This document shows, one piece after another, positions 1 through 64,000 of a stretch of DNA of 64,000 nt (positions within the stretch are counted from its first letter, which is position 1; each line of letters starts with the position of its first letter). The DNA lies in the NCBI GenBank assembly GCA_902599495.1, contig CACKFY010000004.1:1-64000 (forward strand). Reading direction: 5' to 3'. The translations under genes and the position numbers were made by a program. The notes beneath the pieces are model-generated. The model saw only the letters and a program-made list of their open reading frames with translations, did not search any database and was not told the DNA's origin. This DNA is from an uncultured Pelagibacteraceae bacterium (GTDB lineage Bacteria > Pseudomonadota > Alphaproteobacteria > Pelagibacterales > Pelagibacteraceae).

Positions 1-1624
1 TTCTTTTTATGTATCCCTTGCTAGTAATGTTCAAAACTACTGACTCTTTCTGAATGGTTTCTTCTATATTATAGTTTAACACTGCATCAATAATTTTAGT
101 TCTCCGCGGAACTGCAAATTTGTCTTTAATATTATTAAGTTCATTTTTAATTAATTTATAAAGTTCTTTTTTAGAGTTTAATATTTTATTAAGTTCTATG
201 ATTAAATTTGCTAATTTATTAATTTCGTTCTCAATTTCTGATATTCCAAACGCAGTCAATTTTTGTAGTCTTAGTTCAAGAATAGCTATAACCTGATTTG
301 TAGATAAAGAATAAGAATGTATATTCTTTTTTTTTTCAATTAATGTGACTAACTTGGAGCTTTTTTTTATTTTCCATTTTTTATTTAAGAGGTTTTTTTT
401 TGCTATTTCGTTATTTTTCGAATTTTTGATAATTTTTATAATAGCATCAATATTTTCAACCGCTGTGGCTATACCAATTAAAATATGTGCCCTTTCCTCA
501 GCCTTTTTTAAATCGTATTTTACTCTTTTAAGAACGGTTGTTTCTCTAAATTTTAAAAATTCTGAAATGAATTCTTTTAAATTTAAAATTTTTGGTTTGT
601 TATCTACTAAAGCTAAAGTATTAAAACCAAATGAACTTTCAACGTTTGTCAGTTTGTATAATTGTCTTCTTATAGTTTCGGGTTCTACACCTCTTCTTAG
701 CTCAATAACTATACGTATACCTTCCCTATTAGACTCATCCCTAATGTCACTGATTCCTTCAATCTTTTTATCCCTGGCTAATATTGCAATTCTCTCATTT
801 AAAACTGATTTGTTTATTTGATAAGGAATAGATTTTATTACTAATATTGATCTACCATTTTTCTTTTCTTCAAATTCAATTTCACCTCTTATTTTAAAAG
901 ATCCACGACCTTTATTATAACCTTGTTTTATAAAGTCTTTGCCAATAATTAATCCTCCAGTTGGAAAATCTGGACCCGGTATAATTTTCATTAATTGTCC
1001 AATTGTAATGTTTTGGTTTTCAATAAATGCGTTTGTCGCATCAATTACTTCACCCAAATTATGAGGTGGAATACTTGTTGCCATACCTACTGCTATACCA
1101 CCTGCTCCATTAACAAGTAAATTTGGGTATTGTGACGGTAGAACTGTCGGTTCCTTTTCAGTCTCATCATAATTATCTCTATATGAAACTGTATTTTTTT
1201 CTAAATCTTCCGTTAGATATTGCGAAATTTTTCCTAGTTTCGTTTCTGTGTATCTCATTGCGGCAGGTGGATCACCATCAATAGATCCAAAATTTCCTTG
1301 TCCTTTTAATAAAGGTAAACTCATTGAAAAATCTTGGACTAACCTTACAAGAGCATCATAAACAGCTTGATCACCATGAGGGTGATATTTACCTATTACG
1401 TCTCCAACTATTCTAGCCGATTTTCTAAAATTTTTGGACCAATCATAACCACCTTTATACATTGCAAAAATTATCCTTCTATGAACAGGTTTTAATCCGT
1501 CTCTAACATCGGGTAGAGCTCTACTAACAATTACGCTCATAGCGTAAGAAAGATATGAAGAGCTCATTTCGTTTCTTACAAAGACTGATTTTAAATTATT
1601 AGAACTAGTTGTTATTTTTTCCAT
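1..1624 (-). CDS. gyrA: DNA gyrase subunit A, N-terminal part (runs off the left edge)
   Basis: Reverse complement from the ATG at 1624 reads [50 protein letters not shown], typical GyrA N-terminus. Not in the ORF track because it is open at the window edge. Confidence 0.95.
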
Positions 1625-1626
1625 AA

Positions 1627-2085
1627 CTAAAATGGAATTTCGTCATCTAAATCATTTTTATCCTGATTTAAATTATCTTCCGGTAGGGAGCTTTTGTTTT
1701 CAGAAACTAGGTTAGAGTTATCACTTTTGTTTCTACCATCCAACATTGTTAAATTTGAATTATATCCTTGCAATATAACTTCCGTAGAATATTTATCTTG
1801 ACCAGTATTTTCGTCTTTCCATTTACGAGTACTTAATTGACCTTCAATGTATACGTTAGCCCCTTTTTTAAGGTATTGCTGTACTACTCCAACAAGACCT
1901 TCATTAAAAATCACAATCCGATGCCATTCCGTTTTTTCCTTTTTTTCACCGGAATTCTTGTCTTTCCAGGATTGACTTGTGGCTATACTTAATCTTGCGA
2001 CGTTTTTTCCGTTAACCATCTGCTTAATTTCAGGATCTGCTCCTAATCTTCCTATTAATTGGACTTTATTTAAACTTCCGGCCAT
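1627..2085 (-). CDS. ssb: Single-stranded DNA-binding protein
   Basis: [39 protein letters not shown]-fold start and acidic DDEIPF C-terminal tip. Confidence 0.96.
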
Positions 2086-2186
2086 ATATATTTTTGAATA
2101 GTTTAAGATTTATAATTATATTAGTTAAATTTATATCATAAATATATGTTATTTATAAGCTGATAATTTAAAAGAGTTAACAACAA

Positions 2187-5066
2187 ATGCTTAAAAAAAT
2201 CGTTATAAAAGGTGCGAAAGAACATAACTTAAAAAACGTATCTTTAGAGATACCTAAAGATAAATTAGTTGTAATAACTGGTTTGTCAGGTTCGGGTAAA
2301 TCTTCTTTAGCATTTGACACAATTTATGCAGAGGGACAAAGAAGATATGTAGAAAGTTTATCTGCTTACGCTCGTCAATTTTTAGATAAAATGAAGAAAC
2401 CAAATGTAGACTTTATAGAGGGTTTAAGCCCAGCTATTTCTATAGAGCAAAAAAATACATCAAAAAATCCAAGATCAACAGTTGCTACTGTAACTGAAAT
2501 TTACGATTACATGAGAGTCCTTTTTGCTAGAGCTGGCATTCCCTACTCTCCTTTTACTGGAAAGCCTATTGTGTCTCAATCGGTTAGTGAAATGGTAGAT
2601 AAAATAAAAACTCTTCCTAAAAGCAGCACTATTTATCTGCTTGCACCTATCGTTAGAGGAAGAAAAGGAGAATATAAAAAAGAAATATTAAATTTTAAAA
2701 AAAGAGGATTTCAGAAAATTAAAGTGGATGGGAAATATTATCAAATTAGCGATTTTCCAAATTTAAATAAAAAAGTAAAACATGATATATCTATTATTGT
2801 TGACAGGATAGTGCTAAACTCATCTATCGGAAATAGACTTGCTGATAGCGTAGAGACTTCGCTAAATTTATCGAATGGATTGCTAGTTGTTGAATATGAA
2901 AATGAAAGTTTACCAAAAAAGTTTAGAAAAACTGAGTCAATTACATTCTCTTCAAAATTTTCGTGTCCAGAAAGTGGATTCACTATTGAAGAAATAGAAC
3001 CAAGATTATTTTCATTTAATTCACCTTATGGGGCCTGTGAGGAATGCGAGGGTATTGGAAGCAATTTGAATGTAGACCCTAAACTTGTGATACAAGATGA
3101 AAATAAATCTCTGCAAGATGGAGCTATTGTTCCTTGGTCAAAAAGCACTAGTTTATATTATGCTCAGACTTTAGCATCTTTAGCAAAACACTATAAATTT
3201 TCATTAACTGAAAAATGGAAAAAAATACCAAAAAAAATACAGGAAATTATTTTATATGGGTCTGATGATGAGGAAATTAAGTTTTCGTATGATGATAATT
3301 ATGAGACTTACACAACGAAAAAACCATTTGAGGGAGTAATAAATAATTTAGAAAGAAGATATCTAGAAACTGATAGTGAGTGGAAAAGGGAAGAAATTTC
3401 ACAATACCAATCGGAGTCCAATTGCGACAAATGTAAAGGCTTGAGACTTAAAGACGAGGCTTTGTGTGTAAAAGTAAATGACTTAAATATAAGTCAAATA
3501 ACACATAAATCTATTGAAAATGCAAAAAAATGGTTTGATGAATTGCCAAATTATTTGAACGATAAACAAAATAAAATTGCTCAACATATTTTGAAAGAAA
3601 TAAATGAGAGACTTACTTTTTTGTTAAATGTTGGTTTAAATTATTTAACACTTTCGAGAGAATCTGGCACCTTGTCTGGTGGAGAGTCTCAAAGGATTAG
3701 ACTTGCATCTCAAATAGGATCTGGGTTGACAGGTGTATTGTATGTATTAGATGAGCCTTCAATCGGATTACACCAACGTGATAATAAAAAATTAATTACA
3801 GCACTTAAAAAACTTAGAGATCTAGGAAACACAGTCATCGTAGTTGAGCACGATATTGAAACAATGGAAAGTGCCGACCATATTATTGACATTGGACCGG
3901 AGGCAGGTCTTAATGGGGGTAAAATAATAGCTCAAGGACAAATAAAAGATATTGTTCAAGAAAAGCAAAGCATAACTGGCACTTATTTATCTGGTGAAAA
4001 AAATATCAATGTTCCGAAAAAAAGACGTTTAGCAAAAAATGGGCGTTACTTAGAAATTAATGGTGCAACAGGAAATAATCTAAAAAATATTGATTTAAAA
4101 ATTCCAATTGGAACTTTTACATGTGTAACAGGAGTTTCAGGAAGTGGTAAATCAACTTTAGTTTTACATACTCTCTATAACGCACTAAATTTAATTTTAA
4201 ACAATAATAAGTCAAGAAAAATACCTAAGTCTTTTAAAAATTATAAAGGAACTGAGTTAATAGATAAAATTATAGATATTGATCAATCACCAATTGGTAG
4301 AACACCCAGGTCTAATCCAGCAACTTATACTGGAGCTTTTGGTCCAATAAGAGATTGGTTTGCAAATTTGCCAGAGTCTAAGGCAAGAGGATATAAGGTA
4401 GGAAGATTCTCTTTTAATGTAAAAGGTGGAAGGTGTGAAACTTGCGAAGGTGATGGTGTGTTAACTTACGAAATGCACTTTTTGCCTGATGTTTTTATAC
4501 CATGTGATACGTGTAAAGGAGCAAGATATAACAGGGAAACTTTAGAAATAAGATTTAAAAATAAAAATATAGCTGATATTCTTGACATGACAGTTGACGA
4601 AGGTTGTGATTTTTTTGAAAACATTCAATCTATAAGATCAAAATTAATAACTCTTAAGCATGTTGGACTGGGTTATATGAAAATCGGTCAACAAGCCACA
4701 ACATTATCTGGAGGTGAAGCTCAGAGAATAAAGTTAGCTAAGGAGTTATCAAAAAGATCAACTGGAAGAACTTTGTATATACTTGATGAACCTACCACAG
4801 GTTTACACTCACATGATATAAAAAAACTATTAGATATTTTACAGGCATTTGTTAATACCGGTAATACAGTAGTTGTTATAGAACATAATTTAGACGTGAT
4901 TAAGACTGCTGATCATATTATTGACATGGGACCCGAAGGTGGAGAGTCAGGTGGTAAAATAATCGCACAAGGTACTCCTGAAAAAGTATCATCTGAAAAG
5001 GGCAGTTTTACAGGACAATTTTTGAAAGAAATCCTTACCACTCCTAAAATGAAAAAAACTGCATAA
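2187..5066 (+). CDS. uvrA: Excinuclease ABC subunit A
   Basis: 959 aa, two ABC ATPase halves ([45 protein letters not shown]), Zn-finger CxxC motifs, LSGGE signatures. Confidence 0.98.
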
Positions 5067-5078
5067 TTTTCAAAATTT

Positions 5079-5696
5079 GTGGTAGGATCAGATATGGTTA
5101 GTATATTACAATCTTTATCTAAAACTATTCATCTTTCGCTTGTTATAGCAATTTTGTTGTTTCTTGGTTTGTATTTCGGTGGAGATGGATTTGCTTTTGA
5201 TCAATATTTTTTTAGTTGGTTTTTTAGGTACTTGCACGTTCTAGCCGGGATAATGTGGATTGGATTGCTTTGGTACTTAAACTTTGTTCAAATTCCAAGT
5301 ATGCCAAATATACCTGATGAGCAAAAGCCCGCTATAAGTAAAGTTATAGCTCCAAAAGTATTATTTTGGTTTAGATGGGCCGCATTTGCAACTATATTAA
5401 CCGGTTTAGTTGTTGCCTATCTAAATGGATATCTTCATGAGTCTATGACGCTGGGGATAGGTAGCGGAGGCGGAAAAAATACTGCTATAGGAATAGGTAT
5501 GTGGTTAGGGATTATAATGGCTTATAATGTATGGTTTATTATTTGGCCAAATCAAAAAAAAGCTTTAGGGATAGTCGATGCTTCACCTGATGAAAAACCA
5601 ATCGCTGCAAAAAAAGCAATGCTTACATCAAGAATAAATACGCTTTTATCGATTCCAATGCTATTGACGATGGTAGCCGCTCAGAACCTTTACTAA
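5079..5696 (+). CDS. Urate oxidase N-terminal/PuuD-type membrane domain protein, no cytochrome c domain
   Basis: YLHVLAGIMWIGLLWYLNFVQIP membrane motif resembling the PuuD/Urate_ox_N family; several TM segments. GTG at 5079 or ATG at 5094 may be the start. Confidence 0.7.
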   Translation: MVGSDMVSILQSLSKTIHLSLVIAILLFLGLYFGGDGFAFDQYFFSWFFRYLHVLAGIMWIGLLWYLNFVQIPSMPNIPDEQKPAISKVIAPKVLFWFRWAAFATILTGLVVAYLNGYLHESMTLGIGSGGGKNTAIGIGMWLGIIMAYNVWFIIWPNQKKALGIVDASPDEKPIAAKKAMLTSRINTLLSIPMLLTMVAAQNLY

Positions 5697-5697
5697 A

Positions 5698-6606
5698 TTA
5701 CGGAACAATTTTTTCTTCTTTTTTCTCAAGAGTTTTGTATGAAACTTTGAAGTACTTTAAAACTGGTGAAGCTACAAATATAGATGAATAAGTTCCAATC
5801 AAAACACCCATTATCATAGCAAAAGAAAAACCTTTAAGTATAGCACCGCCCAAAATAAAAATTGAAAATAAAGCCAAAAGTGTCGTAACTGATGTAATCA
5901 ATGTCCTTGATAAAGTCTCATTTATAGACAAATTAGATATTTGATCAATTTCTAACTTATTGTATTTAGACAGATTTTCCCTTATTCGATCATAAATTAC
6001 AACAGTGTCGTTCATTGAATAACCAACTATGGTTAATACTGCAGCTACGATAGATAAATTTATTTCAATTGATAAAGCTGAGAAAACTCCAAGAGTTATA
6101 ATTACGTCATGAAATAAAGCAATAATTGATCCTAAGCTAAATTGCCATTCAAATCTAAACCAAATATAAAATAACATCATTAAAAGAGCTAAACCTATTG
6201 ATATAATGCCAGATTTAAGTAATTCAGAACTTACTTTTGGACCAACGCTTTCAATACGTCTATAATTAACTTCTTCATTTAGGTTTTGATTAAGAGTTTC
6301 TTTTATTTCAGTAATTATAACTTCGTTGTTATTTAATTTTTTTTCAATTTTTATTAAAAAATCGGATCCTTCACCAAAATTTTTTACATTTACATCACCC
6401 AAATCAATTTTTTTTAAAGAATTTCTTACATCTGAAACTTTGACAGCATCATTTTCTAACCTAATTTCAATTAATGTTCCTCCTTTAAAATCTATTCCAT
6501 AGTTTAATCCTTTAAATAAAATAAATAATAAGCTCATTAAAACAAATATTATTGATACCAGAGTAAATTTTTTAAAATAATCAACAAAATTTAAATTATA
6601 TTTCAT
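5698..6606 (-). CDS. secF: Protein translocase subunit SecF
   Basis: GIDFKGGTLIEIR, TIVGYSMNDTVVIYDRIRENL; overlaps secD. Confidence 0.97.
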   Translation of the reverse strand: MKYNLNFVDYFKKFTLVSIIFVLMSLLFILFKGLNYGIDFKGGTLIEIRLENDAVKVSDVRNSLKKIDLGDVNVKNFGEGSDFLIKIEKKLNNNEVIITEIKETLNQNLNEEVNYRRIESVGPKVSSELLKSGIISIGLALLMMLFYIWFRFEWQFSLGSIIALFHDVIITLGVFSALSIEINLSIVAAVLTIVGYSMNDTVVIYDRIRENLSKYNKLEIDQISNLSINETLSRTLITSVTTLLALFSIFILGGAILKGFSFAMIMGVLIGTYSSIFVASPVLKYFKVSYKTLEKKEEKIVP

Positions 6607-8150
6607 AGTTTCACGCTTTCTTTATTTTTTAAAACATAAGATGAAGTTAAGTGTCTTGCGATAAAATATGCTGAGAAAAGTGTGGTTATTATCCCTATTC
6701 CTAAAGTAACAGCAAATCCTTTAACCGGCCCTGACCCAAAGAAAAACAATATAATGGTAGCTAACAAAGTAGTTAAGTTTGCATCCAGAACAGTTATTTT
6801 AGCTCTGCTATAACCCATGTCAAAAGCATGTATAATTGATTTTTCTGTTCGTAGTTCTTCTCTAATTCTCTCAAATATAAGAACATTCGCATCCACAGCC
6901 ATTCCTACGGTAAGTATTATTCCAGCTATACCGGGTAGAGTTAAGGTGGCTTCTAAAATGGTTAAAACACCTACTAGCATTAACAAATTTGAAATTAAAG
7001 AAATATTAGCTATTAATCCAAAAAATCTATATTTATAAAACATGTAAAGTACTACTAAAGCAAATCCGATTATTAATGAAATTGTTCCAGAAATAATTGA
7101 GTCTTTGCCTAAGTCAGGACCAACAGTTCTCTCCTCAACAATATTGATTGGTGTTGGAAGGGCTCCTGATCTCAATAGCAAAGCTAAATCAGTAACTTCT
7201 TGAAAGGAAAAGTTTCCTGAAATACTCCCGCTGCCACCTGTTATTGCCTCTCTAATAACTGGAGCACTAATAATTTGATTATCTAATACAATCGCTAATC
7301 GCTTGCCAACGTTATTAGTGGTAACTTTTCCAAACTTTTGTGCCCCATACCTATCTAAAGAAAAGAAAACCATTGGCTTGTTAGTTTGACTATCGACCCT
7401 AGGTTGAGCATCTATTAAGTTTTCTCCGCTCATAATAATTTTTTTGTTTACAATGGCTTCTTCGCCATCATCAAGAGTCATTTTTTCTGATCCAAAATCG
7501 TTATCTTTGTCGGTTACGAGCCTGAAATTTAATTGAGCTGTTTTTCCTAGCAAACTTTTAATTCTAGACGGATCTTTAAGACCGGGTAATTCAACGACTA
7601 TTCTTTTTTCTCCTCTCTGAATAATAGTTGGTTCTTTCGTGCCTAAATCATCTATTCTTCGTCTTACAATTTCTATAGATTGTTTTACAGCAGCATTATT
7701 TAGTGTTAGGAGACCATATTTTGAAAAATCAATTTTATAGTTTTTGTTTTCCACTACTAGATCAAGTTGATGTGCACGATATTGATCAATGTAAGGATTT
7801 ATTAAATTATCTTTTTTAGAAAAAAATAAGTTTTGAAATTTATTTGTATTATCATCTTCTATAATAAAATTGATTGAATTTTCGTTTATTTTAAAAGAAT
7901 TATAACTAAAATTATTTTTTCTCAAAAATTTTTTTATATCAATTACTTTGTCTTGTAATCTTTCTTTGATAAGGGGATTTGTATCAATTTCAAGTAATAA
8001 ATAAGAGCCTCCTTGTAAATCTAAACCTAAGTTTACTTTTTTTTTTAAAGGTAAATTTTCATTAGAAAAAATATTGAGGAAAGCAAAAAATGCCAAAAAT
8101 AAAAAAATAAAATAAATTGATATTATTTTTATTTTTGTGAAATTAAGCAC
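6603..8150 (-). CDS. secD: Protein translocase subunit SecD
   Basis: LGLDLQGGSYLLLEID, TVGMAVDANVLIFERIREEL. Confidence 0.97.
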   Translation of the reverse strand: MLNFTKIKIISIYFIFLFLAFFAFLNIFSNENLPLKKKVNLGLDLQGGSYLLLEIDTNPLIKERLQDKVIDIKKFLRKNNFSYNSFKINENSINFIIEDDNTNKFQNLFFSKKDNLINPYIDQYRAHQLDLVVENKNYKIDFSKYGLLTLNNAAVKQSIEIVRRRIDDLGTKEPTIIQRGEKRIVVELPGLKDPSRIKSLLGKTAQLNFRLVTDKDNDFGSEKMTLDDGEEAIVNKKIIMSGENLIDAQPRVDSQTNKPMVFFSLDRYGAQKFGKVTTNNVGKRLAIVLDNQIISAPVIREAITGGSGSISGNFSFQEVTDLALLLRSGALPTPINIVEERTVGPDLGKDSIISGTISLIIGFALVVLYMFYKYRFFGLIANISLISNLLMLVGVLTILEATLTLPGIAGIILTVGMAVDANVLIFERIREELRTEKSIIHAFDMGYSRAKITVLDANLTTLLATIILFFFGSGPVKGFAVTLGIGIITTLFSAYFIARHLTSSYVLKNKESVKL

Positions 8151-8159
8151 AAAGACCTT

Positions 8160-8444
8160 TTATTTTTTTGGAGTTTCTTTTTTTAGTAGACTAGTAATTG
8201 TAGATTTAATAACTTGAACTTTTACATTGTCACATAATATTACATCTATTTTATCATCTTCATGAACTTTATCCACTATACCTATAATTCCACCTGAGGT
8301 AATAACTTCATCACCTCTTTTCAAACCTTGCACCATTGCTCTGTGGTCTTTTACCCTTTTTTGCTGTGGTCTAATTAAAAAAAAGTAAAAGATAACAAAT
8401 ATAAGTATAAGAGGTATAAATTGCGCAAATCCTGATGAGTTCAT
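8160..8444 (-). CDS. yajC: Preprotein translocase subunit YajC
   Basis: FYFFLIRPQQKRVKDHRAMVQGLKRGDEVITSGGIIG; immediately upstream of secD. Confidence 0.94.
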   Translation of the reverse strand: MNSSGFAQFIPLILIFVIFYFFLIRPQQKRVKDHRAMVQGLKRGDEVITSGGIIGIVDKVHEDDKIDVILCDNVKVQVIKSTITSLLKKETPKK

Positions 8445-8494
8445 AATATTTGAATAATTATATTAAAAGACATTTTTTAACAAGAAAATTATAA

Positions 8495-9736
8495 TTAAAT
8501 TTTTTCTATATTATCCATGTATTTTTTTAAAGCCGCAGGTATTGATACAGAACCATCAGAATTTTGATAATTTTCAAGCAAAGATATCATTAATCTTCCC
8601 GTAGCAAGTCCAGACCCATTAAGAGTGCCAATAAAATTGGTTGATCCACTTGATTTATACTTAGTTTTCATTCTCCTAGCTTGAAATATTCCACAAGAGG
8701 AACAACTTGATATTTCTCGAAATTTATTTTCAGAAGGTATCCATACTTCAATATCAAACGTTTTTTCGGCGCTAAAACCCATGTCTCCTGTTGATAATAG
8801 AACTATTTGGTAAGGTAGATGAAGCATTTTTAAAATCTCCTCGGCACAATTTAACATTCTATTAAGCTCATCATTACATTTATTTGGTTCCACAAGGCTT
8901 ACAAGTTCAACTTTATAGAATTGATGTTGTCTCATCATACCTTTGGTATCTTTACCATAACTACCAGCTTCTCTTCTGAAACATGGTGTTCCAGCAACAA
9001 ATCTTAAAGGAAGTTTTTTAGCATCTACGATTGAATCTTTAAATAAATTTGATAGAGGTACTTCTGCAGTAGGTATTAAAAATTTTCTACCTTCGTTTTT
9101 TTCAGAAATCAATTCATATTGATCTTTTTCAAATTTAGGTAATTGACCAGTTCCAAACATCGTCGTTTCATTTACTATTAATGGCGGCGATATCTCAGTA
9201 TATCCAAATTTTTTTACATGTACATCAATCATAAAATTAATTAATGCTCTTTCTAAGAATGCAAGTTTATCTTTTAAGACAACAAATCTTGAGCCTGATA
9301 ATTTTGTTGCCGTGTCAAAGTCCATGTATTTGTTTCCTAATTCTGTATGTGATTTTATTTTAAAATCAAATTTTTTTATTTCACTTGACTTTTTAATTAT
9401 TTTGTTTGCTTTTTCGTCATTTCCAATAGGAACATCACTTAATGGTAAATTTGGAATTGAGGAAATGATAATGTTAATTTTTTCTTGTAAATTTTTTTGA
9501 TTATCCTCAAGTTTTTTAATTTGGTTAGTTAAATTTTTAGATTTTGTGAAATTTTGTGGATCTTTCTTCTTTGATAATAATTTTTTTTCTTGTTCTAATT
9601 TCTCTTTTTTTTGTATTAATTCCCTATTTTCCTTGTCATGGTTTATTAAAGACTTTAAATCAACATTTGTATTTCTATCCTTAATTTTTTTTTCAAATAA
9701 TTCTGTATTTTTTCTAATTTCTTTTAAACTATGCAT
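8495..9736 (-). CDS. serS: Seryl-tRNA synthetase
   Basis: Coiled-coil N-terminus, class II motifs (TPCFRREAGSYGKDTKGMMRQHQFYKVE). Confidence 0.97.
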   Translation of the reverse strand: MHSLKEIRKNTELFEKKIKDRNTNVDLKSLINHDKENRELIQKKEKLEQEKKLLSKKKDPQNFTKSKNLTNQIKKLEDNQKNLQEKINIIISSIPNLPLSDVPIGNDEKANKIIKKSSEIKKFDFKIKSHTELGNKYMDFDTATKLSGSRFVVLKDKLAFLERALINFMIDVHVKKFGYTEISPPLIVNETTMFGTGQLPKFEKDQYELISEKNEGRKFLIPTAEVPLSNLFKDSIVDAKKLPLRFVAGTPCFRREAGSYGKDTKGMMRQHQFYKVELVSLVEPNKCNDELNRMLNCAEEILKMLHLPYQIVLLSTGDMGFSAEKTFDIEVWIPSENKFREISSCSSCGIFQARRMKTKYKSSGSTNFIGTLNGSGLATGRLMISLLENYQNSDGSVSIPAALKKYMDNIEKI

Positions 9737-10493
9737 TATCTTTTTTTTCTATTAATCTTACAGTTATAATAGACAATTCATATAACAATAATAACGGTAA
9801 TGCTAAACCTATTTGAGTAATAGGATCAGGTGGTGTTAAAATTGCTGCGGCAGCAAAAATTATAACTACAAAATACTTTCTTCTTTCTCTTAAATATTTT
9901 GAATTTACGACCCCAATTCTTGCTAACAAACTTAAAACTACTGGGAGTTGAAAACTTAATCCAAATGCAAATATAAGTCTCATAACAAGTGATAAATACT
10001 CATTTACTTTAGCCTCCAACTGAATAGCTAACGATCCTGTATCCTGTGTACTTTCGAAGCCTAAAAAAAACTTTATGGCCAGAGGCATTATAAAATAGTA
10101 TACGAGCATTCCACCAAAAACAAAAAGAACAGGCGTTGCAATTAAATAAGGTAACAATGCTTTTTTTTCGTTTGTATAAAGACCTGGGGCAATGAATTTC
10201 CATATCTCACTTAAAAATATTGGGCTAGTAATAAATACAGATGCAAAAAAGGCCACCTTAAGATACGTTAAAAAAGCTTCATGAAGAGCAGTAAAAATTA
10301 ATCTACGATCAAGATTGTTCTCTAAAACAGCATCGGAATACGGTTTAACTAAAAATTTATATATTTCTTCGGAAAAAAAATAACAAATTACAAATGATAT
10401 TATAAAAAAGATAAATGATTTTAAAAGTCTAGATCTTAATTCAGACAAATGACTAATAAAGGTATTTTGATTTAATTCTGTCTTCTTATTCAT
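9729..10493 (-). CDS. tatC: Twin-arginine translocase subunit TatC
   Basis: FISHLSELRSRLLKSF start and TatC TM pattern. Confidence 0.95.
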   Translation of the reverse strand: MNKKTELNQNTFISHLSELRSRLLKSFIFFIISFVICYFFSEEIYKFLVKPYSDAVLENNLDRRLIFTALHEAFLTYLKVAFFASVFITSPIFLSEIWKFIAPGLYTNEKKALLPYLIATPVLFVFGGMLVYYFIMPLAIKFFLGFESTQDTGSLAIQLEAKVNEYLSLVMRLIFAFGLSFQLPVVLSLLARIGVVNSKYLRERRKYFVVIIFAAAAILTPPDPITQIGLALPLLLLYELSIITVRLIEKKDNA

Positions 10494-10695
10494 CAGGTTT
10501 ATCTTTTTTTTCTTTATTATTTTCCTCTAAATTTGTTATTTCATTTACATTTTTTTGTACGTCAGAAAAATACCTTTTTATAGAACCGACCCATGATCCT
10601 ATTTTTTTTAAAACAAATGGAAAATCTTTTGGTCCAATTACAAGAATTGCAACTATTATTATTACAAGTAATTCAAACCAACCAATCTGTGGCAT
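10486..10695 (-). CDS. tatB: Sec-independent translocase protein TatB
   Basis: MPQIGWFELLVIIIVAILVIGPKDFPFVLKKIGSWVG; overlaps tatC. Confidence 0.88.
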   Translation of the reverse strand: MPQIGWFELLVIIIVAILVIGPKDFPFVLKKIGSWVGSIKRYFSDVQKNVNEITNLEENNKEKKDKPDE

Positions 10696-10700
10696 TTAAA

Positions 10701-10889
10701 TTAATTATTATTAGAATTATTTTTATCTTCAGTGTCTTTGTTTGATGAGTCTGAATTTTCTGAGATACCTTTTTTAAAGCTTTTAATGCCTTTTGCAACA
10801 TCTCCCATTAAATCAGAGATTTTACCTCGCCCAAATAAAAGGACGACAAGTACGACAACAATTGCTATTTGCCAAAAACCAATACTCAT
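10701..10889 (-). CDS. tatA: Sec-independent translocase protein TatA
   Basis: [41 protein letters not shown]. Confidence 0.93.
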
Positions 10890-10929
10890 ACGTATCTTAT
10901 ATACAAAAATTTAAATGAAATAAATAACT

Positions 10930-11613
10930 TTATTCTGTCAATTTTTCGTTATCATCCATAACATCTTCAATATCTGAATAAATGTCTTCTTTTGCGTTTG
11001 ATGATTGTTCTGAAAAAAACTTGCTAGTGCCAAATATTGATGAATTAACTGAGGATGTATCAATTAAGCCTGCCGTGCCAAGTTCATCAATAGTGGGTAA
11101 ATCTGATAATTTTTGTATATTGAAATGATTCAAAAAATTTTCAGTTGTCACATATTGTATTGGTTTGCCTGGAATATTTTTTCTTCCAGCTGGTCTTACC
11201 CAATCTAATTCCATTAAAATTTCTATAGTATTCGATCCAAAAGCAACTCCGCGAATTTGTTCTATTTCAGATCTTGTTACTGGTTGATGATAAACAATGA
11301 TAGATAAAGTTTCGATTGTAGCTTTAGACAATTTTTTTTGAGTTGACTTTTGTAATGCCATAGTATTTGAAAGATCAGAAGCTGTTCTAAAAGACCACTT
11401 GTTTCTAATGCATATTAAGTTAATTCCCCTCGTCTTATAGTCACTTTGAATTTTTTCTAAAATTTTTTTTACATTTGTTGAGGTTTGTAGTCTTTTTTCA
11501 ATAGTTTCTATGTCTAAAGGTTCTGAGGCAGCAAATAATATTGCTTCGACTTTTCTTTCTAATTTGGAAATTGAATTGGGAAATTTAATTATGTTATTTT
11601 TTTTTTTAGTCAT
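10930..11613 (-). CDS. scpB: Segregation and condensation protein B
   Basis: KLERKVEAILFAASEPLDIETIEKRL; winged-helix protein; overlaps scpA. Confidence 0.93.
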   Translation of the reverse strand: MTKKKNNIIKFPNSISKLERKVEAILFAASEPLDIETIEKRLQTSTNVKKILEKIQSDYKTRGINLICIRNKWSFRTASDLSNTMALQKSTQKKLSKATIETLSIIVYHQPVTRSEIEQIRGVAFGSNTIEILMELDWVRPAGRKNIPGKPIQYVTTENFLNHFNIQKLSDLPTIDELGTAGLIDTSSVNSSIFGTSKFFSEQSSNAKEDIYSDIEDVMDDNEKLTE

Positions 11614-12349
11614 TGGCTTTTTTAATCAAAATATCATCAAAAGTTTTTTTTTGCATTATATTGATTACACCTTCCTTCGTGAGTTCTAAGCAAGCTGCAA
11701 ATATACCTGATAAACCCGTCCTTTTTTTTTGAATATCTTGCTTATAATTTTCGGGAATTAGTTCTACAATATTTTTCCAGTCATTCAAATTATCTAATTG
11801 ATTTTTAATATTATTTATCCCTTGTTCTGTTGTTAAAACAGGTAATTTTGGAATATTCACTCTTTGGAAAGACTTTTGAGCATTTAGATTTGCATAAGTT
11901 TTGAGTAATTCATATAAATTTACATCATATATAGGTGTATAAATAGATTTTATACCTCCACGCATACCTCTAAAAAAAATATCTTTCCCAATTCTTTTTT
12001 TTTTAAGTAATTGATCCGACAAAAGTCTTATTAATTCAAGTTTCTTTAATTGCAATTTTAATCGCTCTGCGACCTCAAGGGCCTTAAAATCGTCATCTTC
12101 ATCTTCAGGTAATAGTAGCTTTGATTTTAAATAAGCTAACCAAGTTGCCATGAGTAAAAATTCAGATGCAGATTCTAAATTAAGATTTTTATTGTTTTTA
12201 ATAAATTCTAAAAACTGATCAGATAATTTAGTTATTGAAATGTTTGTTAGATCAACTTTTTGATTTTTGGCTAAGTCTAATAAAACATCCAAGGGTCCAC
12301 TAAAATTTGGAATATCAATTGAAAAAGAATTATTCATAGGCGACTCCAT
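11606..12349 (-). CDS. scpA: Segregation and condensation protein A
   Basis: FSGPLDVLLDLAKNQKVDLTNISITKLSDQFLEFI. Confidence 0.93.
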   Translation of the reverse strand: MESPMNNSFSIDIPNFSGPLDVLLDLAKNQKVDLTNISITKLSDQFLEFIKNNKNLNLESASEFLLMATWLAYLKSKLLLPEDEDDDFKALEVAERLKLQLKKLELIRLLSDQLLKKKRIGKDIFFRGMRGGIKSIYTPIYDVNLYELLKTYANLNAQKSFQRVNIPKLPVLTTEQGINNIKNQLDNLNDWKNIVELIPENYKQDIQKKRTGLSGIFAACLELTKEGVINIMQKKTFDDILIKKAND

Positions 12350-12357
12350 TTCAAATA

Positions 12358-13305
12358 TTATCTTAAAAATTTATAAAATTCCGATGTTTTTTTTCGTGTA
12401 AATTCGTCTATAGGTGGAATGTTTTCTAACAATTTTAAGGATTCTTTTGAACTACCGCTACAATATAAGGCTAAATTGCAACCAGCTTTTAAAGCTTTCA
12501 AGGCATTTTCAACTATTCCATACTTTAATGATTTCATACTTATATCATCCGATATTATAATTCCTCTATAATTAATTTTTTTTCTAATTAAATCTTTGAT
12601 AATTTTTTTTGAATGAGTGGCGCAATTTTTACTATCTATATTTTTAAATAAAATATGTGCGGTCATTGCAAAAGTCGATTTACTATTTTGGAAACATTTA
12701 AAATCATTTTTTAATAAAAAATTAATATTCTTATTAATAATTGGTAACTTTTTATGAGAGTCTAATTTTGCTAAACCATGACCAGGAATATGTTTAATGA
12801 CTGTTGAAATTTTATTTTTTTCATAGGTATCAATGCATATTTTAGATAATTGTTGAATAGTTTTTATTTTTGAAGAATAGGTTCTATTTTTTAAAAAACT
12901 GTTCGTAAAAACATATGATTTATCTAAAACAGGCACTGTATTTATATTTATTCCCAGTGAATTTAAAACAGAGCAAATTTTACTTATATAAAGCTTATAA
13001 ATATTTAAACCAATTTTTGAATTACTCTCATAAATTTGCCCAAAATATCTTTGAGAAAATAATTTATTATTGATTATGTTGCTAAGTCTAGAAACCTCTC
13101 CGCCCTCTTCGTCTATAATTATTGGATATTTTTTATCTTTAGTTATTTTTTTTATTGAAAAAATAAGCTTTTTTAATTGGTTAAAATCTTTAATATTTCT
13201 TTTAAAAAGAATTACTCCCCAGGGAGTGAATTTTCTAAATATATTTAATTCTATTTTTGTTAATTTGTATCCAGCTATGCTTATTATGATTGCCTTTTTT
13301 ATCAT
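12358..13305 (-). CDS. nagZ: Beta-N-acetylhexosaminidase (NagZ, GH3)
   Basis: IDEEGGEVSRL, KHIPGHGLAKLDSHKKLP, IISDDISMKSL motifs; conserved locus position. Confidence 0.9.
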   Translation of the reverse strand: MIKKAIIISIAGYKLTKIELNIFRKFTPWGVILFKRNIKDFNQLKKLIFSIKKITKDKKYPIIIDEEGGEVSRLSNIINNKLFSQRYFGQIYESNSKIGLNIYKLYISKICSVLNSLGININTVPVLDKSYVFTNSFLKNRTYSSKIKTIQQLSKICIDTYEKNKISTVIKHIPGHGLAKLDSHKKLPIINKNINFLLKNDFKCFQNSKSTFAMTAHILFKNIDSKNCATHSKKIIKDLIRKKINYRGIIISDDISMKSLKYGIVENALKALKAGCNLALYCSGSSKESLKLLENIPPIDEFTRKKTSEFYKFLR

Positions 13306-13568
13306 TATTTAAAAAGTTCCCAAAAACTTCTCTTTAATCTTTCATTATCATTATTTTCAAAACCAGAATTAAACTCAATAACATCTTTAGTATTATTTTT
13401 AAGAATAGGTAGATCTGACGTATTTTTAATCATTTTAGTTTGTATGTTCTCTCTTTGATTTATTACTCTATTCAAATTTTTCTCAGAGAAATAGTAATTG
13501 AATACTAATATAAAAAATAAGAGAAAAATTATAAAAGCTAGTAATTTAACAATATTTGAGAACATCAC
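13305..13568 (-). CDS. Small single-TM protein between argS and nagZ
   Basis: 87 aa; one N-terminal hydrophobic segment; ATG overlaps flanking genes in the operon. Confidence 0.7.
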   Translation of the reverse strand: MMFSNIVKLLAFIIFLLFFILVFNYYFSEKNLNRVINQRENIQTKMIKNTSDLPILKNNTKDVIEFNSGFENNDNERLKRSFWELFK

Positions 13569-15283
13569 ATTTTATTTGGTAAAGAAACATTAAGTATTTT
13601 CATGCCATTTTGCAGAACTATTAATACGAGTTGCATCATTAATAGTTTTGATTTGTCTATGTTGCCTTTTTTAATAAATTTAAATTTATCATCTTCGTTT
13701 CCTTTGCTCCAATATGAATGAAATAAGGTGGCTAATTCATAAAGATAAAATGGAATTCGATGAGGTTCATATTTGTTAGAAGCAATCTTAATTATTTTTG
13801 GCCACTCAAATACTTTTTTTAGTATTTCTTTTTCATATTTATTAAAATTTATATCGCCAATTTTAGCTTGTTTGTTTTTTTTAGATTTAAAATCTATTGT
13901 GCGAAATATTGATTGGATTCTTGCATGACAATATTGAACATAAAAAACTGGATTATCTTTGCTTTTTTCTAAAACTTTATCAAAATCAAATTCTAATTCA
14001 ACATCATTACTTCTATTGAGCATCATGAATCTGATCGAGTCTTTGTTAACTTCATTTAATAGATCATTAACGGAAATAAAGTCTCCAGATCTTTTTGACA
14101 TCTTAAAAGGTGATCCGTCTTTATATAATTTTACTAATTGACAAACTTTACAATGTAAAATTTGTTTATTTTTGGATAATGCTTTGACGGCTCCCTCTAT
14201 TCTTTTTATATATCCAGTGTGATCAGCACCGAGTATATTTATTAATCTATCATAGTTTCTTGAAACTTTATTAAAATGATAAGCTAAATCATTTGCAAAA
14301 TATGTCCAAGAACCATCATTTTTTTGTAATGCTCTATTAGTGTCATCTCCAAATAAAGTTGACTTAAATATTAATCTTTTAGTTTTTTTCCAATCTTCAT
14401 TTTTAATTCCTTTAGGAGGCTCTAAAAATCCTTCCTCAACATAATTAGATCTTTTTAACTGATTTATAGCTTTAATTACCGTTTTTGAATTTACGATTGA
14501 TTTTTCTGATATAAAACTATCGTGTGATATTCCTAGTTTTTTTAAATCTGACTTAATCATTTCCATTGAATATTTTAAAGATTCTTTTGTCAAAAAATTA
14601 TAATTGTCTTTAAGAGAATTAAACTTTAATTTACTTTTTGAAAGAATTTTTTTTGCTATTTCGATAATATAATCGCCAGGATATAGTTCTTTTTCGTTAA
14701 CAAAGCTCTCATTATATTTTATTTCTCTAATTCTTAAAAAAACTGATTTAACAAAATTATTTATCTGATTTCCGTAATCATTAATGTAGTACTCTTTTAT
14801 AACTTTATTTCCATTAAACTTAAGAAGATTTGATAATACATCTCCGTATATTGCTCCTCTACTATGGCCTACATGCATAGGCCCTGTTGGGTTTGCTGAA
14901 ACAAATTCTATATTATACGAGTATTTGGTTTTATATGAACCAAAAGATTTATCTTCTTTAAAAATTTTATTAATTATAGAAATTAAAGCTTTATCTGAAA
15001 GATTTATATTAATAAATCCAGGTCCAGCAATTTCAACTTTTTTAAAATCAGTAATATTTTTTTTTAATAAATCCATTATATTTAATGAAAGTTTATTAGG
15101 ATCTTTTTTATTTAATTTTGCTAAAATCATAGAAATGTTTGAGGACAAATCTGAGTCGATATTTGATGGTGGTAACTCTAAACTGACACCTTTAAAATTA
15201 TTAGTCTCTTTTAGATCTAATTTTTTTTGATTTTTTTTAATTAAAGTCAAAATTTTTTTAAGATAAATTTCAAATATATTCAT
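13565..15283 (-). CDS. argS: Arginyl-tRNA synthetase
   Basis: VEFVSANPTGPMHVGHSRGAIYGDVLSNLL; KMSKRSGDF. Confidence 0.96.
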   Translation of the reverse strand: MNIFEIYLKKILTLIKKNQKKLDLKETNNFKGVSLELPPSNIDSDLSSNISMILAKLNKKDPNKLSLNIMDLLKKNITDFKKVEIAGPGFININLSDKALISIINKIFKEDKSFGSYKTKYSYNIEFVSANPTGPMHVGHSRGAIYGDVLSNLLKFNGNKVIKEYYINDYGNQINNFVKSVFLRIREIKYNESFVNEKELYPGDYIIEIAKKILSKSKLKFNSLKDNYNFLTKESLKYSMEMIKSDLKKLGISHDSFISEKSIVNSKTVIKAINQLKRSNYVEEGFLEPPKGIKNEDWKKTKRLIFKSTLFGDDTNRALQKNDGSWTYFANDLAYHFNKVSRNYDRLINILGADHTGYIKRIEGAVKALSKNKQILHCKVCQLVKLYKDGSPFKMSKRSGDFISVNDLLNEVNKDSIRFMMLNRSNDVELEFDFDKVLEKSKDNPVFYVQYCHARIQSIFRTIDFKSKKNKQAKIGDINFNKYEKEILKKVFEWPKIIKIASNKYEPHRIPFYLYELATLFHSYWSKGNEDDKFKFIKKGNIDKSKLLMMQLVLIVLQNGMKILNVSLPNKM

Positions 15284-16410
15284 TTTATTTTGTTATATAA
15301 ATTTATTGCATATCTATCTGTCATTCCAGCAATATAATCACAGATCAATCTATCGGTATTCCTTCGGTTGCTAGGATGAATTTGAACAAATTTTTTTGGA
15401 TTTTTTTTGATATTAAAAAATAAACCTTTAATTATCTTTTTACCTAAATTTGTTCTGTGGATAACGTTATTATGATAATACATATTCTCTTTTAAAAAAA
15501 ATTTTACATTTTCAACAAATAATCTCATTTTATTTGAAAAGCAAACTAATGGATATTTAGATTTATAAACATCTCTTATAGTTTTAATATTGTTTTTTTT
15601 TAAATTTTTCTTAGTGTTTGAAATAACATCCTGTACCATTTCATTAATAATGTCTCTTATTATTTGTCTAAGAGCTAAATCTAATGAATATTTTATTATT
15701 TTTTGTTTGTGTTTTTTAATAAGATTTTTAAGCACTGGTAATTCACTTATATCTTTTAATGTAAACAATTTAGCATTTAAACCATCTTCAAGATCATGAC
15801 TGTTATAAGCTATATCATCTGAAATTGAAGCTATTTGAGCCTCAAGAGAGGGACTGTAATTAAAATTTATTTTATTTTTAAAATAATTTTTTCCCAATAT
15901 ATTATCTATTTTTTTAATATCTTTAATAGGACCATTATGTTTAATTAAACCATCTATTGTTTCAAAAGATAAGTTCAATCCCTTGAAATTATAATATTTA
16001 TTCTCCAGTAGTGTAACTATTCTCAAAGTTTGTATATTATGGTCAAAACCTCCACTTTCTCTCATACATTCATTGAGCGACTCTTCTCCAGCATGACCAA
16101 AGGGGGTGTGTCCCAGATCATGTGCCAAACTTAAAGTTTCTGTTAAATCTTCATTTAAATTAAAAACTTTAGAAAGTGTTCTAGCAATTTGTGATACTTC
16201 AAGTGAATGAGTGATTCTAGTCCTATAATGATCTCCAGAAGTATTAACGAAAACTTGAGTTTTATGTTTTAGTCTTCTAAATGCAGTAGAATGTAAAATT
16301 CTATCTCTGTCTCTTTGATAAGGTGATCTTAAGTTACTTTTTTTTTCTTTGTAAAATCTCCCTTTAGAACGAATAGGAGTAGATAATTTTGAAAAGGTAT
16401 TGCTTTGCAT
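15280..16410 (-). CDS. dgt: dGTP triphosphohydrolase-like protein
   Basis: SPYQRDRDRILHSTAFRRLKHKTQVF, HSLEVSQIARTL, HDLGHTPFGHAGE HD motifs. Confidence 0.93.
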   Translation of the reverse strand: MQSNTFSKLSTPIRSKGRFYKEKKSNLRSPYQRDRDRILHSTAFRRLKHKTQVFVNTSGDHYRTRITHSLEVSQIARTLSKVFNLNEDLTETLSLAHDLGHTPFGHAGEESLNECMRESGGFDHNIQTLRIVTLLENKYYNFKGLNLSFETIDGLIKHNGPIKDIKKIDNILGKNYFKNKINFNYSPSLEAQIASISDDIAYNSHDLEDGLNAKLFTLKDISELPVLKNLIKKHKQKIIKYSLDLALRQIIRDIINEMVQDVISNTKKNLKKNNIKTIRDVYKSKYPLVCFSNKMRLFVENVKFFLKENMYYHNNVIHRTNLGKKIIKGLFFNIKKNPKKFVQIHPSNRRNTDRLICDYIAGMTDRYAINLYNKIK

Positions 16411-16448
16411 AAATGTATTTTAAAATATATACTATATATTAACTTAAT

Positions 16449-16766
16449 ATGACAAAAAAAATTGAATTTACAGATAGAGCAAAGAAACAAATTGAAAAAA
16501 TAACTTCAGGAAACGACTCTAAAAAATATTTTAGAATTTCAGTTAAAGGAGGAGGTTGTTCTGGATTTAAGTATAATTTCAGCTTTGACAATTCAAGAAA
16601 TAATAATGATATTTTGTTTGAGAATACTGTAATTGATAAAACCTCTCTAGATATTATTAATGGATCAATAATTGATTTTAAAATTGAGATGATTGGTGAG
16701 TCTTTTGTTATTAATAATCCAAATGCTTCTTCTTCTTGTGGTTGTGGTTTATCTTTTTCTGCTTAA
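16449..16766 (+). CDS. erpA: Iron-sulfur cluster insertion protein (HesB/IscA family, ErpA-like)
   Basis: VKGGGCSGFKYNFSF ... SSSCGCGLSF conserved cysteines. Confidence 0.85.
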   Translation: MTKKIEFTDRAKKQIEKITSGNDSKKYFRISVKGGGCSGFKYNFSFDNSRNNNDILFENTVIDKTSLDIINGSIIDFKIEMIGESFVINNPNASSSCGCGLSFSA

Positions 16767-17542
16767 TGAAAATAATTTCATGGAATGTTAATTCAGTCAG
16801 AGCTAGAATAACAAATATTTTAGATTATATTAAGCAATCTAATCCTGACATTTTATTTCTTCAAGAAATTAAAACTCAAGATGAAAATTTTCCCTATGAA
16901 GATTTTGAAAAAAGGGGTTATCATTCTTATGTTTATGGTCAAAAAAGTTATAATGGAGTAGCTATTTTGTCAAAGTCTGAAATAAAGAGTATCAGTAAAG
17001 ATTTTATTGTGGATGATTTAAAACAATCAAGAATTATTACGGGAGAAATATTTTTAAAAAAAAAGAAAATCGAATTAATAAATGTCTATGTTCCAAATGG
17101 AAATCCTGTTGGAACAACAAAATATGATTACAAAAAAAACTGGTTAAATAAATTTATTTCAAGCATTAAAAAAAAACTTATGAAAAATTCTAATTTATTA
17201 ATTGCAGGTGATTTTAATATAATTCCAGAAGAAATTGATGTTTATGATTTTAGAAGGTATGAAAATGATGCTCTTGGAAAATTAGAAATTAGGAAAAAAT
17301 TTCGTGAATTATTAAATTTAGGTTTTAATGATATTTATCGTCTTAAAAATAAAGATAAACAAGAGTATACCTTTTGGGATTATTTTGCGGGATCTTGGCA
17401 AAAAAATTATGGTATGAGAATTGATCATTTCCTTTTAACAAATAATTTAATTGAAAATATAAAATCAATTAGTATTAATAAAAAACCTAGATCTATGATT
17501 AAACCATCAGATCATACACCAATTGAATTACAAATTAACTAG
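16766..17542 (+). CDS. xthA: Exodeoxyribonuclease III
   Basis: MKIISWNVNSVRARITN ... LFLQEIKTQ ... DHTPIELQI. Track ORF starts at 16736, but the ATG at 16766 (TAATG overlap with the upstream stop) gives the canonical N-terminus. Confidence 0.94.
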   Translation: MKIISWNVNSVRARITNILDYIKQSNPDILFLQEIKTQDENFPYEDFEKRGYHSYVYGQKSYNGVAILSKSEIKSISKDFIVDDLKQSRIITGEIFLKKKKIELINVYVPNGNPVGTTKYDYKKNWLNKFISSIKKKLMKNSNLLIAGDFNIIPEEIDVYDFRRYENDALGKLEIRKKFRELLNLGFNDIYRLKNKDKQEYTFWDYFAGSWQKNYGMRIDHFLLTNNLIENIKSISINKKPRSMIKPSDHTPIELQIN

Positions 17543-18737
17543 CTCGACCATATATATCTTTGTATCGGACAATATCTGTTTCTTTTAAAATAGAACCTAG
17601 TTGAACTTCCATAATTTTGACTGTTTTCTTACTTAAGTTTTGAATCCTATGAATTGCTCCTTTTGGAATAAAAATTGTGTCGTTAGGTTTTTTTAAGAAT
17701 ACATTTTTGTTTAAAGTGATTTTAGGCTTTCCTTGGACTATAACCCAATGTTCTGATCTATAAAAATGTTTTTGCAAACTAAGTATTCCTTTTGGTTTTA
17801 CAATAAGTTCCTTAACCAAAAATTTATTACCATTAAATAAATTTATATAGCTACCCCATGGTCTTTTAAAAATGTTCTTCCTTTTAAAATATTTCGGTTT
17901 ATCTTTCTTAAACATTAATAAAATTTCTTTCCAGCTTCCTAAATCTGACCAAGGAATATCAAGTTTTATGGCGTATATATTTTTTGTTTTCTCTAGAATT
18001 GCATAATCAAAAGATTTTTTAGGATTTTTAATAAATTCTTTTTTGTTTAAATAGTAAGTGTTGTTTCTATATTTGCTTTTTAAAACAGACTGCAATGAAT
18101 TTTTATAAATATTTCTTTGATATTTTATATAATTGTTTATCAAAGAATCTTTTCTTAAAAAGAACATACCAGAGTTCCAATAACCACCTTTTCTAATGAT
18201 ATTTGTTGCTTTTTGTTTATTAGGTTTTTCAAGGAATTTAGCAACTCTAAAAAGTCTATTTTCTCTTTTCATAACAAAGTATCCAAATTGATCTGAGGGC
18301 ATATTGGGTTTAATTCCAAAAATAAAAATATTTGTATCAGTTAAAAACTTAACATTCTTTTTAATTTCTATATTTAATCTATTTTCTTTATCAATTAAGT
18401 GATCTGCAGAAAGAAACATCAAAGGTTGTTTATTTGGAATATCATCAATTAGAGCAGAGGAAAGGATAGCCGCACCTGTATCCTTTTTTGCTGGCTCTAA
18501 AATAATTTTATATTTTTTAATTTTATGTTTTCTTAAGTTTTTTTTAATATCCTTTATGTATTTTAAATTTGTGCTAATAATAGGATAATCAAACAAAGGG
18601 TTTTTAATTCTTTTCAATGTTTTACCGAACAGTGTCCATCCGCCAAAATCTATAAACTGTTTAGCTTGATGGTGTTTGATATTTGGCCATAATCTGGTTC
18701 CAGCACCTCCGCATAAAATAACTGGTCTTATTTTCAT
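17535..18737 (-). CDS. manC: Mannose-1-phosphate guanylyltransferase (ManC/CpsB type, C-terminal cupin-like domain)
   Basis: PVILCGGAGTRLWP, FVMKRENRLFRVAKFLEKP, KELIVKPKGILSLQKHFYRSEHWVIVQG. Confidence 0.9.
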   Translation of the reverse strand: MKIRPVILCGGAGTRLWPNIKHHQAKQFIDFGGWTLFGKTLKRIKNPLFDYPIISTNLKYIKDIKKNLRKHKIKKYKIILEPAKKDTGAAILSSALIDDIPNKQPLMFLSADHLIDKENRLNIEIKKNVKFLTDTNIFIFGIKPNMPSDQFGYFVMKRENRLFRVAKFLEKPNKQKATNIIRKGGYWNSGMFFLRKDSLINNYIKYQRNIYKNSLQSVLKSKYRNNTYYLNKKEFIKNPKKSFDYAILEKTKNIYAIKLDIPWSDLGSWKEILLMFKKDKPKYFKRKNIFKRPWGSYINLFNGNKFLVKELIVKPKGILSLQKHFYRSEHWVIVQGKPKITLNKNVFLKKPNDTIFIPKGAIHRIQNLSKKTVKIMEVQLGSILKETDIVRYKDIYGRAS

Positions 18738-20455
18738 TAAATTTTAGAGTAGTCTTTAACTTCTTTTTTCTTACCAGGGTGAGTCGGTGCCCCTAGATAA
18801 GCAGGTCCCACTGTTTGAGCATATTTCCAAAGTGTTCCCGAACCAAAAGAAGATTTTTTTTCTTTCCATTTTTTCTTTCTTGAAATTAGCTGTGATTTCG
18901 TCAATCTAACATTTATTGTTCCTTTTTTTGCATCAATGTCAATCGTGTCTCCATTTTTTAATAAAGCTATTGGTCCGCCTAAAGCTGCTTCTGGTCCAAC
19001 GTGTCCAACACAAAAGCCTCTTGTAGCTCCAGAAAATCTTCCGTCTGTTATTAAAGCAACTTTTTCTCCTTTGCCTTGACCATAAATTGCTCCAGTTGTT
19101 GATAGCATTTCTCGCATACCTGGGCCTCCTCTTGGTCCTTCATATCTTATTATTATTACGTCTCCATCTTTATATTTTTTAGTTTGAACAGCTTTCATGG
19201 CATCTTCTTCATTGTCAAAACATCTTGCTTTACCAGTAAATTGTAATTTTTTTAATCCTGCTATTTTTACAATCGCACCATCAGGAGCTAAATTTCCCTT
19301 TAAACCAACTACTCCTCCATCTGGAGATAAAGGATTATTATATTCTCTTAATACCTTTTGATTAGGATTAAATTGAATATTTTTTAGATTTTCTTTTATA
19401 GTTTTGCCAGTAACTGTTAAACATTCTCCATGAATAAAACCACCATCAAATAAAGTTTTTAATAACATTGGAACACCACCGGCTTCCCACATATCTTTAG
19501 CAACAAATTTTCCACCTGGTTTCAAATCGGCAAGGTATGGTGTTTTTTTGAATATTTTAGCTACGTCCATTAAATCAAATTTAACACCGATTTCATTTGC
19601 TAGCGCAGGCAAATGTAAAGCAGCATTTGTCGAACCGCCAGTTGCAGCTACTATAGTAGCAGCATTTTCTAAAGATTTTTTTGTTACAATATCTCTTGGT
19701 TTAATATTTTTTTCTAACAAATTCATTACAGCTTGACCGCTTTCAAAAGCATACTTATCTCTTTCCTCATAAGGTGCAGGTGTTCCTGCTGAATAGGGTA
19801 ATGCTAGTCCAATGGCTTCAGATACACATGCCATAGTGTTAGCAGTAAACTGACCTCCACAGGCCCCTGCACTTGGACAAGCAACTAATTCAAGTTCTCT
19901 AAGTTCTTCAGAAGACATTGAACCTGAGGAATGTTTTCCTACTGCTTCAAATACATCTACAACTGTTACATCTTTGCCTTTATATTTACCGGGTAAAATA
20001 GATCCTCCATAAATAAAAACGCTAGGAACATTTAATCTAAGCATGGACATCATCAGTCCAGGTAAAGATTTATCACACCCTGCAATACCAACTAGAGCAT
20101 CGTAACAGTGCCCTCTAACTGTTAACTCTGCTGAGTCAGCAATAATTTCTCTTGAAATTAAAGACGATTTCATTCCCTCATGTCCCATTGCAATCCCATC
20201 AGTTACAGTAATTGTACAAAATTCTCTAGGTGTTCCACCAAATTGTTTCACGCCTTTCTTTACAGATTGTGCTTGTCGCATAAGCGCGGTATTACATGGG
20301 GCTGCTTCATTCCAAGTTGATACAACTCCTATAAATGGTTTAGCCACGTCTTGTTCTGTTTCCCCCATGGCATAGTAAAAAGATCTATGAGGAGCTCTGT
20401 CAGCTCCTAAAGATGTATGACGACTTGGTAATTTTTTTTTGTTAAATTTAGACAT
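18737..20455 (-). CDS. ilvD: Dihydroxy-acid dehydratase
   Basis: [48 protein letters not shown]. Confidence 0.97.
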
Positions 20456-20457
20456 AT

Positions 20458-23106
20458 TTAATTTATACTCGATACAATACTTCTTAATTTTTCATCTTCA
20501 ATAGTTAATTCACTTACTAATTTTTTATCATTTTGAACTATTTCTTTGGGAGCATTCTTTAAATAAGCCTTATTTTGAAGCTTATTATTTAAAGCGTCAA
20601 TTTGTTTTCTTATAGTAAGTAATTTTTGCGAAATTCTCACTTTTTGAGAGTTTAAATCGATATCTTCATTAAAACTTAGTGAAAGTTTTTCTTTTAAAGA
20701 GATTATATCAATGTAGTTTTGTTGACTTTTTTTATATTTTGTAACCCCGTTTACTCTACCAACTTGCTTAATTAAGTTTAAATTATTATTAATTAACTTT
20801 TTTAATTTATTAGATTTTTCATTGAAAGAGATATTACAAAATAACTTTGCTTTAATTTTTAATTCAGCTTTTGTTGATCTTATATTTGAAATTAATTCTA
20901 TTAAGTTATTTATTTCTAGTTGATTTTTATTAAAACTAGCTACTTTTTTGAAATTAGGCCAGGAAGACAAAATTAATTCTTTTTTAAATAGTTTTTTATA
21001 GTTATTTTTTGACCAAACTGTCTCTGAAAAAAATGGGATAAAAGGATGAAGGATTTTTAAAATATTGGCCATCATAAATGAAGAAAAATTTTTTACTTCT
21101 TTAATTTCATTTTTATTTTTCGAGTTAAAAATAGGCTTTAGAAATTCTAAATACCAATCACAGTATAAATGCCAAACAAATTTATATACATGTTTTGATG
21201 CCTCATCGAATCTAAATATTTCAATATTTTTCGATACAATATTTTGTGTCTTTATAAATTCATTAAATATCCAATGATTAATAGGAAGTTTAATAGATTT
21301 TAAATTAATTTTTTTATCTATTTTACAATTATTTAATTTTAAAAAGTTATTAGCACTCCAGATTTTAGTTATAAAGTTTCTATTTCCTGTAACTCTATCT
21401 TTTGATAATTTTACATCTCTTCCTGGAGACGCCATTGAAATTAATGTAAACCTTAAACTATCTGCACCATATTCATTTATTAATTCAAGAGGATCAATAA
21501 CATTTCCTTTTGATTTTGACATTTTTTGACCTTTTTCATCTCTAACTAAAGCATGAACATAAACTTTGTGAAATGGTGTTTTATTATTAAAATAATTTCC
21601 CATCATTAACATTCTAGCAACCCAGAAAAAAATTATGTCAAAACCTGTTACAAGAATTGATGTTGGATAAAATTTTGAGAGTTCTTTTGTTTTAACTGGC
21701 CACCCTAAGGTTGCAAAAGGCCATAAAGCTGATGAGAACCAAGTATCTAGCACATCTGTTTCTTGTTTTAATTTAAAATTCTTATTTTTATTTTTTTTCT
21801 TCGCTAATTCAAAAGCATCTTTTTCATTTTCAGCGACAAAAATATTATTATTTTGATCGTACCACGCCGGTATTCTATGACCCCACCAAATTTGTCTAGA
21901 TATGCACCAGGGCTCAATATTTTTCATCCATTGAAAAAAAATTTTAGTCCAATTATTTGGAAAAAAAGATGTTTTTCCCGAGGAAACAATTTGAATTGGT
22001 TTCTTAGATAATTTTTTTGCATTTACAAACCATTGTTCTGTTAATAAGGGCTCAATTATAGTATTTGATCTATCTCCATATGGAATTTTATTATTGATAT
22101 TCTCAATTTTAACAAGATGGCCTTTTTCCTTGAGTTGTCTCACTAAAAGTTTTCTTGCCTCAAACCTGTCTAGACCTATAAATTCTTCAATTCCGTTTTT
22201 ATTAATTTTACCATTTTTTTTAAAAATGTTTATTATTTCTAAATTATTTCTTTTACCAACATTATAATCATTAAAATCATGTGCTGGTGTTATTTTTACT
22301 GCACCTGTTCCCTGATCCGGATCAGCATAATGATCAGTTATAATTTTTACTGATCTATTTACTATAGGAATAATAGCTTTTTTTCCTATAAAATTTGAGT
22401 ACCTCTTGTCATTTGGATTTACCGCAATAGCTGTATCACCCATCATTGTTTCTGGTCTTGTGGTTGCAATTGTTATTTTTTCTTCTGAATTTTCAATTTG
22501 ATAATCAATATAAAATAATTGCGATTGAACATCTTTCTGAATTACTTCTAAATCTGAAATTGCGGTTTGGAGATGAGTGTCCCAATTTACCAATTTTTTG
22601 TCTTTAAAAATCAATTTAGCATTATATAAATCTACAAACACTTTTATTACTGCACGAGAGAGATCTTTATCCATTGTAAATCTAGTTCTAGACCAGTCAC
22701 AAGAACATCCTAATTTTTTTAATTGATCTAATATTATGCCGCCAGACTCTTCTTTCCATTCCCACACCTTTTTGATAAATTCTTCTCTTCCTAAATCATT
22801 TTTTTTTAAACCTTTTTTTTCTAAATTATTTTCTACAATAGCTTGGGTCGCTATACCTGCGTGATCAGTACCTGGTTGCCATAAGGTTTCAAAACCTTTC
22901 ATCCTATAATATCTTACTAATACATCTTGTAAGCTGTTATTAAGAGCGTGCCCCATATGCAATCTACCTGTTACATTCGGAGGGGGTATCACGACTGAAA
23001 AATTTTTTTTTAACGATCCCTTTTTTGGTTTAAACAATCCTTTTTTTATCCAAAAATCAGAGATTTTTTTTTCTTCTTTTAAATGATTATATTTTTTAAA
23101 TTCCAT
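20458..23106 (-). CDS. valS: Valyl-tRNA synthetase
   Basis: [62 protein letters not shown]. Confidence 0.97.
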
Positions 23107-23204
23107 TATATTGACCTATATACTTTATATCAAATAACCAAAAACCTAAAAGACTTAGATTTTCCTTTATTGAAGCTAATAAATGATTTAAAAGAAACTT
23201 TACT

Positions 23205-23278
23205 GGCCACGTGGCGGAATGGTTACGCAGAGGATTGCAAATCCTTTTATCCCAGTTCGATTCTGGGCGTGGCCTCCA
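23205..23278 (+). tRNA. tRNA-Cys (GCA)
   Basis: GGCCACG...CGTGGCC acceptor stem, anticodon loop TTGCAAA, CAGTTCGATTCTG T-arm, encoded CCA. Confidence 0.95.
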
Positions 23279-23324
23279 ATTATTAAGTTGTTTTATTAAA
23301 ATAAAAAAAGTATGTTGAAACTAT

Positions 23325-23400
23325 TCCTCGGTAGCTCAGTTGGTAGAGCAGTTGACTGTTAATCAATTGGTCGCAGGTTCGAGTCCTGCCCGAGGAGCCA
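23325..23400 (+). tRNA. tRNA-Asn (GTT)
   Basis: TCCTCGG...CCGAGGA acceptor stem, anticodon loop CTGTTAA, GGTTCGAGTCC T-arm, encoded CCA. Confidence 0.96.
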
Positions 23401-23784
23401 TTAACCAGTTTTTTCTAATGAAATTGTATTTTTGAGGATTTGTAAAATTTTATCTTTCTGATTTTTTGAAAGTGATGAAAATGTTTTACTTAAAAAAGAG
23501 TAATTTAAATCATCATTATCTTCTTGTGAATTTTTTATTTCATTAAAGTTCTTATAGTCCTCAAAAAAATATGTAATTGGAACTTTTAAAAAGTTAGATA
23601 ATTGCATTAAACGGTTTGAACTTACACCGTTTGTACCTTTTTCGTATTTTTGAATTTGTTGAAAAGTGACGTTTATAGCTTCTGCAACCTTTGTTTGTGT
23701 AAGACCTAGAGATAACCTTCTCATTCTTAATTTTTTACCTAAATGTAAGTTAAAATTCTCTTCCATCCCATCTCCCAATTTCAA
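23401..23784 (-). CDS. XRE-family HTH transcriptional regulator
   Basis: LGKKLRMRRLSLGLTQTKVAEAINVTFQQIQKYEKGTNGVSSNRLMQLSNFLKVPITYFFED Cro/C1 HTH. Confidence 0.9.
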   Translation of the reverse strand: MKLGDGMEENFNLHLGKKLRMRRLSLGLTQTKVAEAINVTFQQIQKYEKGTNGVSSNRLMQLSNFLKVPITYFFEDYKNFNEIKNSQEDNDDLNYSFLSKTFSSLSKNQKDKILQILKNTISLEKTG

Positions 23785-23929
23785 ATATTCAACATTAATT
23801 TCTCTATTTATGCAACACCAAAGTTCAACTTGGGTTCATTTTTTTTTAAGCTTTTTAGGGCCTTGTAATGCAAAAAAAACACGAAAACACTCTTGACATA
23901 TTCAAAAAAAAAACAGCTAAAAATATAAA

Positions 23930-24613
23930 TTAATTATGTTTTTTCAGTCTGTACTCCCAATTTCCTTGTTTTATAAATTGAGCTTTTAACCAAATTAATG
24001 TTTTAGCATCATACCAGATATCGGTATTTAATTTTTTATTATCTGGAAGTGTCTCATCAGAAGATAAAAATTTAAAATGCAATGCTTCATATGTTTTATT
24101 GTTTATTTGTATGTTTTTTTTTCCCAAAAATACTACTTTCTGTTCAATAATTCTTCCCGATATAGCGCTTATTTGTGCTTTGGCTTTAACTATTTCATGA
24201 TTCCACCAAGTTCCAACCATAAAGTTTATATCTGCATCACCTTTAAAAGATGATCCATCAATATAAAGATTATTTTTTTCTTTATTTAAGGTAATTTTAA
24301 CGTATTTATTTTTTTTATTTTGTAAAGTTGAAGATTCAAATGATTGAAACACTCCTTTTTGGTATTTTTCAGTGCTTTCAGCAAAATATTTATATAAGTC
24401 TATCCCAAGTTTAGTTATTTTAAAATTTACAACACTTTTCACAGTTAAATTGTCGCCATTTTTGACAAAATCATATTTATGAGAACCTATTAGATCATTA
24501 TTTCTAAATAAGTCGTATTCTAAATATTCAACATTAGAGTAATGTTGTAGGTGACTAAATGAATTAACGTTTAAAAAAAAGTATAAAATAATTGAAAGTG
24601 TAATTTTTTTCAT
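23930..24613 (-). CDS. Secreted conserved protein, DUF6134-like
   Basis: Signal peptide-like N-terminus; YDLFRNNDLIGSHKYDFVKNGDNLTVKS; family name is a recollection, not a search result. Confidence 0.55.
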   Translation of the reverse strand: MKKITLSIILYFFLNVNSFSHLQHYSNVEYLEYDLFRNNDLIGSHKYDFVKNGDNLTVKSVVNFKITKLGIDLYKYFAESTEKYQKGVFQSFESSTLQNKKNKYVKITLNKEKNNLYIDGSSFKGDADINFMVGTWWNHEIVKAKAQISAISGRIIEQKVVFLGKKNIQINNKTYEALHFKFLSSDETLPDNKKLNTDIWYDAKTLIWLKAQFIKQGNWEYRLKKHN

Positions 24614-24625
24614 ATAATTTTTAAT

Positions 24626-25621
24626 ATGGAAACAACAAATATATTAAATCAAATTGGTAATACACCATTAATCAAATTAAAACAAGTTTCTGAATTAACA
24701 GATTGTAATATTTATGGTAAGGCCGAATATTTTAATCCAGGTGAGTCCGTAAAAGATCGTGCTGCACTCTATATTGTAAAAGATGCTTTTAAAAAGAAAA
24801 AAATTGAAAAAGGTGGAATTATAGTGGAAGGAACCGCAGGAAATACTGGGATAGGTCTAGCAGTCGTTTGTAGAGAATATAACTTAGGTTTAAAAATTGT
24901 AATACCTAAAACACAGTCTATAGAAAAAAAAGAAATATTAAAAAAACTAGGGGCTGAATTAATTGAAGTCGATGCTGTACCTTACTCAAATCCCAATAAT
25001 TATATCAAACAATCAAAAATGATTGCGGAAGAATTATCCAGAAAACATAATTTTGGAGTTGTTTGGGGTAATCAGTTTGACAATATAATTAATACTGAAG
25101 CACATATTGAAACTACAGCAAATGAGATATGGTCTCAAACGGCTGGTAAAGTAGATGGTTTTACTTGTGCTGTAGGGACAGGAGGAACTTTGGCGGGTGT
25201 TTCAATTGGTTTAAAGAGTAAAAATAAAAATATTAAAATTGCACTTTCTGATCCTATGGGTTCATCTTTGTATTCATATATAAAAAATAATAAATTAGAA
25301 AGTAAGGGAAATTCAATTACTGAAGGAATTGGCACTGCAAGAATTACTAAAAATTTTGAAAAGGCTATTATCGATGAAGCTTTTCAAACAGATGACACTG
25401 TTGCTTTAAAAATTATTTATGATTTAATAGAACAACAAAATATTATTCTTGGTGGCTCATCTGGTATTAACATTGCTGGAGCAGTAAAACTTGCAAAAAA
25501 ACTTGGAAAAGGAAAAACAATTATTACTATACTGTGTGATGATGGTAGACGCTATGCAAGTAAAATTTTTAACAAAGATTTTTTAAAAAGTAAAAATTTA
25601 CCTATACCAAAGTGGTTATAA
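24626..25621 (+). CDS. cysK: Cysteine synthase (PLP-dependent O-acetylserine sulfhydrylase)
   Basis: [48 protein letters not shown]. Confidence 0.9.
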
Positions 25622-26347
25622 AATTTGGCTTAAAAATAACTTAGTTCTATCAGATTTAGGATTTTCGAAAAATTCTTTCGTTTTAGCTTTTTCAACAATT
25701 TTACCTTCATCCATAAAAATCATATTGTCAGCAACTTCTTTTGCGAATCCCATTTCGTGTGTTACAACAATCATGGTCATCCCTGCTTTAGCAAGATCAA
25801 CCATTGCATCTAAAACTTCTTTGATCATTTCTGGATCAAGTGCTGAAGTGGGTTCATCAAAAAGCATAATCTTTGGCTCCATACATAACGCTCGTGCTAA
25901 TGCTGATCTTTGTTGTTGACCGCCGGATAACTGTCCTGGAAATTTTTTAGCTTGATCAGCAATTTGAACTCTTTCTAAGTTTTTCATTGCTAATGCTTCA
26001 GCATCTTTTTTTGGCATTTTTTTAACCCATATAGGCGCCAAGGTACAATTATCTAAGATTGATAAGTGAGGAAATAAATTAAATTGCTGAAACACCATTC
26101 CTACTTCAGCTCGAATTTTTTCTAAGTCTTTAGTATTTTCGGAAATTTCTTTACCATCAACTATTATTTGACCATCTTGATGCTCCTCTAATCTGTTGAT
26201 GCATCGAATTAAAGTAGACTTTCCTGAACCAGAGGGTCCACAAATTACTATTTTCTCTTGTTGATTTACTTCAAGGTTTATATCTTTTAAAGCTTGAAAC
26301 TTATCAAACCATTTATTTACATTTTTTAATTCAATTATTTTACTCAT
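25616..26347 (-). CDS. aapP: General L-amino acid ABC transporter ATP-binding protein
   Basis: [45 protein letters not shown]; linked to aapQM. Confidence 0.93.
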
Positions 26348-27604
26348 TTATCTTTCTGTTTTTAGTTTTTTTTCTAAATTTTGACTATATCTACTCATAA
26401 CATAACATATTACCCAAAATACTAAACCAGCAAATACATAGCCTTCCATGGCCATTCCAAGCCATTTTGGATTAGTTTTTGCTAAATTTACCATTCCAGC
26501 AAGCTCTAAAAGTCCAACAACAAAAATTAGTGGCGTATCTTTTACCAATGCCAAAAATGTATTGGCTATTCCTGGAATTACTAATTTAAGAGCTTGAGGT
26601 AAAATTATTAAAAAATGCATTCTCCAATAACCCATGCCTAGCGATTTAGCTGCCTCGTATTGACCTTTAGGTAAAGCCTGTAACCCTCCTCTGACTACTT
26701 CAGCCATATAAGCTGCCTCGAATAAAGTTATAGCAATTAAAACTCTTATTAATTTATCTACATAAGTTCCGTCTGGTAAAAACATTGGAAACATTACTGC
26801 TGACATGAATAATACTGTAATCAAAGGAACACCTCTCCATAGCTCAATAAATCCTATGGAGGTGTATCTTATAGCAGGTAGCTTGGACCTTCTCCCTAAT
26901 GCTAAAATAGTCCCTATAGGAAAACAAAGTATTAAAGCAAATGCTGAAACTATGAATGTTAATGAAAGTCCACCCCAAGCACCAGTTTCAACATATTTTA
27001 GACCAAAATCTCCACCAGATATAAGTTTAAGACCAATTATTGGATATACGAATAATAAGAAGATAATAATATATTTTTTATATCTTTGAGGAACGAAAAA
27101 TGAAGCTCCGACTAGTAAAAATAGTGTTAAAAAAGCAGTATTTATCCGCCATTGTTCTGTATCAGGATAAAGTCCATAAACAAATCTATTTAACCAAACT
27201 TTGATAAATACCCAGCATGCACCACCACTAGTGCAATCTTCTTTTGTATTACCTGCAAAATTAGCATCAAATACAAACCAATTTAATAAAGGCGGGATAT
27301 ATTTTATAAGAGCAAATATTACAAGAAGCGTTAATAGTGCGTTAAAATTTGATGAGTTAAAATTAGTATTAACTTTATCAAGTAGTTTATTTCCACTAAA
27401 TTCAATTCTTATTAAATAAAGGCCAAATAATCCAAACAATAATGGAGTAAGATAACTTATTTTATCGGGTAAGAATGCAGTTATGTTTGTGCTAAAAAAA
27501 GAACTGAAAATAATATCTATAAAGCCTATTAAAATAAGGGTGCCTCCAATAGCAATGAAAGAATTCAGATTTTTTTTGTCAGATTTAAGTATTGATAAAT
27601 TCAT
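26348..27604 (-). CDS. aapM: General L-amino acid ABC transporter permease
   Basis: EAAYMAEVVRGGLQALPKGQYEAAKSLGMGYWRMHFLIILPQALKLVIPG. Confidence 0.92.
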   Translation of the reverse strand: MNLSILKSDKKNLNSFIAIGGTLILIGFIDIIFSSFFSTNITAFLPDKISYLTPLLFGLFGLYLIRIEFSGNKLLDKVNTNFNSSNFNALLTLLVIFALIKYIPPLLNWFVFDANFAGNTKEDCTSGGACWVFIKVWLNRFVYGLYPDTEQWRINTAFLTLFLLVGASFFVPQRYKKYIIIFLLFVYPIIGLKLISGGDFGLKYVETGAWGGLSLTFIVSAFALILCFPIGTILALGRRSKLPAIRYTSIGFIELWRGVPLITVLFMSAVMFPMFLPDGTYVDKLIRVLIAITLFEAAYMAEVVRGGLQALPKGQYEAAKSLGMGYWRMHFLIILPQALKLVIPGIANTFLALVKDTPLIFVVGLLELAGMVNLAKTNPKWLGMAMEGYVFAGLVFWVICYVMSRYSQNLEKKLKTER

Positions 27605-28782
27605 TATTTTTCCTTTATAGCCATTTTTTTGTTATACCAATTCATAAATACTGAAATAGAGAGACTTAAAGATAAATATGTGAGCATTGTTATTGAAATA
27701 ATTTCGATCGCTCGGCCAGTTTGCATTAGGGCAGTTCCCGCAAATACTAAAACAATATCTGGATATGCAATAGCAGCAGCTAAGGATGAATTTTTTGTTA
27801 AATTTAAATATTGGTTAGTAGTAGGTGGAATTATAATTCTTAAAGCTTGTGGCATAACTACAAGTTTTAAGATTTGTCCTTTTGTTAAACCAATTGAAGC
27901 AGCGGCCTCTTTCTGTCCCTTGCTAACACCTAATATACCTGCTCTGACATTCTCAGCAATAAAAGTTGCGGTGTACATTGATAAAGCTAATGCTAACGAA
28001 ATTAATTCAGGGATAATACTTACCCCACCTCGATATACATAAACGGTCTTGGATAATTGAGTTAATACAGGAATTTCAAATGATAAACTTACTCCACCAA
28101 TTAAAAATGATAAAAGTGGCAAACCAATAATTAATAAAATTGATATATACAAAGTTGGAATTTGTTTTCCAAATTTATCTCTTTGCTTTTGCGCATATTT
28201 ACCTAAAAAGTAAATTAGAATAAATGAAAATACTATAGAGTATAAAAATATAGAAAAGTTAGTCCAAACAAATTTTGGAACATACCAACCTTTTACATTC
28301 AAAAAGCTAATATCGTAAAAATTGATAGAGTCTACAGTCAAAGGTAAGGCTCTTAAAGCGGCGAAGTACCAGAAAAAAATTTGAAGAATTAGAGGTATAT
28401 TTCTAAATATTTCCACATACCATTCTGCTGATTTAGCTACTAAATAATTTTGAGATAGTCTTGCTATACCAATTGTTACTCCTAAAATTGTAGCAAAGAA
28501 AATTCCAATTACAGAAACTAAAATTGTGTTTAAAAGACCAACCAAAAATGCCCTGGCATACGTATGTGATCCATCATAGTCTATGAGTGAAAAAGTTATA
28601 TCAAAGGAAGACTCTTGAGATAAAAAACCAAATCCAAATGAAATTCCTCTGTTGCCCATATTGCTTTGGGCATTAATAGTAAAATAAATTACAACTAAAA
28701 TTAAAAATAAAACTGTTAAAATTTGCGGAATTAAATCTTTGTTTTTATTGCTTAAATTTAATTTAAGATTTTTAAAATTCAT
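27604..28782 (-). CDS. aapQ: General L-amino acid ABC transporter permease
   Basis: ENVRAGILGVSKGQKEAAASIGLTKGQILKLVVMPQALRIIIPP. Confidence 0.92.
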   Translation of the reverse strand: MNFKNLKLNLSNKNKDLIPQILTVLFLILVVIYFTINAQSNMGNRGISFGFGFLSQESSFDITFSLIDYDGSHTYARAFLVGLLNTILVSVIGIFFATILGVTIGIARLSQNYLVAKSAEWYVEIFRNIPLILQIFFWYFAALRALPLTVDSINFYDISFLNVKGWYVPKFVWTNFSIFLYSIVFSFILIYFLGKYAQKQRDKFGKQIPTLYISILLIIGLPLLSFLIGGVSLSFEIPVLTQLSKTVYVYRGGVSIIPELISLALALSMYTATFIAENVRAGILGVSKGQKEAAASIGLTKGQILKLVVMPQALRIIIPPTTNQYLNLTKNSSLAAAIAYPDIVLVFAGTALMQTGRAIEIISITMLTYLSLSLSISVFMNWYNKKMAIKEK

Positions 28783-28793
28783 TTTATGCAGAA

Positions 28794-28828
28794 TAAAAAA
28801 AAGGGCCAGATAAATCCAGCCCTTTTTA
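28794..28828 (-). terminator. Intrinsic terminator/attenuator between aapJ and aapQ
   Basis: Minus strand AAAAAGGGCTGG-ATTTAT-CTGGCCCTTTTTTTT: GC stem (with G-U pairs) followed by a T-tract. Confidence 0.8.
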
Positions 28829-28841
28829 ATTTAATTAGCAA

Positions 28842-29888
28842 TTATCTTGCTGGTGGTACATAAAGAATTCCACCTTTTGTCCATAACTCATTTGGACCTC
28901 TATTAGGTAAAATTCCAGTGTCCGCTATGTGTTTTTTATAGCTTTCACCGTAGTTTCCAACTTGCTCGATAATTCTTAAGCTCCAATCATTGTCTAAACC
29001 GAAAGCTGCACCTAATTCACCCTCAGCACCAACTAATCTTTTAATAGCTGGATTATCAGAGTCTTTTAAGCTTGAAGCGTTTGATGAATTAACACCGTAT
29101 TCTTCTGCTTCGATCATAGTGTTTAGAGACCATCTAACAATATCTTCCCACACAGAGTCACCTTGTCTTACAACAGGTCCTAATGGTTCTTTTGAAATTG
29201 TTTCTGGTAATACTTTATGCTCATCTGGGTTACTCAACTTAGTTCTTTGAGCAGCTAATCCAGATTTATCTGTAGTATAAGTATCACATCTTCCAGCATC
29301 ATAAGCTTGAACAACTTCGTCTGCTTTTTCAAACGCAATTGGTTCATACTTGATGTTTTTAGAATTGAAGAAGTCTCTCATGTTAAGCTCAGTAGTTGTA
29401 CCTGTGTTTGTACAAGCAGAAATACCGTCTCTGAAATCATTTACAGAATTGATCCCAGATGCTTTTCTAACCATGAAACCTTGACCATCATAAAAATTTA
29501 CACCAACAAATGTTAATCCAATGTCAGCGTCTCTTGATAATGTCCAAGTTGTGTTACGTGCAAGTACGTCGATTTCACCTGAAGTTAATGCAGTAAATCT
29601 CTCTTTTGCACTTAATGGAGTATATTTAACTTTGTCAGCATCGCCTAATACAGCAGCTGCAACAGCTCTACATACGTCCACATCTATGCCGGTCCAGTTT
29701 CCTGCTTCGTCAGCATTTGAAAATCCTGGAAGTCCTTGTGAAACTCCACATTTTACAAAACCAGCTTTCTTAGTGTTGTCTAAAGTCTTAGATTTTTTAG
29801 AACCAGCACCGCCTCCACCTTGGCCACAAGCCACAAGTAATAGAGATGCAAATCCAACCAAAATCCAAGTTTTAATTGATTTAATCAT
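28842..29888 (-). CDS. aapJ: General L-amino acid ABC transporter substrate-binding protein, predicted lipoprotein
   Basis: GFVKCGVSQGLPGFSNADEAGNWTGIDVDVCRAVAAAVLGDADKVKY; N-terminal LLLVAC lipobox. Confidence 0.92.
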   Translation of the reverse strand: MIKSIKTWILVGFASLLLVACGQGGGGAGSKKSKTLDNTKKAGFVKCGVSQGLPGFSNADEAGNWTGIDVDVCRAVAAAVLGDADKVKYTPLSAKERFTALTSGEIDVLARNTTWTLSRDADIGLTFVGVNFYDGQGFMVRKASGINSVNDFRDGISACTNTGTTTELNMRDFFNSKNIKYEPIAFEKADEVVQAYDAGRCDTYTTDKSGLAAQRTKLSNPDEHKVLPETISKEPLGPVVRQGDSVWEDIVRWSLNTMIEAEEYGVNSSNASSLKDSDNPAIKRLVGAEGELGAAFGLDNDWSLRIIEQVGNYGESYKKHIADTGILPNRGPNELWTKGGILYVPPAR

Positions 29889-29922
29889 ATTTATGATATC
29901 CTCATTTTATTGTTAACAATAT

Positions 29923-29942
29923 TTTGAAATTTAAATTTCAAA
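29923..29942. promoter_or_regulatory. Perfect 20-bp palindrome upstream of aapJ
   Basis: TTTGAAATTTAAATTTCAAA equals its own reverse complement; 35 bp upstream of the aapJ start. Confidence 0.45.
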
Positions 29943-30078
29943 GATCAAATTATGTATAATCTATTACTTAATTTCAATCTGATTAAATAACCACAATATA
30001 TAGACCATATATAATTTAAATACTAAATATACCAATATACACCTCTTTAATTAGACATGTTCTAAGATATAATTTATC

Positions 30079-30519
30079 ATGCCAACTTACTTTGTAAATT
30101 CATCAAATATTAAACTTTCAAAAATAGTAAAAGAAAAATTAGCAAAACAAATAACAAAAATTCATAACAAAACTACTGGGGCAAATAAATATTTTGCTCA
30201 AGTAATTTTTAATGACACAAAAAAAGGAAGCCATTTCATGGGCGGAAAAATAGTCACTAAATCTGAAATTTTTATATATGGTCACATTAGATCAGGTAGA
30301 ACCTCGAAAGTTAAAAATAAATTAATCAAAGGTTTAAGAGAAATAATTAAGGAAAATACAAAATTAGAAAAAGATAATATTTGGGTATATTTGTTGGATT
30401 TAAAGCCTAATCAAATGATAGAGTACGGCGAAATACTACCAAAATCTGGTGGTGAAAAAAAATGGTTTAAAAATTTACCAACAAAGTTAAAGATAAGATT
30501 AAATAAGATTGATAACTAA
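30079..30519 (+). CDS. Tautomerase superfamily protein, cis-3-chloroacrylic acid dehalogenase (cis-CaaD)-like
   Basis: Met then Pro1; P1, H28, R70, R73, Y103, E114 all at cis-CaaD numbering; WVYLLDLKPNQMIEYGEILP C-terminal motif. Confidence 0.85.
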   Translation: MPTYFVNSSNIKLSKIVKEKLAKQITKIHNKTTGANKYFAQVIFNDTKKGSHFMGGKIVTKSEIFIYGHIRSGRTSKVKNKLIKGLREIIKENTKLEKDNIWVYLLDLKPNQMIEYGEILPKSGGEKKWFKNLPTKLKIRLNKIDN

Positions 30520-31136
30520 TTTTTGGAAAACAAAAGCGAATTTATCTTATTTCCTTTTTTTTCTGCTTTCAGATAGAACTTAGTTTTAATTGTAACTATT
30601 TTATTAATTTTTTTTACCTTAATATTTGAAAATTTTTTTATAATAGTCTTAACATTCATGAAATAATCTAAATTGTCTGTGCTAAAAAAAACTTTTCCTT
30701 TTTTTTTTAAAATCGCAAAGATTGTCTTTAAAAACTCTTCATTTATAATACGTCTTTTCTTATGTCTTTTTTTGGGCCATGGGTCAGGAAATAAAACATA
30801 TATTATATCAAAACGAAGTTTGTTAAATTTATTGATAAATTTTTGAAACACATAGGGATAAAGATAAATGTTTTGTATATTGTTATTAATACAATAATCT
30901 GAAACATTTACCATTCCATTCTTAAAAGGATCTACACCAATTATATTTTTTTTTATATTTTTTTTGGATAAATAAATAAGGTTTTCACCCATTCCAATAC
31001 CAATTTCTAGAATCAATTTTTTCTTTGAATTTAATCTGTTTATATTCTTTGTTTTTAAATATTTTTTAAAGCTACTTTCTTTAATTATGGAAATCTTTCT
31101 TGATTTAACTCTTCCAAAATAAAGTTTTTTTTTCAT
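30516..31136 (-). CDS. trmB: tRNA (guanine-N7-)-methyltransferase
   Basis: LILEIGIGMGENLIYLSKKN, FPDPWPKKRHKKRRI. Confidence 0.94.
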   Translation of the reverse strand: MKKKLYFGRVKSRKISIIKESSFKKYLKTKNINRLNSKKKLILEIGIGMGENLIYLSKKNIKKNIIGVDPFKNGMVNVSDYCINNNIQNIYLYPYVFQKFINKFNKLRFDIIYVLFPDPWPKKRHKKRRIINEEFLKTIFAILKKKGKVFFSTDNLDYFMNVKTIIKKFSNIKVKKINKIVTIKTKFYLKAEKKGNKINSLLFSKN

Positions 31137-31141
31137 TAATG

Positions 31142-31218
31142 TGGCGCGCCCTGAAGGATTCGAACCTACGACCCTCGGTTTAGAAAACCGATGCTCTATC
31201 CAACTGAGCTAAGGGCGC
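31142..31218 (-). tRNA. tRNA-Arg (TCT)
   Basis: Reverse complement GCGCCCTTAGCTCAGTTGGATAGAGCATCGGTTTTCTAAACCGAGGGTCGTAGGTTCGAATCCTTCAGGGCGCGCCA; anticodon TCT. Confidence 0.96.
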
Positions 31219-31219
31219 T

Positions 31220-32629
31220 CTAAGAGACTTCTCTAGTATTAGCATTAAATGACTGGGTAAATGGAATTTTAACTACAACAGCATCTACTGCCTTACTTGA
31301 GTATTTCTTTGGTAAGTGCACCTTATATTTTTTACCTAAATTACCTATCGGAAAACCTGTTGCACTTAAATGTCCTTCATAAGGAACATATCCCATAGCT
31401 ATATTTTTTCCCTTCTCTGGATGGTACCACGGAGAAGTAATATAACCAACTGGTTTACCTCCATCGCTATTAGAGATTAGATAAAAATCATTAGCATAAT
31501 CGTCTATAGGTTTGCCTCCAAGTTCTAAACCAACCAATTGTAACTTATAGGGTTTATCACCGTTTCTTAATTGATCTCTCATTTTTTCTAAAGCTTCTTT
31601 ACCAATATAATCTGTTTTCTTTTCCCATACACCTTTTCCAGATAAAGAAACTTGATAACCTAAATTACATTGAAATGGATTAGTTTCATGATCTAAATCT
31701 TGTCCCCATGAAAGAATTCCAGCTTGAATTCGTCTGTGATGAGCTGGCGCAATAACCATAAGTTTATGTTTTTTTCCTGCTTTTAAGACTGCATTCCACA
31801 TGTCTTCAGCGTATAAAGTAGCATTTCTTAAATATATTTCATAACCTGCTTCTCCAGAAAAACCTGATTGTGATATAACGCAACTACGACCACCTATATT
31901 TGCTTCTGCTAAACCATAGAAAGGCATATTATCGAAATCAACTTGATCACCTGCTAAATCTTTCATTAGAGCTTTCGATTTTGGACCTTGAATTTGAACT
32001 GGACATGCATCTATTTCATCTATTTCAACATTAAATCTTTTATCTGCGTTTACTCCCTGTAAATAAAGACCTATGTCTGAGTCTGATAAGCTAAACCAGA
32101 ATTCATCATCAGCCACTCTTAACAAAACAGGATCATTTAAAACCCCACCTTTGTAATTACATAAAATTACATAACGACCTCTCATTGTTGAGATTTTTGT
32201 AGCATCTCTGGTGATTACATAATCAACAAATTTTTCTGCATCTGGTCCTTTTACTCTTATTTGTCTTTCAACAGCAACGTTCCACATTGTTACATGGTTT
32301 TTTATTGCTGCATACTCAACCATTGCTCCACCTTTTTCAGGTCTTACATAACCCCTAGGATGATAAATTCTATTGTATACAGTAGCTCTCCAGCAACCTG
32401 CTTTCATCGACAAGTGCCAATAAGGAGATTTTCTTACTCTTGTAGAGATTAACATCTCAACTTTAGTTGGTCCGCTTTGTCTGAGATTGTATGGAACTTG
32501 TCTATCTGACTGATCGACTGATGTTTCATGTCGGACTTTGTCATAATTAACTTTTTCTGGTTTTAAAGATATTAACTTAAATTTTTTCTTTGGTTTATTT
32601 TTTTTTACTTTTTTATTTTTCTTTGGCAT
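31220..32629 (-). CDS. DmdA/GcvT-family tetrahydrofolate-dependent demethylase-like protein
   Basis: ISTRVRKSPYW, MWNVAVERQIRVKGPDAEKFVDYVITRDATKI, GVLNDPVLLRVADDEFWFSLSDSDIGLY, GILSWGQDLDHETNPFQ. Lys-rich N-terminus may be partly non-coding. Confidence 0.8.
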   Translation of the reverse strand: MPKKNKKVKKNKPKKKFKLISLKPEKVNYDKVRHETSVDQSDRQVPYNLRQSGPTKVEMLISTRVRKSPYWHLSMKAGCWRATVYNRIYHPRGYVRPEKGGAMVEYAAIKNHVTMWNVAVERQIRVKGPDAEKFVDYVITRDATKISTMRGRYVILCNYKGGVLNDPVLLRVADDEFWFSLSDSDIGLYLQGVNADKRFNVEIDEIDACPVQIQGPKSKALMKDLAGDQVDFDNMPFYGLAEANIGGRSCVISQSGFSGEAGYEIYLRNATLYAEDMWNAVLKAGKKHKLMVIAPAHHRRIQAGILSWGQDLDHETNPFQCNLGYQVSLSGKGVWEKKTDYIGKEALEKMRDQLRNGDKPYKLQLVGLELGGKPIDDYANDFYLISNSDGGKPVGYITSPWYHPEKGKNIAMGYVPYEGHLSATGFPIGNLGKKYKVHLPKKYSSKAVDAVVVKIPFTQSFNANTREVS

Positions 32630-33350
32630 AATTATTAGCTACCAACCATTTGTTTGTTTCCTTGAGACCGCCAAAAGTATAAATATGAAAGTGTTTTGTA
32701 ACTTTCTTTAAGCTATTTATCAATTCGCTAGGGTCTCTAGGCTTCAATAAATCTAAAGCTTTACTCGTATTAGATTTAAGAAAATTTATAGAATTTTTTG
32801 CCCCAACAATACTCGCAAACTTTAATAAGCTGCTTATTTTTAAGGGACCAGTAATTCCAACATGAACTGGAAGAGTTTGTTTTGAAATAAAATTAGCTAT
32901 TACTATTGGATCCAAGAGCCACTGCGTTACTATATAATCTGCGAGAGGAGTTTTTTCTTTCATAGCTTTTTCTAATTCTGAGTCGGATATATCAGGGGAA
33001 CCCTCAGGGTGTCCAGCAATTCCTATCTTCATCCCTTGAAATAATCCCGTCTCAAGTAATTGCAACGAGCAGTGGTATTCCCCTACAGGTTCTCTCCCTC
33101 CACCAATTACTAAAGCTTGATTTACGCCTGAATCTTTACACATTTTTACATAGTCCTTTAACTCATTTAAATCCTTTACAGATCTCGCAGGGAAATGTGG
33201 TATTGGATTGTACCCAGAACGAACTAGCTCATCAGCTTTACGAGCTACTTCTCGATAGTCGGTTCCCGGAAGCATCGTTACATAAACATCTTTTAATCCA
33301 GGTAAGACTGATAAGTCAGTTTTTGATGTAATTTCTAATGAAAATTTCAT
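32613..33350 (-). CDS. Short methylenetetrahydrofolate reductase (MetF)-like protein
   Basis: 245 aa; LSVLPGLKDVYVTMLPGTDYREVARKADELVRSGYNPIPHFPARSVKD, GIAGHPEGSPD, LPVHVGITGP MTHFR-family motifs. Confidence 0.78.
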   Translation of the reverse strand: MKFSLEITSKTDLSVLPGLKDVYVTMLPGTDYREVARKADELVRSGYNPIPHFPARSVKDLNELKDYVKMCKDSGVNQALVIGGGREPVGEYHCSLQLLETGLFQGMKIGIAGHPEGSPDISDSELEKAMKEKTPLADYIVTQWLLDPIVIANFISKQTLPVHVGITGPLKISSLLKFASIVGAKNSINFLKSNTSKALDLLKPRDPSELINSLKKVTKHFHIYTFGGLKETNKWLVANNYAKEK

Positions 33351-33362
33351 TGCCCTATTTAA

Positions 33363-34433
33363 TTAAAAACATACTAAATGGTCAATAAAAATGGGAGTTT
33401 TAATACCAAACTTTTCAGATTTTTCATGTTGGTGAATATGATGGGAATGTACGAAAACCGGTATATGTTCACCTTTTTGCGTCTTTAACGTGTAAATAAA
33501 ATTAGTTCCTCTAAACTTTCTATCAACTACCTCTAATTTTAATTTACTTTGATCGTCATGTATTAAATCTTCTGGTTGCAATAGAAGTTTAACACTTTTT
33601 CCTTTGGGGTAATTTTTTAGTAATTTCCCTCTTATTTCACCTAACTCATTATGCTGTAAACTATGTACAGCGCAATCATTGGTTAATACTTTTACATCTA
33701 CAAAAACTCCTTTATTTAAAAATTTTGCAACTTCTAAAGAATTTGGTTCATGATGAACATTGTAAGGAACATCATATTGTTTAAGCTCTTGATTTAGAAT
33801 TATTCCGCAGCGATCTGCCAAAGAAAATGCTTCGTAGGAATCGTGAGTAACAATTATTGTTGTTAAATTAATTTTTTTTAATAGTTTTTTTACTGAATAT
33901 TGTATTTCTTCCTTCAAATTTTGATCAATATTTGAAAAAGGTTCATCCAATAATAATAAATCCGGTTTAGACATTAATGATCTTGCTAAAGATACTCGTT
34001 GAGCTTCGCCAGCACTTATTTGGTGGGGAAATTTTTCTAAAATTGGTTCAATATGAAGTAATTTAATTATGTCGTCTGTTTCATATGAAAAGCCATTACC
34101 ATTAGATCTTTTTTTTCCGAAATTTATATTGTCAATTACTTTATAATTTGGAAATAAAGAATTGTCTTGAAATGATAAAGCTATATTTCTCTTCTCTGGT
34201 TCTACATGAACATCTTCTGAGGATATTAATTTATCTTTTAAAAAAATCTCTCCGGTACTTAGTTTTTGCAATCCAGCAATAGTTCTTAATATTGTTGTTT
34301 TACCAACACCAGAAGGACCTAATAAAGAAACAATTTCACCTTTTTTTTCTATTTTAAGGTTTACATTGTTAACTTTATTTTTTTCACTCGCAATAAAATT
34401 ACCATCTTTAATTTCAAAAAATCGATTTGACAT
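33363..34433 (-). CDS. fbpC: Iron(III) ABC transporter ATP-binding protein
   Basis: GPSGVGKTTILRTIAGLQ, ISAGEAQRVSLARSLMSKPDLLLLDEPFSNID; follows an FbpB-type permease. Confidence 0.85.
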   Translation of the reverse strand: MSNRFFEIKDGNFIASEKNKVNNVNLKIEKKGEIVSLLGPSGVGKTTILRTIAGLQKLSTGEIFLKDKLISSEDVHVEPEKRNIALSFQDNSLFPNYKVIDNINFGKKRSNGNGFSYETDDIIKLLHIEPILEKFPHQISAGEAQRVSLARSLMSKPDLLLLDEPFSNIDQNLKEEIQYSVKKLLKKINLTTIIVTHDSYEAFSLADRCGIILNQELKQYDVPYNVHHEPNSLEVAKFLNKGVFVDVKVLTNDCAVHSLQHNELGEIRGKLLKNYPKGKSVKLLLQPEDLIHDDQSKLKLEVVDRKFRGTNFIYTLKTQKGEHIPVFVHSHHIHQHEKSEKFGIKTPIFIDHLVCF

Positions 34434-34446
34434 TTTTTTGATTATA

Positions 34447-36063
34447 TTAGTTTTTTTGTGAAAGTATATATTTTGAAGAAAATATTATGAGGATAGTTGC
34501 CCAACTTATAAGAAATAAAGAAGGTAATGCCGCAGCCTCTAATAAATCCTGAGAGGCATAGACATATGCTTGTGTAGCAAAAGTCTCAAAATTGAAAGGT
34601 CTTAATATCATAGTAATTGGTAACTCTTTTATAATTTCTAAAGATATGAGCACAACTATTAAAATTATATTGTTTTTTAAATACGGAACATGAATGCTAG
34701 AAAAAGTTTTAATTTTTGAATACCCAAGTAAATACGCGCTTTCATCTATTGAATTATTTATTTTCTCATAACTAGATTTAATTCCATTAAAAGAAAGGGA
34801 AAAAAATCTTATAAAGTATGCTAAAATTAAACCGAATATAGATCCTATAAATATTTTTTTTGTACTTCCTAAATTTGTACTTTCACTTAAAAATTCACTA
34901 AGATTGCTAAATAAAGTTATAAAGGCTACGGCTAAAATCACTCCCGGAATTGCATACCCTGAAATTGAGAAATTGGTTAAATAATTTAAAATTTTGCTTT
35001 TGGATATCCTGCTTCCATAATTGATAAATAATGAAATAAATACTAATACTATACTAGCAAGACCTACCAAATACATTGTATTTAAATTTATTTTCAAAAT
35101 ATTAATGTCTTGGATATATTTTGGAAACTTCAAAGTCCAATAGATCATCTGTGAAACTGGAAAAATAAAACTTATAAAAAATACTAAAAAGCAAAAAGAA
35201 AAAGCTAGTAAAGATTTTTTCCCACTAAGTTTAATCTTATTAATTGGTTTAAAGCCTCTTCCTGGTTGGTGATACCTTGCCTCTTTTCTTGAATAAATTT
35301 CTATGGATAAAAGAATTAAAATAAATAATAATAATATGAAAGAAATTTGATTGGCTGTATTTAGATCATCAAACGACAGCCAAGAGTTATAAATTCCCGT
35401 AGTTAATGTTGAAACACTAAAAATTGATACTGTTCCAAAATCAGACAAACATTCCATGGCAACTAATGCTAAACCGGCAATAATTGCTGGTCTGGCTGAA
35501 GGTAAAATAATCTTAAATAGAGTTTCTTTCTCAGATAAACCTAAATTTTGTCCCACCTCTATATAATTGTTTGATTGAAAGAAAAATGATGATCTTGTTA
35601 ATACGTATACATAAGGGAACAAAGAAAAACTAATAGCTATAATTGATCCTAATATTCCATCTAATTTAGGTATATGTGGGTTATAATTATATTCACCAAA
35701 TATATTCGTGAGTATTGTATAAGCAGTTCCAAAATTTTCAAAAAAAGCGATTATTGAAAAAGCAAATATATAGCCTGGTATTGCAAACGCTAAAATTAAA
35801 GCCCAACTAAAAAAATTACATAATGGAAATTCATAAAATGATATAAAATAAGCTGAAATAACACCTAATAAAAGAGTTATAAGCAAAACAGAAATTAAAA
35901 TTGTTAAAGAATTATTTATATATTCAAAAAGAAATGTGTTTTTTAATACAGTAAAATAATTACTTGTTTCAGAAAAAAAACTAAAAAATACAGTGATAAT
36001 TGGCATTGCAACTATTAATGCAATAGCTAATGAGCTGAAAAACCAGAAGTTATATTTAGTCAT
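34447..36063 (-). CDS. fbpB: Iron(III) ABC transporter permease (fused double permease domain)
   Basis: 538 aa, two BPD permease repeats (EVGQNLGLSEKETLFKIILPSARPAIIAGLALVAME; LKNNIILIVVLISLEIIKELPITMILRPFNFET). Confidence 0.88.
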   Translation of the reverse strand: MTKYNFWFFSSLAIALIVAMPIITVFFSFFSETSNYFTVLKNTFLFEYINNSLTILISVLLITLLLGVISAYFISFYEFPLCNFFSWALILAFAIPGYIFAFSIIAFFENFGTAYTILTNIFGEYNYNPHIPKLDGILGSIIAISFSLFPYVYVLTRSSFFFQSNNYIEVGQNLGLSEKETLFKIILPSARPAIIAGLALVAMECLSDFGTVSIFSVSTLTTGIYNSWLSFDDLNTANQISFILLLFILILLSIEIYSRKEARYHQPGRGFKPINKIKLSGKKSLLAFSFCFLVFFISFIFPVSQMIYWTLKFPKYIQDINILKINLNTMYLVGLASIVLVFISLFINYGSRISKSKILNYLTNFSISGYAIPGVILAVAFITLFSNLSEFLSESTNLGSTKKIFIGSIFGLILAYFIRFFSLSFNGIKSSYEKINNSIDESAYLLGYSKIKTFSSIHVPYLKNNIILIVVLISLEIIKELPITMILRPFNFETFATQAYVYASQDLLEAAALPSLFLISWATILIIFSSKYILSQKN

Positions 36064-36228
36064 TTATTTTTTTGAATTAATCTTATTTTTAAGTGGAAAG
36101 AATATTTGTTTTGCCTCTTCGAAACTTAATTTTTTTGGGTCTCTATTTTCAAGTTGATTTTGCATACTCTTAGCATCATCATTACAGGTTTTGCAGCCCT
36201 TTTTACAAGTATTTAATTTATTTTTCAT
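36064..36228 (-). CDS. 54-aa Cys-rich small protein in the iron ABC operon
   Basis: Below track cutoff. Reverse complement reads MKNKLNTCKKGCKTCNDDAKSMQNQLENRDPKKLSFEEAKQIFFPLKNKINSKK stop; abuts the fbpB ATG. Confidence 0.65.
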   Translation of the reverse strand: MKNKLNTCKKGCKTCNDDAKSMQNQLENRDPKKLSFEEAKQIFFPLKNKINSKK

Positions 36229-36236
36229 TATTTAAT

Positions 36237-36263
36237 ATTCATGGCACTTTTAATGCCATGAAT
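36237..36263 (-). promoter_or_regulatory. Hairpin between fbpA-like gene and downstream iron operon genes
   Basis: ATTCATGGCA-CTTTTAA-TGCCATGAAT, perfect 10-bp stem; no strong T-tract, so possibly mRNA 3'-end stabiliser. Confidence 0.6.
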
Positions 36264-36276
36264 TATTTATTAACAA

Positions 36277-37287
36277 CTATTTCCAACCAGCTGTTGTCAT
36301 TACTTCTAATGCATCAGCTTGTCTTTTTCCGTAATTAACGACTTTAGTTTTAAGATCTTGTTTAAAATCTAAACCCATATTAACTACTAATGGATGAGGT
36401 GAAACACCTGCTATCATTGGATATTCAAAAGTATTGTTAACAATATGCTCTTGCGCTTCTTGACTTAGTAAGAACTCTACAAGCTTAATTGCATTAGCTT
36501 TGTTAGGGGCTCCTTTTACTAAACCTGCACCACTGATATTCATATGTGTTCCTCTACCATCCTGATTAGGGAAGAAAGGTTTTACTTTTTTTGCTGCAGC
36601 TTGTTGCTCAGCACCTTTTTTACCTGATAACATAAGAGCTAAGTAGTATGTATTAGCTACTGCAATATCAGCTTCTCCTGCTGCTACAGCTAGTATTTGT
36701 GCTCTGTCATTACCTTTTGGAGATCTAGCCATATTCGAAACCATTCCTTTTGACCACTCTGCTACTTTACCTTTTCCATTATTTTTAATTAATGAAGCAA
36801 CCAGTGATTGGTTATAAATATTGTTAGAAGCTCTTATAACTAATCTGCCTTTCCATTTAGGATCAGCTAAACTTTCATAAGTCAGACCTCTTAACTCTGC
36901 ACCTGTAACTCTCTCTGGAGCAAAATAAACTATTCTTGCTCTTTTAGCTATTCCAACCCATTTAGAAGTTCTGAAATTACTCGGAACTGCTGACTTTATT
37001 GCGTTACTTGTTAAGCCTCCTTGTAAGTTAGCTGCAAATGCGCCAAGTCTACCTGCATCAGCTGTTATATATAAGTCTGCTGTGCCGCCCTCTGCGATTA
37101 TTCTTTTCTCTAATGCGCCTGATTTTCCAGATACAACATTTACTTTTATTCCTGTTTTAGCTGTAAATTTTTCATACAATTGAACATCTGAATCATAATG
37201 TCTTGCACTGAATATATTTACTTCGTTAGCTAAAAGATTTCCAAAAACAAAAAATAATGCTGAAACTGCTAATATTATTTTTCTCAT
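36277..37287 (-). CDS. fbpA: Iron(III) ABC transporter substrate-binding protein
   Basis: NEVNIFSARHYDSDVQLYEKFTAKTGIKVNVVSGKSGALEKRIIAEG FutA/FbpA/IdiA family; signal peptide. Confidence 0.9.
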   Translation of the reverse strand: MRKIILAVSALFFVFGNLLANEVNIFSARHYDSDVQLYEKFTAKTGIKVNVVSGKSGALEKRIIAEGGTADLYITADAGRLGAFAANLQGGLTSNAIKSAVPSNFRTSKWVGIAKRARIVYFAPERVTGAELRGLTYESLADPKWKGRLVIRASNNIYNQSLVASLIKNNGKGKVAEWSKGMVSNMARSPKGNDRAQILAVAAGEADIAVANTYYLALMLSGKKGAEQQAAAKKVKPFFPNQDGRGTHMNISGAGLVKGAPNKANAIKLVEFLLSQEAQEHIVNNTFEYPMIAGVSPHPLVVNMGLDFKQDLKTKVVNYGKRQADALEVMTTAGWK

Positions 37288-37328
37288 TTATCTCCCTCGT
37301 TAGTTTTGCGAATGGTTCTCAATTATCT

Positions 37329-37353
37329 GAGAATGAGAATAATTATCATTATC
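37329..37353. promoter_or_regulatory. Fur-box-like site upstream of fbpA
   Basis: GAGAATGAGAATAATTATCATTATC closely matches the classical GATAATGATAATCATTATC Fur consensus and lies about 40 bp upstream of the start codon. Confidence 0.7.
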
Positions 37354-37392
37354 AATAATGTCGCACCTTCTACGGGAAAATGATTTAATTAA

Positions 37393-37551
37393 TTATTTTT
37401 TGATTAAAGTTTTCTTCTTGAACAGATAGTAGAAGTCTGACTGAAGGTTATTTTTAGGCTTGAGTAAACTAGTTTTTAGCTTACCGTACTTTAGCTCTTT
37501 GGCATTTTTTATTCTTGAAGCTAAGATTCTCATATGGATAGAATCTATCAT
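37393..37551 (-). CDS. Possible 52-aa basic small protein
   Basis: Reverse complement reads MIDSIHMRILASRIKNAKELKYGKLKTSLLKPKNNLQSDFYYLFKKKTLIKK stop, in an otherwise empty intergenic region. Confidence 0.35.
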   Translation of the reverse strand: MIDSIHMRILASRIKNAKELKYGKLKTSLLKPKNNLQSDFYYLFKKKTLIKK

Positions 37552-37604
37552 AAGTTGAGCTAAGCACAACCAAAGATTGTTTCATTTTGGGCCCTTTTTA
37601 TATA

Positions 37605-37619
37605 TGTTATATTATAACG
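37605..37619. promoter_or_regulatory. Zur-box-like palindrome upstream of the SBF transporter gene
   Basis: TGTTATATTATAACG; contains GTTATATTATAAC as in the two znu sites. Confidence 0.7.
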
Positions 37620-37631
37620 TCAGAGGAATAA

Positions 37632-38477
37632 GTGGAAATTGCAAAAAGTATAGCGCCGATATGTTTAGCAATAATTATGTTCGGTCTTGGACTAGGTTTA
37701 ACAGCTCAAGATTTTTTAAGGGTAGTAAAAAATCCTAAAGATTTTCTTATAGGCTTTTTATCACAAGTTATTCTTCTTCCTATAGTAGCTATTATCTTAA
37801 TAAGTTTAATTTCGTTACCTGTAGAAATTGCTATGGGTGTTATGGTTATTGCGGCGGCACCAGGTGGAGTAACTTCAAACATATTAACTAAATTTGCTGA
37901 TGGAGATGTTGCTTTATCAGTAACATTAACTGCTGTTGTAAGCTTACTAAGTATAATTATTGTCCCTTTGATAGTGTTTAATTCAGCTAATTATTTAGGT
38001 ATTGAAATAGTTAAAGAAATTTCAATGCTAAATATTGCGCTTAAAATGTTTTTTGTAGTAACCGTGCCAGTGCTTTTTGGAATGATTGTTAGAAGTTTAA
38101 TGACTGATTTTATAATATCTAAAACTTTATTAGTTCAAAGGCTATCAGTAATATTATTTTTAATTGTTTTTATATCTATTTGGGTTGAGGAATGGGACAG
38201 AATAATTAGTTTTATTACAAGAGCAGGTTTAATAGCTTTTATCCTTAACATTACAATGATTTTTGCCGGTTATTACATTGCTAAATTTTTGGCATCAGGA
38301 ATTGCTCAGAGAAAGTGTATTTCTCTTGAATGCGGTTTACAAAATGGAACGTTAGCTGTGTTTGTAGCAACTCAATTATTTGATGATATTGTGTTTATGG
38401 TTCCTACAGCTGCATATGCATTAATTATGTTTGTAACATCGATTGTTTTTGTTTTGGTTGTAAGAAAAATTAACTAA
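37632..38477 (+). CDS. Bile acid:sodium symporter (SBF/BASS) family transporter
   Basis: IMFGLGLGLTAQDFLRVVKNPKDFLIGFLSQ, AAAPGGVTSNILTKFADGDVALSVTLTA, ECGLQNGTLAVFVA; GTG start preceded by AGAGGAA. Confidence 0.88.
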   Translation: MEIAKSIAPICLAIIMFGLGLGLTAQDFLRVVKNPKDFLIGFLSQVILLPIVAIILISLISLPVEIAMGVMVIAAAPGGVTSNILTKFADGDVALSVTLTAVVSLLSIIIVPLIVFNSANYLGIEIVKEISMLNIALKMFFVVTVPVLFGMIVRSLMTDFIISKTLLVQRLSVILFLIVFISIWVEEWDRIISFITRAGLIAFILNITMIFAGYYIAKFLASGIAQRKCISLECGLQNGTLAVFVATQLFDDIVFMVPTAAYALIMFVTSIVFVLVVRKIN

Positions 38478-39028
38478 TTTGTATAAGGTTTTCTACTAAA
38501 GATTTTTCTCACGTACGGTTCAAAGTCTTTTAAGGATAAAGATTTGTAATTAGGGTCAAAAGATTTTTGATCCCAATTTTCGCAAAATTTTACAGTATCA
38601 TTAAAATATTTATGATCTTTGTATTTATCTCTAGCATTTTTATTTCCACCTAAATGATGTGCGTAATAATACATTTGAAAAATTCCATGCTTTTCGACAA
38701 TCCAATGAGTTTTTTCACTTACGTATGGTTTTAAAACAGCTGCTGCATATTCAGAATGATTTAATGGTGCTAATTCATCACCAATATCGTGTAATAAAGC
38801 TGCTACTATCATTTCATCGCTTGCGCCATCTTTTAAAGCCCTTGTTGCAGCTTGTAATGAATGTTCTAAACGAGATACTTGATATCCTTCTAAGGTTTCA
38901 GTTAAGGTGCTCATAAAGTTTAATATTCTATCAGCTGTTCCTTTAACAAACTTTTGTTCATGTTTATCTAAAAGAAGATAATCCTCTTTTGTCCCTTTCT
39001 TCATTTCTTTAAAACTTACTTTACTCAT
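38474..39028 (-). CDS. HD-domain mixed-valent diiron oxygenase-like protein (TmpB/PhnZ-like)
   Basis: LEHSLQAATRALKDGASDEMIVAALLHDIGDELAPLNHSEYAAAVLKPYVSEKTHWIVEKHG; 4-bp overlap with the upstream dioxygenase gene. Confidence 0.75.
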   Translation of the reverse strand: MSKVSFKEMKKGTKEDYLLLDKHEQKFVKGTADRILNFMSTLTETLEGYQVSRLEHSLQAATRALKDGASDEMIVAALLHDIGDELAPLNHSEYAAAVLKPYVSEKTHWIVEKHGIFQMYYYAHHLGGNKNARDKYKDHKYFNDTVKFCENWDQKSFDPNYKSLSLKDFEPYVRKIFSRKPYTN

Positions 39029-40119
39029 GAGTTAGCCTCTAATTTTTTCATTTTACTCTCAACGGAGTCGTGCTCAATGTAACAACCTTGTAAATGTCTT
39101 TCTCCAACGCTCATATCGTATTTTGTCCGACCATGAAGAGTTCTGTAGTTATCCATTAGCATCATATCCCCTGGAGACAATTTAAATTCAATCATGAACT
39201 TTTTTGAATTACATAGTTTTATAAATAAAGATCTTGCTTTATAAAATTGATCTAACTTATCTTTTTTAAATACCTGAACATAATCCAGTCTTGGACTTAA
39301 TCTCACCCTTTTAATTGTATTATCACTATCCAATTGTATCGTTTCACCCCAATTTTCAAGGTAAGTATTTTTATCTTGATAAGAGAATCTTATTTTAACA
39401 CTACTTAATATTTTAAAATATTTTGGATATTTTTTTCTCATGTATTCTACAACAGCAAATCCATCTGTAAGAGTTGAATGACCTCCTATACTGTCATTTT
39501 TTAAACAATGAAGAATTTGTATACCGGGTATAGGTCTTCTGTATGGGTTATCGGTATGAGCTGCTAAAGCATGTGATGTGTAGGCTAAATCGCTCGCTTT
39601 CCTTACGGATCTTACATTAAACAACTTACCGAAATTAGTTTTTCTCAATATTCCTAAAGAATTTGCGAAATTTAAAATATAGTTTTTTTTAACTGGTGTT
39701 TTTTTTATGATGGAAAAGCCGAATTTATAAAAATCTTTAATAACTTTTAATCCCCTTTTTGAATTAAATAAATTTTTTTCATATTTGTATATTGGCTTAT
39801 ATTTTATATTTGAGTTCCAAAGTTTTAAGTTTTTTTGAAAAGAATTTTTATTAATTTCGTTAATTAAATCCTTAATAAAATAATCTGATTGCACACCATC
39901 ACTAAACTTGATATTCAAAAATTTATTTTTTATTAGTGCGCGCTCAATTTTGATATTTTTCTTTATTTTTGATGGGTCATATAACCTTTGCCCATTGTTT
40001 TTATCAAAGTATTTAGCGTCAGTTACTCTTTCTCTTAACCACATAGGGTGGATAACCATATTGTTATTATATCCTGAAACCAGTATTTTTTTCTTATTTT
40101 TAGCGACTCCTAATTTCAT
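39025..40119 (-). CDS. Fe(II)/2-oxoglutarate dioxygenase, gamma-butyrobetaine hydroxylase/TmpA-like
   Basis: N-terminal HPMWLRERVTDAKYFDKNNGQRLYDPS; AAHTDNPYRRPIPGIQILHCLKND; MLMDNYRTLHGRTKYD (HxD...H). Confidence 0.78.
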   Translation of the reverse strand: MKLGVAKNKKKILVSGYNNNMVIHPMWLRERVTDAKYFDKNNGQRLYDPSKIKKNIKIERALIKNKFLNIKFSDGVQSDYFIKDLINEINKNSFQKNLKLWNSNIKYKPIYKYEKNLFNSKRGLKVIKDFYKFGFSIIKKTPVKKNYILNFANSLGILRKTNFGKLFNVRSVRKASDLAYTSHALAAHTDNPYRRPIPGIQILHCLKNDSIGGHSTLTDGFAVVEYMRKKYPKYFKILSSVKIRFSYQDKNTYLENWGETIQLDSDNTIKRVRLSPRLDYVQVFKKDKLDQFYKARSLFIKLCNSKKFMIEFKLSPGDMMLMDNYRTLHGRTKYDMSVGERHLQGCYIEHDSVESKMKKLEANS

Positions 40120-40162
40120 ATTAGAAGATTACATCACTTGATAAAATTTGGATATAAATAAA

Positions 40163-41029
40163 TTAACGAGATTTAATATTGTCTTGTGGAATAATTTTCT
40201 GTGTAATTCTGTCTAATATTATGGCTAATATAACAATACCTGTTCCTCCAACCACAGCACCGCCTATATCTAATCTACCCAGTGCAACATATACGGTTAA
40301 TCCTAAACCCCCTGCTCCAATTAGTGCGGCTATAACTACCATAGATAAAGCTAACATTAATGTTTGGTTAACTCCGGCCATTATAGTTTTCATAGCCAAA
40401 GGAATTTCTATTTTTGTTAGTATTAAGAACCGTGATAAACCTAAGCTAGCACCAGCTTCTTTAAATCCTTTTCCTACTTGTCTTATTCCTAAATTTGTTA
40501 ATCTAACAATTGGTGGCAAAGCAAACACAATAGTTGCAACTACACCCGGCGTCAGACCCACGCCAAATAACATTACAACAGGAATTAAATAGACAAAACT
40601 TGGTATTGTTTGCATTATATCAAGAATAGGCCTTAATATAGTTTCAAATAAATTACTTCTAGAAGCTACAATGCCTAAAGGTATTCCAATTAGCATACAA
40701 AAGATAACTGCTGTGAAAATCATTGCTAAAGTTGTCATTGTTTCTTGCCACAAATCAACAAGGTCAATAAAAATTAAACTTAATGCTGATAATAATGCAA
40801 ATTTTAATCCATTGGTTTTGAATGCAAAAGCCATGAATATTAAAATTACTATCGGAAATGGTATGAAATTAAATAATGTGTCTAAACCGTTTAGTACTGA
40901 GTCTATCGGTGCGGATAATTTTTTAAAGAGTGGTCGTTGCATGAACAACCACTCCTTAATATGTTTTTCAATCCATTCTGCTATTGGAACGTATACTTCG
41001 TAGTCAGATGGTGAAAGTTTTAAGCTCAC
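40163..41029 (-). CDS. Glycine betaine/proline-type ABC transporter permease (ProW-like)
   Basis: GIPLGIVASRSNLFETILRPILDIMQTIPSFVYLIPVVMLFGVG; EAGASLGLSRFLILTKIEIPLAMKTIMAGVNQTLMLALSMVVIAALIGAGGLG. Confidence 0.9.
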   Translation of the reverse strand: MSLKLSPSDYEVYVPIAEWIEKHIKEWLFMQRPLFKKLSAPIDSVLNGLDTLFNFIPFPIVILIFMAFAFKTNGLKFALLSALSLIFIDLVDLWQETMTTLAMIFTAVIFCMLIGIPLGIVASRSNLFETILRPILDIMQTIPSFVYLIPVVMLFGVGLTPGVVATIVFALPPIVRLTNLGIRQVGKGFKEAGASLGLSRFLILTKIEIPLAMKTIMAGVNQTLMLALSMVVIAALIGAGGLGLTVYVALGRLDIGGAVVGGTGIVILAIILDRITQKIIPQDNIKSR

Positions 41030-41040
41030 TTACCTAAAAC

Positions 41041-41982
41041 TTATTTTATCCAACTGTCGAACGTACTTTGGTTCGCTTTAATCCACTCCTTAGCATGCTT
41101 CTTGATTGCTCTTTCGCTTTTCTCACCAGCATTCATCTTCATGTTTTGTGCTGCGATATCCGCTAGTGGAATAGATGCTTTTGAAAGCATTTTTTTCACT
41201 TTTGGATTAGCTTTTAAGAAATCAGAGTTAGCTGCTGGACGTATATCATCAGCACCAAAACCCATATTTATTTTAGATTTTGTTGCATTAGATACTGCTA
41301 CTTTTTTTGTAGCGCTGTAAGGAACTTCTATCCAAACAACATCTTGTCCAAGTTTTAAAGCACCAACTGTCCAATTCGGCGTCCAAGTATAAAATAATAC
41401 TGGTTTACCGTTTTTGTATTTTGCAACTACGTCAGCCATAGATGCTGAATAGTCAGCTTTTACTGGATTAATAAAGTCACCTAAACCTAATTCAGCAAAG
41501 TGTTTTGTGATTTGCTTCTCACATCCCCAACCTGGAGGGCAAGCTACCATGTCTGCTTTACCGTCACCATTTGAGTCAAATTTTGCTGCGTGTTTTTTAA
41601 TATCCATTACGCTTTTGATACCAAGGCTGTCAGCTGATTTTTTGTCGATAAGGTAACCTTGTAAGCCACCTTTTTTCATTACATAACCAACTTTTTTAAC
41701 TTTACCTTTAGCTTCTTTGATATATCCATCATGAGTTCCAAACCATCCGTTTACCCATAGGTCAAGATCTCCTGCTGCCGCTGCAACGTAAAATACTGAA
41801 GGCTTAATTGCTTTAGGCTCAGTTACTTTGTAGCCCATTTTTTCCAAAGCTTGTTTGTATATTTCAGCTTGGAAATAACCAGTATCCCAGTTTGCTTTAG
41901 CCATTTTGATTTCGTTAGCATTAACTGCTTTTGTTATGAACAAAGCTGCAATCAAAGCAACGATAATTTTAAAATGTTTCAT
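41041..41982 (-). CDS. Glycine betaine-type ABC substrate-binding protein (ProX-like), copy 2
   Basis: NEIKMAKANWDTGYFQAEIYKQALEKMGYKVTEPKAIKPSVFYVAAAAGDLDLWVNGWFGTH; signal peptide. Confidence 0.9.
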   Translation of the reverse strand: MKHFKIIVALIAALFITKAVNANEIKMAKANWDTGYFQAEIYKQALEKMGYKVTEPKAIKPSVFYVAAAAGDLDLWVNGWFGTHDGYIKEAKGKVKKVGYVMKKGGLQGYLIDKKSADSLGIKSVMDIKKHAAKFDSNGDGKADMVACPPGWGCEKQITKHFAELGLGDFINPVKADYSASMADVVAKYKNGKPVLFYTWTPNWTVGALKLGQDVVWIEVPYSATKKVAVSNATKSKINMGFGADDIRPAANSDFLKANPKVKKMLSKASIPLADIAAQNMKMNAGEKSERAIKKHAKEWIKANQSTFDSWIK

Positions 41983-42115
41983 GTATACTCCTTATTTTTT
42001 TGAAAAAACTAGCATGTATAATTATTAAATGTAACCGTAATACAACTAAAAGGTGAGTTTTATTAAAAAAACTGAGGTAAATATTGATTAATTTGAGTTT
42101 TATTTTGAAATTAAA

Positions 42116-43048
42116 TTAGTTAATCCAGCTGTCAAAGATACTTTGATTTGCCTTTATCCAGTCTTCAGCATGTTTCTTTATCGCTTTTTCACTTTTTTCG
42201 CCAGCGTTCATCTTAAGGTTTTGCTCAGCGATATCTGCTAGTGGTATAAAGGCTTTTTTTAACATTTTTTCAACTTTTGGATTAGCTTTTAAAAAATCAA
42301 CATTTGCTGCAGCTCTAATATCATTTACACCAAAACCCATATTTAATTTAGATTTTGTTGCATTTGGTACTTTAACTTCTTTTGTTTCGCTGTAAGGCAC
42401 TTCAATCCAAACAACATCTTCTCCTAATTTTAATGTTCCAACTGTCCAGTTTGGCGTCCAAGTATAAAATAAGATTGATTTTCCATTTTTGTATCTTGAA
42501 ATTGTATCAGCCATAGATGCAGAATAATCGGCTTTTAATGGATTAATAAAATCTCCAAGACCAAGTTCTTCAAAATGTTTTGTAATTATCTTTTCACATC
42601 CCCACCCTGGGTGACATGCTACTAAATCAGCTTTTCCATCACCATTTGTGTCGAATTCTTTTGCATGTTTTTTGATATCCATTATTGATTTTATATTGAA
42701 TTTGTCAGCAGTTTTCTTATCAATTAAATAACCCTGTAAACCACCCTTTTCTACAACATATCCTACGGGTTTAACTTTTCCCATTGATTCAGTTACATAG
42801 GTATTATGATTATCAAACCATCCGTTTACCCATAAATCCATATCACCTGCAGCAGCTGCCACATAAAAGACTTGAGGCTTCATTACTGTTGGTCCAGTCA
42901 CTTTATAACCCATTTTTTCTAAAGCTTTTTTATATATTTCTGCTTGAAAATAACCTGTATCCCAATCAGCTTTTCCCATTTTAATTTCTTTTGCATTTAA
43001 AGAAGTTAAGAAAAATAGCGCGCTTATAATTGATATAATAAATTTCAT
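42116..43048 (-). CDS. Glycine betaine-type ABC substrate-binding protein (ProX-like), copy 1
   Basis: Close paralog of 41041..41982 along the full length. Confidence 0.9.
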   Translation of the reverse strand: MKFIISIISALFFLTSLNAKEIKMGKADWDTGYFQAEIYKKALEKMGYKVTGPTVMKPQVFYVAAAAGDMDLWVNGWFDNHNTYVTESMGKVKPVGYVVEKGGLQGYLIDKKTADKFNIKSIMDIKKHAKEFDTNGDGKADLVACHPGWGCEKIITKHFEELGLGDFINPLKADYSASMADTISRYKNGKSILFYTWTPNWTVGTLKLGEDVVWIEVPYSETKEVKVPNATKSKLNMGFGVNDIRAAANVDFLKANPKVEKMLKKAFIPLADIAEQNLKMNAGEKSEKAIKKHAEDWIKANQSIFDSWIN

Positions 43049-43108
43049 CCTTAATAGATTAAGATAATTTAGTAGATAATTAAAATTGAGATTTGTCGCA
43101 GTTTAGAA

Positions 43109-43522
43109 TCAGCTTCTTTTACAGCTTGTACACAAGCCGTAAAATTCTAAATTATATTTTTTATAGGTCATACCTGTTTTGTCATGAAAATTTTTTAAAT
43201 ATTTAGAAAGTTTTTGGTTACTAATTTCAGTTACCTTTTCGCATGTTTCACAAATTGAGAAAGCTGTAGCTTTAGAAATTTCACAATTTGAATTTTTACA
43301 AGCCACAAAAGCATTTCTGCTTTCTACTTTATGAATTTTTCCTAATTTAATTAATTTTTCTAAGGCTCTATAAACTTGTAAGGGGGCTTTAATGCCTTTT
43401 TTTTGAACATTAAATAAAATTGAATAAGCTTTTAAAGGTTCTTTTGCTTTTTCAATAATATCTAGAATTATTTTTTGATTTTTAGAAAGAGTTTGTATTT
43501 GAGCCATATTATATTTTACCAA
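43109..43522 (-). CDS. zur: Fur-family zinc uptake regulator
   Basis: Winged-helix Fur fold, CKNSNCE, CETCEK and CTSCK metal-site cysteines; next to znuBC. Start may be 43507. Confidence 0.87.
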   Translation of the reverse strand: MVKYNMAQIQTLSKNQKIILDIIEKAKEPLKAYSILFNVQKKGIKAPLQVYRALEKLIKLGKIHKVESRNAFVACKNSNCEISKATAFSICETCEKVTEISNQKLSKYLKNFHDKTGMTYKKYNLEFYGLCTSCKRS

Positions 43523-43529
43523 TTAACTT

Positions 43530-44333
43530 TCATTTTTTCAATTCAGAAAATTTTTTTGTTTTAATAAGTGAAATTAAAAATAGTAGTAATGCTGCAGTTA
43601 TAATTGAAGGACCAGATGCTGTATTAAATTCTAAAGAAGAAAACAATCCTATTAAAATTGATAATAATCCTCCTATTGTGGATAAAAATGCCATTTGTAT
43701 TGGATTATTTGACATATTTCTTGCTAGCGCAGCTGGAATAATTAGCATTCCAGTTATTAAAAGAAGTCCAACTATTTTTATTGAAACAGCAATTATAGCT
43801 GCCATCAAAATTGTAAATATCGCATTGTATCTGTCTGGTTTCATTCCTTCTGCTTTAGCTAAATCGTAATTTATTGTTGAAGCAAACAAAGGCTTCCAAA
43901 TAATTTTTAAAATTATTAAGATAAATACACCGCCGCCCCAAATTAATAACAAATCGCTTTGACTTACAGCTAGTATATCGCCGAACAGCAATCCCATTAC
44001 ATCAAATCTTATAGTTGTTAAAAATCCAATAATTACAAGCCCTATTGCTAGAGATGAATGAGCTAATAAACCTAGTAAAGCATCGTTAGGAAGATTTGTT
44101 TTACTTTGTAATTGAAGAAGGAAAATAGCTATAACCGCTGATGTTAAAAAAACTGATAAAGCAATATTAAGTTCAAATACCAAAGCCATAGTTACACCTA
44201 ATAAAGCTGAATGTGCAAGTGTGCCTGCAAAAAAAGACAATCTTCTCCAAATTACAAAGCATCCTATTGGACCTGTTATTAAAGCTATTCCAATTCCTGC
44301 AAGTAAAGCTCTTATAAAAAAATCATCAAGCAT
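43530..44333 (-). CDS. znuB: Zinc ABC transporter permease
   Basis: GPIGCFVIWRRLSFFAGTLAHSALLGVTMAL metal permease family. Confidence 0.92.
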   Translation of the reverse strand: MLDDFFIRALLAGIGIALITGPIGCFVIWRRLSFFAGTLAHSALLGVTMALVFELNIALSVFLTSAVIAIFLLQLQSKTNLPNDALLGLLAHSSLAIGLVIIGFLTTIRFDVMGLLFGDILAVSQSDLLLIWGGGVFILIILKIIWKPLFASTINYDLAKAEGMKPDRYNAIFTILMAAIIAVSIKIVGLLLITGMLIIPAALARNMSNNPIQMAFLSTIGGLLSILIGLFSSLEFNTASGPSIITAALLLFLISLIKTKKFSELKK

Positions 44334-44334
44334 A

Positions 44335-45081
44335 TTATTTTTGATCTATTGTTCCGTCTTGAGAGTGAGTATGGTCATGTTTATGCTCGTAAAGGGATAG
44401 GATATTTGAAGCTCTATCACCGAATAATTCTTTATATTTGCTATCTTTAACGACATGATGTGGTGTTCCAGAGCAACAGACATGTCCATTTAAGCATAAT
44501 ACATAATCAGTAGCGGACATCACTACATGCAAATCATGTGAAATTAAAAGTATTCCACATTTCATTTTTTCTGAAATTTTTTTGATTAATTCATATAAGG
44601 CAATTTCACCTTTAAAATCAACACCCTGCACAGGTTCATCAAGCACTAATAATTCTGGTTGCTTAGAAATAGCCCTTGCTATCAAAACTCTTTGAAACTC
44701 TCCTCCAGATAAATTACTTAAACTTTTATCCTTTAAATGTTCAACGCCTGTTAAATTTAAAGCTATATTAATTTGATCCTGGGTTAATTCCTCTGTCAAA
44801 GTCATAAAATCCGAAACTCTAATTGGTAAGGTCCAATCTATTAAAATTTTTTGAGGCACGTATCCAATTTTATTAGTGTATGTTTTAACTTTGCCATCTA
44901 TTTTTTTATATATTCCCAGTGCAATTTTTGCTGTTGTTGATTTTCCAGAACCATTTGGACCTATCAACGTAACTATTTCACCTTGTTTAACTTCAAACGA
45001 AACACCTTTAACTAAAGATTTATCGTTTATTGAAATACCAACATTTTCAACCTTGAGTAGTACCTTATTTTTGTTTTCCAT
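44335..45081 (-). CDS. znuC: Zinc ABC transporter ATP-binding protein
   Basis: GPNGSGKSTTAKIALGIYKKIDG, LSGGEFQRVLIARAISKQPELLVLDEPVQGVD; His-rich C-terminus. Confidence 0.93.
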   Translation of the reverse strand: MENKNKVLLKVENVGISINDKSLVKGVSFEVKQGEIVTLIGPNGSGKSTTAKIALGIYKKIDGKVKTYTNKIGYVPQKILIDWTLPIRVSDFMTLTEELTQDQINIALNLTGVEHLKDKSLSNLSGGEFQRVLIARAISKQPELLVLDEPVQGVDFKGEIALYELIKKISEKMKCGILLISHDLHVVMSATDYVLCLNGHVCCSGTPHHVVKDSKYKELFGDRASNILSLYEHKHDHTHSQDGTIDQK

Positions 45082-45104
45082 AATAAAATCCTTGACCTTA
45101 AATA

Positions 45105-45119
45105 TGTTATATTATAACA
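45105..45119. promoter_or_regulatory. Zur box 1 (znuC/znuA intergenic)
   Basis: TGTTATATTATAACA perfect palindrome around a central T. Confidence 0.85.
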
Positions 45120-45121
45120 AA

Positions 45122-45136
45122 TGTTATATTATAACA
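45122..45136. promoter_or_regulatory. Zur box 2 (znuC/znuA intergenic)
   Basis: Second perfect TGTTATATTATAACA, 17 bp centre to centre from box 1. Confidence 0.85.
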
Positions 45137-45138
45137 CC

Positions 45139-46173
45139 ATGATAAACAAATTATTAAAGCTTACAATTACTTTATTTATTACATTTACTGTAAATTTTTC
45201 AGCTAATGCAGATATTAAAGTTGTAGCTTCTATAAAACCTATACACTCATTAGCAAGTTATTTAATGGATGGTGTAGGTAAACCAGATTTAATTGTAGAT
45301 GGGTATAATTCTCCTCATGGATTTGCATTAAAACCATCGCACGCTAAAATGTTACAAAATGCTGACCTAGTTTTTTGGGTTGGTGAAGACTTAGAAACTT
45401 TTTTAGAAAAACCATTAAAATCAGTAGCAAAAAAAGCTGAAAAAATAGAATTAATGGAAATTAAAGGATTAAAAAAATTAGAATTTAGAGAAAGAAACAT
45501 ATTCGAAGGCCATGATGACCATGGACATGACGATCACAAAGAACACGGTCATAAAGAAGCTAAACACGATGATCATAAAGAACACGGTCATAAAGAAGCT
45601 AAACATGACGATCACAAAGAACACGGTCATAAAGAGGATAAACACGACGATCATCACGAGCATGCTCACGGTGAACATGATCCACATATTTGGCTTGATC
45701 CAATGAACGCGAAAGTAATTTTAAGTGAAATGGCAGAGCATCTAATTGAAAACGATCAAGAAAATGCATCAAAATATAAAGCTAATTTAAAAAAAGCACA
45801 CAAAGAGTTAGACAAACTAACAAAAAAAGTTAAATCTGATTTAAATAAAGACTTTAAATCAATTGTTTTTCATGACGCCTACCAGTATTTCGAAAAAAGA
45901 TTTGATGTTAATGTTTTAGGAGCTTTTACAGTAAATACAGATGTATTACCTGGTGCAGAACAATTATCTGAGATAAGAGAAGTAATTGAACATGAAAAAG
46001 TAAGTTGTGTATTTTCTGAACCTCAATTTAACCCAGATATAATCAAAGCAGTAGCAAAAGATACAAATATTAAGACTGGAGTTATAGATCCTTTAGGAGC
46101 AACTCTAAATCCAGGAAAATCATTATATTTTGATTTAATTAGAAATATGTCTAAATCTTTCAAAGGTTGTTAA
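45139..46173 (+). CDS. znuA: Zinc ABC transporter substrate-binding protein with His-rich loop
   Basis: IKVVASIKPIHSLASYLMDGVGKPDLIVDGYNSPHGFALKPSHAKMLQNADLVFWVG; His-rich loop. Track start 45121 lies inside the Zur box; ATG 45139 gives a normal signal peptide. Confidence 0.93.
   Translation: MINKLLKLTITLFITFTVNFSANADIKVVASIKPIHSLASYLMDGVGKPDLIVDGYNSPHGFALKPSHAKMLQNADLVFWVGEDLETFLEKPLKSVAKKAEKIELMEIKGLKKLEFRERNIFEGHDDHGHDDHKEHGHKEAKHDDHKEHGHKEAKHDDHKEHGHKEDKHDDHHEHAHGEHDPHIWLDPMNAKVILSEMAEHLIENDQENASKYKANLKKAHKELDKLTKKVKSDLNKDFKSIVFHDAYQYFEKRFDVNVLGAFTVNTDVLPGAEQLSEIREVIEHEKVSCVFSEPQFNPDIIKAVAKDTNIKTGVIDPLGATLNPGKSLYFDLIRNMSKSFKGC
45526..45642 (+). repeat. Three tandem 39-bp repeats encoding HDDHKEHGHKE(A/D)K
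   Basis: Units at 45526, 45565 and 45604 in frame within znuA. Confidence 0.95.
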
Positions 46174-46190
46174 GATTAATAATTTTAACA

Positions 46191-47411
46191 TTAGCTAAAA
46201 TTTTTGTTATCTTCATTAATAGCTTCTTTAAGTCTTATCAAATAATCAGGAATAGCACTTTTAACTCTGCTCCATGTAGGTATGAACGGCGTATCCATAG
46301 GACTTTTTAAAAAAGAATCACCGGCCTTCATTATATTTGAAGCAAATAATTCGACTGTTTTTTCCTCAGTATGAGAATCAAATTTAAAACCATTCATTTC
46401 AGCATCGCTTCTATAGATGTCAATTAAATCTAATGCATATCGATAATATGTAGCTTTTAATGATCTAAAAGTTTCAGGGCTAAAAGTATTTCCTTGTGTT
46501 GCTAGTTTTCTAATTAAAGTTTTAATAATATCTAAAGACATTCTTGATAGTCCTTTGTTTTCATTATTTGCTGATAAGTCCTGATGTTTATGATCATATT
46601 TGTCAGCTAAATCAACTTGGCAAATATTTTGGGGAGAAAAATTTCTTTGCATTTCTGACAGAATACCAACTTCAATACCCCAGTCTGATGATATTCTAAG
46701 CTCTGGTAAAACATTTCTTCTAAATGAAAACTCGCCTGCAAGAGGGTATTTGAATGATTTCATAAATTCTAAATAATCACTTTTTCCAATAGTTTTTTCT
46801 AAAGCAGTTAACAAAGGAAACACAAGTAATCTTGCAACTCGACCATTCATTTTCCCATTAGCTATTCTTGGGTAATATCCCTTACAAAACTCAAAGTTAA
46901 AAAAAGGATTTACAACAGGATAAAATAACTTTGCTAGCATTCTTCTATCATAAGTTTTAATATCACAATCGTGAAGAGCAACAGATCTAGCTTCATCTCT
47001 TGCAATACACATGCCAAGACAATACCAAACATTTCTACCTTTTCCTGTCTCGCTCGGTGCTAAACCTTTCTCTTTAAGTTCTTCATGCAATTTTTTTAAT
47101 TTAGGTCCATCATTCCATAAGATTGTAAAAGGTGTGTTTAAACCTTTAAAAAATTTCCAAGCCTTGATAGCCTCTGATTTTGAAGCCTTATCTAAACCAA
47201 TAATGATATGGTTAAGATATTTTGTTTCTCCAATTTGTTTTACAATATTAGGTAATGCATCTCCTTTAAGTTCAGAATATAGACTTGGTAAAATTAATTC
47301 CATTTTTCTTTCTTTTGAAAATTTTAATAATTCTTTTTCTATATCAGCTGTAGATTTAGTCCCAAAATCGTGGAGATTTGAAATTATTCCATTTTGAGAA
47401 AAGTCACCCAT
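46191..47411 (-). CDS. Glucosyl-3-phosphoglycerate synthase-like glycosyltransferase (GT81/GpgS type)
   Basis: GKGRNVWYCLGMCIARDEARSVALHDCDIKTYDRRMLAKLFYPV; FEFCKGYYPRIANGKMNGRVARLLVFPL. Track start 47471 overlaps the upstream gene; Met at 47411 more plausible. Confidence 0.82.
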   Translation of the reverse strand: MGDFSQNGIISNLHDFGTKSTADIEKELLKFSKERKMELILPSLYSELKGDALPNIVKQIGETKYLNHIIIGLDKASKSEAIKAWKFFKGLNTPFTILWNDGPKLKKLHEELKEKGLAPSETGKGRNVWYCLGMCIARDEARSVALHDCDIKTYDRRMLAKLFYPVVNPFFNFEFCKGYYPRIANGKMNGRVARLLVFPLLTALEKTIGKSDYLEFMKSFKYPLAGEFSFRRNVLPELRISSDWGIEVGILSEMQRNFSPQNICQVDLADKYDHKHQDLSANNENKGLSRMSLDIIKTLIRKLATQGNTFSPETFRSLKATYYRYALDLIDIYRSDAEMNGFKFDSHTEEKTVELFASNIMKAGDSFLKSPMDTPFIPTWSRVKSAIPDYLIRLKEAINEDNKNFS

Positions 47412-47428
47412 AACAAAACTTATTCCTT

Positions 47429-48229
47429 TTATTTTATTTTTTCTAGTGCCAATTTGACAACCTCTACCCACCCTTCTGGTGCAGTTTGTTTTGATATTAT
47501 CAAATTTTTAATTTGTAGATCTTTATTAATAAACTTATCATTTTTTACCAAACAAGGTACATCTGAATTTTTTAGCATTTCTAGGTCATTATGATTATCG
47601 CCTATTGCTATAGTTTTTGGTTTAGATTTATATTTATTTTCAAGCATATAAATTATTTTCTTCATAGCATCAGCTTTATTAACTCTATCACCTAAATTTA
47701 AAACCCTTCCACCATCTTTGAAATCTAAACCGATTTCTAATAAAATATTTTTTAAACTTAATTTTTCCTTGTTATTTCCCTCAAATTTTATCGGTATTGT
47801 ACATGTTCTCTTAAATACCTGCTTAAGCTTATTTTCTGGTAAACCAAATATTTGAATTTGTTCTTGCGTTGTTAGATTTGAAATAACTCTACATTTGGAT
47901 TTTAAATCTTGATTTATATTTTTATCAAAAATATTTTGAATTTCATAAACATTTTTAGCTAGAATAATTTTGTTTGGGAATTCGCTACTTAAAAAATTTA
48001 GGTTATGAATAATTGATCCATTTTCACTGATAAATGGAAATTTAAAGTTAGCTTCATTATTAAATTCTTTTATTTCATCCTCGGTTTTACTAGAATTCGG
48101 TATAATTATAATATTTTTGTTTTTTAACTCTTTTAGGAAAATTTTAATACTGTCGAACTTAAAAGTATCTCTATTTAAAAGTGTTCCATCTAAATCAGTA
48201 AATATTAAAATGGAAGAATTTGAATACAT
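47429..48229 (-). CDS. HAD hydrolase, mannosyl/glucosyl-3-phosphoglycerate phosphatase family
   Basis: IFTDLDGTLLNRDTF, PNSSKTEDEI, ENGSIIHN, KTIAIGDNHNDLEMLK. Confidence 0.82.
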   Translation of the reverse strand: MYSNSSILIFTDLDGTLLNRDTFKFDSIKIFLKELKNKNIIIIPNSSKTEDEIKEFNNEANFKFPFISENGSIIHNLNFLSSEFPNKIILAKNVYEIQNIFDKNINQDLKSKCRVISNLTTQEQIQIFGLPENKLKQVFKRTCTIPIKFEGNNKEKLSLKNILLEIGLDFKDGGRVLNLGDRVNKADAMKKIIYMLENKYKSKPKTIAIGDNHNDLEMLKNSDVPCLVKNDKFINKDLQIKNLIISKQTAPEGWVEVVKLALEKIK

Positions 48230-48257
48230 TTAAACTTTTAACACAAAAATAGTAAGA

Positions 48258-49700
48258 TTATACTTCTATAACTAAAGTATCTTTTGAACCACCGCCTTGT
48301 GAACTATTAACTATAGTGCTTCCTTTTCGAAGAGCTACTCTAGTAAGGCCACCAGTTGTAACCCATGAAGTTTTACCACTAAGAACGAACGGTCTTAAAT
48401 CAAGATGTCTTGGTTCAATTGAGTTTTCTGAAATTGTAGGAGTTGTTGACAAAACTTCAAGTGGTTGGGCAATGAAACCTTTTGGATCTTTATTAATCTT
48501 ATTTATAAAATCGTTTTTTTCTTTTGTTGAAGCTTTGGGTCCTATCATAATACCATTTCCCCCAGATCCATTAGTTGGTTTTACTACTAGTTCTGAAATA
48601 TTCTCTAAAACATGCTCTCTTTCTATTTTGTTTCTACATAAAAAAGTTTCAACTTGATTAATTTTTGGCTCCTCATTTAAATAAAATTTTATCATTTTAC
48701 CAACATATGAATAAATAGCTTTATCGTCCGCAATTCCTGTTCCAGGTGCGTTGACTATTCCTACGTTTCCTTTAATCCAAGATTTGAATAGACCGGCAAC
48801 ACCTAAAAGTGACTTCTTATAAAAAGTTTTTGGATCTAGAAAATTGTCATCTATTCTTCTATAAATACAATCTACCTTTAACGGACCTTTAACCGTTTTC
48901 ATGTAAACATAATCTTTTTCAACGAATAAATCTTTACCTTCAACTAAAGCTATACCCATTTGATCAGCTAAAAATTCATGTTCAAAATAAGCAGAGTTAT
49001 ATATACCTGGTGTAAGTAAAACCATATGAGGATTTTTAGTTTTTTTTGGTACGCATTCTTGCATACAATTATAAAGTTTATTTGGATATTGATGAATTGA
49101 AGATACCTTGTATCTTGTAAATAATTCTGGAAAAACATCTCTCATCACCATACGATTTTCAAGCATGTAAGATACACCTGATGGAACTCTTAGATTATCC
49201 TCTAAAACTAAAAACTCTCCGTCTTTATTTTTAATTAAGTCAACACCTGATATATTAGACCAAGCTTTGTGCTTAGGTGAAAATCCTTCACATTGTTTTA
49301 AATAATAAGGAGATTTGAAAACCAATTCCTCAGGAATTAATTTTTCCTTAAAGATTTTTTTTTCATTATACACATCATCTATAAAAAGATTGAGCGCTTT
49401 GACTCTTTGTAATAATCCCTTTGAAACTTTATTCCATTCTTTTTTTTCTATAATTCTTGGGATAATATCTAAAGGCCATTTTTTTTCGTCTTGTCTTTTA
49501 TCAGCAGAATAAACTTTAAAATTAATACCTCTCGCATTAATAGTGCTTTGACAGTTTTTCTCAATTTCATTTAATTTTTTTATTCCATATCTTTCTAGGA
49601 TGCCTGATATAGTTTTAGCTTGTTTTCTAAGCTTATTATCTAAGTTAAAATACTCATCATAAGACTTGCTAGAGTTATATTTTTTCCATATATCAACCAT
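48258..49700 (-). CDS. Circularly permuted ATP-grasp protein (DUF404/DUF407-like)
   Basis: INARGINFKVYSADKRQDEKKWPLDIIPRIIEKKEW, VLEDNLRVPSGVSYMLENR, VVKPTNGSGGNGIMIGP. Confidence 0.88.
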   Translation of the reverse strand: MVDIWKKYNSSKSYDEYFNLDNKLRKQAKTISGILERYGIKKLNEIEKNCQSTINARGINFKVYSADKRQDEKKWPLDIIPRIIEKKEWNKVSKGLLQRVKALNLFIDDVYNEKKIFKEKLIPEELVFKSPYYLKQCEGFSPKHKAWSNISGVDLIKNKDGEFLVLEDNLRVPSGVSYMLENRMVMRDVFPELFTRYKVSSIHQYPNKLYNCMQECVPKKTKNPHMVLLTPGIYNSAYFEHEFLADQMGIALVEGKDLFVEKDYVYMKTVKGPLKVDCIYRRIDDNFLDPKTFYKKSLLGVAGLFKSWIKGNVGIVNAPGTGIADDKAIYSYVGKMIKFYLNEEPKINQVETFLCRNKIEREHVLENISELVVKPTNGSGGNGIMIGPKASTKEKNDFINKINKDPKGFIAQPLEVLSTTPTISENSIEPRHLDLRPFVLSGKTSWVTTGGLTRVALRKGSTIVNSSQGGGSKDTLVIEV

Positions 49701-49807
49701 AAGTTAAAATTATTAATTATTTAGACAATTAATCAAATGCAAGAAATAGATGTCTGGCATGTGTAATTTGGGTTATCTATAATAGATTAAATATTTTAAC
49801 ATTAATT

Positions 49808-50533
49808 ATGACTTATTGTGTTGGTATAAAAACAAACGAAGGCGTAGTTTTGGCATCGGACTCAAGAACTAATGCTGGTTTAGATAACGTCAATATTTAC
49901 TCTAAGATGTTGACTTATGATGTAGGAGATAGAACAATAATTATAGTAACATCTGGAAATTTAGCTACCTCTCAAGCAGTTTTTAAATCATTAGAAAAAG
50001 ATATAAAAAATAAAGATAGCTCGTTAAGTTTAAATACTTGTAAAGATTTTGAACAAATTGCATCATATATTGGAAAACTCAATGTTAAACACTCGTCCCC
50101 TGATGGAGTAAATACAGACAGTTTAGTATTGGGATCTACTTTTATTATTGGAGGACAGATAAGAGGACAACAACTAGAACTGTACATGGTTTATCCTCAA
50201 GGCAACTATATTAGACCTGCTGATAGTAAGCCTTACTTAGTAATAGGTGAAGTTAAATACGGAAAACCAATTTTAGATAGAGTAATTACTCCAAGTGTTT
50301 CTATTGGAGATGCATCAAGGTGTGCATTAATTTCTATGGACTCAACTCTTAAAAGTGATCTTACAGTTGGACCGCCTATTGATATAGCTGTTTATAAAAA
50401 AGATGAAAAAAAAATGTGCTATTTAAAATGTCTGAATACTACTGATGACGATTATGCAAAAGTTTGCAATCAATGGTCAGATAAAGTTTTACAAGTTTTT
50501 GACACTTTCCCAAAATTTGATTGGGAAAAATAA
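49808..50533 (+). CDS. Proteasome-type protease of the Anbu family
   Basis: MTYCVGIKTNEGVVLASDSRTNAGLDNVNIYSKM with Thr after Met; Ntn-hydrolase fold pattern; neighbours an ATP-grasp gene. Confidence 0.87.
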   Translation: MTYCVGIKTNEGVVLASDSRTNAGLDNVNIYSKMLTYDVGDRTIIIVTSGNLATSQAVFKSLEKDIKNKDSSLSLNTCKDFEQIASYIGKLNVKHSSPDGVNTDSLVLGSTFIIGGQIRGQQLELYMVYPQGNYIRPADSKPYLVIGEVKYGKPILDRVITPSVSIGDASRCALISMDSTLKSDLTVGPPIDIAVYKKDEKKMCYLKCLNTTDDDYAKVCNQWSDKVLQVFDTFPKFDWEK

Positions 50534-50544
50534 TTTCATATTTA

Positions 50545-50961
50545 TTAATTTCCAATAAAATGAAAATTAATTTTTCTTATATGCTTTTCAATTCTATGTT
50601 CAAATAAGTATAATCCCTGCCATGTACCTAAAATTAAATCATTATTTTTTATTGATAAAGAAAGATGAGTTGAGGTTAAAATAGTTTTTAGATGTGCTGG
50701 CATATCATCTTTACCCTCAGTGTCATGAATATAGCTTCGGTCCATAGGGACTAATTTATTAAAAAAACTTAAAATATCTTTTTGAACATCAGGGTCAGCA
50801 TTTTCTTGTATAATTAATGAAGCGCTAGTGTGTAAAATGCTCAAATTAATAATGCCATTGAAAAATTCATTTTTTTTAATCCATTTTTTAACTTCAGATG
50901 TAAAATCGTAAAGTTTCTGTCCATTAGTATTAATTTCTATTTCATGAAAGACTTGTTTCAT
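50545..50961 (-). CDS. YjbQ/UPF0047 family protein
   Basis: NLSILHTSASLIIQENADPDVQKDI, GTWQGLYLFEHR. Confidence 0.9.
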   Translation of the reverse strand: MKQVFHEIEINTNGQKLYDFTSEVKKWIKKNEFFNGIINLSILHTSASLIIQENADPDVQKDILSFFNKLVPMDRSYIHDTEGKDDMPAHLKTILTSTHLSLSIKNNDLILGTWQGLYLFEHRIEKHIRKINFHFIGN

Positions 50962-51000
50962 TTAAAAAAATTGATGATAATGTAAATAATTCTTAAAACA

Positions 51001-52413
51001 ATGGAAAAAAAAGCAAAAATTATAGCTACTATAGGACCATCCATAAGCTCATTAAGCACCCTAAGAAAGATCATTGGTTTAGGTGTAGATGCTTTTAGAA
51101 TTAATTTTAGTCATGATTTAACAAATATTAAAAAAATTATTCAGCAAATAAGAAGCTTAGAAAAGAAAACATCAAAAAATGTATCTATTATAGGTGATTT
51201 GCAAGGAGTTAAAATCCGTATTGGAAGATTTAAGAAAAAAAATCAAGTTATCAAAAAAAATCAATTTTTTACTTTCGATTTAAAAAATAAACTTGGTGAT
51301 AAAAACAGAGTAACATTGCCTTATCCAAAATTACTTAAAAAGATAAAAAAAAACCATATTATCCTAGTTGATGATGGAAAATATGCTTTTAAGGTAATAA
51401 AAAGAAATTCTTTATCAGTTATAACAAAAAATTTAAGTCAGGACTTTATTATAAGTGATATGAAAAGTGTTCATATTAAAAATCTATCAATACCTTTTAA
51501 TAATTTTACTAAAAAAGATAAATTAGATATTAAACTAGCAAAAAAACTGGGTTGTGAATGGGTTGCTTTATCTTATGTTGAAAATGCAAAACTAATTTAT
51601 AAAGCGAAAAAATTATTGGGAAAAAAAATTGGTATAATTTCAAAAATTGAAAATAAATTAGCAATAAAAAATATTGAAGAAATTATTAAAGCTTCGGATG
51701 CGATTATGGTAGCAAGGGGAGATTTGGCCTTAGATATTGGCCATAGCGAAGTTCCAAAAATACAGTTGGGAATAATAAAAAAATGTAATAACTACTCTAA
51801 ACCAGTCATAGTAGCTACACAGATGCTTGAAAGTATGATAAATAATTTTACAGCAACCAGAGCAGAAATAAATGATATTGCTACTGCAATATTTCAGGGT
51901 GCTGATACAGTAATGCTGTCTGCTGAAACAGCAGTAGGCAAATATCCAGTGCAGGCAGTAAAAACAATGTTTAAAACAATTGTTTCAACGGAAGCATATA
52001 AAAAAGAACACATTGAAGATTTTAAGAGTTCTATTGAAGTTAAGAGGGATCCTATAAAATCAATTGTATTATCTGTAAAAGATCTTGCTTACAACCCATC
52101 TGTAAAAGCAATAATTGCTTTTTCTAATTCTGGTACTACCGCAAAATTAGTATCAGCAGTAAGGCCTAGAGTTAAGATTATAACTATATCTCCAAATATA
52201 ATAGTAAGTAGACAAATGTCTTTATTGTGGGGCGTTCGATCTATAAAAAGTAAAGATGCTAGTGGTTGGAAAGATATGATAAATATATCGCGGCAAATAA
52301 TTAAAAAAGATAAATCTATTAAAAAAAATGATTTTGTGATTATCACTGCGGGTTTGCCTTTTGGTAATGCGACTATGACTAATATGATAAGACTCTATAA
52401 GGTTGGTTCATAA
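51001..52413 (+). CDS. pyk: Pyruvate kinase
   Basis: KAKIIATIGPS, FRINFSH, IMVARGDLALDIG, ATQMLESM. Confidence 0.96.
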   Translation: MEKKAKIIATIGPSISSLSTLRKIIGLGVDAFRINFSHDLTNIKKIIQQIRSLEKKTSKNVSIIGDLQGVKIRIGRFKKKNQVIKKNQFFTFDLKNKLGDKNRVTLPYPKLLKKIKKNHIILVDDGKYAFKVIKRNSLSVITKNLSQDFIISDMKSVHIKNLSIPFNNFTKKDKLDIKLAKKLGCEWVALSYVENAKLIYKAKKLLGKKIGIISKIENKLAIKNIEEIIKASDAIMVARGDLALDIGHSEVPKIQLGIIKKCNNYSKPVIVATQMLESMINNFTATRAEINDIATAIFQGADTVMLSAETAVGKYPVQAVKTMFKTIVSTEAYKKEHIEDFKSSIEVKRDPIKSIVLSVKDLAYNPSVKAIIAFSNSGTTAKLVSAVRPRVKIITISPNIIVSRQMSLLWGVRSIKSKDASGWKDMINISRQIIKKDKSIKKNDFVIITAGLPFGNATMTNMIRLYKVGS

Positions 52414-52574
52414 TGGAAGAAAAATATTCTATTAATGAAATTTTAAATGCTGTAAGTGAGATAAATGAAGTTAAGGTCAATACCCAAATTAAATCGAAAA
52501 AAAGAGTCGATAATGACGATATACCCAAAAATACTCTTAAGTTAATTGAACAAGCAGAAAAATCAAAAGACTAA
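52413..52574 (+). CDS. 53-aa conserved-looking small acidic/basic protein coupled to pyk
   Basis: MEEKYSINEILNAVSEINEVKVNTQIKSKKRVDNDDIPKNTLKLIEQAEKSKD; TAATG overlap with pyk stop; below track cutoff. Confidence 0.6.
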   Translation: MEEKYSINEILNAVSEINEVKVNTQIKSKKRVDNDDIPKNTLKLIEQAEKSKD

Positions 52575-53575
52575 ATCAATCCTGCAATTTGAATTGAAGT
52601 ATCACACATTCTGTTCGAAAAACCCCACTCATTGTCATACCAAGATAATACTCTACTAAACTTTCCCTTAATAACCTGTGTCTGTGTTAAATCAAAAATT
52701 GAACTGTGCGGATTATGATTAAAGTCTTTAGAAACCAAAGGAGCTGAATTTGTTGCTAATATTCCTTTTAGAGGTCCCTTAGCTGCTTTACTCATAGCAT
52801 CATTAATGCTTTCAGAAGTTACTTCTTTATTTGGTACAAATGTAAGATCAATTAATGAAACATTTGGTGTTGGCACTCTTATTGCAGTTCCATCAAGTTT
52901 TCCTTTCAAACTTGGTAATACTAAACTCATAGCTTTAGCTGCTCCAGTAGAGGTTGGTATCATTGCATCACCTGATGCTCTAGCTCTTCTCAAGTCTTTA
53001 TGAAGTGTGTCTAATAATTTTTGATCTCCGGTATAACTATGAATAGTGGTCATATATCCGTATTCAATACCAAAAGTATTTTCTAAAACCATAGCGACTG
53101 GTGCTAAACAGTTTGTAGTACAAGAGCCATTAGAAATTATATTATGTTCTTTTTTTAAATCTTTGCTGTTTACTCCTTGCACAACAGTAAAATCTACTTC
53201 CTTTGCTGGAGCAGAAATTATTACTTTTTTAGCGCCAGCCTCTATATGTTTTCCAGCTGATTTTTTATCTAAAAAGAGACCTGTGCATTCTAAAACTACA
53301 TCTGCTCCAATTTTCCCCCAAGGCAATTTGGCTGGATCTCTTTCAGCAAAAACTTTGATGTTTTGATCTCCTATCTGGAAACCATCTTTGGTAGTTTTTA
53401 CCTCATGGTTTAATGTTCCATGTGTACTGTCAAATTTTATCAGATGAGCGTTAGCTTCTATAGAACCAAGATCATTAATGCCTACTACTTGAATTTTTCC
53501 TTTATAATTTTCTAATAAAGCTCTTAAGATAAGCCGACCTATTCTACCAAAACCATTGATTCCTACTTTAACCAT
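52571..53575 (-). CDS. gap: Glyceraldehyde-3-phosphate dehydrogenase
   Basis: KVGINGFGRIGRLILRAL, ISNGSCTTNCLAPVA, WYDNEWGFSNRM. Confidence 0.97.
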   Translation of the reverse strand: MVKVGINGFGRIGRLILRALLENYKGKIQVVGINDLGSIEANAHLIKFDSTHGTLNHEVKTTKDGFQIGDQNIKVFAERDPAKLPWGKIGADVVLECTGLFLDKKSAGKHIEAGAKKVIISAPAKEVDFTVVQGVNSKDLKKEHNIISNGSCTTNCLAPVAMVLENTFGIEYGYMTTIHSYTGDQKLLDTLHKDLRRARASGDAMIPTSTGAAKAMSLVLPSLKGKLDGTAIRVPTPNVSLIDLTFVPNKEVTSESINDAMSKAAKGPLKGILATNSAPLVSKDFNHNPHSSIFDLTQTQVIKGKFSRVLSWYDNEWGFSNRMCDTSIQIAGLI

Positions 53576-53580
53576 AATTT

Positions 53581-53934
53581 TTATACATATTTAAATACAA
53601 CAATAAAATATCCAACGCAAATAATTGATGCTATCCACAATAGACTACCAACAAGACCTAACCATGCTAAATGAATAAACGCACTGCCTAACAAAGATAC
53701 AAATAGTCTATCACCTCTAGTTGTATCTAAACCTAAAATACCTTTTCTTGGAGAACCTCCAGGTACTTTTTTTTCCCAAATAAGCATTACCGTTATGCAT
53801 AAGGCTATAAAAATGAAAAAAGCAGCCGTTTGCCAAGTCCAAGCCATCCATGAAAATAAATCAAAGTCAAAAAAACCTTTTTCTTTTGCTTTACCCACGT
53901 CGCCCCAAGTAGCTGCATATAATTTTGTAAACAT
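53581..53934 (-). CDS. glpU: Small membrane protein of the glycerol ABC transporter operon (GlpU/DUF2160-like)
   Basis: DLFSWMAWTWQTAAFFIFIALCITVMLIWEKKVPGGSPRKGILGLDTTRGDRLFVSLLGSAFIHLAWL; follows permeases. Confidence 0.78.
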   Translation of the reverse strand: MFTKLYAATWGDVGKAKEKGFFDFDLFSWMAWTWQTAAFFIFIALCITVMLIWEKKVPGGSPRKGILGLDTTRGDRLFVSLLGSAFIHLAWLGLVGSLLWIASIICVGYFIVVFKYV

Positions 53935-54734
53935 TAAACCCTTCCCATCGCAAATCCTTTTGCAATATAATTCTTAACAAAGTAAATTACAATTGCACCA
54001 GGAATTATTGTTAACGTTCCTGCTGCAGCTAATAAACCAAGTTCATATCCAGAGGTACTTGCAGTTCTAGTCATAGTAGCTGCTATTGGTTTTGCAGCAG
54101 TAGCTGTTAGTGTTTTGGCTAATAAAAGTTCAACCCAGGAGAACATAAAGCAGAAAAACATTGTTATACCTATTCCAGCTGCAATAGTTGGAACAAATAT
54201 TTTAAAGAAAAACCTTCCAAAAGAATACCCATCTACATAAGCTGTTTCATCTAATTCTTTAGGAACAGCAGACATAAATCCTTCTAATATCCAAACTGCA
54301 AGAGGTATATTAAACAGACAGTGAGACAGTGCTACGGCTATATGAGTATCAAACAAGTTTACAGATGAATAAAACTGGAAAAATGGCAAAGCAAAAACTG
54401 CTGGTGGAGCCATTCTATTTGTTAATAACCAAAAAAATAAATGCTTGTCACCTAAAAATTTATATCTAGAAAATGCATAAGCTGCTGGTAAAGCTGCCGC
54501 AACAGAAATAACGGTGTTGAATACTGTATAGGTAATTGAGTTAATGTAACCCATATACCAGGTACTATCTGTAAAAATTTTTACATAATTTTCTGTTGTA
54601 AATTTTTGCGGCCATAACGAATAAGTATTTATTATTTCTGTTGTTGTTTTAAATGACATATTTATTAACCAATAAATCGGTAGCATTAAAAAAATTATAT
54701 ATAATGTAGGAACTAACCATTTATATTTTTTCAT
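53934..54734 (-). CDS. glpQ: Glycerol ABC transporter permease (GlpQ-like)
   Basis: MalG-type permease; LDETAYVDGYSFGRFFFKIFVPTIAAGIG. Confidence 0.83.
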   Translation of the reverse strand: MKKYKWLVPTLYIIFLMLPIYWLINMSFKTTTEIINTYSLWPQKFTTENYVKIFTDSTWYMGYINSITYTVFNTVISVAAALPAAYAFSRYKFLGDKHLFFWLLTNRMAPPAVFALPFFQFYSSVNLFDTHIAVALSHCLFNIPLAVWILEGFMSAVPKELDETAYVDGYSFGRFFFKIFVPTIAAGIGITMFFCFMFSWVELLLAKTLTATAAKPIAATMTRTASTSGYELGLLAAAGTLTIIPGAIVIYFVKNYIAKGFAMGRV

Positions 54735-55597
54735 GACTGTGCCTCATTTTTCATCATTAAATTATAAAATACCCAACAAACTAAAAGTACGATAAAGAAA
54801 TATATTAATGACATTGCAGCTGCTGGTCCTAAATCAAATTGACCTAAAGCCATTTTAACTAAGTCAATAGATAAAAACGCTGTAGTATTTCCTGGCCCAC
54901 CTCCTGTTAGTACAAATGGCTCAGTGTAAATCATAAAACTATCCATAAATCTTAATAAAATTGCTAAAGTTAAAACCTTTTTCATTTTTGGTAATTCAAT
55001 ATATCTGAAAGTTGCCCATCTACTAGCGCCATCTATTTCTGCAGCTTGATAGTACGCAGGCTGAATTGAGTTAAGACCTGCATAAGACAAAAGAACAACT
55101 AAGGATGTCCAATGCCAAACATCCATTAAAATTGTTGTGAACCATGCATCACCAGGTTGTTGGGTAAAATTATAATCAAAACCCATTGCATTTAATGAAT
55201 GACCGAGAAAACCAATATCTGGGAGTGCAAAGATATTCCACATTGCTCCAACAACATTCCAAGGAATTAGAAGCGGCATAGACATTAAAATCAAACAAAC
55301 TGGTACACCCCATCCTTTTTTTGGCATTGTAAGTGCAATAGCAATTCCTAGAGGTATTTGGATTAGAAGTATTATAAAAGTAAAAGTAAATTGTCTTCCT
55401 AATGAAGCATGAAATCTTTCGGATAACAAGATTTGTTTAAACCACCTTGTGCCTTCCCAAGCAAATACATTGTTTCCAAAAGTTTCTTGAAATGAATAAT
55501 TGACGACTGTCATTAAGGGAATAGCTGCATTAAATGCAACAAGAACGAATACAGGAATTACAAAATACCAAGCTTTTTGATTAATAGTTTTATTCAT
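54731..55597 (-). CDS. glpP: Glycerol ABC transporter permease (GlpP-like)
   Basis: MalF-type permease; YQAAEIDGASRWATFRYIELPKMKKVLTLAILLRFMDSFMIYTEPFVLTGGGPGNTT. Confidence 0.83.
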   Translation of the reverse strand: MNKTINQKAWYFVIPVFVLVAFNAAIPLMTVVNYSFQETFGNNVFAWEGTRWFKQILLSERFHASLGRQFTFTFIILLIQIPLGIAIALTMPKKGWGVPVCLILMSMPLLIPWNVVGAMWNIFALPDIGFLGHSLNAMGFDYNFTQQPGDAWFTTILMDVWHWTSLVVLLSYAGLNSIQPAYYQAAEIDGASRWATFRYIELPKMKKVLTLAILLRFMDSFMIYTEPFVLTGGGPGNTTAFLSIDLVKMALGQFDLGPAAAMSLIYFFIVLLVCWVFYNLMMKNEAQS

Positions 55598-56661
55598 TAT
55601 TCTATAATCCAGTTATCTCCATAAACATAAGTATATTTTTGATTGAAAGTTATATGAGCACTTCCACTTGGAATTTCAGTAGAGGCGTTGGATAATATTT
55701 TAATATTACCCCCATTACATTCAGTATCAACAATTTTATGTCTACCAGTATTACTTACTCTTTTAATTTTAACTGGAATCCCATCTTTTGAAAAATTTAT
55801 AAATTCAGGTCTAATACCTATTTGAGTTTTACTAAAATTTGATTTTTTTACAACTTTATGACTTTTTATTTTTTGACCACTGAAATTTATTTCACCATTT
55901 TTTATTTCACAAGGAAGTATATTCATTCCAGGTGATCCAATAAAATGTCCGACAAAAGTATGTTTGGGTTTCTCAAATAATTCAACAGGTGTTCCAGTTT
56001 GAACAATTTGACCTTCATGCATGACTACAACCTGATCTGCAAATGTTAAGGCTTCAGTTTGATCATGTGTCACATAAATCATAGTACGATTAATTTTTTG
56101 ATGTAACTCTTTTAATTTAGATCTTAAAACCCACTTTAAATGTGGGTCTATAACAGTTAACGGTTCATCAAACATAATTACGTTCACGTCTGATCTAACA
56201 AGTCCTCTACCTAATGAAATTTTTTGCTTACCATCAGCTGTTAAACCTGATGCTCTATTATTTAATGTAGATGTCAATTCAAGCATCTCAGCAATTTCTT
56301 TAACTTTTGATGCGACTTCTGAGTCTGAAAGACCTCTATTTTTTAATGGGAAAGCTAAATTATCATATACAGACATGGTGTCATAAATGACTGGAAACTG
56401 AAATATTTGAGCAATATCTCTTTCAACGGGGTTAAGCGATGTCATATCTTTATCATCAAATAAAACACTGCCCTTTGTTGGTTTTAATAAGCCTGAAACA
56501 ATATTTAATAAAGTTGTCTTGCCACAACCAGATGGACCTAATAATGCGTAAGCACCTCCGTCTTTCCAATCAATATTAACATCTCTTAAAGCCCAATCAG
56601 AATCATTATTCTGTTTTTCTAGATAACTATGACTTAGATCTTTTAATGTAATTTTAGCCAT
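55597..56661 (-). CDS. glpT: Glycerol ABC transporter ATP-binding protein (GlpT-like), non-canonical signature motif
   Basis: GPSGCGKTTLLNIVSGLLKP, LTADGKQKISLGRGLV, VIMFDEP, YVTHDQTEAL. Confidence 0.83.
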   Translation of the reverse strand: MAKITLKDLSHSYLEKQNNDSDWALRDVNIDWKDGGAYALLGPSGCGKTTLLNIVSGLLKPTKGSVLFDDKDMTSLNPVERDIAQIFQFPVIYDTMSVYDNLAFPLKNRGLSDSEVASKVKEIAEMLELTSTLNNRASGLTADGKQKISLGRGLVRSDVNVIMFDEPLTVIDPHLKWVLRSKLKELHQKINRTMIYVTHDQTEALTFADQVVVMHEGQIVQTGTPVELFEKPKHTFVGHFIGSPGMNILPCEIKNGEINFSGQKIKSHKVVKKSNFSKTQIGIRPEFINFSKDGIPVKIKRVSNTGRHKIVDTECNGGNIKILSNASTEIPSGSAHITFNQKYTYVYGDNWIIE

Positions 56662-57718
56662 TGTTTACCAATCTGTTATTTTGATCAAAATATAAAAACT
56701 CATCCGTGTTCATATATAGTTTAGTATCTTCTCCAACATTTTTTTGCTGGGTGCCATTAGACAATGAAACCCAGTTTAAATTTCCGTTAGTAAAGTGTAT
56801 TAAGCTTTCTGATCCACTAAGTTCAGAAATTTGAACTTTGCCGTTAATCTCGACCGAATTATTTCCCTCTTTATAAGTAGTAATATTATGGGGTCTTATA
56901 CCTATTTTATAAGTACCGTCTTTAATTTTTGCTGATGATTTCCATTGAACATTATTATCTGTAAATTTACAATTATCTCCTCTTTTTGTGATTTCAGCTA
57001 TATTCATTGGAGGATCACTAAAAACTTTAGCTGAAATTAAATTTTCAGGTTTATTATAAACCTCTAGAGTTTTACCATACTGGATAACTTTGCCTTCTAA
57101 TAATGTTGCTGTATTTCCACCTATCATTAATGCATCTGATGGCTCTGTTGTTGCATAAACAACAATACAATCTCTATCTTCAAATAATTTTGGCAGTTCT
57201 TCTCGTAACTCCTCTCTTAGTTTAAAATCTAAATTGGCCAAAGGCTCATCTAATAAAATTAAATCTGAGTCTTTTACTAATGCCCTTGCTAAAGCAGTTC
57301 TTTGTTGTTGTCCGCCTGATAATTCGTCAGGTTTTTTATTTAACATTGCTGATAATTTTAAAAGTTCAGCCACCTTTCCTACTCTTTGTTTGATCTCATC
57401 ATCTTTCACTCCCGTTATTGCTAAGGGAGAAGCAATATTTTCATAAACCGTATAATTTGGATAATTAATAAATTGCTGGTAAACCATAGAGCAATTTCTT
57501 TTTTGTACTTTCATACCTGTAACATTTTTTCCATCAAACCATATCTCACCTGAGGTTGGTTTATCCAACCCTGCCATTATTTGCATTAAAGTTGTCTTCC
57601 CAGCTAGTGTGGAACCGAGCAGTACATTTATTGTATTTTTTTCTAATTTAAGACTTGTAGGATGAATATGAGTGTCTATTCCAACTTTTTTTTCTACATT
57701 TTTTAATTCTAGACTCAT
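56654..57718 (-). CDS. glpS: Glycerol ABC transporter ATP-binding protein (GlpS-like), lacks H-loop His
   Basis: [64 protein letters not shown]. Confidence 0.83.
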   Translation of the reverse strand: MSLELKNVEKKVGIDTHIHPTSLKLEKNTINVLLGSTLAGKTTLMQIMAGLDKPTSGEIWFDGKNVTGMKVQKRNCSMVYQQFINYPNYTVYENIASPLAITGVKDDEIKQRVGKVAELLKLSAMLNKKPDELSGGQQQRTALARALVKDSDLILLDEPLANLDFKLREELREELPKLFEDRDCIVVYATTEPSDALMIGGNTATLLEGKVIQYGKTLEVYNKPENLISAKVFSDPPMNIAEITKRGDNCKFTDNNVQWKSSAKIKDGTYKIGIRPHNITTYKEGNNSVEINGKVQISELSGSESLIHFTNGNLNWVSLSNGTQQKNVGEDTKLYMNTDEFLYFDQNNRLVNNG

Positions 57719-57734
57719 AATTTAAAATTTAGTT

Positions 57735-57768
57735 TTAAAAAAAGGGGGCAGCTAGTGCCCCCTTTTCA
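57735..57768 (-). terminator. Intrinsic terminator/attenuator between glpV and glpS
   Basis: Minus strand GGGGGCA-CTAGC-TGCCCCC followed by TTTTTTT. Confidence 0.88.
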
Positions 57769-57786
57769 ATTTAGATTAACCTCTTA

Positions 57787-59502
57787 CTATTTCCAAGCTT
57801 TTGCGTATGGAACAGTTTTTCCTTGAGGTTTCTCATCACGTTTAGCTTTTGGTGAACCTTTCTTATTTAACCAATAAGAAGCTTCTCTTGGTTTATTAAG
57901 TCTTGGTCCACATCCACCGTATGCATTGCTACCTTTGTCAGCAGCTTCCATACGAGACATAACTAAGTCCATCTCTTCTGCAAGACGATCCATAGCTTGT
58001 TGTGGAGTAAACGCACCTGAGTTTACATCTCCAATTTGTTGCCACCAGATTTGTGCTAGTTTCGGATAATCCGGAACGTTTACACCTGTTGGTGACCAAA
58101 TATTTCTGTTGTTTGATCTGTAGAACTCAACAAGTCCGCCTAAATCACCTGCTCTTTCTGTAAATGATTTATGATCGATTGAACTATCTCTTATAATAGT
58201 TAAACCAACGTGACTTTTCTTAAGGTCTACTGTTTTTGATACAACGAATTGAGCGTACAACCATGCAGCTTTTCTATTTTTAACTGGTGTAGACTTAAAT
58301 AAAGTCCATGATCCAGCATCTTGATATCCAAGCTTCATGCCTTCTTCCCAATAAGGTCCTTTTGGTGATGGACCCATTCTCCATAACGGCTTACCGTTAG
58401 CATCAACAACTTTATTGTTAGGATTTTTTCCTACTAAAGAAGCTGTGAACGCTGTGTACCAGAAAATTTGCTGAGCAACGTTTCCAGAAGATAGTGACGG
58501 TAAAGACTGATAGAAGTCCATAGCCGCAGCACCTGGAGGAGCGTAATTTCTTAACCACTCATCCCATTTTCTGATTGCGTATACAGCAGCAGGACCATTT
58601 GCAGCTCCTCCTCTTGTTACTGAAGCTCCAACAGGGTTACAAGAACCTTTTTCCATTCTTATTCCCCACTCGTCCACTGGTATTCCATTAGGTTTTCCAA
58701 CATCACCTGCTCCAGCCATTGATAACCACGCGTCAGTCATTCTCCAACCTAAGTCAGGAGCTCTTTTACCGTAGTCCATGTGACCGTAAATTCTAACACC
58801 ATCAATATTTTTCACATCTTCTGAGAAATATTTAGCGATGTCTTCATAAGCAGACCAATTTAATGGTACACCTAAATCGTATCCGTATTTGGCTTTAAAA
58901 CCTTTTTTGATTTCAGGTCTGTCAAACCAATCTTTTCTAAACCAATAAAGGTTAGCAAATTGTTGGTCAGGCATTTGATATAAGTCGCCATCTGGACCTG
59001 TAGTAAACTGTTTACCAATGAAATCATCTAAGTCTAAAGTTGGTAAAGTAACATCTTTACCTTCTCCAGCCATCCATTTCGTTAGGTTTACAGCTTGTTG
59101 CATTCTAGCGTGAGTACCAATCAAATCTGAGTCATTGATATAAGCATCGTAAATACTTACGTTAGTTTGCATTTGAGTTTGTACAGCCATTACTACGTCA
59201 CCTTCACCTAGTAACTGGTGATTAACTTTAATCCCAGTGATTTCCTCAAAAGCTTTTGTTAGAACTTTTGACTCATACTCGTGAGTAGGTATAGTTTCAG
59301 ACAATACTTTGATAGACATTCCTTTGAATGGCTTCGCAGCATCTTGGAACCATTTTAGTTCTTTTATTCTTTCTTTTTCAGAAAGTGTTGAAAGACTAAA
59401 CTCACCAGTAGCCCACTTCTTAATCGCGTCAGCGCTTGCAGAAGAAGCTAAAAGAGAAAGTGAAACAGCAACAGCTATTATAGTTTTCAATGTTTTAAAC
59501 AT
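57787..59502 (-). CDS. glpV: Glycerol ABC transporter substrate-binding protein (GlpV-like)
   Basis: 571 aa secreted protein; FKGMSIKVLSETIPTHEYESKVLTKAFEEITGIKVNHQLLGEGDVV; operon context. Confidence 0.83.
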   Translation of the reverse strand: MFKTLKTIIAVAVSLSLLASSASADAIKKWATGEFSLSTLSEKERIKELKWFQDAAKPFKGMSIKVLSETIPTHEYESKVLTKAFEEITGIKVNHQLLGEGDVVMAVQTQMQTNVSIYDAYINDSDLIGTHARMQQAVNLTKWMAGEGKDVTLPTLDLDDFIGKQFTTGPDGDLYQMPDQQFANLYWFRKDWFDRPEIKKGFKAKYGYDLGVPLNWSAYEDIAKYFSEDVKNIDGVRIYGHMDYGKRAPDLGWRMTDAWLSMAGAGDVGKPNGIPVDEWGIRMEKGSCNPVGASVTRGGAANGPAAVYAIRKWDEWLRNYAPPGAAAMDFYQSLPSLSSGNVAQQIFWYTAFTASLVGKNPNNKVVDANGKPLWRMGPSPKGPYWEEGMKLGYQDAGSWTLFKSTPVKNRKAAWLYAQFVVSKTVDLKKSHVGLTIIRDSSIDHKSFTERAGDLGGLVEFYRSNNRNIWSPTGVNVPDYPKLAQIWWQQIGDVNSGAFTPQQAMDRLAEEMDLVMSRMEAADKGSNAYGGCGPRLNKPREASYWLNKKGSPKAKRDEKPQGKTVPYAKAWK

Positions 59503-59599
59503 TAATTCCCCTCTGTTGTTTGTTAATTTATTAATTGAAACAAAATAGAACTTATTTGTACAGACTTAATTCATAAAATTTATACAACTATAAATTGAT

Positions 59600-61081
59600 T
59601 TAATTAATGAGTGCTCTTTTAATAGCTTTTGACCAGCCTAATAGGAGTGTTTTTCTGTCGCTATTTTTCATTTTAGGAGTAAATTTTTTCTCAAGACTCC
59701 AATTTTTAGAAATATCTTTTAAAGATTTATACACTCCAATTTTTAAGCCCGCCATAAATGCTGCGCCTAATGCTGTAGTCTCATGAACCTTGGGTCTGTA
59801 AACTTTAACGTTCACTACATCAGATAAAAATTGAGAAAACCAATTATTCATAACCATTCCCCCATCTACTTTAACCATTCTCGGCCTTAATCCATCATGT
59901 TTCATTGCTTCAAACAAATCATGCGTTTGATAGGCAACAGACTCTATTGTAGCTCTTACGATTTCTTTGGGACCTGTATCTCTTGTTAAACCACTTAAAA
60001 CACCTCTGGATTGCTGGTTCCAATAAGGTGCGCCCATACCAGTAAATGCTGGAACTAAATATACATCCCTATTATCTTTCAAAGACTTTAAAATCTTTTC
60101 TGTTTCAAAAGCTTTTCTAAAAAATTTCATTCTATCTCTTAACCACTGAACGCCAGCCCCAGCAATAAAAATAGAACCTTCCATAGCATAAGTAGTTTTG
60201 CCATTAAGTCTGTAACCAATAGTAGTGAGTAATCTATTTTTAGAATAAATCTTTTTATAACCAGTATTTAACAAAACAAAAGCACCTGTCCCGTAAGTAC
60301 TTTTTAATGAACCAGGTTCAAAACAACATTGGCCTATTGAAGCAGATTGTTGATCGCCAACAACTCCAGTTATAGGAATTGATACACCGGTAATTGATGA
60401 ATGTGTACGCCCGTAATCATCAGCACAATTTTTTACCTCTGGAAGGATATGTTTTTTTATTTTTAAAATTTTAAGGATAGTTTCGTCCCACTTGTTTGTA
60501 GAAATATTAAAAATCATAGTTCTACTTGCATTAGTTGCATCAGTTGCATGAACTTGTCCTTTTGTGAGCCTCCAAATTAAAAAGCTATCAATAGTACCGA
60601 AAAGAAGTTGTTTCTTATTCATTAGTTTTCTAGCTTGTGAAATATTATCTAAAATCCATTTGATTTTTGTACCTGAAAAATAAGAGTCAATTGGTAGGCC
60701 AGTTTTATTAAAAATAAGAGTTTCTTTATTTTGTTTTTTTAATTTTTTACAATATTCTGCTTGCCTACGATCTTGCCAGACTATAGCTTTATAAACTGTT
60801 TTACCTGTTTTTTTATCCCATAATACTGTTGTCTCTCTTTGGTTAGTAATTCCAATTGCTAAAACTTTTCCATGTAATTTTTTAGCTTTTAAAATAACAT
60901 CTCTTAAAACTTTTTTTGTGGTGTTCCAAATTTCTTCTGGGCTGTGCTCTACCCATCCACTTTTCGGAAAATACTGCGTAAATTCTTTTTGAGATGAAAA
61001 CACTGGTTTACCTTTTAAATCAAAAAGTATTGCTCTATTTGAAGTGGTTCCAGCATCTATAGAAATAATAAATTTTTTCAT
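59600..61081 (-). CDS. glpK: Glycerol kinase
   Basis: ISIDAGTTSNRAILFD, ITNQRETTVLWDKKTG, GDQQSASIGQCCFEPGSLKSTYGTGAFVL. Confidence 0.96.
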   Translation of the reverse strand: MKKFIISIDAGTTSNRAILFDLKGKPVFSSQKEFTQYFPKSGWVEHSPEEIWNTTKKVLRDVILKAKKLHGKVLAIGITNQRETTVLWDKKTGKTVYKAIVWQDRRQAEYCKKLKKQNKETLIFNKTGLPIDSYFSGTKIKWILDNISQARKLMNKKQLLFGTIDSFLIWRLTKGQVHATDATNASRTMIFNISTNKWDETILKILKIKKHILPEVKNCADDYGRTHSSITGVSIPITGVVGDQQSASIGQCCFEPGSLKSTYGTGAFVLLNTGYKKIYSKNRLLTTIGYRLNGKTTYAMEGSIFIAGAGVQWLRDRMKFFRKAFETEKILKSLKDNRDVYLVPAFTGMGAPYWNQQSRGVLSGLTRDTGPKEIVRATIESVAYQTHDLFEAMKHDGLRPRMVKVDGGMVMNNWFSQFLSDVVNVKVYRPKVHETTALGAAFMAGLKIGVYKSLKDISKNWSLEKKFTPKMKNSDRKTLLLGWSKAIKRALIN

Positions 61082-62127
61082 TATCTAAAAGCTTCCCAAT
61101 TGAGTTCAAGTTTTTTATCTTCTACTATTGCATTTATCATAGCTAACATTAATGGTAATTTTTTTTTATCAAAATCTTCATTTACCTTTTTTGCTATTTC
61201 TTTCGCTAAATCAGCTCCCTCAACCGTTACTTTTTCCATTTTCATTTTTTTAACTTTAGAGAAAGTTAATCCTTCTCCAATATAAGATCCCATTTTTGCA
61301 TTTCTTCCGCCACCAGAGCTAACATATAAATCACCTAACCCTGCTAGGCCTTTTACTGTTTCTTTTTTTCCTTTTAGGTGTTCAACGAATACTTCCATTT
61401 CATGAATAGATTGTTTTATTAGTGCTGAAGATGTATTTAAATAATTTTTTTCTCTTGCCTCATTTGAAATATTTTTACCACATAAACCTTTAGCAGCGCC
61501 AACTGCCATAGAAAAAATATTTTTGATTGCAGCTGAAACTTCTACACCATTTAAATCATCTGAAAATGAGGTGTGATAATAACCAGTATTTAACATGTCT
61601 GCTATTTCTTTTGCAGTTTGCACATCTTCGTTAGCTATAACAACGCTACTATGAACTCTATTAGCTAAACCAGCTGCAAGACAAGGGCCACCAACTGCAG
61701 ATATATTTACTTTATTTATTCCTTTATTTGCCATTAACCTTTTTAGTTTATCAACTAATAATTCATAGTTATTATTATAAACACTTAATCCTTTGGTAAG
61801 CATAAGTAATTTTGGAATTTTTCCATCCTTATAAATTGAACTTAGTTGTTCTGATACCCATTCAATCCCCTTAGAGCTTATTGCTAAAACGATTAAATCG
61901 ATTTTTTCATTTAAAATTTCCTTAAATTTTTCAAATTTATATATTTTAATTTTCTTATCTATTTTTACATTTAATGCCGGGTGAAATTTATCTTGATTAA
62001 TTAGATTATCTATAAAATTATTTTCTAGATGTGTTCCTACGATACTTACTTCGTGATTATTATCTACACAAGGAAAAGCGAAAGCTGTACCCATTGCTCC
62101 AGCACCGATTATAACAATCTTTGACAT
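61081..62127 (-). CDS. gpsA: NAD(P)-dependent glycerol-3-phosphate dehydrogenase (GpsA family)
   Basis: IGAGAMGTAFAFP, LMLTKGLS, GPCLAAGLANR, VSAAIKNIFSMAVGAAKG, AGLGDLYVSSGGGRNAKMG. Confidence 0.88.
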   Translation of the reverse strand: MSKIVIIGAGAMGTAFAFPCVDNNHEVSIVGTHLENNFIDNLINQDKFHPALNVKIDKKIKIYKFEKFKEILNEKIDLIVLAISSKGIEWVSEQLSSIYKDGKIPKLLMLTKGLSVYNNNYELLVDKLKRLMANKGINKVNISAVGGPCLAAGLANRVHSSVVIANEDVQTAKEIADMLNTGYYHTSFSDDLNGVEVSAAIKNIFSMAVGAAKGLCGKNISNEAREKNYLNTSSALIKQSIHEMEVFVEHLKGKKETVKGLAGLGDLYVSSGGGRNAKMGSYIGEGLTFSKVKKMKMEKVTVEGADLAKEIAKKVNEDFDKKKLPLMLAMINAIVEDKKLELNWEAFR

Positions 62128-62129
62128 AT

Positions 62130-63542
62130 CTATTCTTTAAATAAAAGTTTTTTGAGCAAAATTAATATTGATATTAACTCAATTTTTCCAATAATCATAA
62201 ATAATATTAAGAATAATTTTGTGCTATACAAAAGATCAGCAAATCTTATATCCGCTACACCATATAGCGTTGAATTGGTAGTATTTGTTAGAGTAAGAAT
62301 AGATAATTTAAAGGAACTTTCAAAGCTGATGTTGTCTAAGACTAAAATACTAGACAAAATAAAAATACTTATAAAAAAAGATATAAAAATTAGGAAAGAC
62401 AAATTAATAGTTTGATTGTCAATTTTTTTTTCTGAATAAAAGATTGTGTTATTAAAAATATTATTTGGTCTCACAAGTCTAATGATTTCTGCTGCAGCTG
62501 TTTTTACCAATATATAAATTCTTATAAATTTTATACCTGATGAATTGGAAATCAGCGATCCTCCCATAATGCAAAGTAAAATGTAAATTATCGTGTTATC
62601 CACTGATTTAGTGAAAGATATTCCCGAATTACTTATACTTGTGACAATGTTGATTATAATTTCACTGATACTAGTGTTTTTAAAAGAGTAAAACATTGTA
62701 AGTGATAAAACTGATATTAGGATTATCAAAAATATATCTTCTTGATGAAAATTAATGAGTTTTTTTTTATTATAGAAGTTAAATACAAAAAATATATTAA
62801 ACGTTGGTATTAAAAGAGCAATAGCAAGTATATAATAATTATCTTTTAAAAATATTTGACTCAAACTATTTGTGGGTAAAAACCCACCGTTAGAAATTAT
62901 AGTCATTGAGAGATTTAAGGAGTTAAATAGTCTAGCATTTCCAATATTTAGTAAAATAAAAATTAAAACTGTTAGTAACGAATAAACTAAAAAAATTTGA
63001 AGTATAACATTTTTAGTATTAGATTTTGAAAAAGACCCCATATTACCTGTGTGAACTAAATGGTTTAATCTATAGTTATATTGATTATTTGAAAAAATAA
63101 TTATTATAAAGACTAAAAAATATAAACCGCCAATCCATTGTGAAGAAGATCTCCATAAAATCAGTGTGGGATCTAAATATTTGATATTGTCAAAAATTGA
63201 GAAACCGGTAGCAGTAATGCCAGAAAAACTCTCAAAAATTGAGTCGACAAAAGTAATTTGATAATTGCTTAAATAATATGGCAAAGAAATAAAAATAGAT
63301 GAAACAAAATAAACTAAAATAATTAAGAGTAATTGCTCGTAAAAATTAATTTTTTTTATTGAGTTTTTTCCAAAAAAATAAAAAGATGATCCTGCTACAA
63401 GTGTAATAAAGAAAGTTATGGTATAAGATTCTATATTTAAAAAATAATCAAAATAAGTTGAATAAAGAATATTTAAAAGTGACAGCCCAGATAAAGGAAA
63501 AATAAAAAGACTTAAATAAAATAAAATTGCTTTGTAATTCAT
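62130..63542 (-). CDS. trkH: Potassium uptake protein TrkH family
   Basis: FESFSGITATGFSIFDNIKYLDPTLILWRSSSQWIGGLYFLVF; repeated MPM pore motifs. Confidence 0.85.
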   Translation of the reverse strand: MNYKAILFYLSLFIFPLSGLSLLNILYSTYFDYFLNIESYTITFFITLVAGSSFYFFGKNSIKKINFYEQLLLIILVYFVSSIFISLPYYLSNYQITFVDSIFESFSGITATGFSIFDNIKYLDPTLILWRSSSQWIGGLYFLVFIIIIFSNNQYNYRLNHLVHTGNMGSFSKSNTKNVILQIFLVYSLLTVLIFILLNIGNARLFNSLNLSMTIISNGGFLPTNSLSQIFLKDNYYILAIALLIPTFNIFFVFNFYNKKKLINFHQEDIFLIILISVLSLTMFYSFKNTSISEIIINIVTSISNSGISFTKSVDNTIIYILLCIMGGSLISNSSGIKFIRIYILVKTAAAEIIRLVRPNNIFNNTIFYSEKKIDNQTINLSFLIFISFFISIFILSSILVLDNISFESSFKLSILTLTNTTNSTLYGVADIRFADLLYSTKLFLILFMIIGKIELISILILLKKLLFKE

Positions 63543-63552
63543 TGATATAAAA

Positions 63553-64000
63553 TTATCTTTTTGAACTTTTTTGTCTTTTTATTTCACTCTTAATTCTTTT
63601 GACTAAACTTCTGTTGTTATCAAATAATAATTTAATATTAATTTTTCTATCTCTTTTAATTGAGACGCTTCTTACATTTCGTAGCTCTATGTTGTCGGCA
63701 ACAGCTGCGATTGGCCTTTTTTTTGAATTCAAATTTTTAATATTTACTATTGATTTATTTGAAATTACTTTTCCTTTCCATCTTCTAGGTCTAAACGGAC
63801 TTATAGGAGTAATTGCTAACTTTCCAGAATTTAAAGATAAAATTGGTCCATGAACTGAGAGATTATATGCAGTGCTTCCAGCAGGTGTTGATACTAAAAC
63901 CCCATCTCCGATAAGATTTTTAATAATTTGTTTTTTTCCAACTGAAATATTCAGCGAAGCTGTTTGTTTGCTTTGTCTAAAAATTGAAATTTCATTAATT
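63553..64000 (-). CDS. nadK: NAD kinase, C-terminal part (runs off the right edge)
   Basis: Reverse complement reads NEISIFRQSKQTASLNI...GDGVLVSTPAGSTAYNLSVHGPIL...AITPISPFRPRRWKG; not in the track because it is open at the edge. Confidence 0.93.
   Translation of the reverse strand, partial: INEISIFRQSKQTASLNISVGKKQIIKNLIGDGVLVSTPAGSTAYNLSVHGPILSLNSGKLAITPISPFRPRRWKGKVISNKSIVNIKNLNSKKRPIAAVADNIELRNVRSVSIKRDRKINIKLLFDNNRSLVKRIKSEIKRQKSSKR

Follow-up and report, generated by a model that had tools for sequence, protein, structure and literature searches.

The stretch of DNA analyzed here, 64,000 nucleotides long and referred to below as the window, comes from a genome of the Pelagibacteraceae (SAR11) and carries a gene for a tautomerase of the family that includes cis-3-chloroacrylic acid dehalogenase (cis-CaaD) and Cg10062. 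Our preferred reading, to which we assign a probability of roughly one half, is that the product is a Cg10062-like, cofactor-free enzyme that hydrates a small unsaturated carboxylate to give an aldehyde. The family itself is ordinary; the host and the setting are somewhat unexpected, and our literature search returned no paper that we recognized as treating the cis-CaaD family in SAR11. Cis-CaaD is a soil enzyme that degrades a man-made soil fumigant.

The tautomerase gene and its immediate neighbors

The positions of the gene, its six active-site codons, and the two flanking genes are collected in Table 1. The open reading frame described in the initial annotation is present, and its product carries the six residues that had been claimed for it, P1, H28, R70, R73, Y103, and E114, counted from the proline after the initiator methionine, together with the flanking motif, which reads IWVYLLDLKPNQMIEYGEILP. 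The six residues fall into register with those of Cg10062 and cis-CaaD without a gap over the relevant length.

TABLE 1 Coordinates of the tautomerase gene, its active-site codons, and the adjoining genes in the window
Feature	Position	Strand	Remarks
cis-CaaD/Cg10062-family tautomerase gene	30079..30519	+	ATG, 146 aa
Pro1 codon (predicted to be the catalytic proline at the N terminus after removal of Met)	30082..30084	+	Pro in 146/146 collected homologues
His28 codon	30163..30165	+	alignment register, invariant in 148 sequences
Arg70 codon (binds substrate in cis-CaaD, PMC11641302)	30289..30291	+	
Arg73 codon (binds substrate in cis-CaaD, PMC11641302)	30298..30300	+	
Tyr103 codon (contributed by the neighboring subunit in cis-CaaD, PMC5818174)	30388..30390	+	144/148 sequences
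Glu114 codon	30421..30423	+	alignment register, invariant in 148 sequences
aapJ-like periplasmic amino-acid binding protein	28842..29888	-	divergent neighbor; outside the tautomerase system
trmB, tRNA m7G46 methyltransferase	30516..31136	-	convergent neighbor; outside the tautomerase system

In the window the gene stands alone by position. On its 5' side lies the divergent aapJ-type gene, the head of a transporter set at 25616-29888, and at its 3' end 4 nt are shared with the convergent trmB; this order of the three genes is kept in other relatives of the window type. The trmB product scores 119.6 bits against PF02390 (cut-off 24) and 107.1 bits against TIGR00091 (cut-off 112.65). Promoter-like matches were no more frequent than in shuffled sequences. 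Comparison with seven close relatives gave dN/dS values of 0.08-0.15 (Nei-Gojobori), and so the gene is maintained under strong purifying selection.

Family membership and active-site residues

The window protein scores 40.8 bits against Pfam Tautomerase_3 (cut-off 25.7), and phmmer matched it to Cg10062 (3n4g) with an E value of 3.7e-27 and to cis-CaaD (2flt) with 3.9e-23. It has the features of the cis-CaaD subgroup: a proline directly after the initiator methionine, the six residues, and, in the model described below, a fold of the fused beta-alpha-beta type spanning some 145 aa. We surveyed the residues in 148 sequences, made up of 146 collected homologues plus Cg10062 and cis-CaaD; the two PDB chains compared with the cis-CaaD reference sequence differ from it at only one residue each (E114N and T34A). 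All six residues occur together in 144 of the 148. P1, H28, R70, R73, and E114 are invariant throughout, and Y103 is absent only from four remote alphaproteobacterial proteins. The six residues are thus a signature of the family and no peculiarity of the window protein, and being common to the family they are not by themselves a dehalogenase signature; we rejected them as evidence for dehalogenation.

Three other positions set cis-CaaD apart. Position 34 is Ala in every sequence except cis-CaaD, which has T34; position 69 is His in cis-CaaD alone, the family having I69; and position 38 is mostly Phe, with L38 in cis-CaaD. We used these positions as a sequence marker of cis-CaaD and not as proven determinants of its activity. 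The window protein has A34, F38, and I69, which is to say none of the cis-CaaD states, and since cis-CaaD is the odd one out at these sites, no dehalogenase activity follows for the window protein.

Predicted structure and comparison with known proteins

An AlphaFold2 monomer model of the window protein, built with 37 homologues, had a mean pLDDT of 94.1 and a pTM of 0.88. When Foldseek was run with it against the PDB, cis-CaaD and Cg10062 were returned first. The model superposes on Cg10062 (3n4g) with a TM score of 0.94 and 1.3 Å over 145 columns and on cis-CaaD (2flz) with a TM score of 0.90-0.91, the range for the two being 0.90-0.94 over 141-145 columns. The superposition of this monomer model, taken with the gap-free alignment, is compatible with the claim that the six residues would lie in one pocket, a geometry that is modeled from these two sources. 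According to their PDB titles, the Cg10062 and cis-CaaD structures listed capture intermediates in the hydration, or the hydration plus decarboxylation, of acetylenecarboxylic or cis-3-chloroacrylic acid; for Cg10062 the titles name hydration, and for variants of cis-CaaD they name decarboxylation as well.

The window protein is closer to Cg10062 than to cis-CaaD. Cg10062 of Corynebacterium glutamicum (3n4g, 7ms0) shares with it the six residues, length, fold, Ala34, and Ile69, at 35% identity; the SAR11 protein departs from it at T32-G33 (A32-H33 in Cg10062) and at F38 (L38 in Cg10062), and the two come from different organisms and gene settings. With cis-CaaD (2flz/2flt) it has in common the six residues, T32, G33, and the QM(I/V)EYG motif but differs in Ala34, Phe38, and Ile69 against Thr34, Leu38, and His69. 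N1, a cis-CaaD family member (7m58), matches over nearly its whole length (E value of 4e-23, model TM score of 0.93). The fold of Linker 1 (Ps01740; 5uif) is also alike (TM score of 0.95 by target length), but that protein has Ala in place of the Tyr103 of the SAR11 protein (PMC5818174). Malonate semialdehyde decarboxylase (MSAD) belongs to the same superfamily and likewise uses Pro1 as general acid, but its active site of D37, R73, and R75 differs from the SAR11 set (PMC11641302); no chain labeled MSAD was found among the sequence matches of the window protein.

These comparisons bear on whether the protein could be a genuine cis-3-haloacrylate dehalogenase, with an organohalide of natural or pollutant origin as its substrate. 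The six residues and the fold are as in cis-CaaD, and relatives may catalyze the reaction promiscuously. Against this, the nearer relative, Cg10062, is described as a homologue of unknown function and an inefficient cis-CaaD that lacks full isomer specificity (PMC5818174); among the 148 sequences T34 and H69 occur in cis-CaaD only; and no haloalkane or haloacid dehalogenase family was found among the neighbors examined. We consider such an activity very improbable. The natural organohalide substrate proposed in the initial annotation finds no support here: no halide-related family was among those identified near the gene, and T34, H69, and L38 are unshared.

Distribution and phylogeny

The nearest named relatives are in the uncultured Pelagibacteraceae single-cell genomes AG-404-C23 (93% identity) and AG-422-L15 (92%). 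A scan of 85,462 species genomes returned 417 relatives, and the best 80 of these include sequences from Caballeronia, Paraburkholderia, Bradyrhizobium, Holophagaceae, Propionibacteriaceae, and SAR11. No relative was found in one scan of viral contigs. In the SAR11 order the gene is accessory, present in 59 of 298 genomes, and its position changes. The SAR11 tautomerases cluster on the tree, with one Burkholderiaceae metagenome-assembled genome (MAG; locus L263) basal to them (SH-aLRT 99 for the group), and the group is nested among betaproteobacterial and other sequences. This suggests that the gene may have been transferred into the Pelagibacteraceae, although the alignment behind the tree is short for the number of sequences and many forks are unresolved.

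Genomic settings in SAR11

The gene was seen in four settings (G and L numbers below are our handles for genomes and loci). The order mtnP, tautomerase, mtnA, a variable segment, class II aldolase, SpeDE, and nitrilase belongs to a single clade of the window's genus. The window type lies between aapJ and trmB. In genus g6 the gene directly follows a gamma-carbonic anhydrase gene, and elsewhere it is convergent with an fbpABC-like iron transporter.

The patchy occurrence of the gene and its several insertion sites, some of them bordering variable polysaccharide regions, are what one might see for a generic detoxification or aldehyde-stress accessory gene with broad substrates, kept in variable SAR11 regions. 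Relatives in soil Burkholderiaceae and Bradyrhizobium lie near MarR, TetR, LysR, or AraC regulators, short-chain dehydrogenases, and MFS transporters, which also fits. However, strong purifying selection together with an invariant active site suggests a defined reaction, and we regard a generic role as rather unlikely.

The first setting raises a more specific alternative, in which the tautomerase serves methylthioadenosine (MTA) salvage as an accessory enzyme. On this view, DHAP and methylthioacetaldehyde would be formed from MTA by MtnP, MtnA, and a class II aldolase of the fuculose type; the substrate of the tautomerase would be one of the intermediates or methylthioacetaldehyde itself, whose enol it might, for example, hydrate with release of methanethiol. 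At L030 the tautomerase gene lies 4 nt from mtnP and overlaps mtnA by 1 nt; the aldolase, a SpeD-SpeE fusion, and the nitrilase follow in mtn-type loci, with apt divergent, and MtnP, MtnA, SpeD, and Apt score above curated cut-offs. In many g6 genomes, moreover, the tautomerase lies a few kilobases from ald2-speDE. However, the mtnP-tautomerase-mtnA arrangement is confined to one tree clade and counts as a single event, and in G009 and G028 the same mtnP/mtnA junction is occupied by surface-polysaccharide genes, which marks it as an insertion hotspot. Several genomes have mtnP-mtnA-ald2 without the tautomerase gene at that place, among them the window's own, where mtnP-mtnA-ald2-speDE lies on another contig (L103), and mtnA was undetected in 10 of the 59 carriers, some of which may be explained by incomplete assemblies. 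The MTA intermediates also have no carboxylate for Arg70 and Arg73, although a phosphate might substitute. Linkage in more than one independent lineage, with absence of the gene along with the pathway, would mark a component of MTA salvage, and this pattern was not seen. Because of the single event, the hotspot junction, and the carriers without detected mtnA, we downgraded a role in MTA salvage to an improbable one. A paper on SAR11 and methylthioadenosine deals with purine recycling and makes no mention of a tautomerase (PMC11698098).

Two side observations concern these loci. The junctions that hold polysaccharide genes (L106:2146-6155 and L110:7946-12602) contain GDP-mannose-dehydratase-like, C-methyltransferase, and LegC-like aminotransferase genes. 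In the SAR11 MTA-salvage operon at L030:5096-10547 and its equivalents (L024-L042), the fuculose-type class II aldolase replaces MtnB, which suggests MTA salvage in the style of the DHAP shunt.

Possible association with an ExaC-type acetaldehyde dehydrogenase

An ExaC-type dehydrogenase gene lies directly 3' of the tautomerase gene in five SAR11 genomes of genus g6 (G483, G544, G569, G638, and G677), and a DUF779 gene comes next after it at L160 and L161, the two loci read further downstream. Four of the five (G483, G569, G638, and G677) are on the tree, in one supported group, so the SAR11 adjacency counts once. Outside SAR11, a DUF779-ExaC pair on the Cupriavidus oxalaticus X32 plasmid is divergent from the tautomerase gene and 654 nt from it, and ExaC-type genes lie within 2.6 kb of the gene in C. 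lacunae and within 4.2 kb in Trinickia mobilis; for most homologues outside SAR11, no ExaC gene is nearby. The C. oxalaticus protein scores 953.8 bits against a curated cut-off of 900, and the SAR11 copies, at 853-890 bits, fall just under it. Most carriers have ExaC elsewhere in the genome, including the window's own (G000:C5:54315-55850), and it was undetected in six of the 59.

Across the 298 SAR11-order genomes, ExaC is present in 53/59 tautomerase carriers versus 73/239 non-carriers (odds ratio of 20), and among g6 genomes with mtnA in 26/30 versus 49/137 (Fisher p of 3e-7). ExaC was chosen after the adjacency had been seen, and the same test was run on two controls only, mtnA (49/59 versus 159/239, odds ratio of 2.5) and a GcvT-like gene (41/59 versus 201/239, odds ratio of about 0.4 by hand count). 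On an mtnA tree of 110 genomes, which gave only 9 supported independent pairs, ExaC changed the same way as the tautomerase in 2.2 pairs on average and the other way in 0.4, which is not significant. The co-occurrence may largely reflect shared ancestry, and given the pair result we hold the link to be suggestive; at that strength, ExaC is the best lead to a partner of the tautomerase. Short-chain dehydrogenase genes lie within about 5 kb of tautomerase relatives at 17 loci under 7 genus labels outside SAR11 (L192-L271), mostly in the same direction, and are a possible second partner.

Beyond ExaC-DUF779, L160 (4752-5534) and L161 (10973-11755) encode a 260-aa protein that resembles HpaH, MhpD, and DmpE (73, 69, and 63 bits). 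Its presence would fit a short route resembling meta-cleavage, in which a 2-oxo-enoate or a 2-hydroxydienoate would be tautomerized or isomerized by our protein, alongside the aldehyde dehydrogenase and an enzyme akin to 2-oxopent-4-enoate hydratase, and the 4-OT family of the tautomerase superfamily does isomerize unsaturated alpha-keto acids (PMC11641302). However, the 260-aa protein is far under every curated cut-off (350 or more) and matches PF01557 with an E value of only 0.0025, no hydratase-like open reading frame is listed beside the tautomerase at L158, and the active site is that of cis-CaaD (H28, Y103, and E114) rather than the 4-OT set. The probability of such a route is low in our judgment. 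The 260-aa protein also adjoins a GYD-domain protein at both loci.

Other genes in the window

Further downstream in the window, a gene for a GcvT-like protein (31220-32629, minus strand) overlaps an MTHFR-like gene (32613-33350, minus strand). The GcvT-like protein scores best against DMSP demethylase, at 239.9 bits versus a cut-off of 410, and is present in 242 of the 298 SAR11-order genomes; the MTHFR-like protein is under all cut-offs. The two are possibly an uncharacterized folate-dependent demethylase pair. We rejected a link between them and the tautomerase: the GcvT-like gene is no commoner in carriers, and where an MTHFR-like gene lies about 4-5 kb from the tautomerase gene, in two betaproteobacterial MAGs, unrelated genes intervene and no operon is shared.

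Farther along, adjoining genes at 46191-48229 resemble, by eye, those for glucosylglycerate synthase and the corresponding phosphatase, enzymes of compatible solute synthesis. At 48258-50533 an ATP-grasp-like protein is encoded beside a proteasome-type, Anbu-like peptidase, also by eye; this is a known pairing.

Proposed function and implications

Cg10062 acts on acetylenecarboxylate, with malonate semialdehyde and acetaldehyde as products. With acetaldehyde as a product, an ExaC neighbor would make sense, and the gene neighbors suggest hydration of a small natural unsaturated acid that feeds an aldehyde-oxidizing enzyme. In the family mechanism, Pro1 is the general acid, R70 and R73 bind the substrate, and H28, Y103, and E114 serve specificity and catalysis (PMC5818174, PMC11641302). 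For the window protein we infer a similar course. The initiator methionine would be removed and Pro1 would act as general acid; Arg70 and Arg73, with His28, would bind a small acid, either alpha,beta-unsaturated or acetylenic, by its carboxylate; and Glu114, with Tyr103 from the neighboring subunit of a presumed homotrimer, would activate a water molecule that attacks C3. The product would be a beta-oxo acid of the malonate semialdehyde type, or acetaldehyde once CO2 is lost, and the acetaldehyde may then be oxidized by the ExaC-type dehydrogenase encoded elsewhere in the window's genome. Hydration of a natural unsaturated acid, the part of the earlier substrate proposal that has some support, would fit both the catalytic residues and the relationship to enzymes whose structures contain intermediates of acetylenecarboxylate hydration. 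A fair annotation is "cis-CaaD-subgroup hydratase, Cg10062-like," with no dehalogenase name.

A bolder extension, which we put forward tentatively and think rather unlikely, is that tautomerase, ExaC, and DUF779 form a natural pathway from a marine unsaturated C3 acid through acetaldehyde to acetate, the candidate acids being propiolate and cis-3-substituted acrylates, for instance aminoacrylate or methylthioacrylate. If true, this pathway would supply a physiological role for the cis-CaaD family and would explain the pool from which a fumigant-degrading dehalogenase could have arisen. The window gene is a selected accessory gene in SAR11, a dominant group of ocean bacteria, with an acetaldehyde dehydrogenase as a possible partner, and it offers a shortlist of substrates and strains for the search for the natural role of the cis-CaaD/Cg10062 family.
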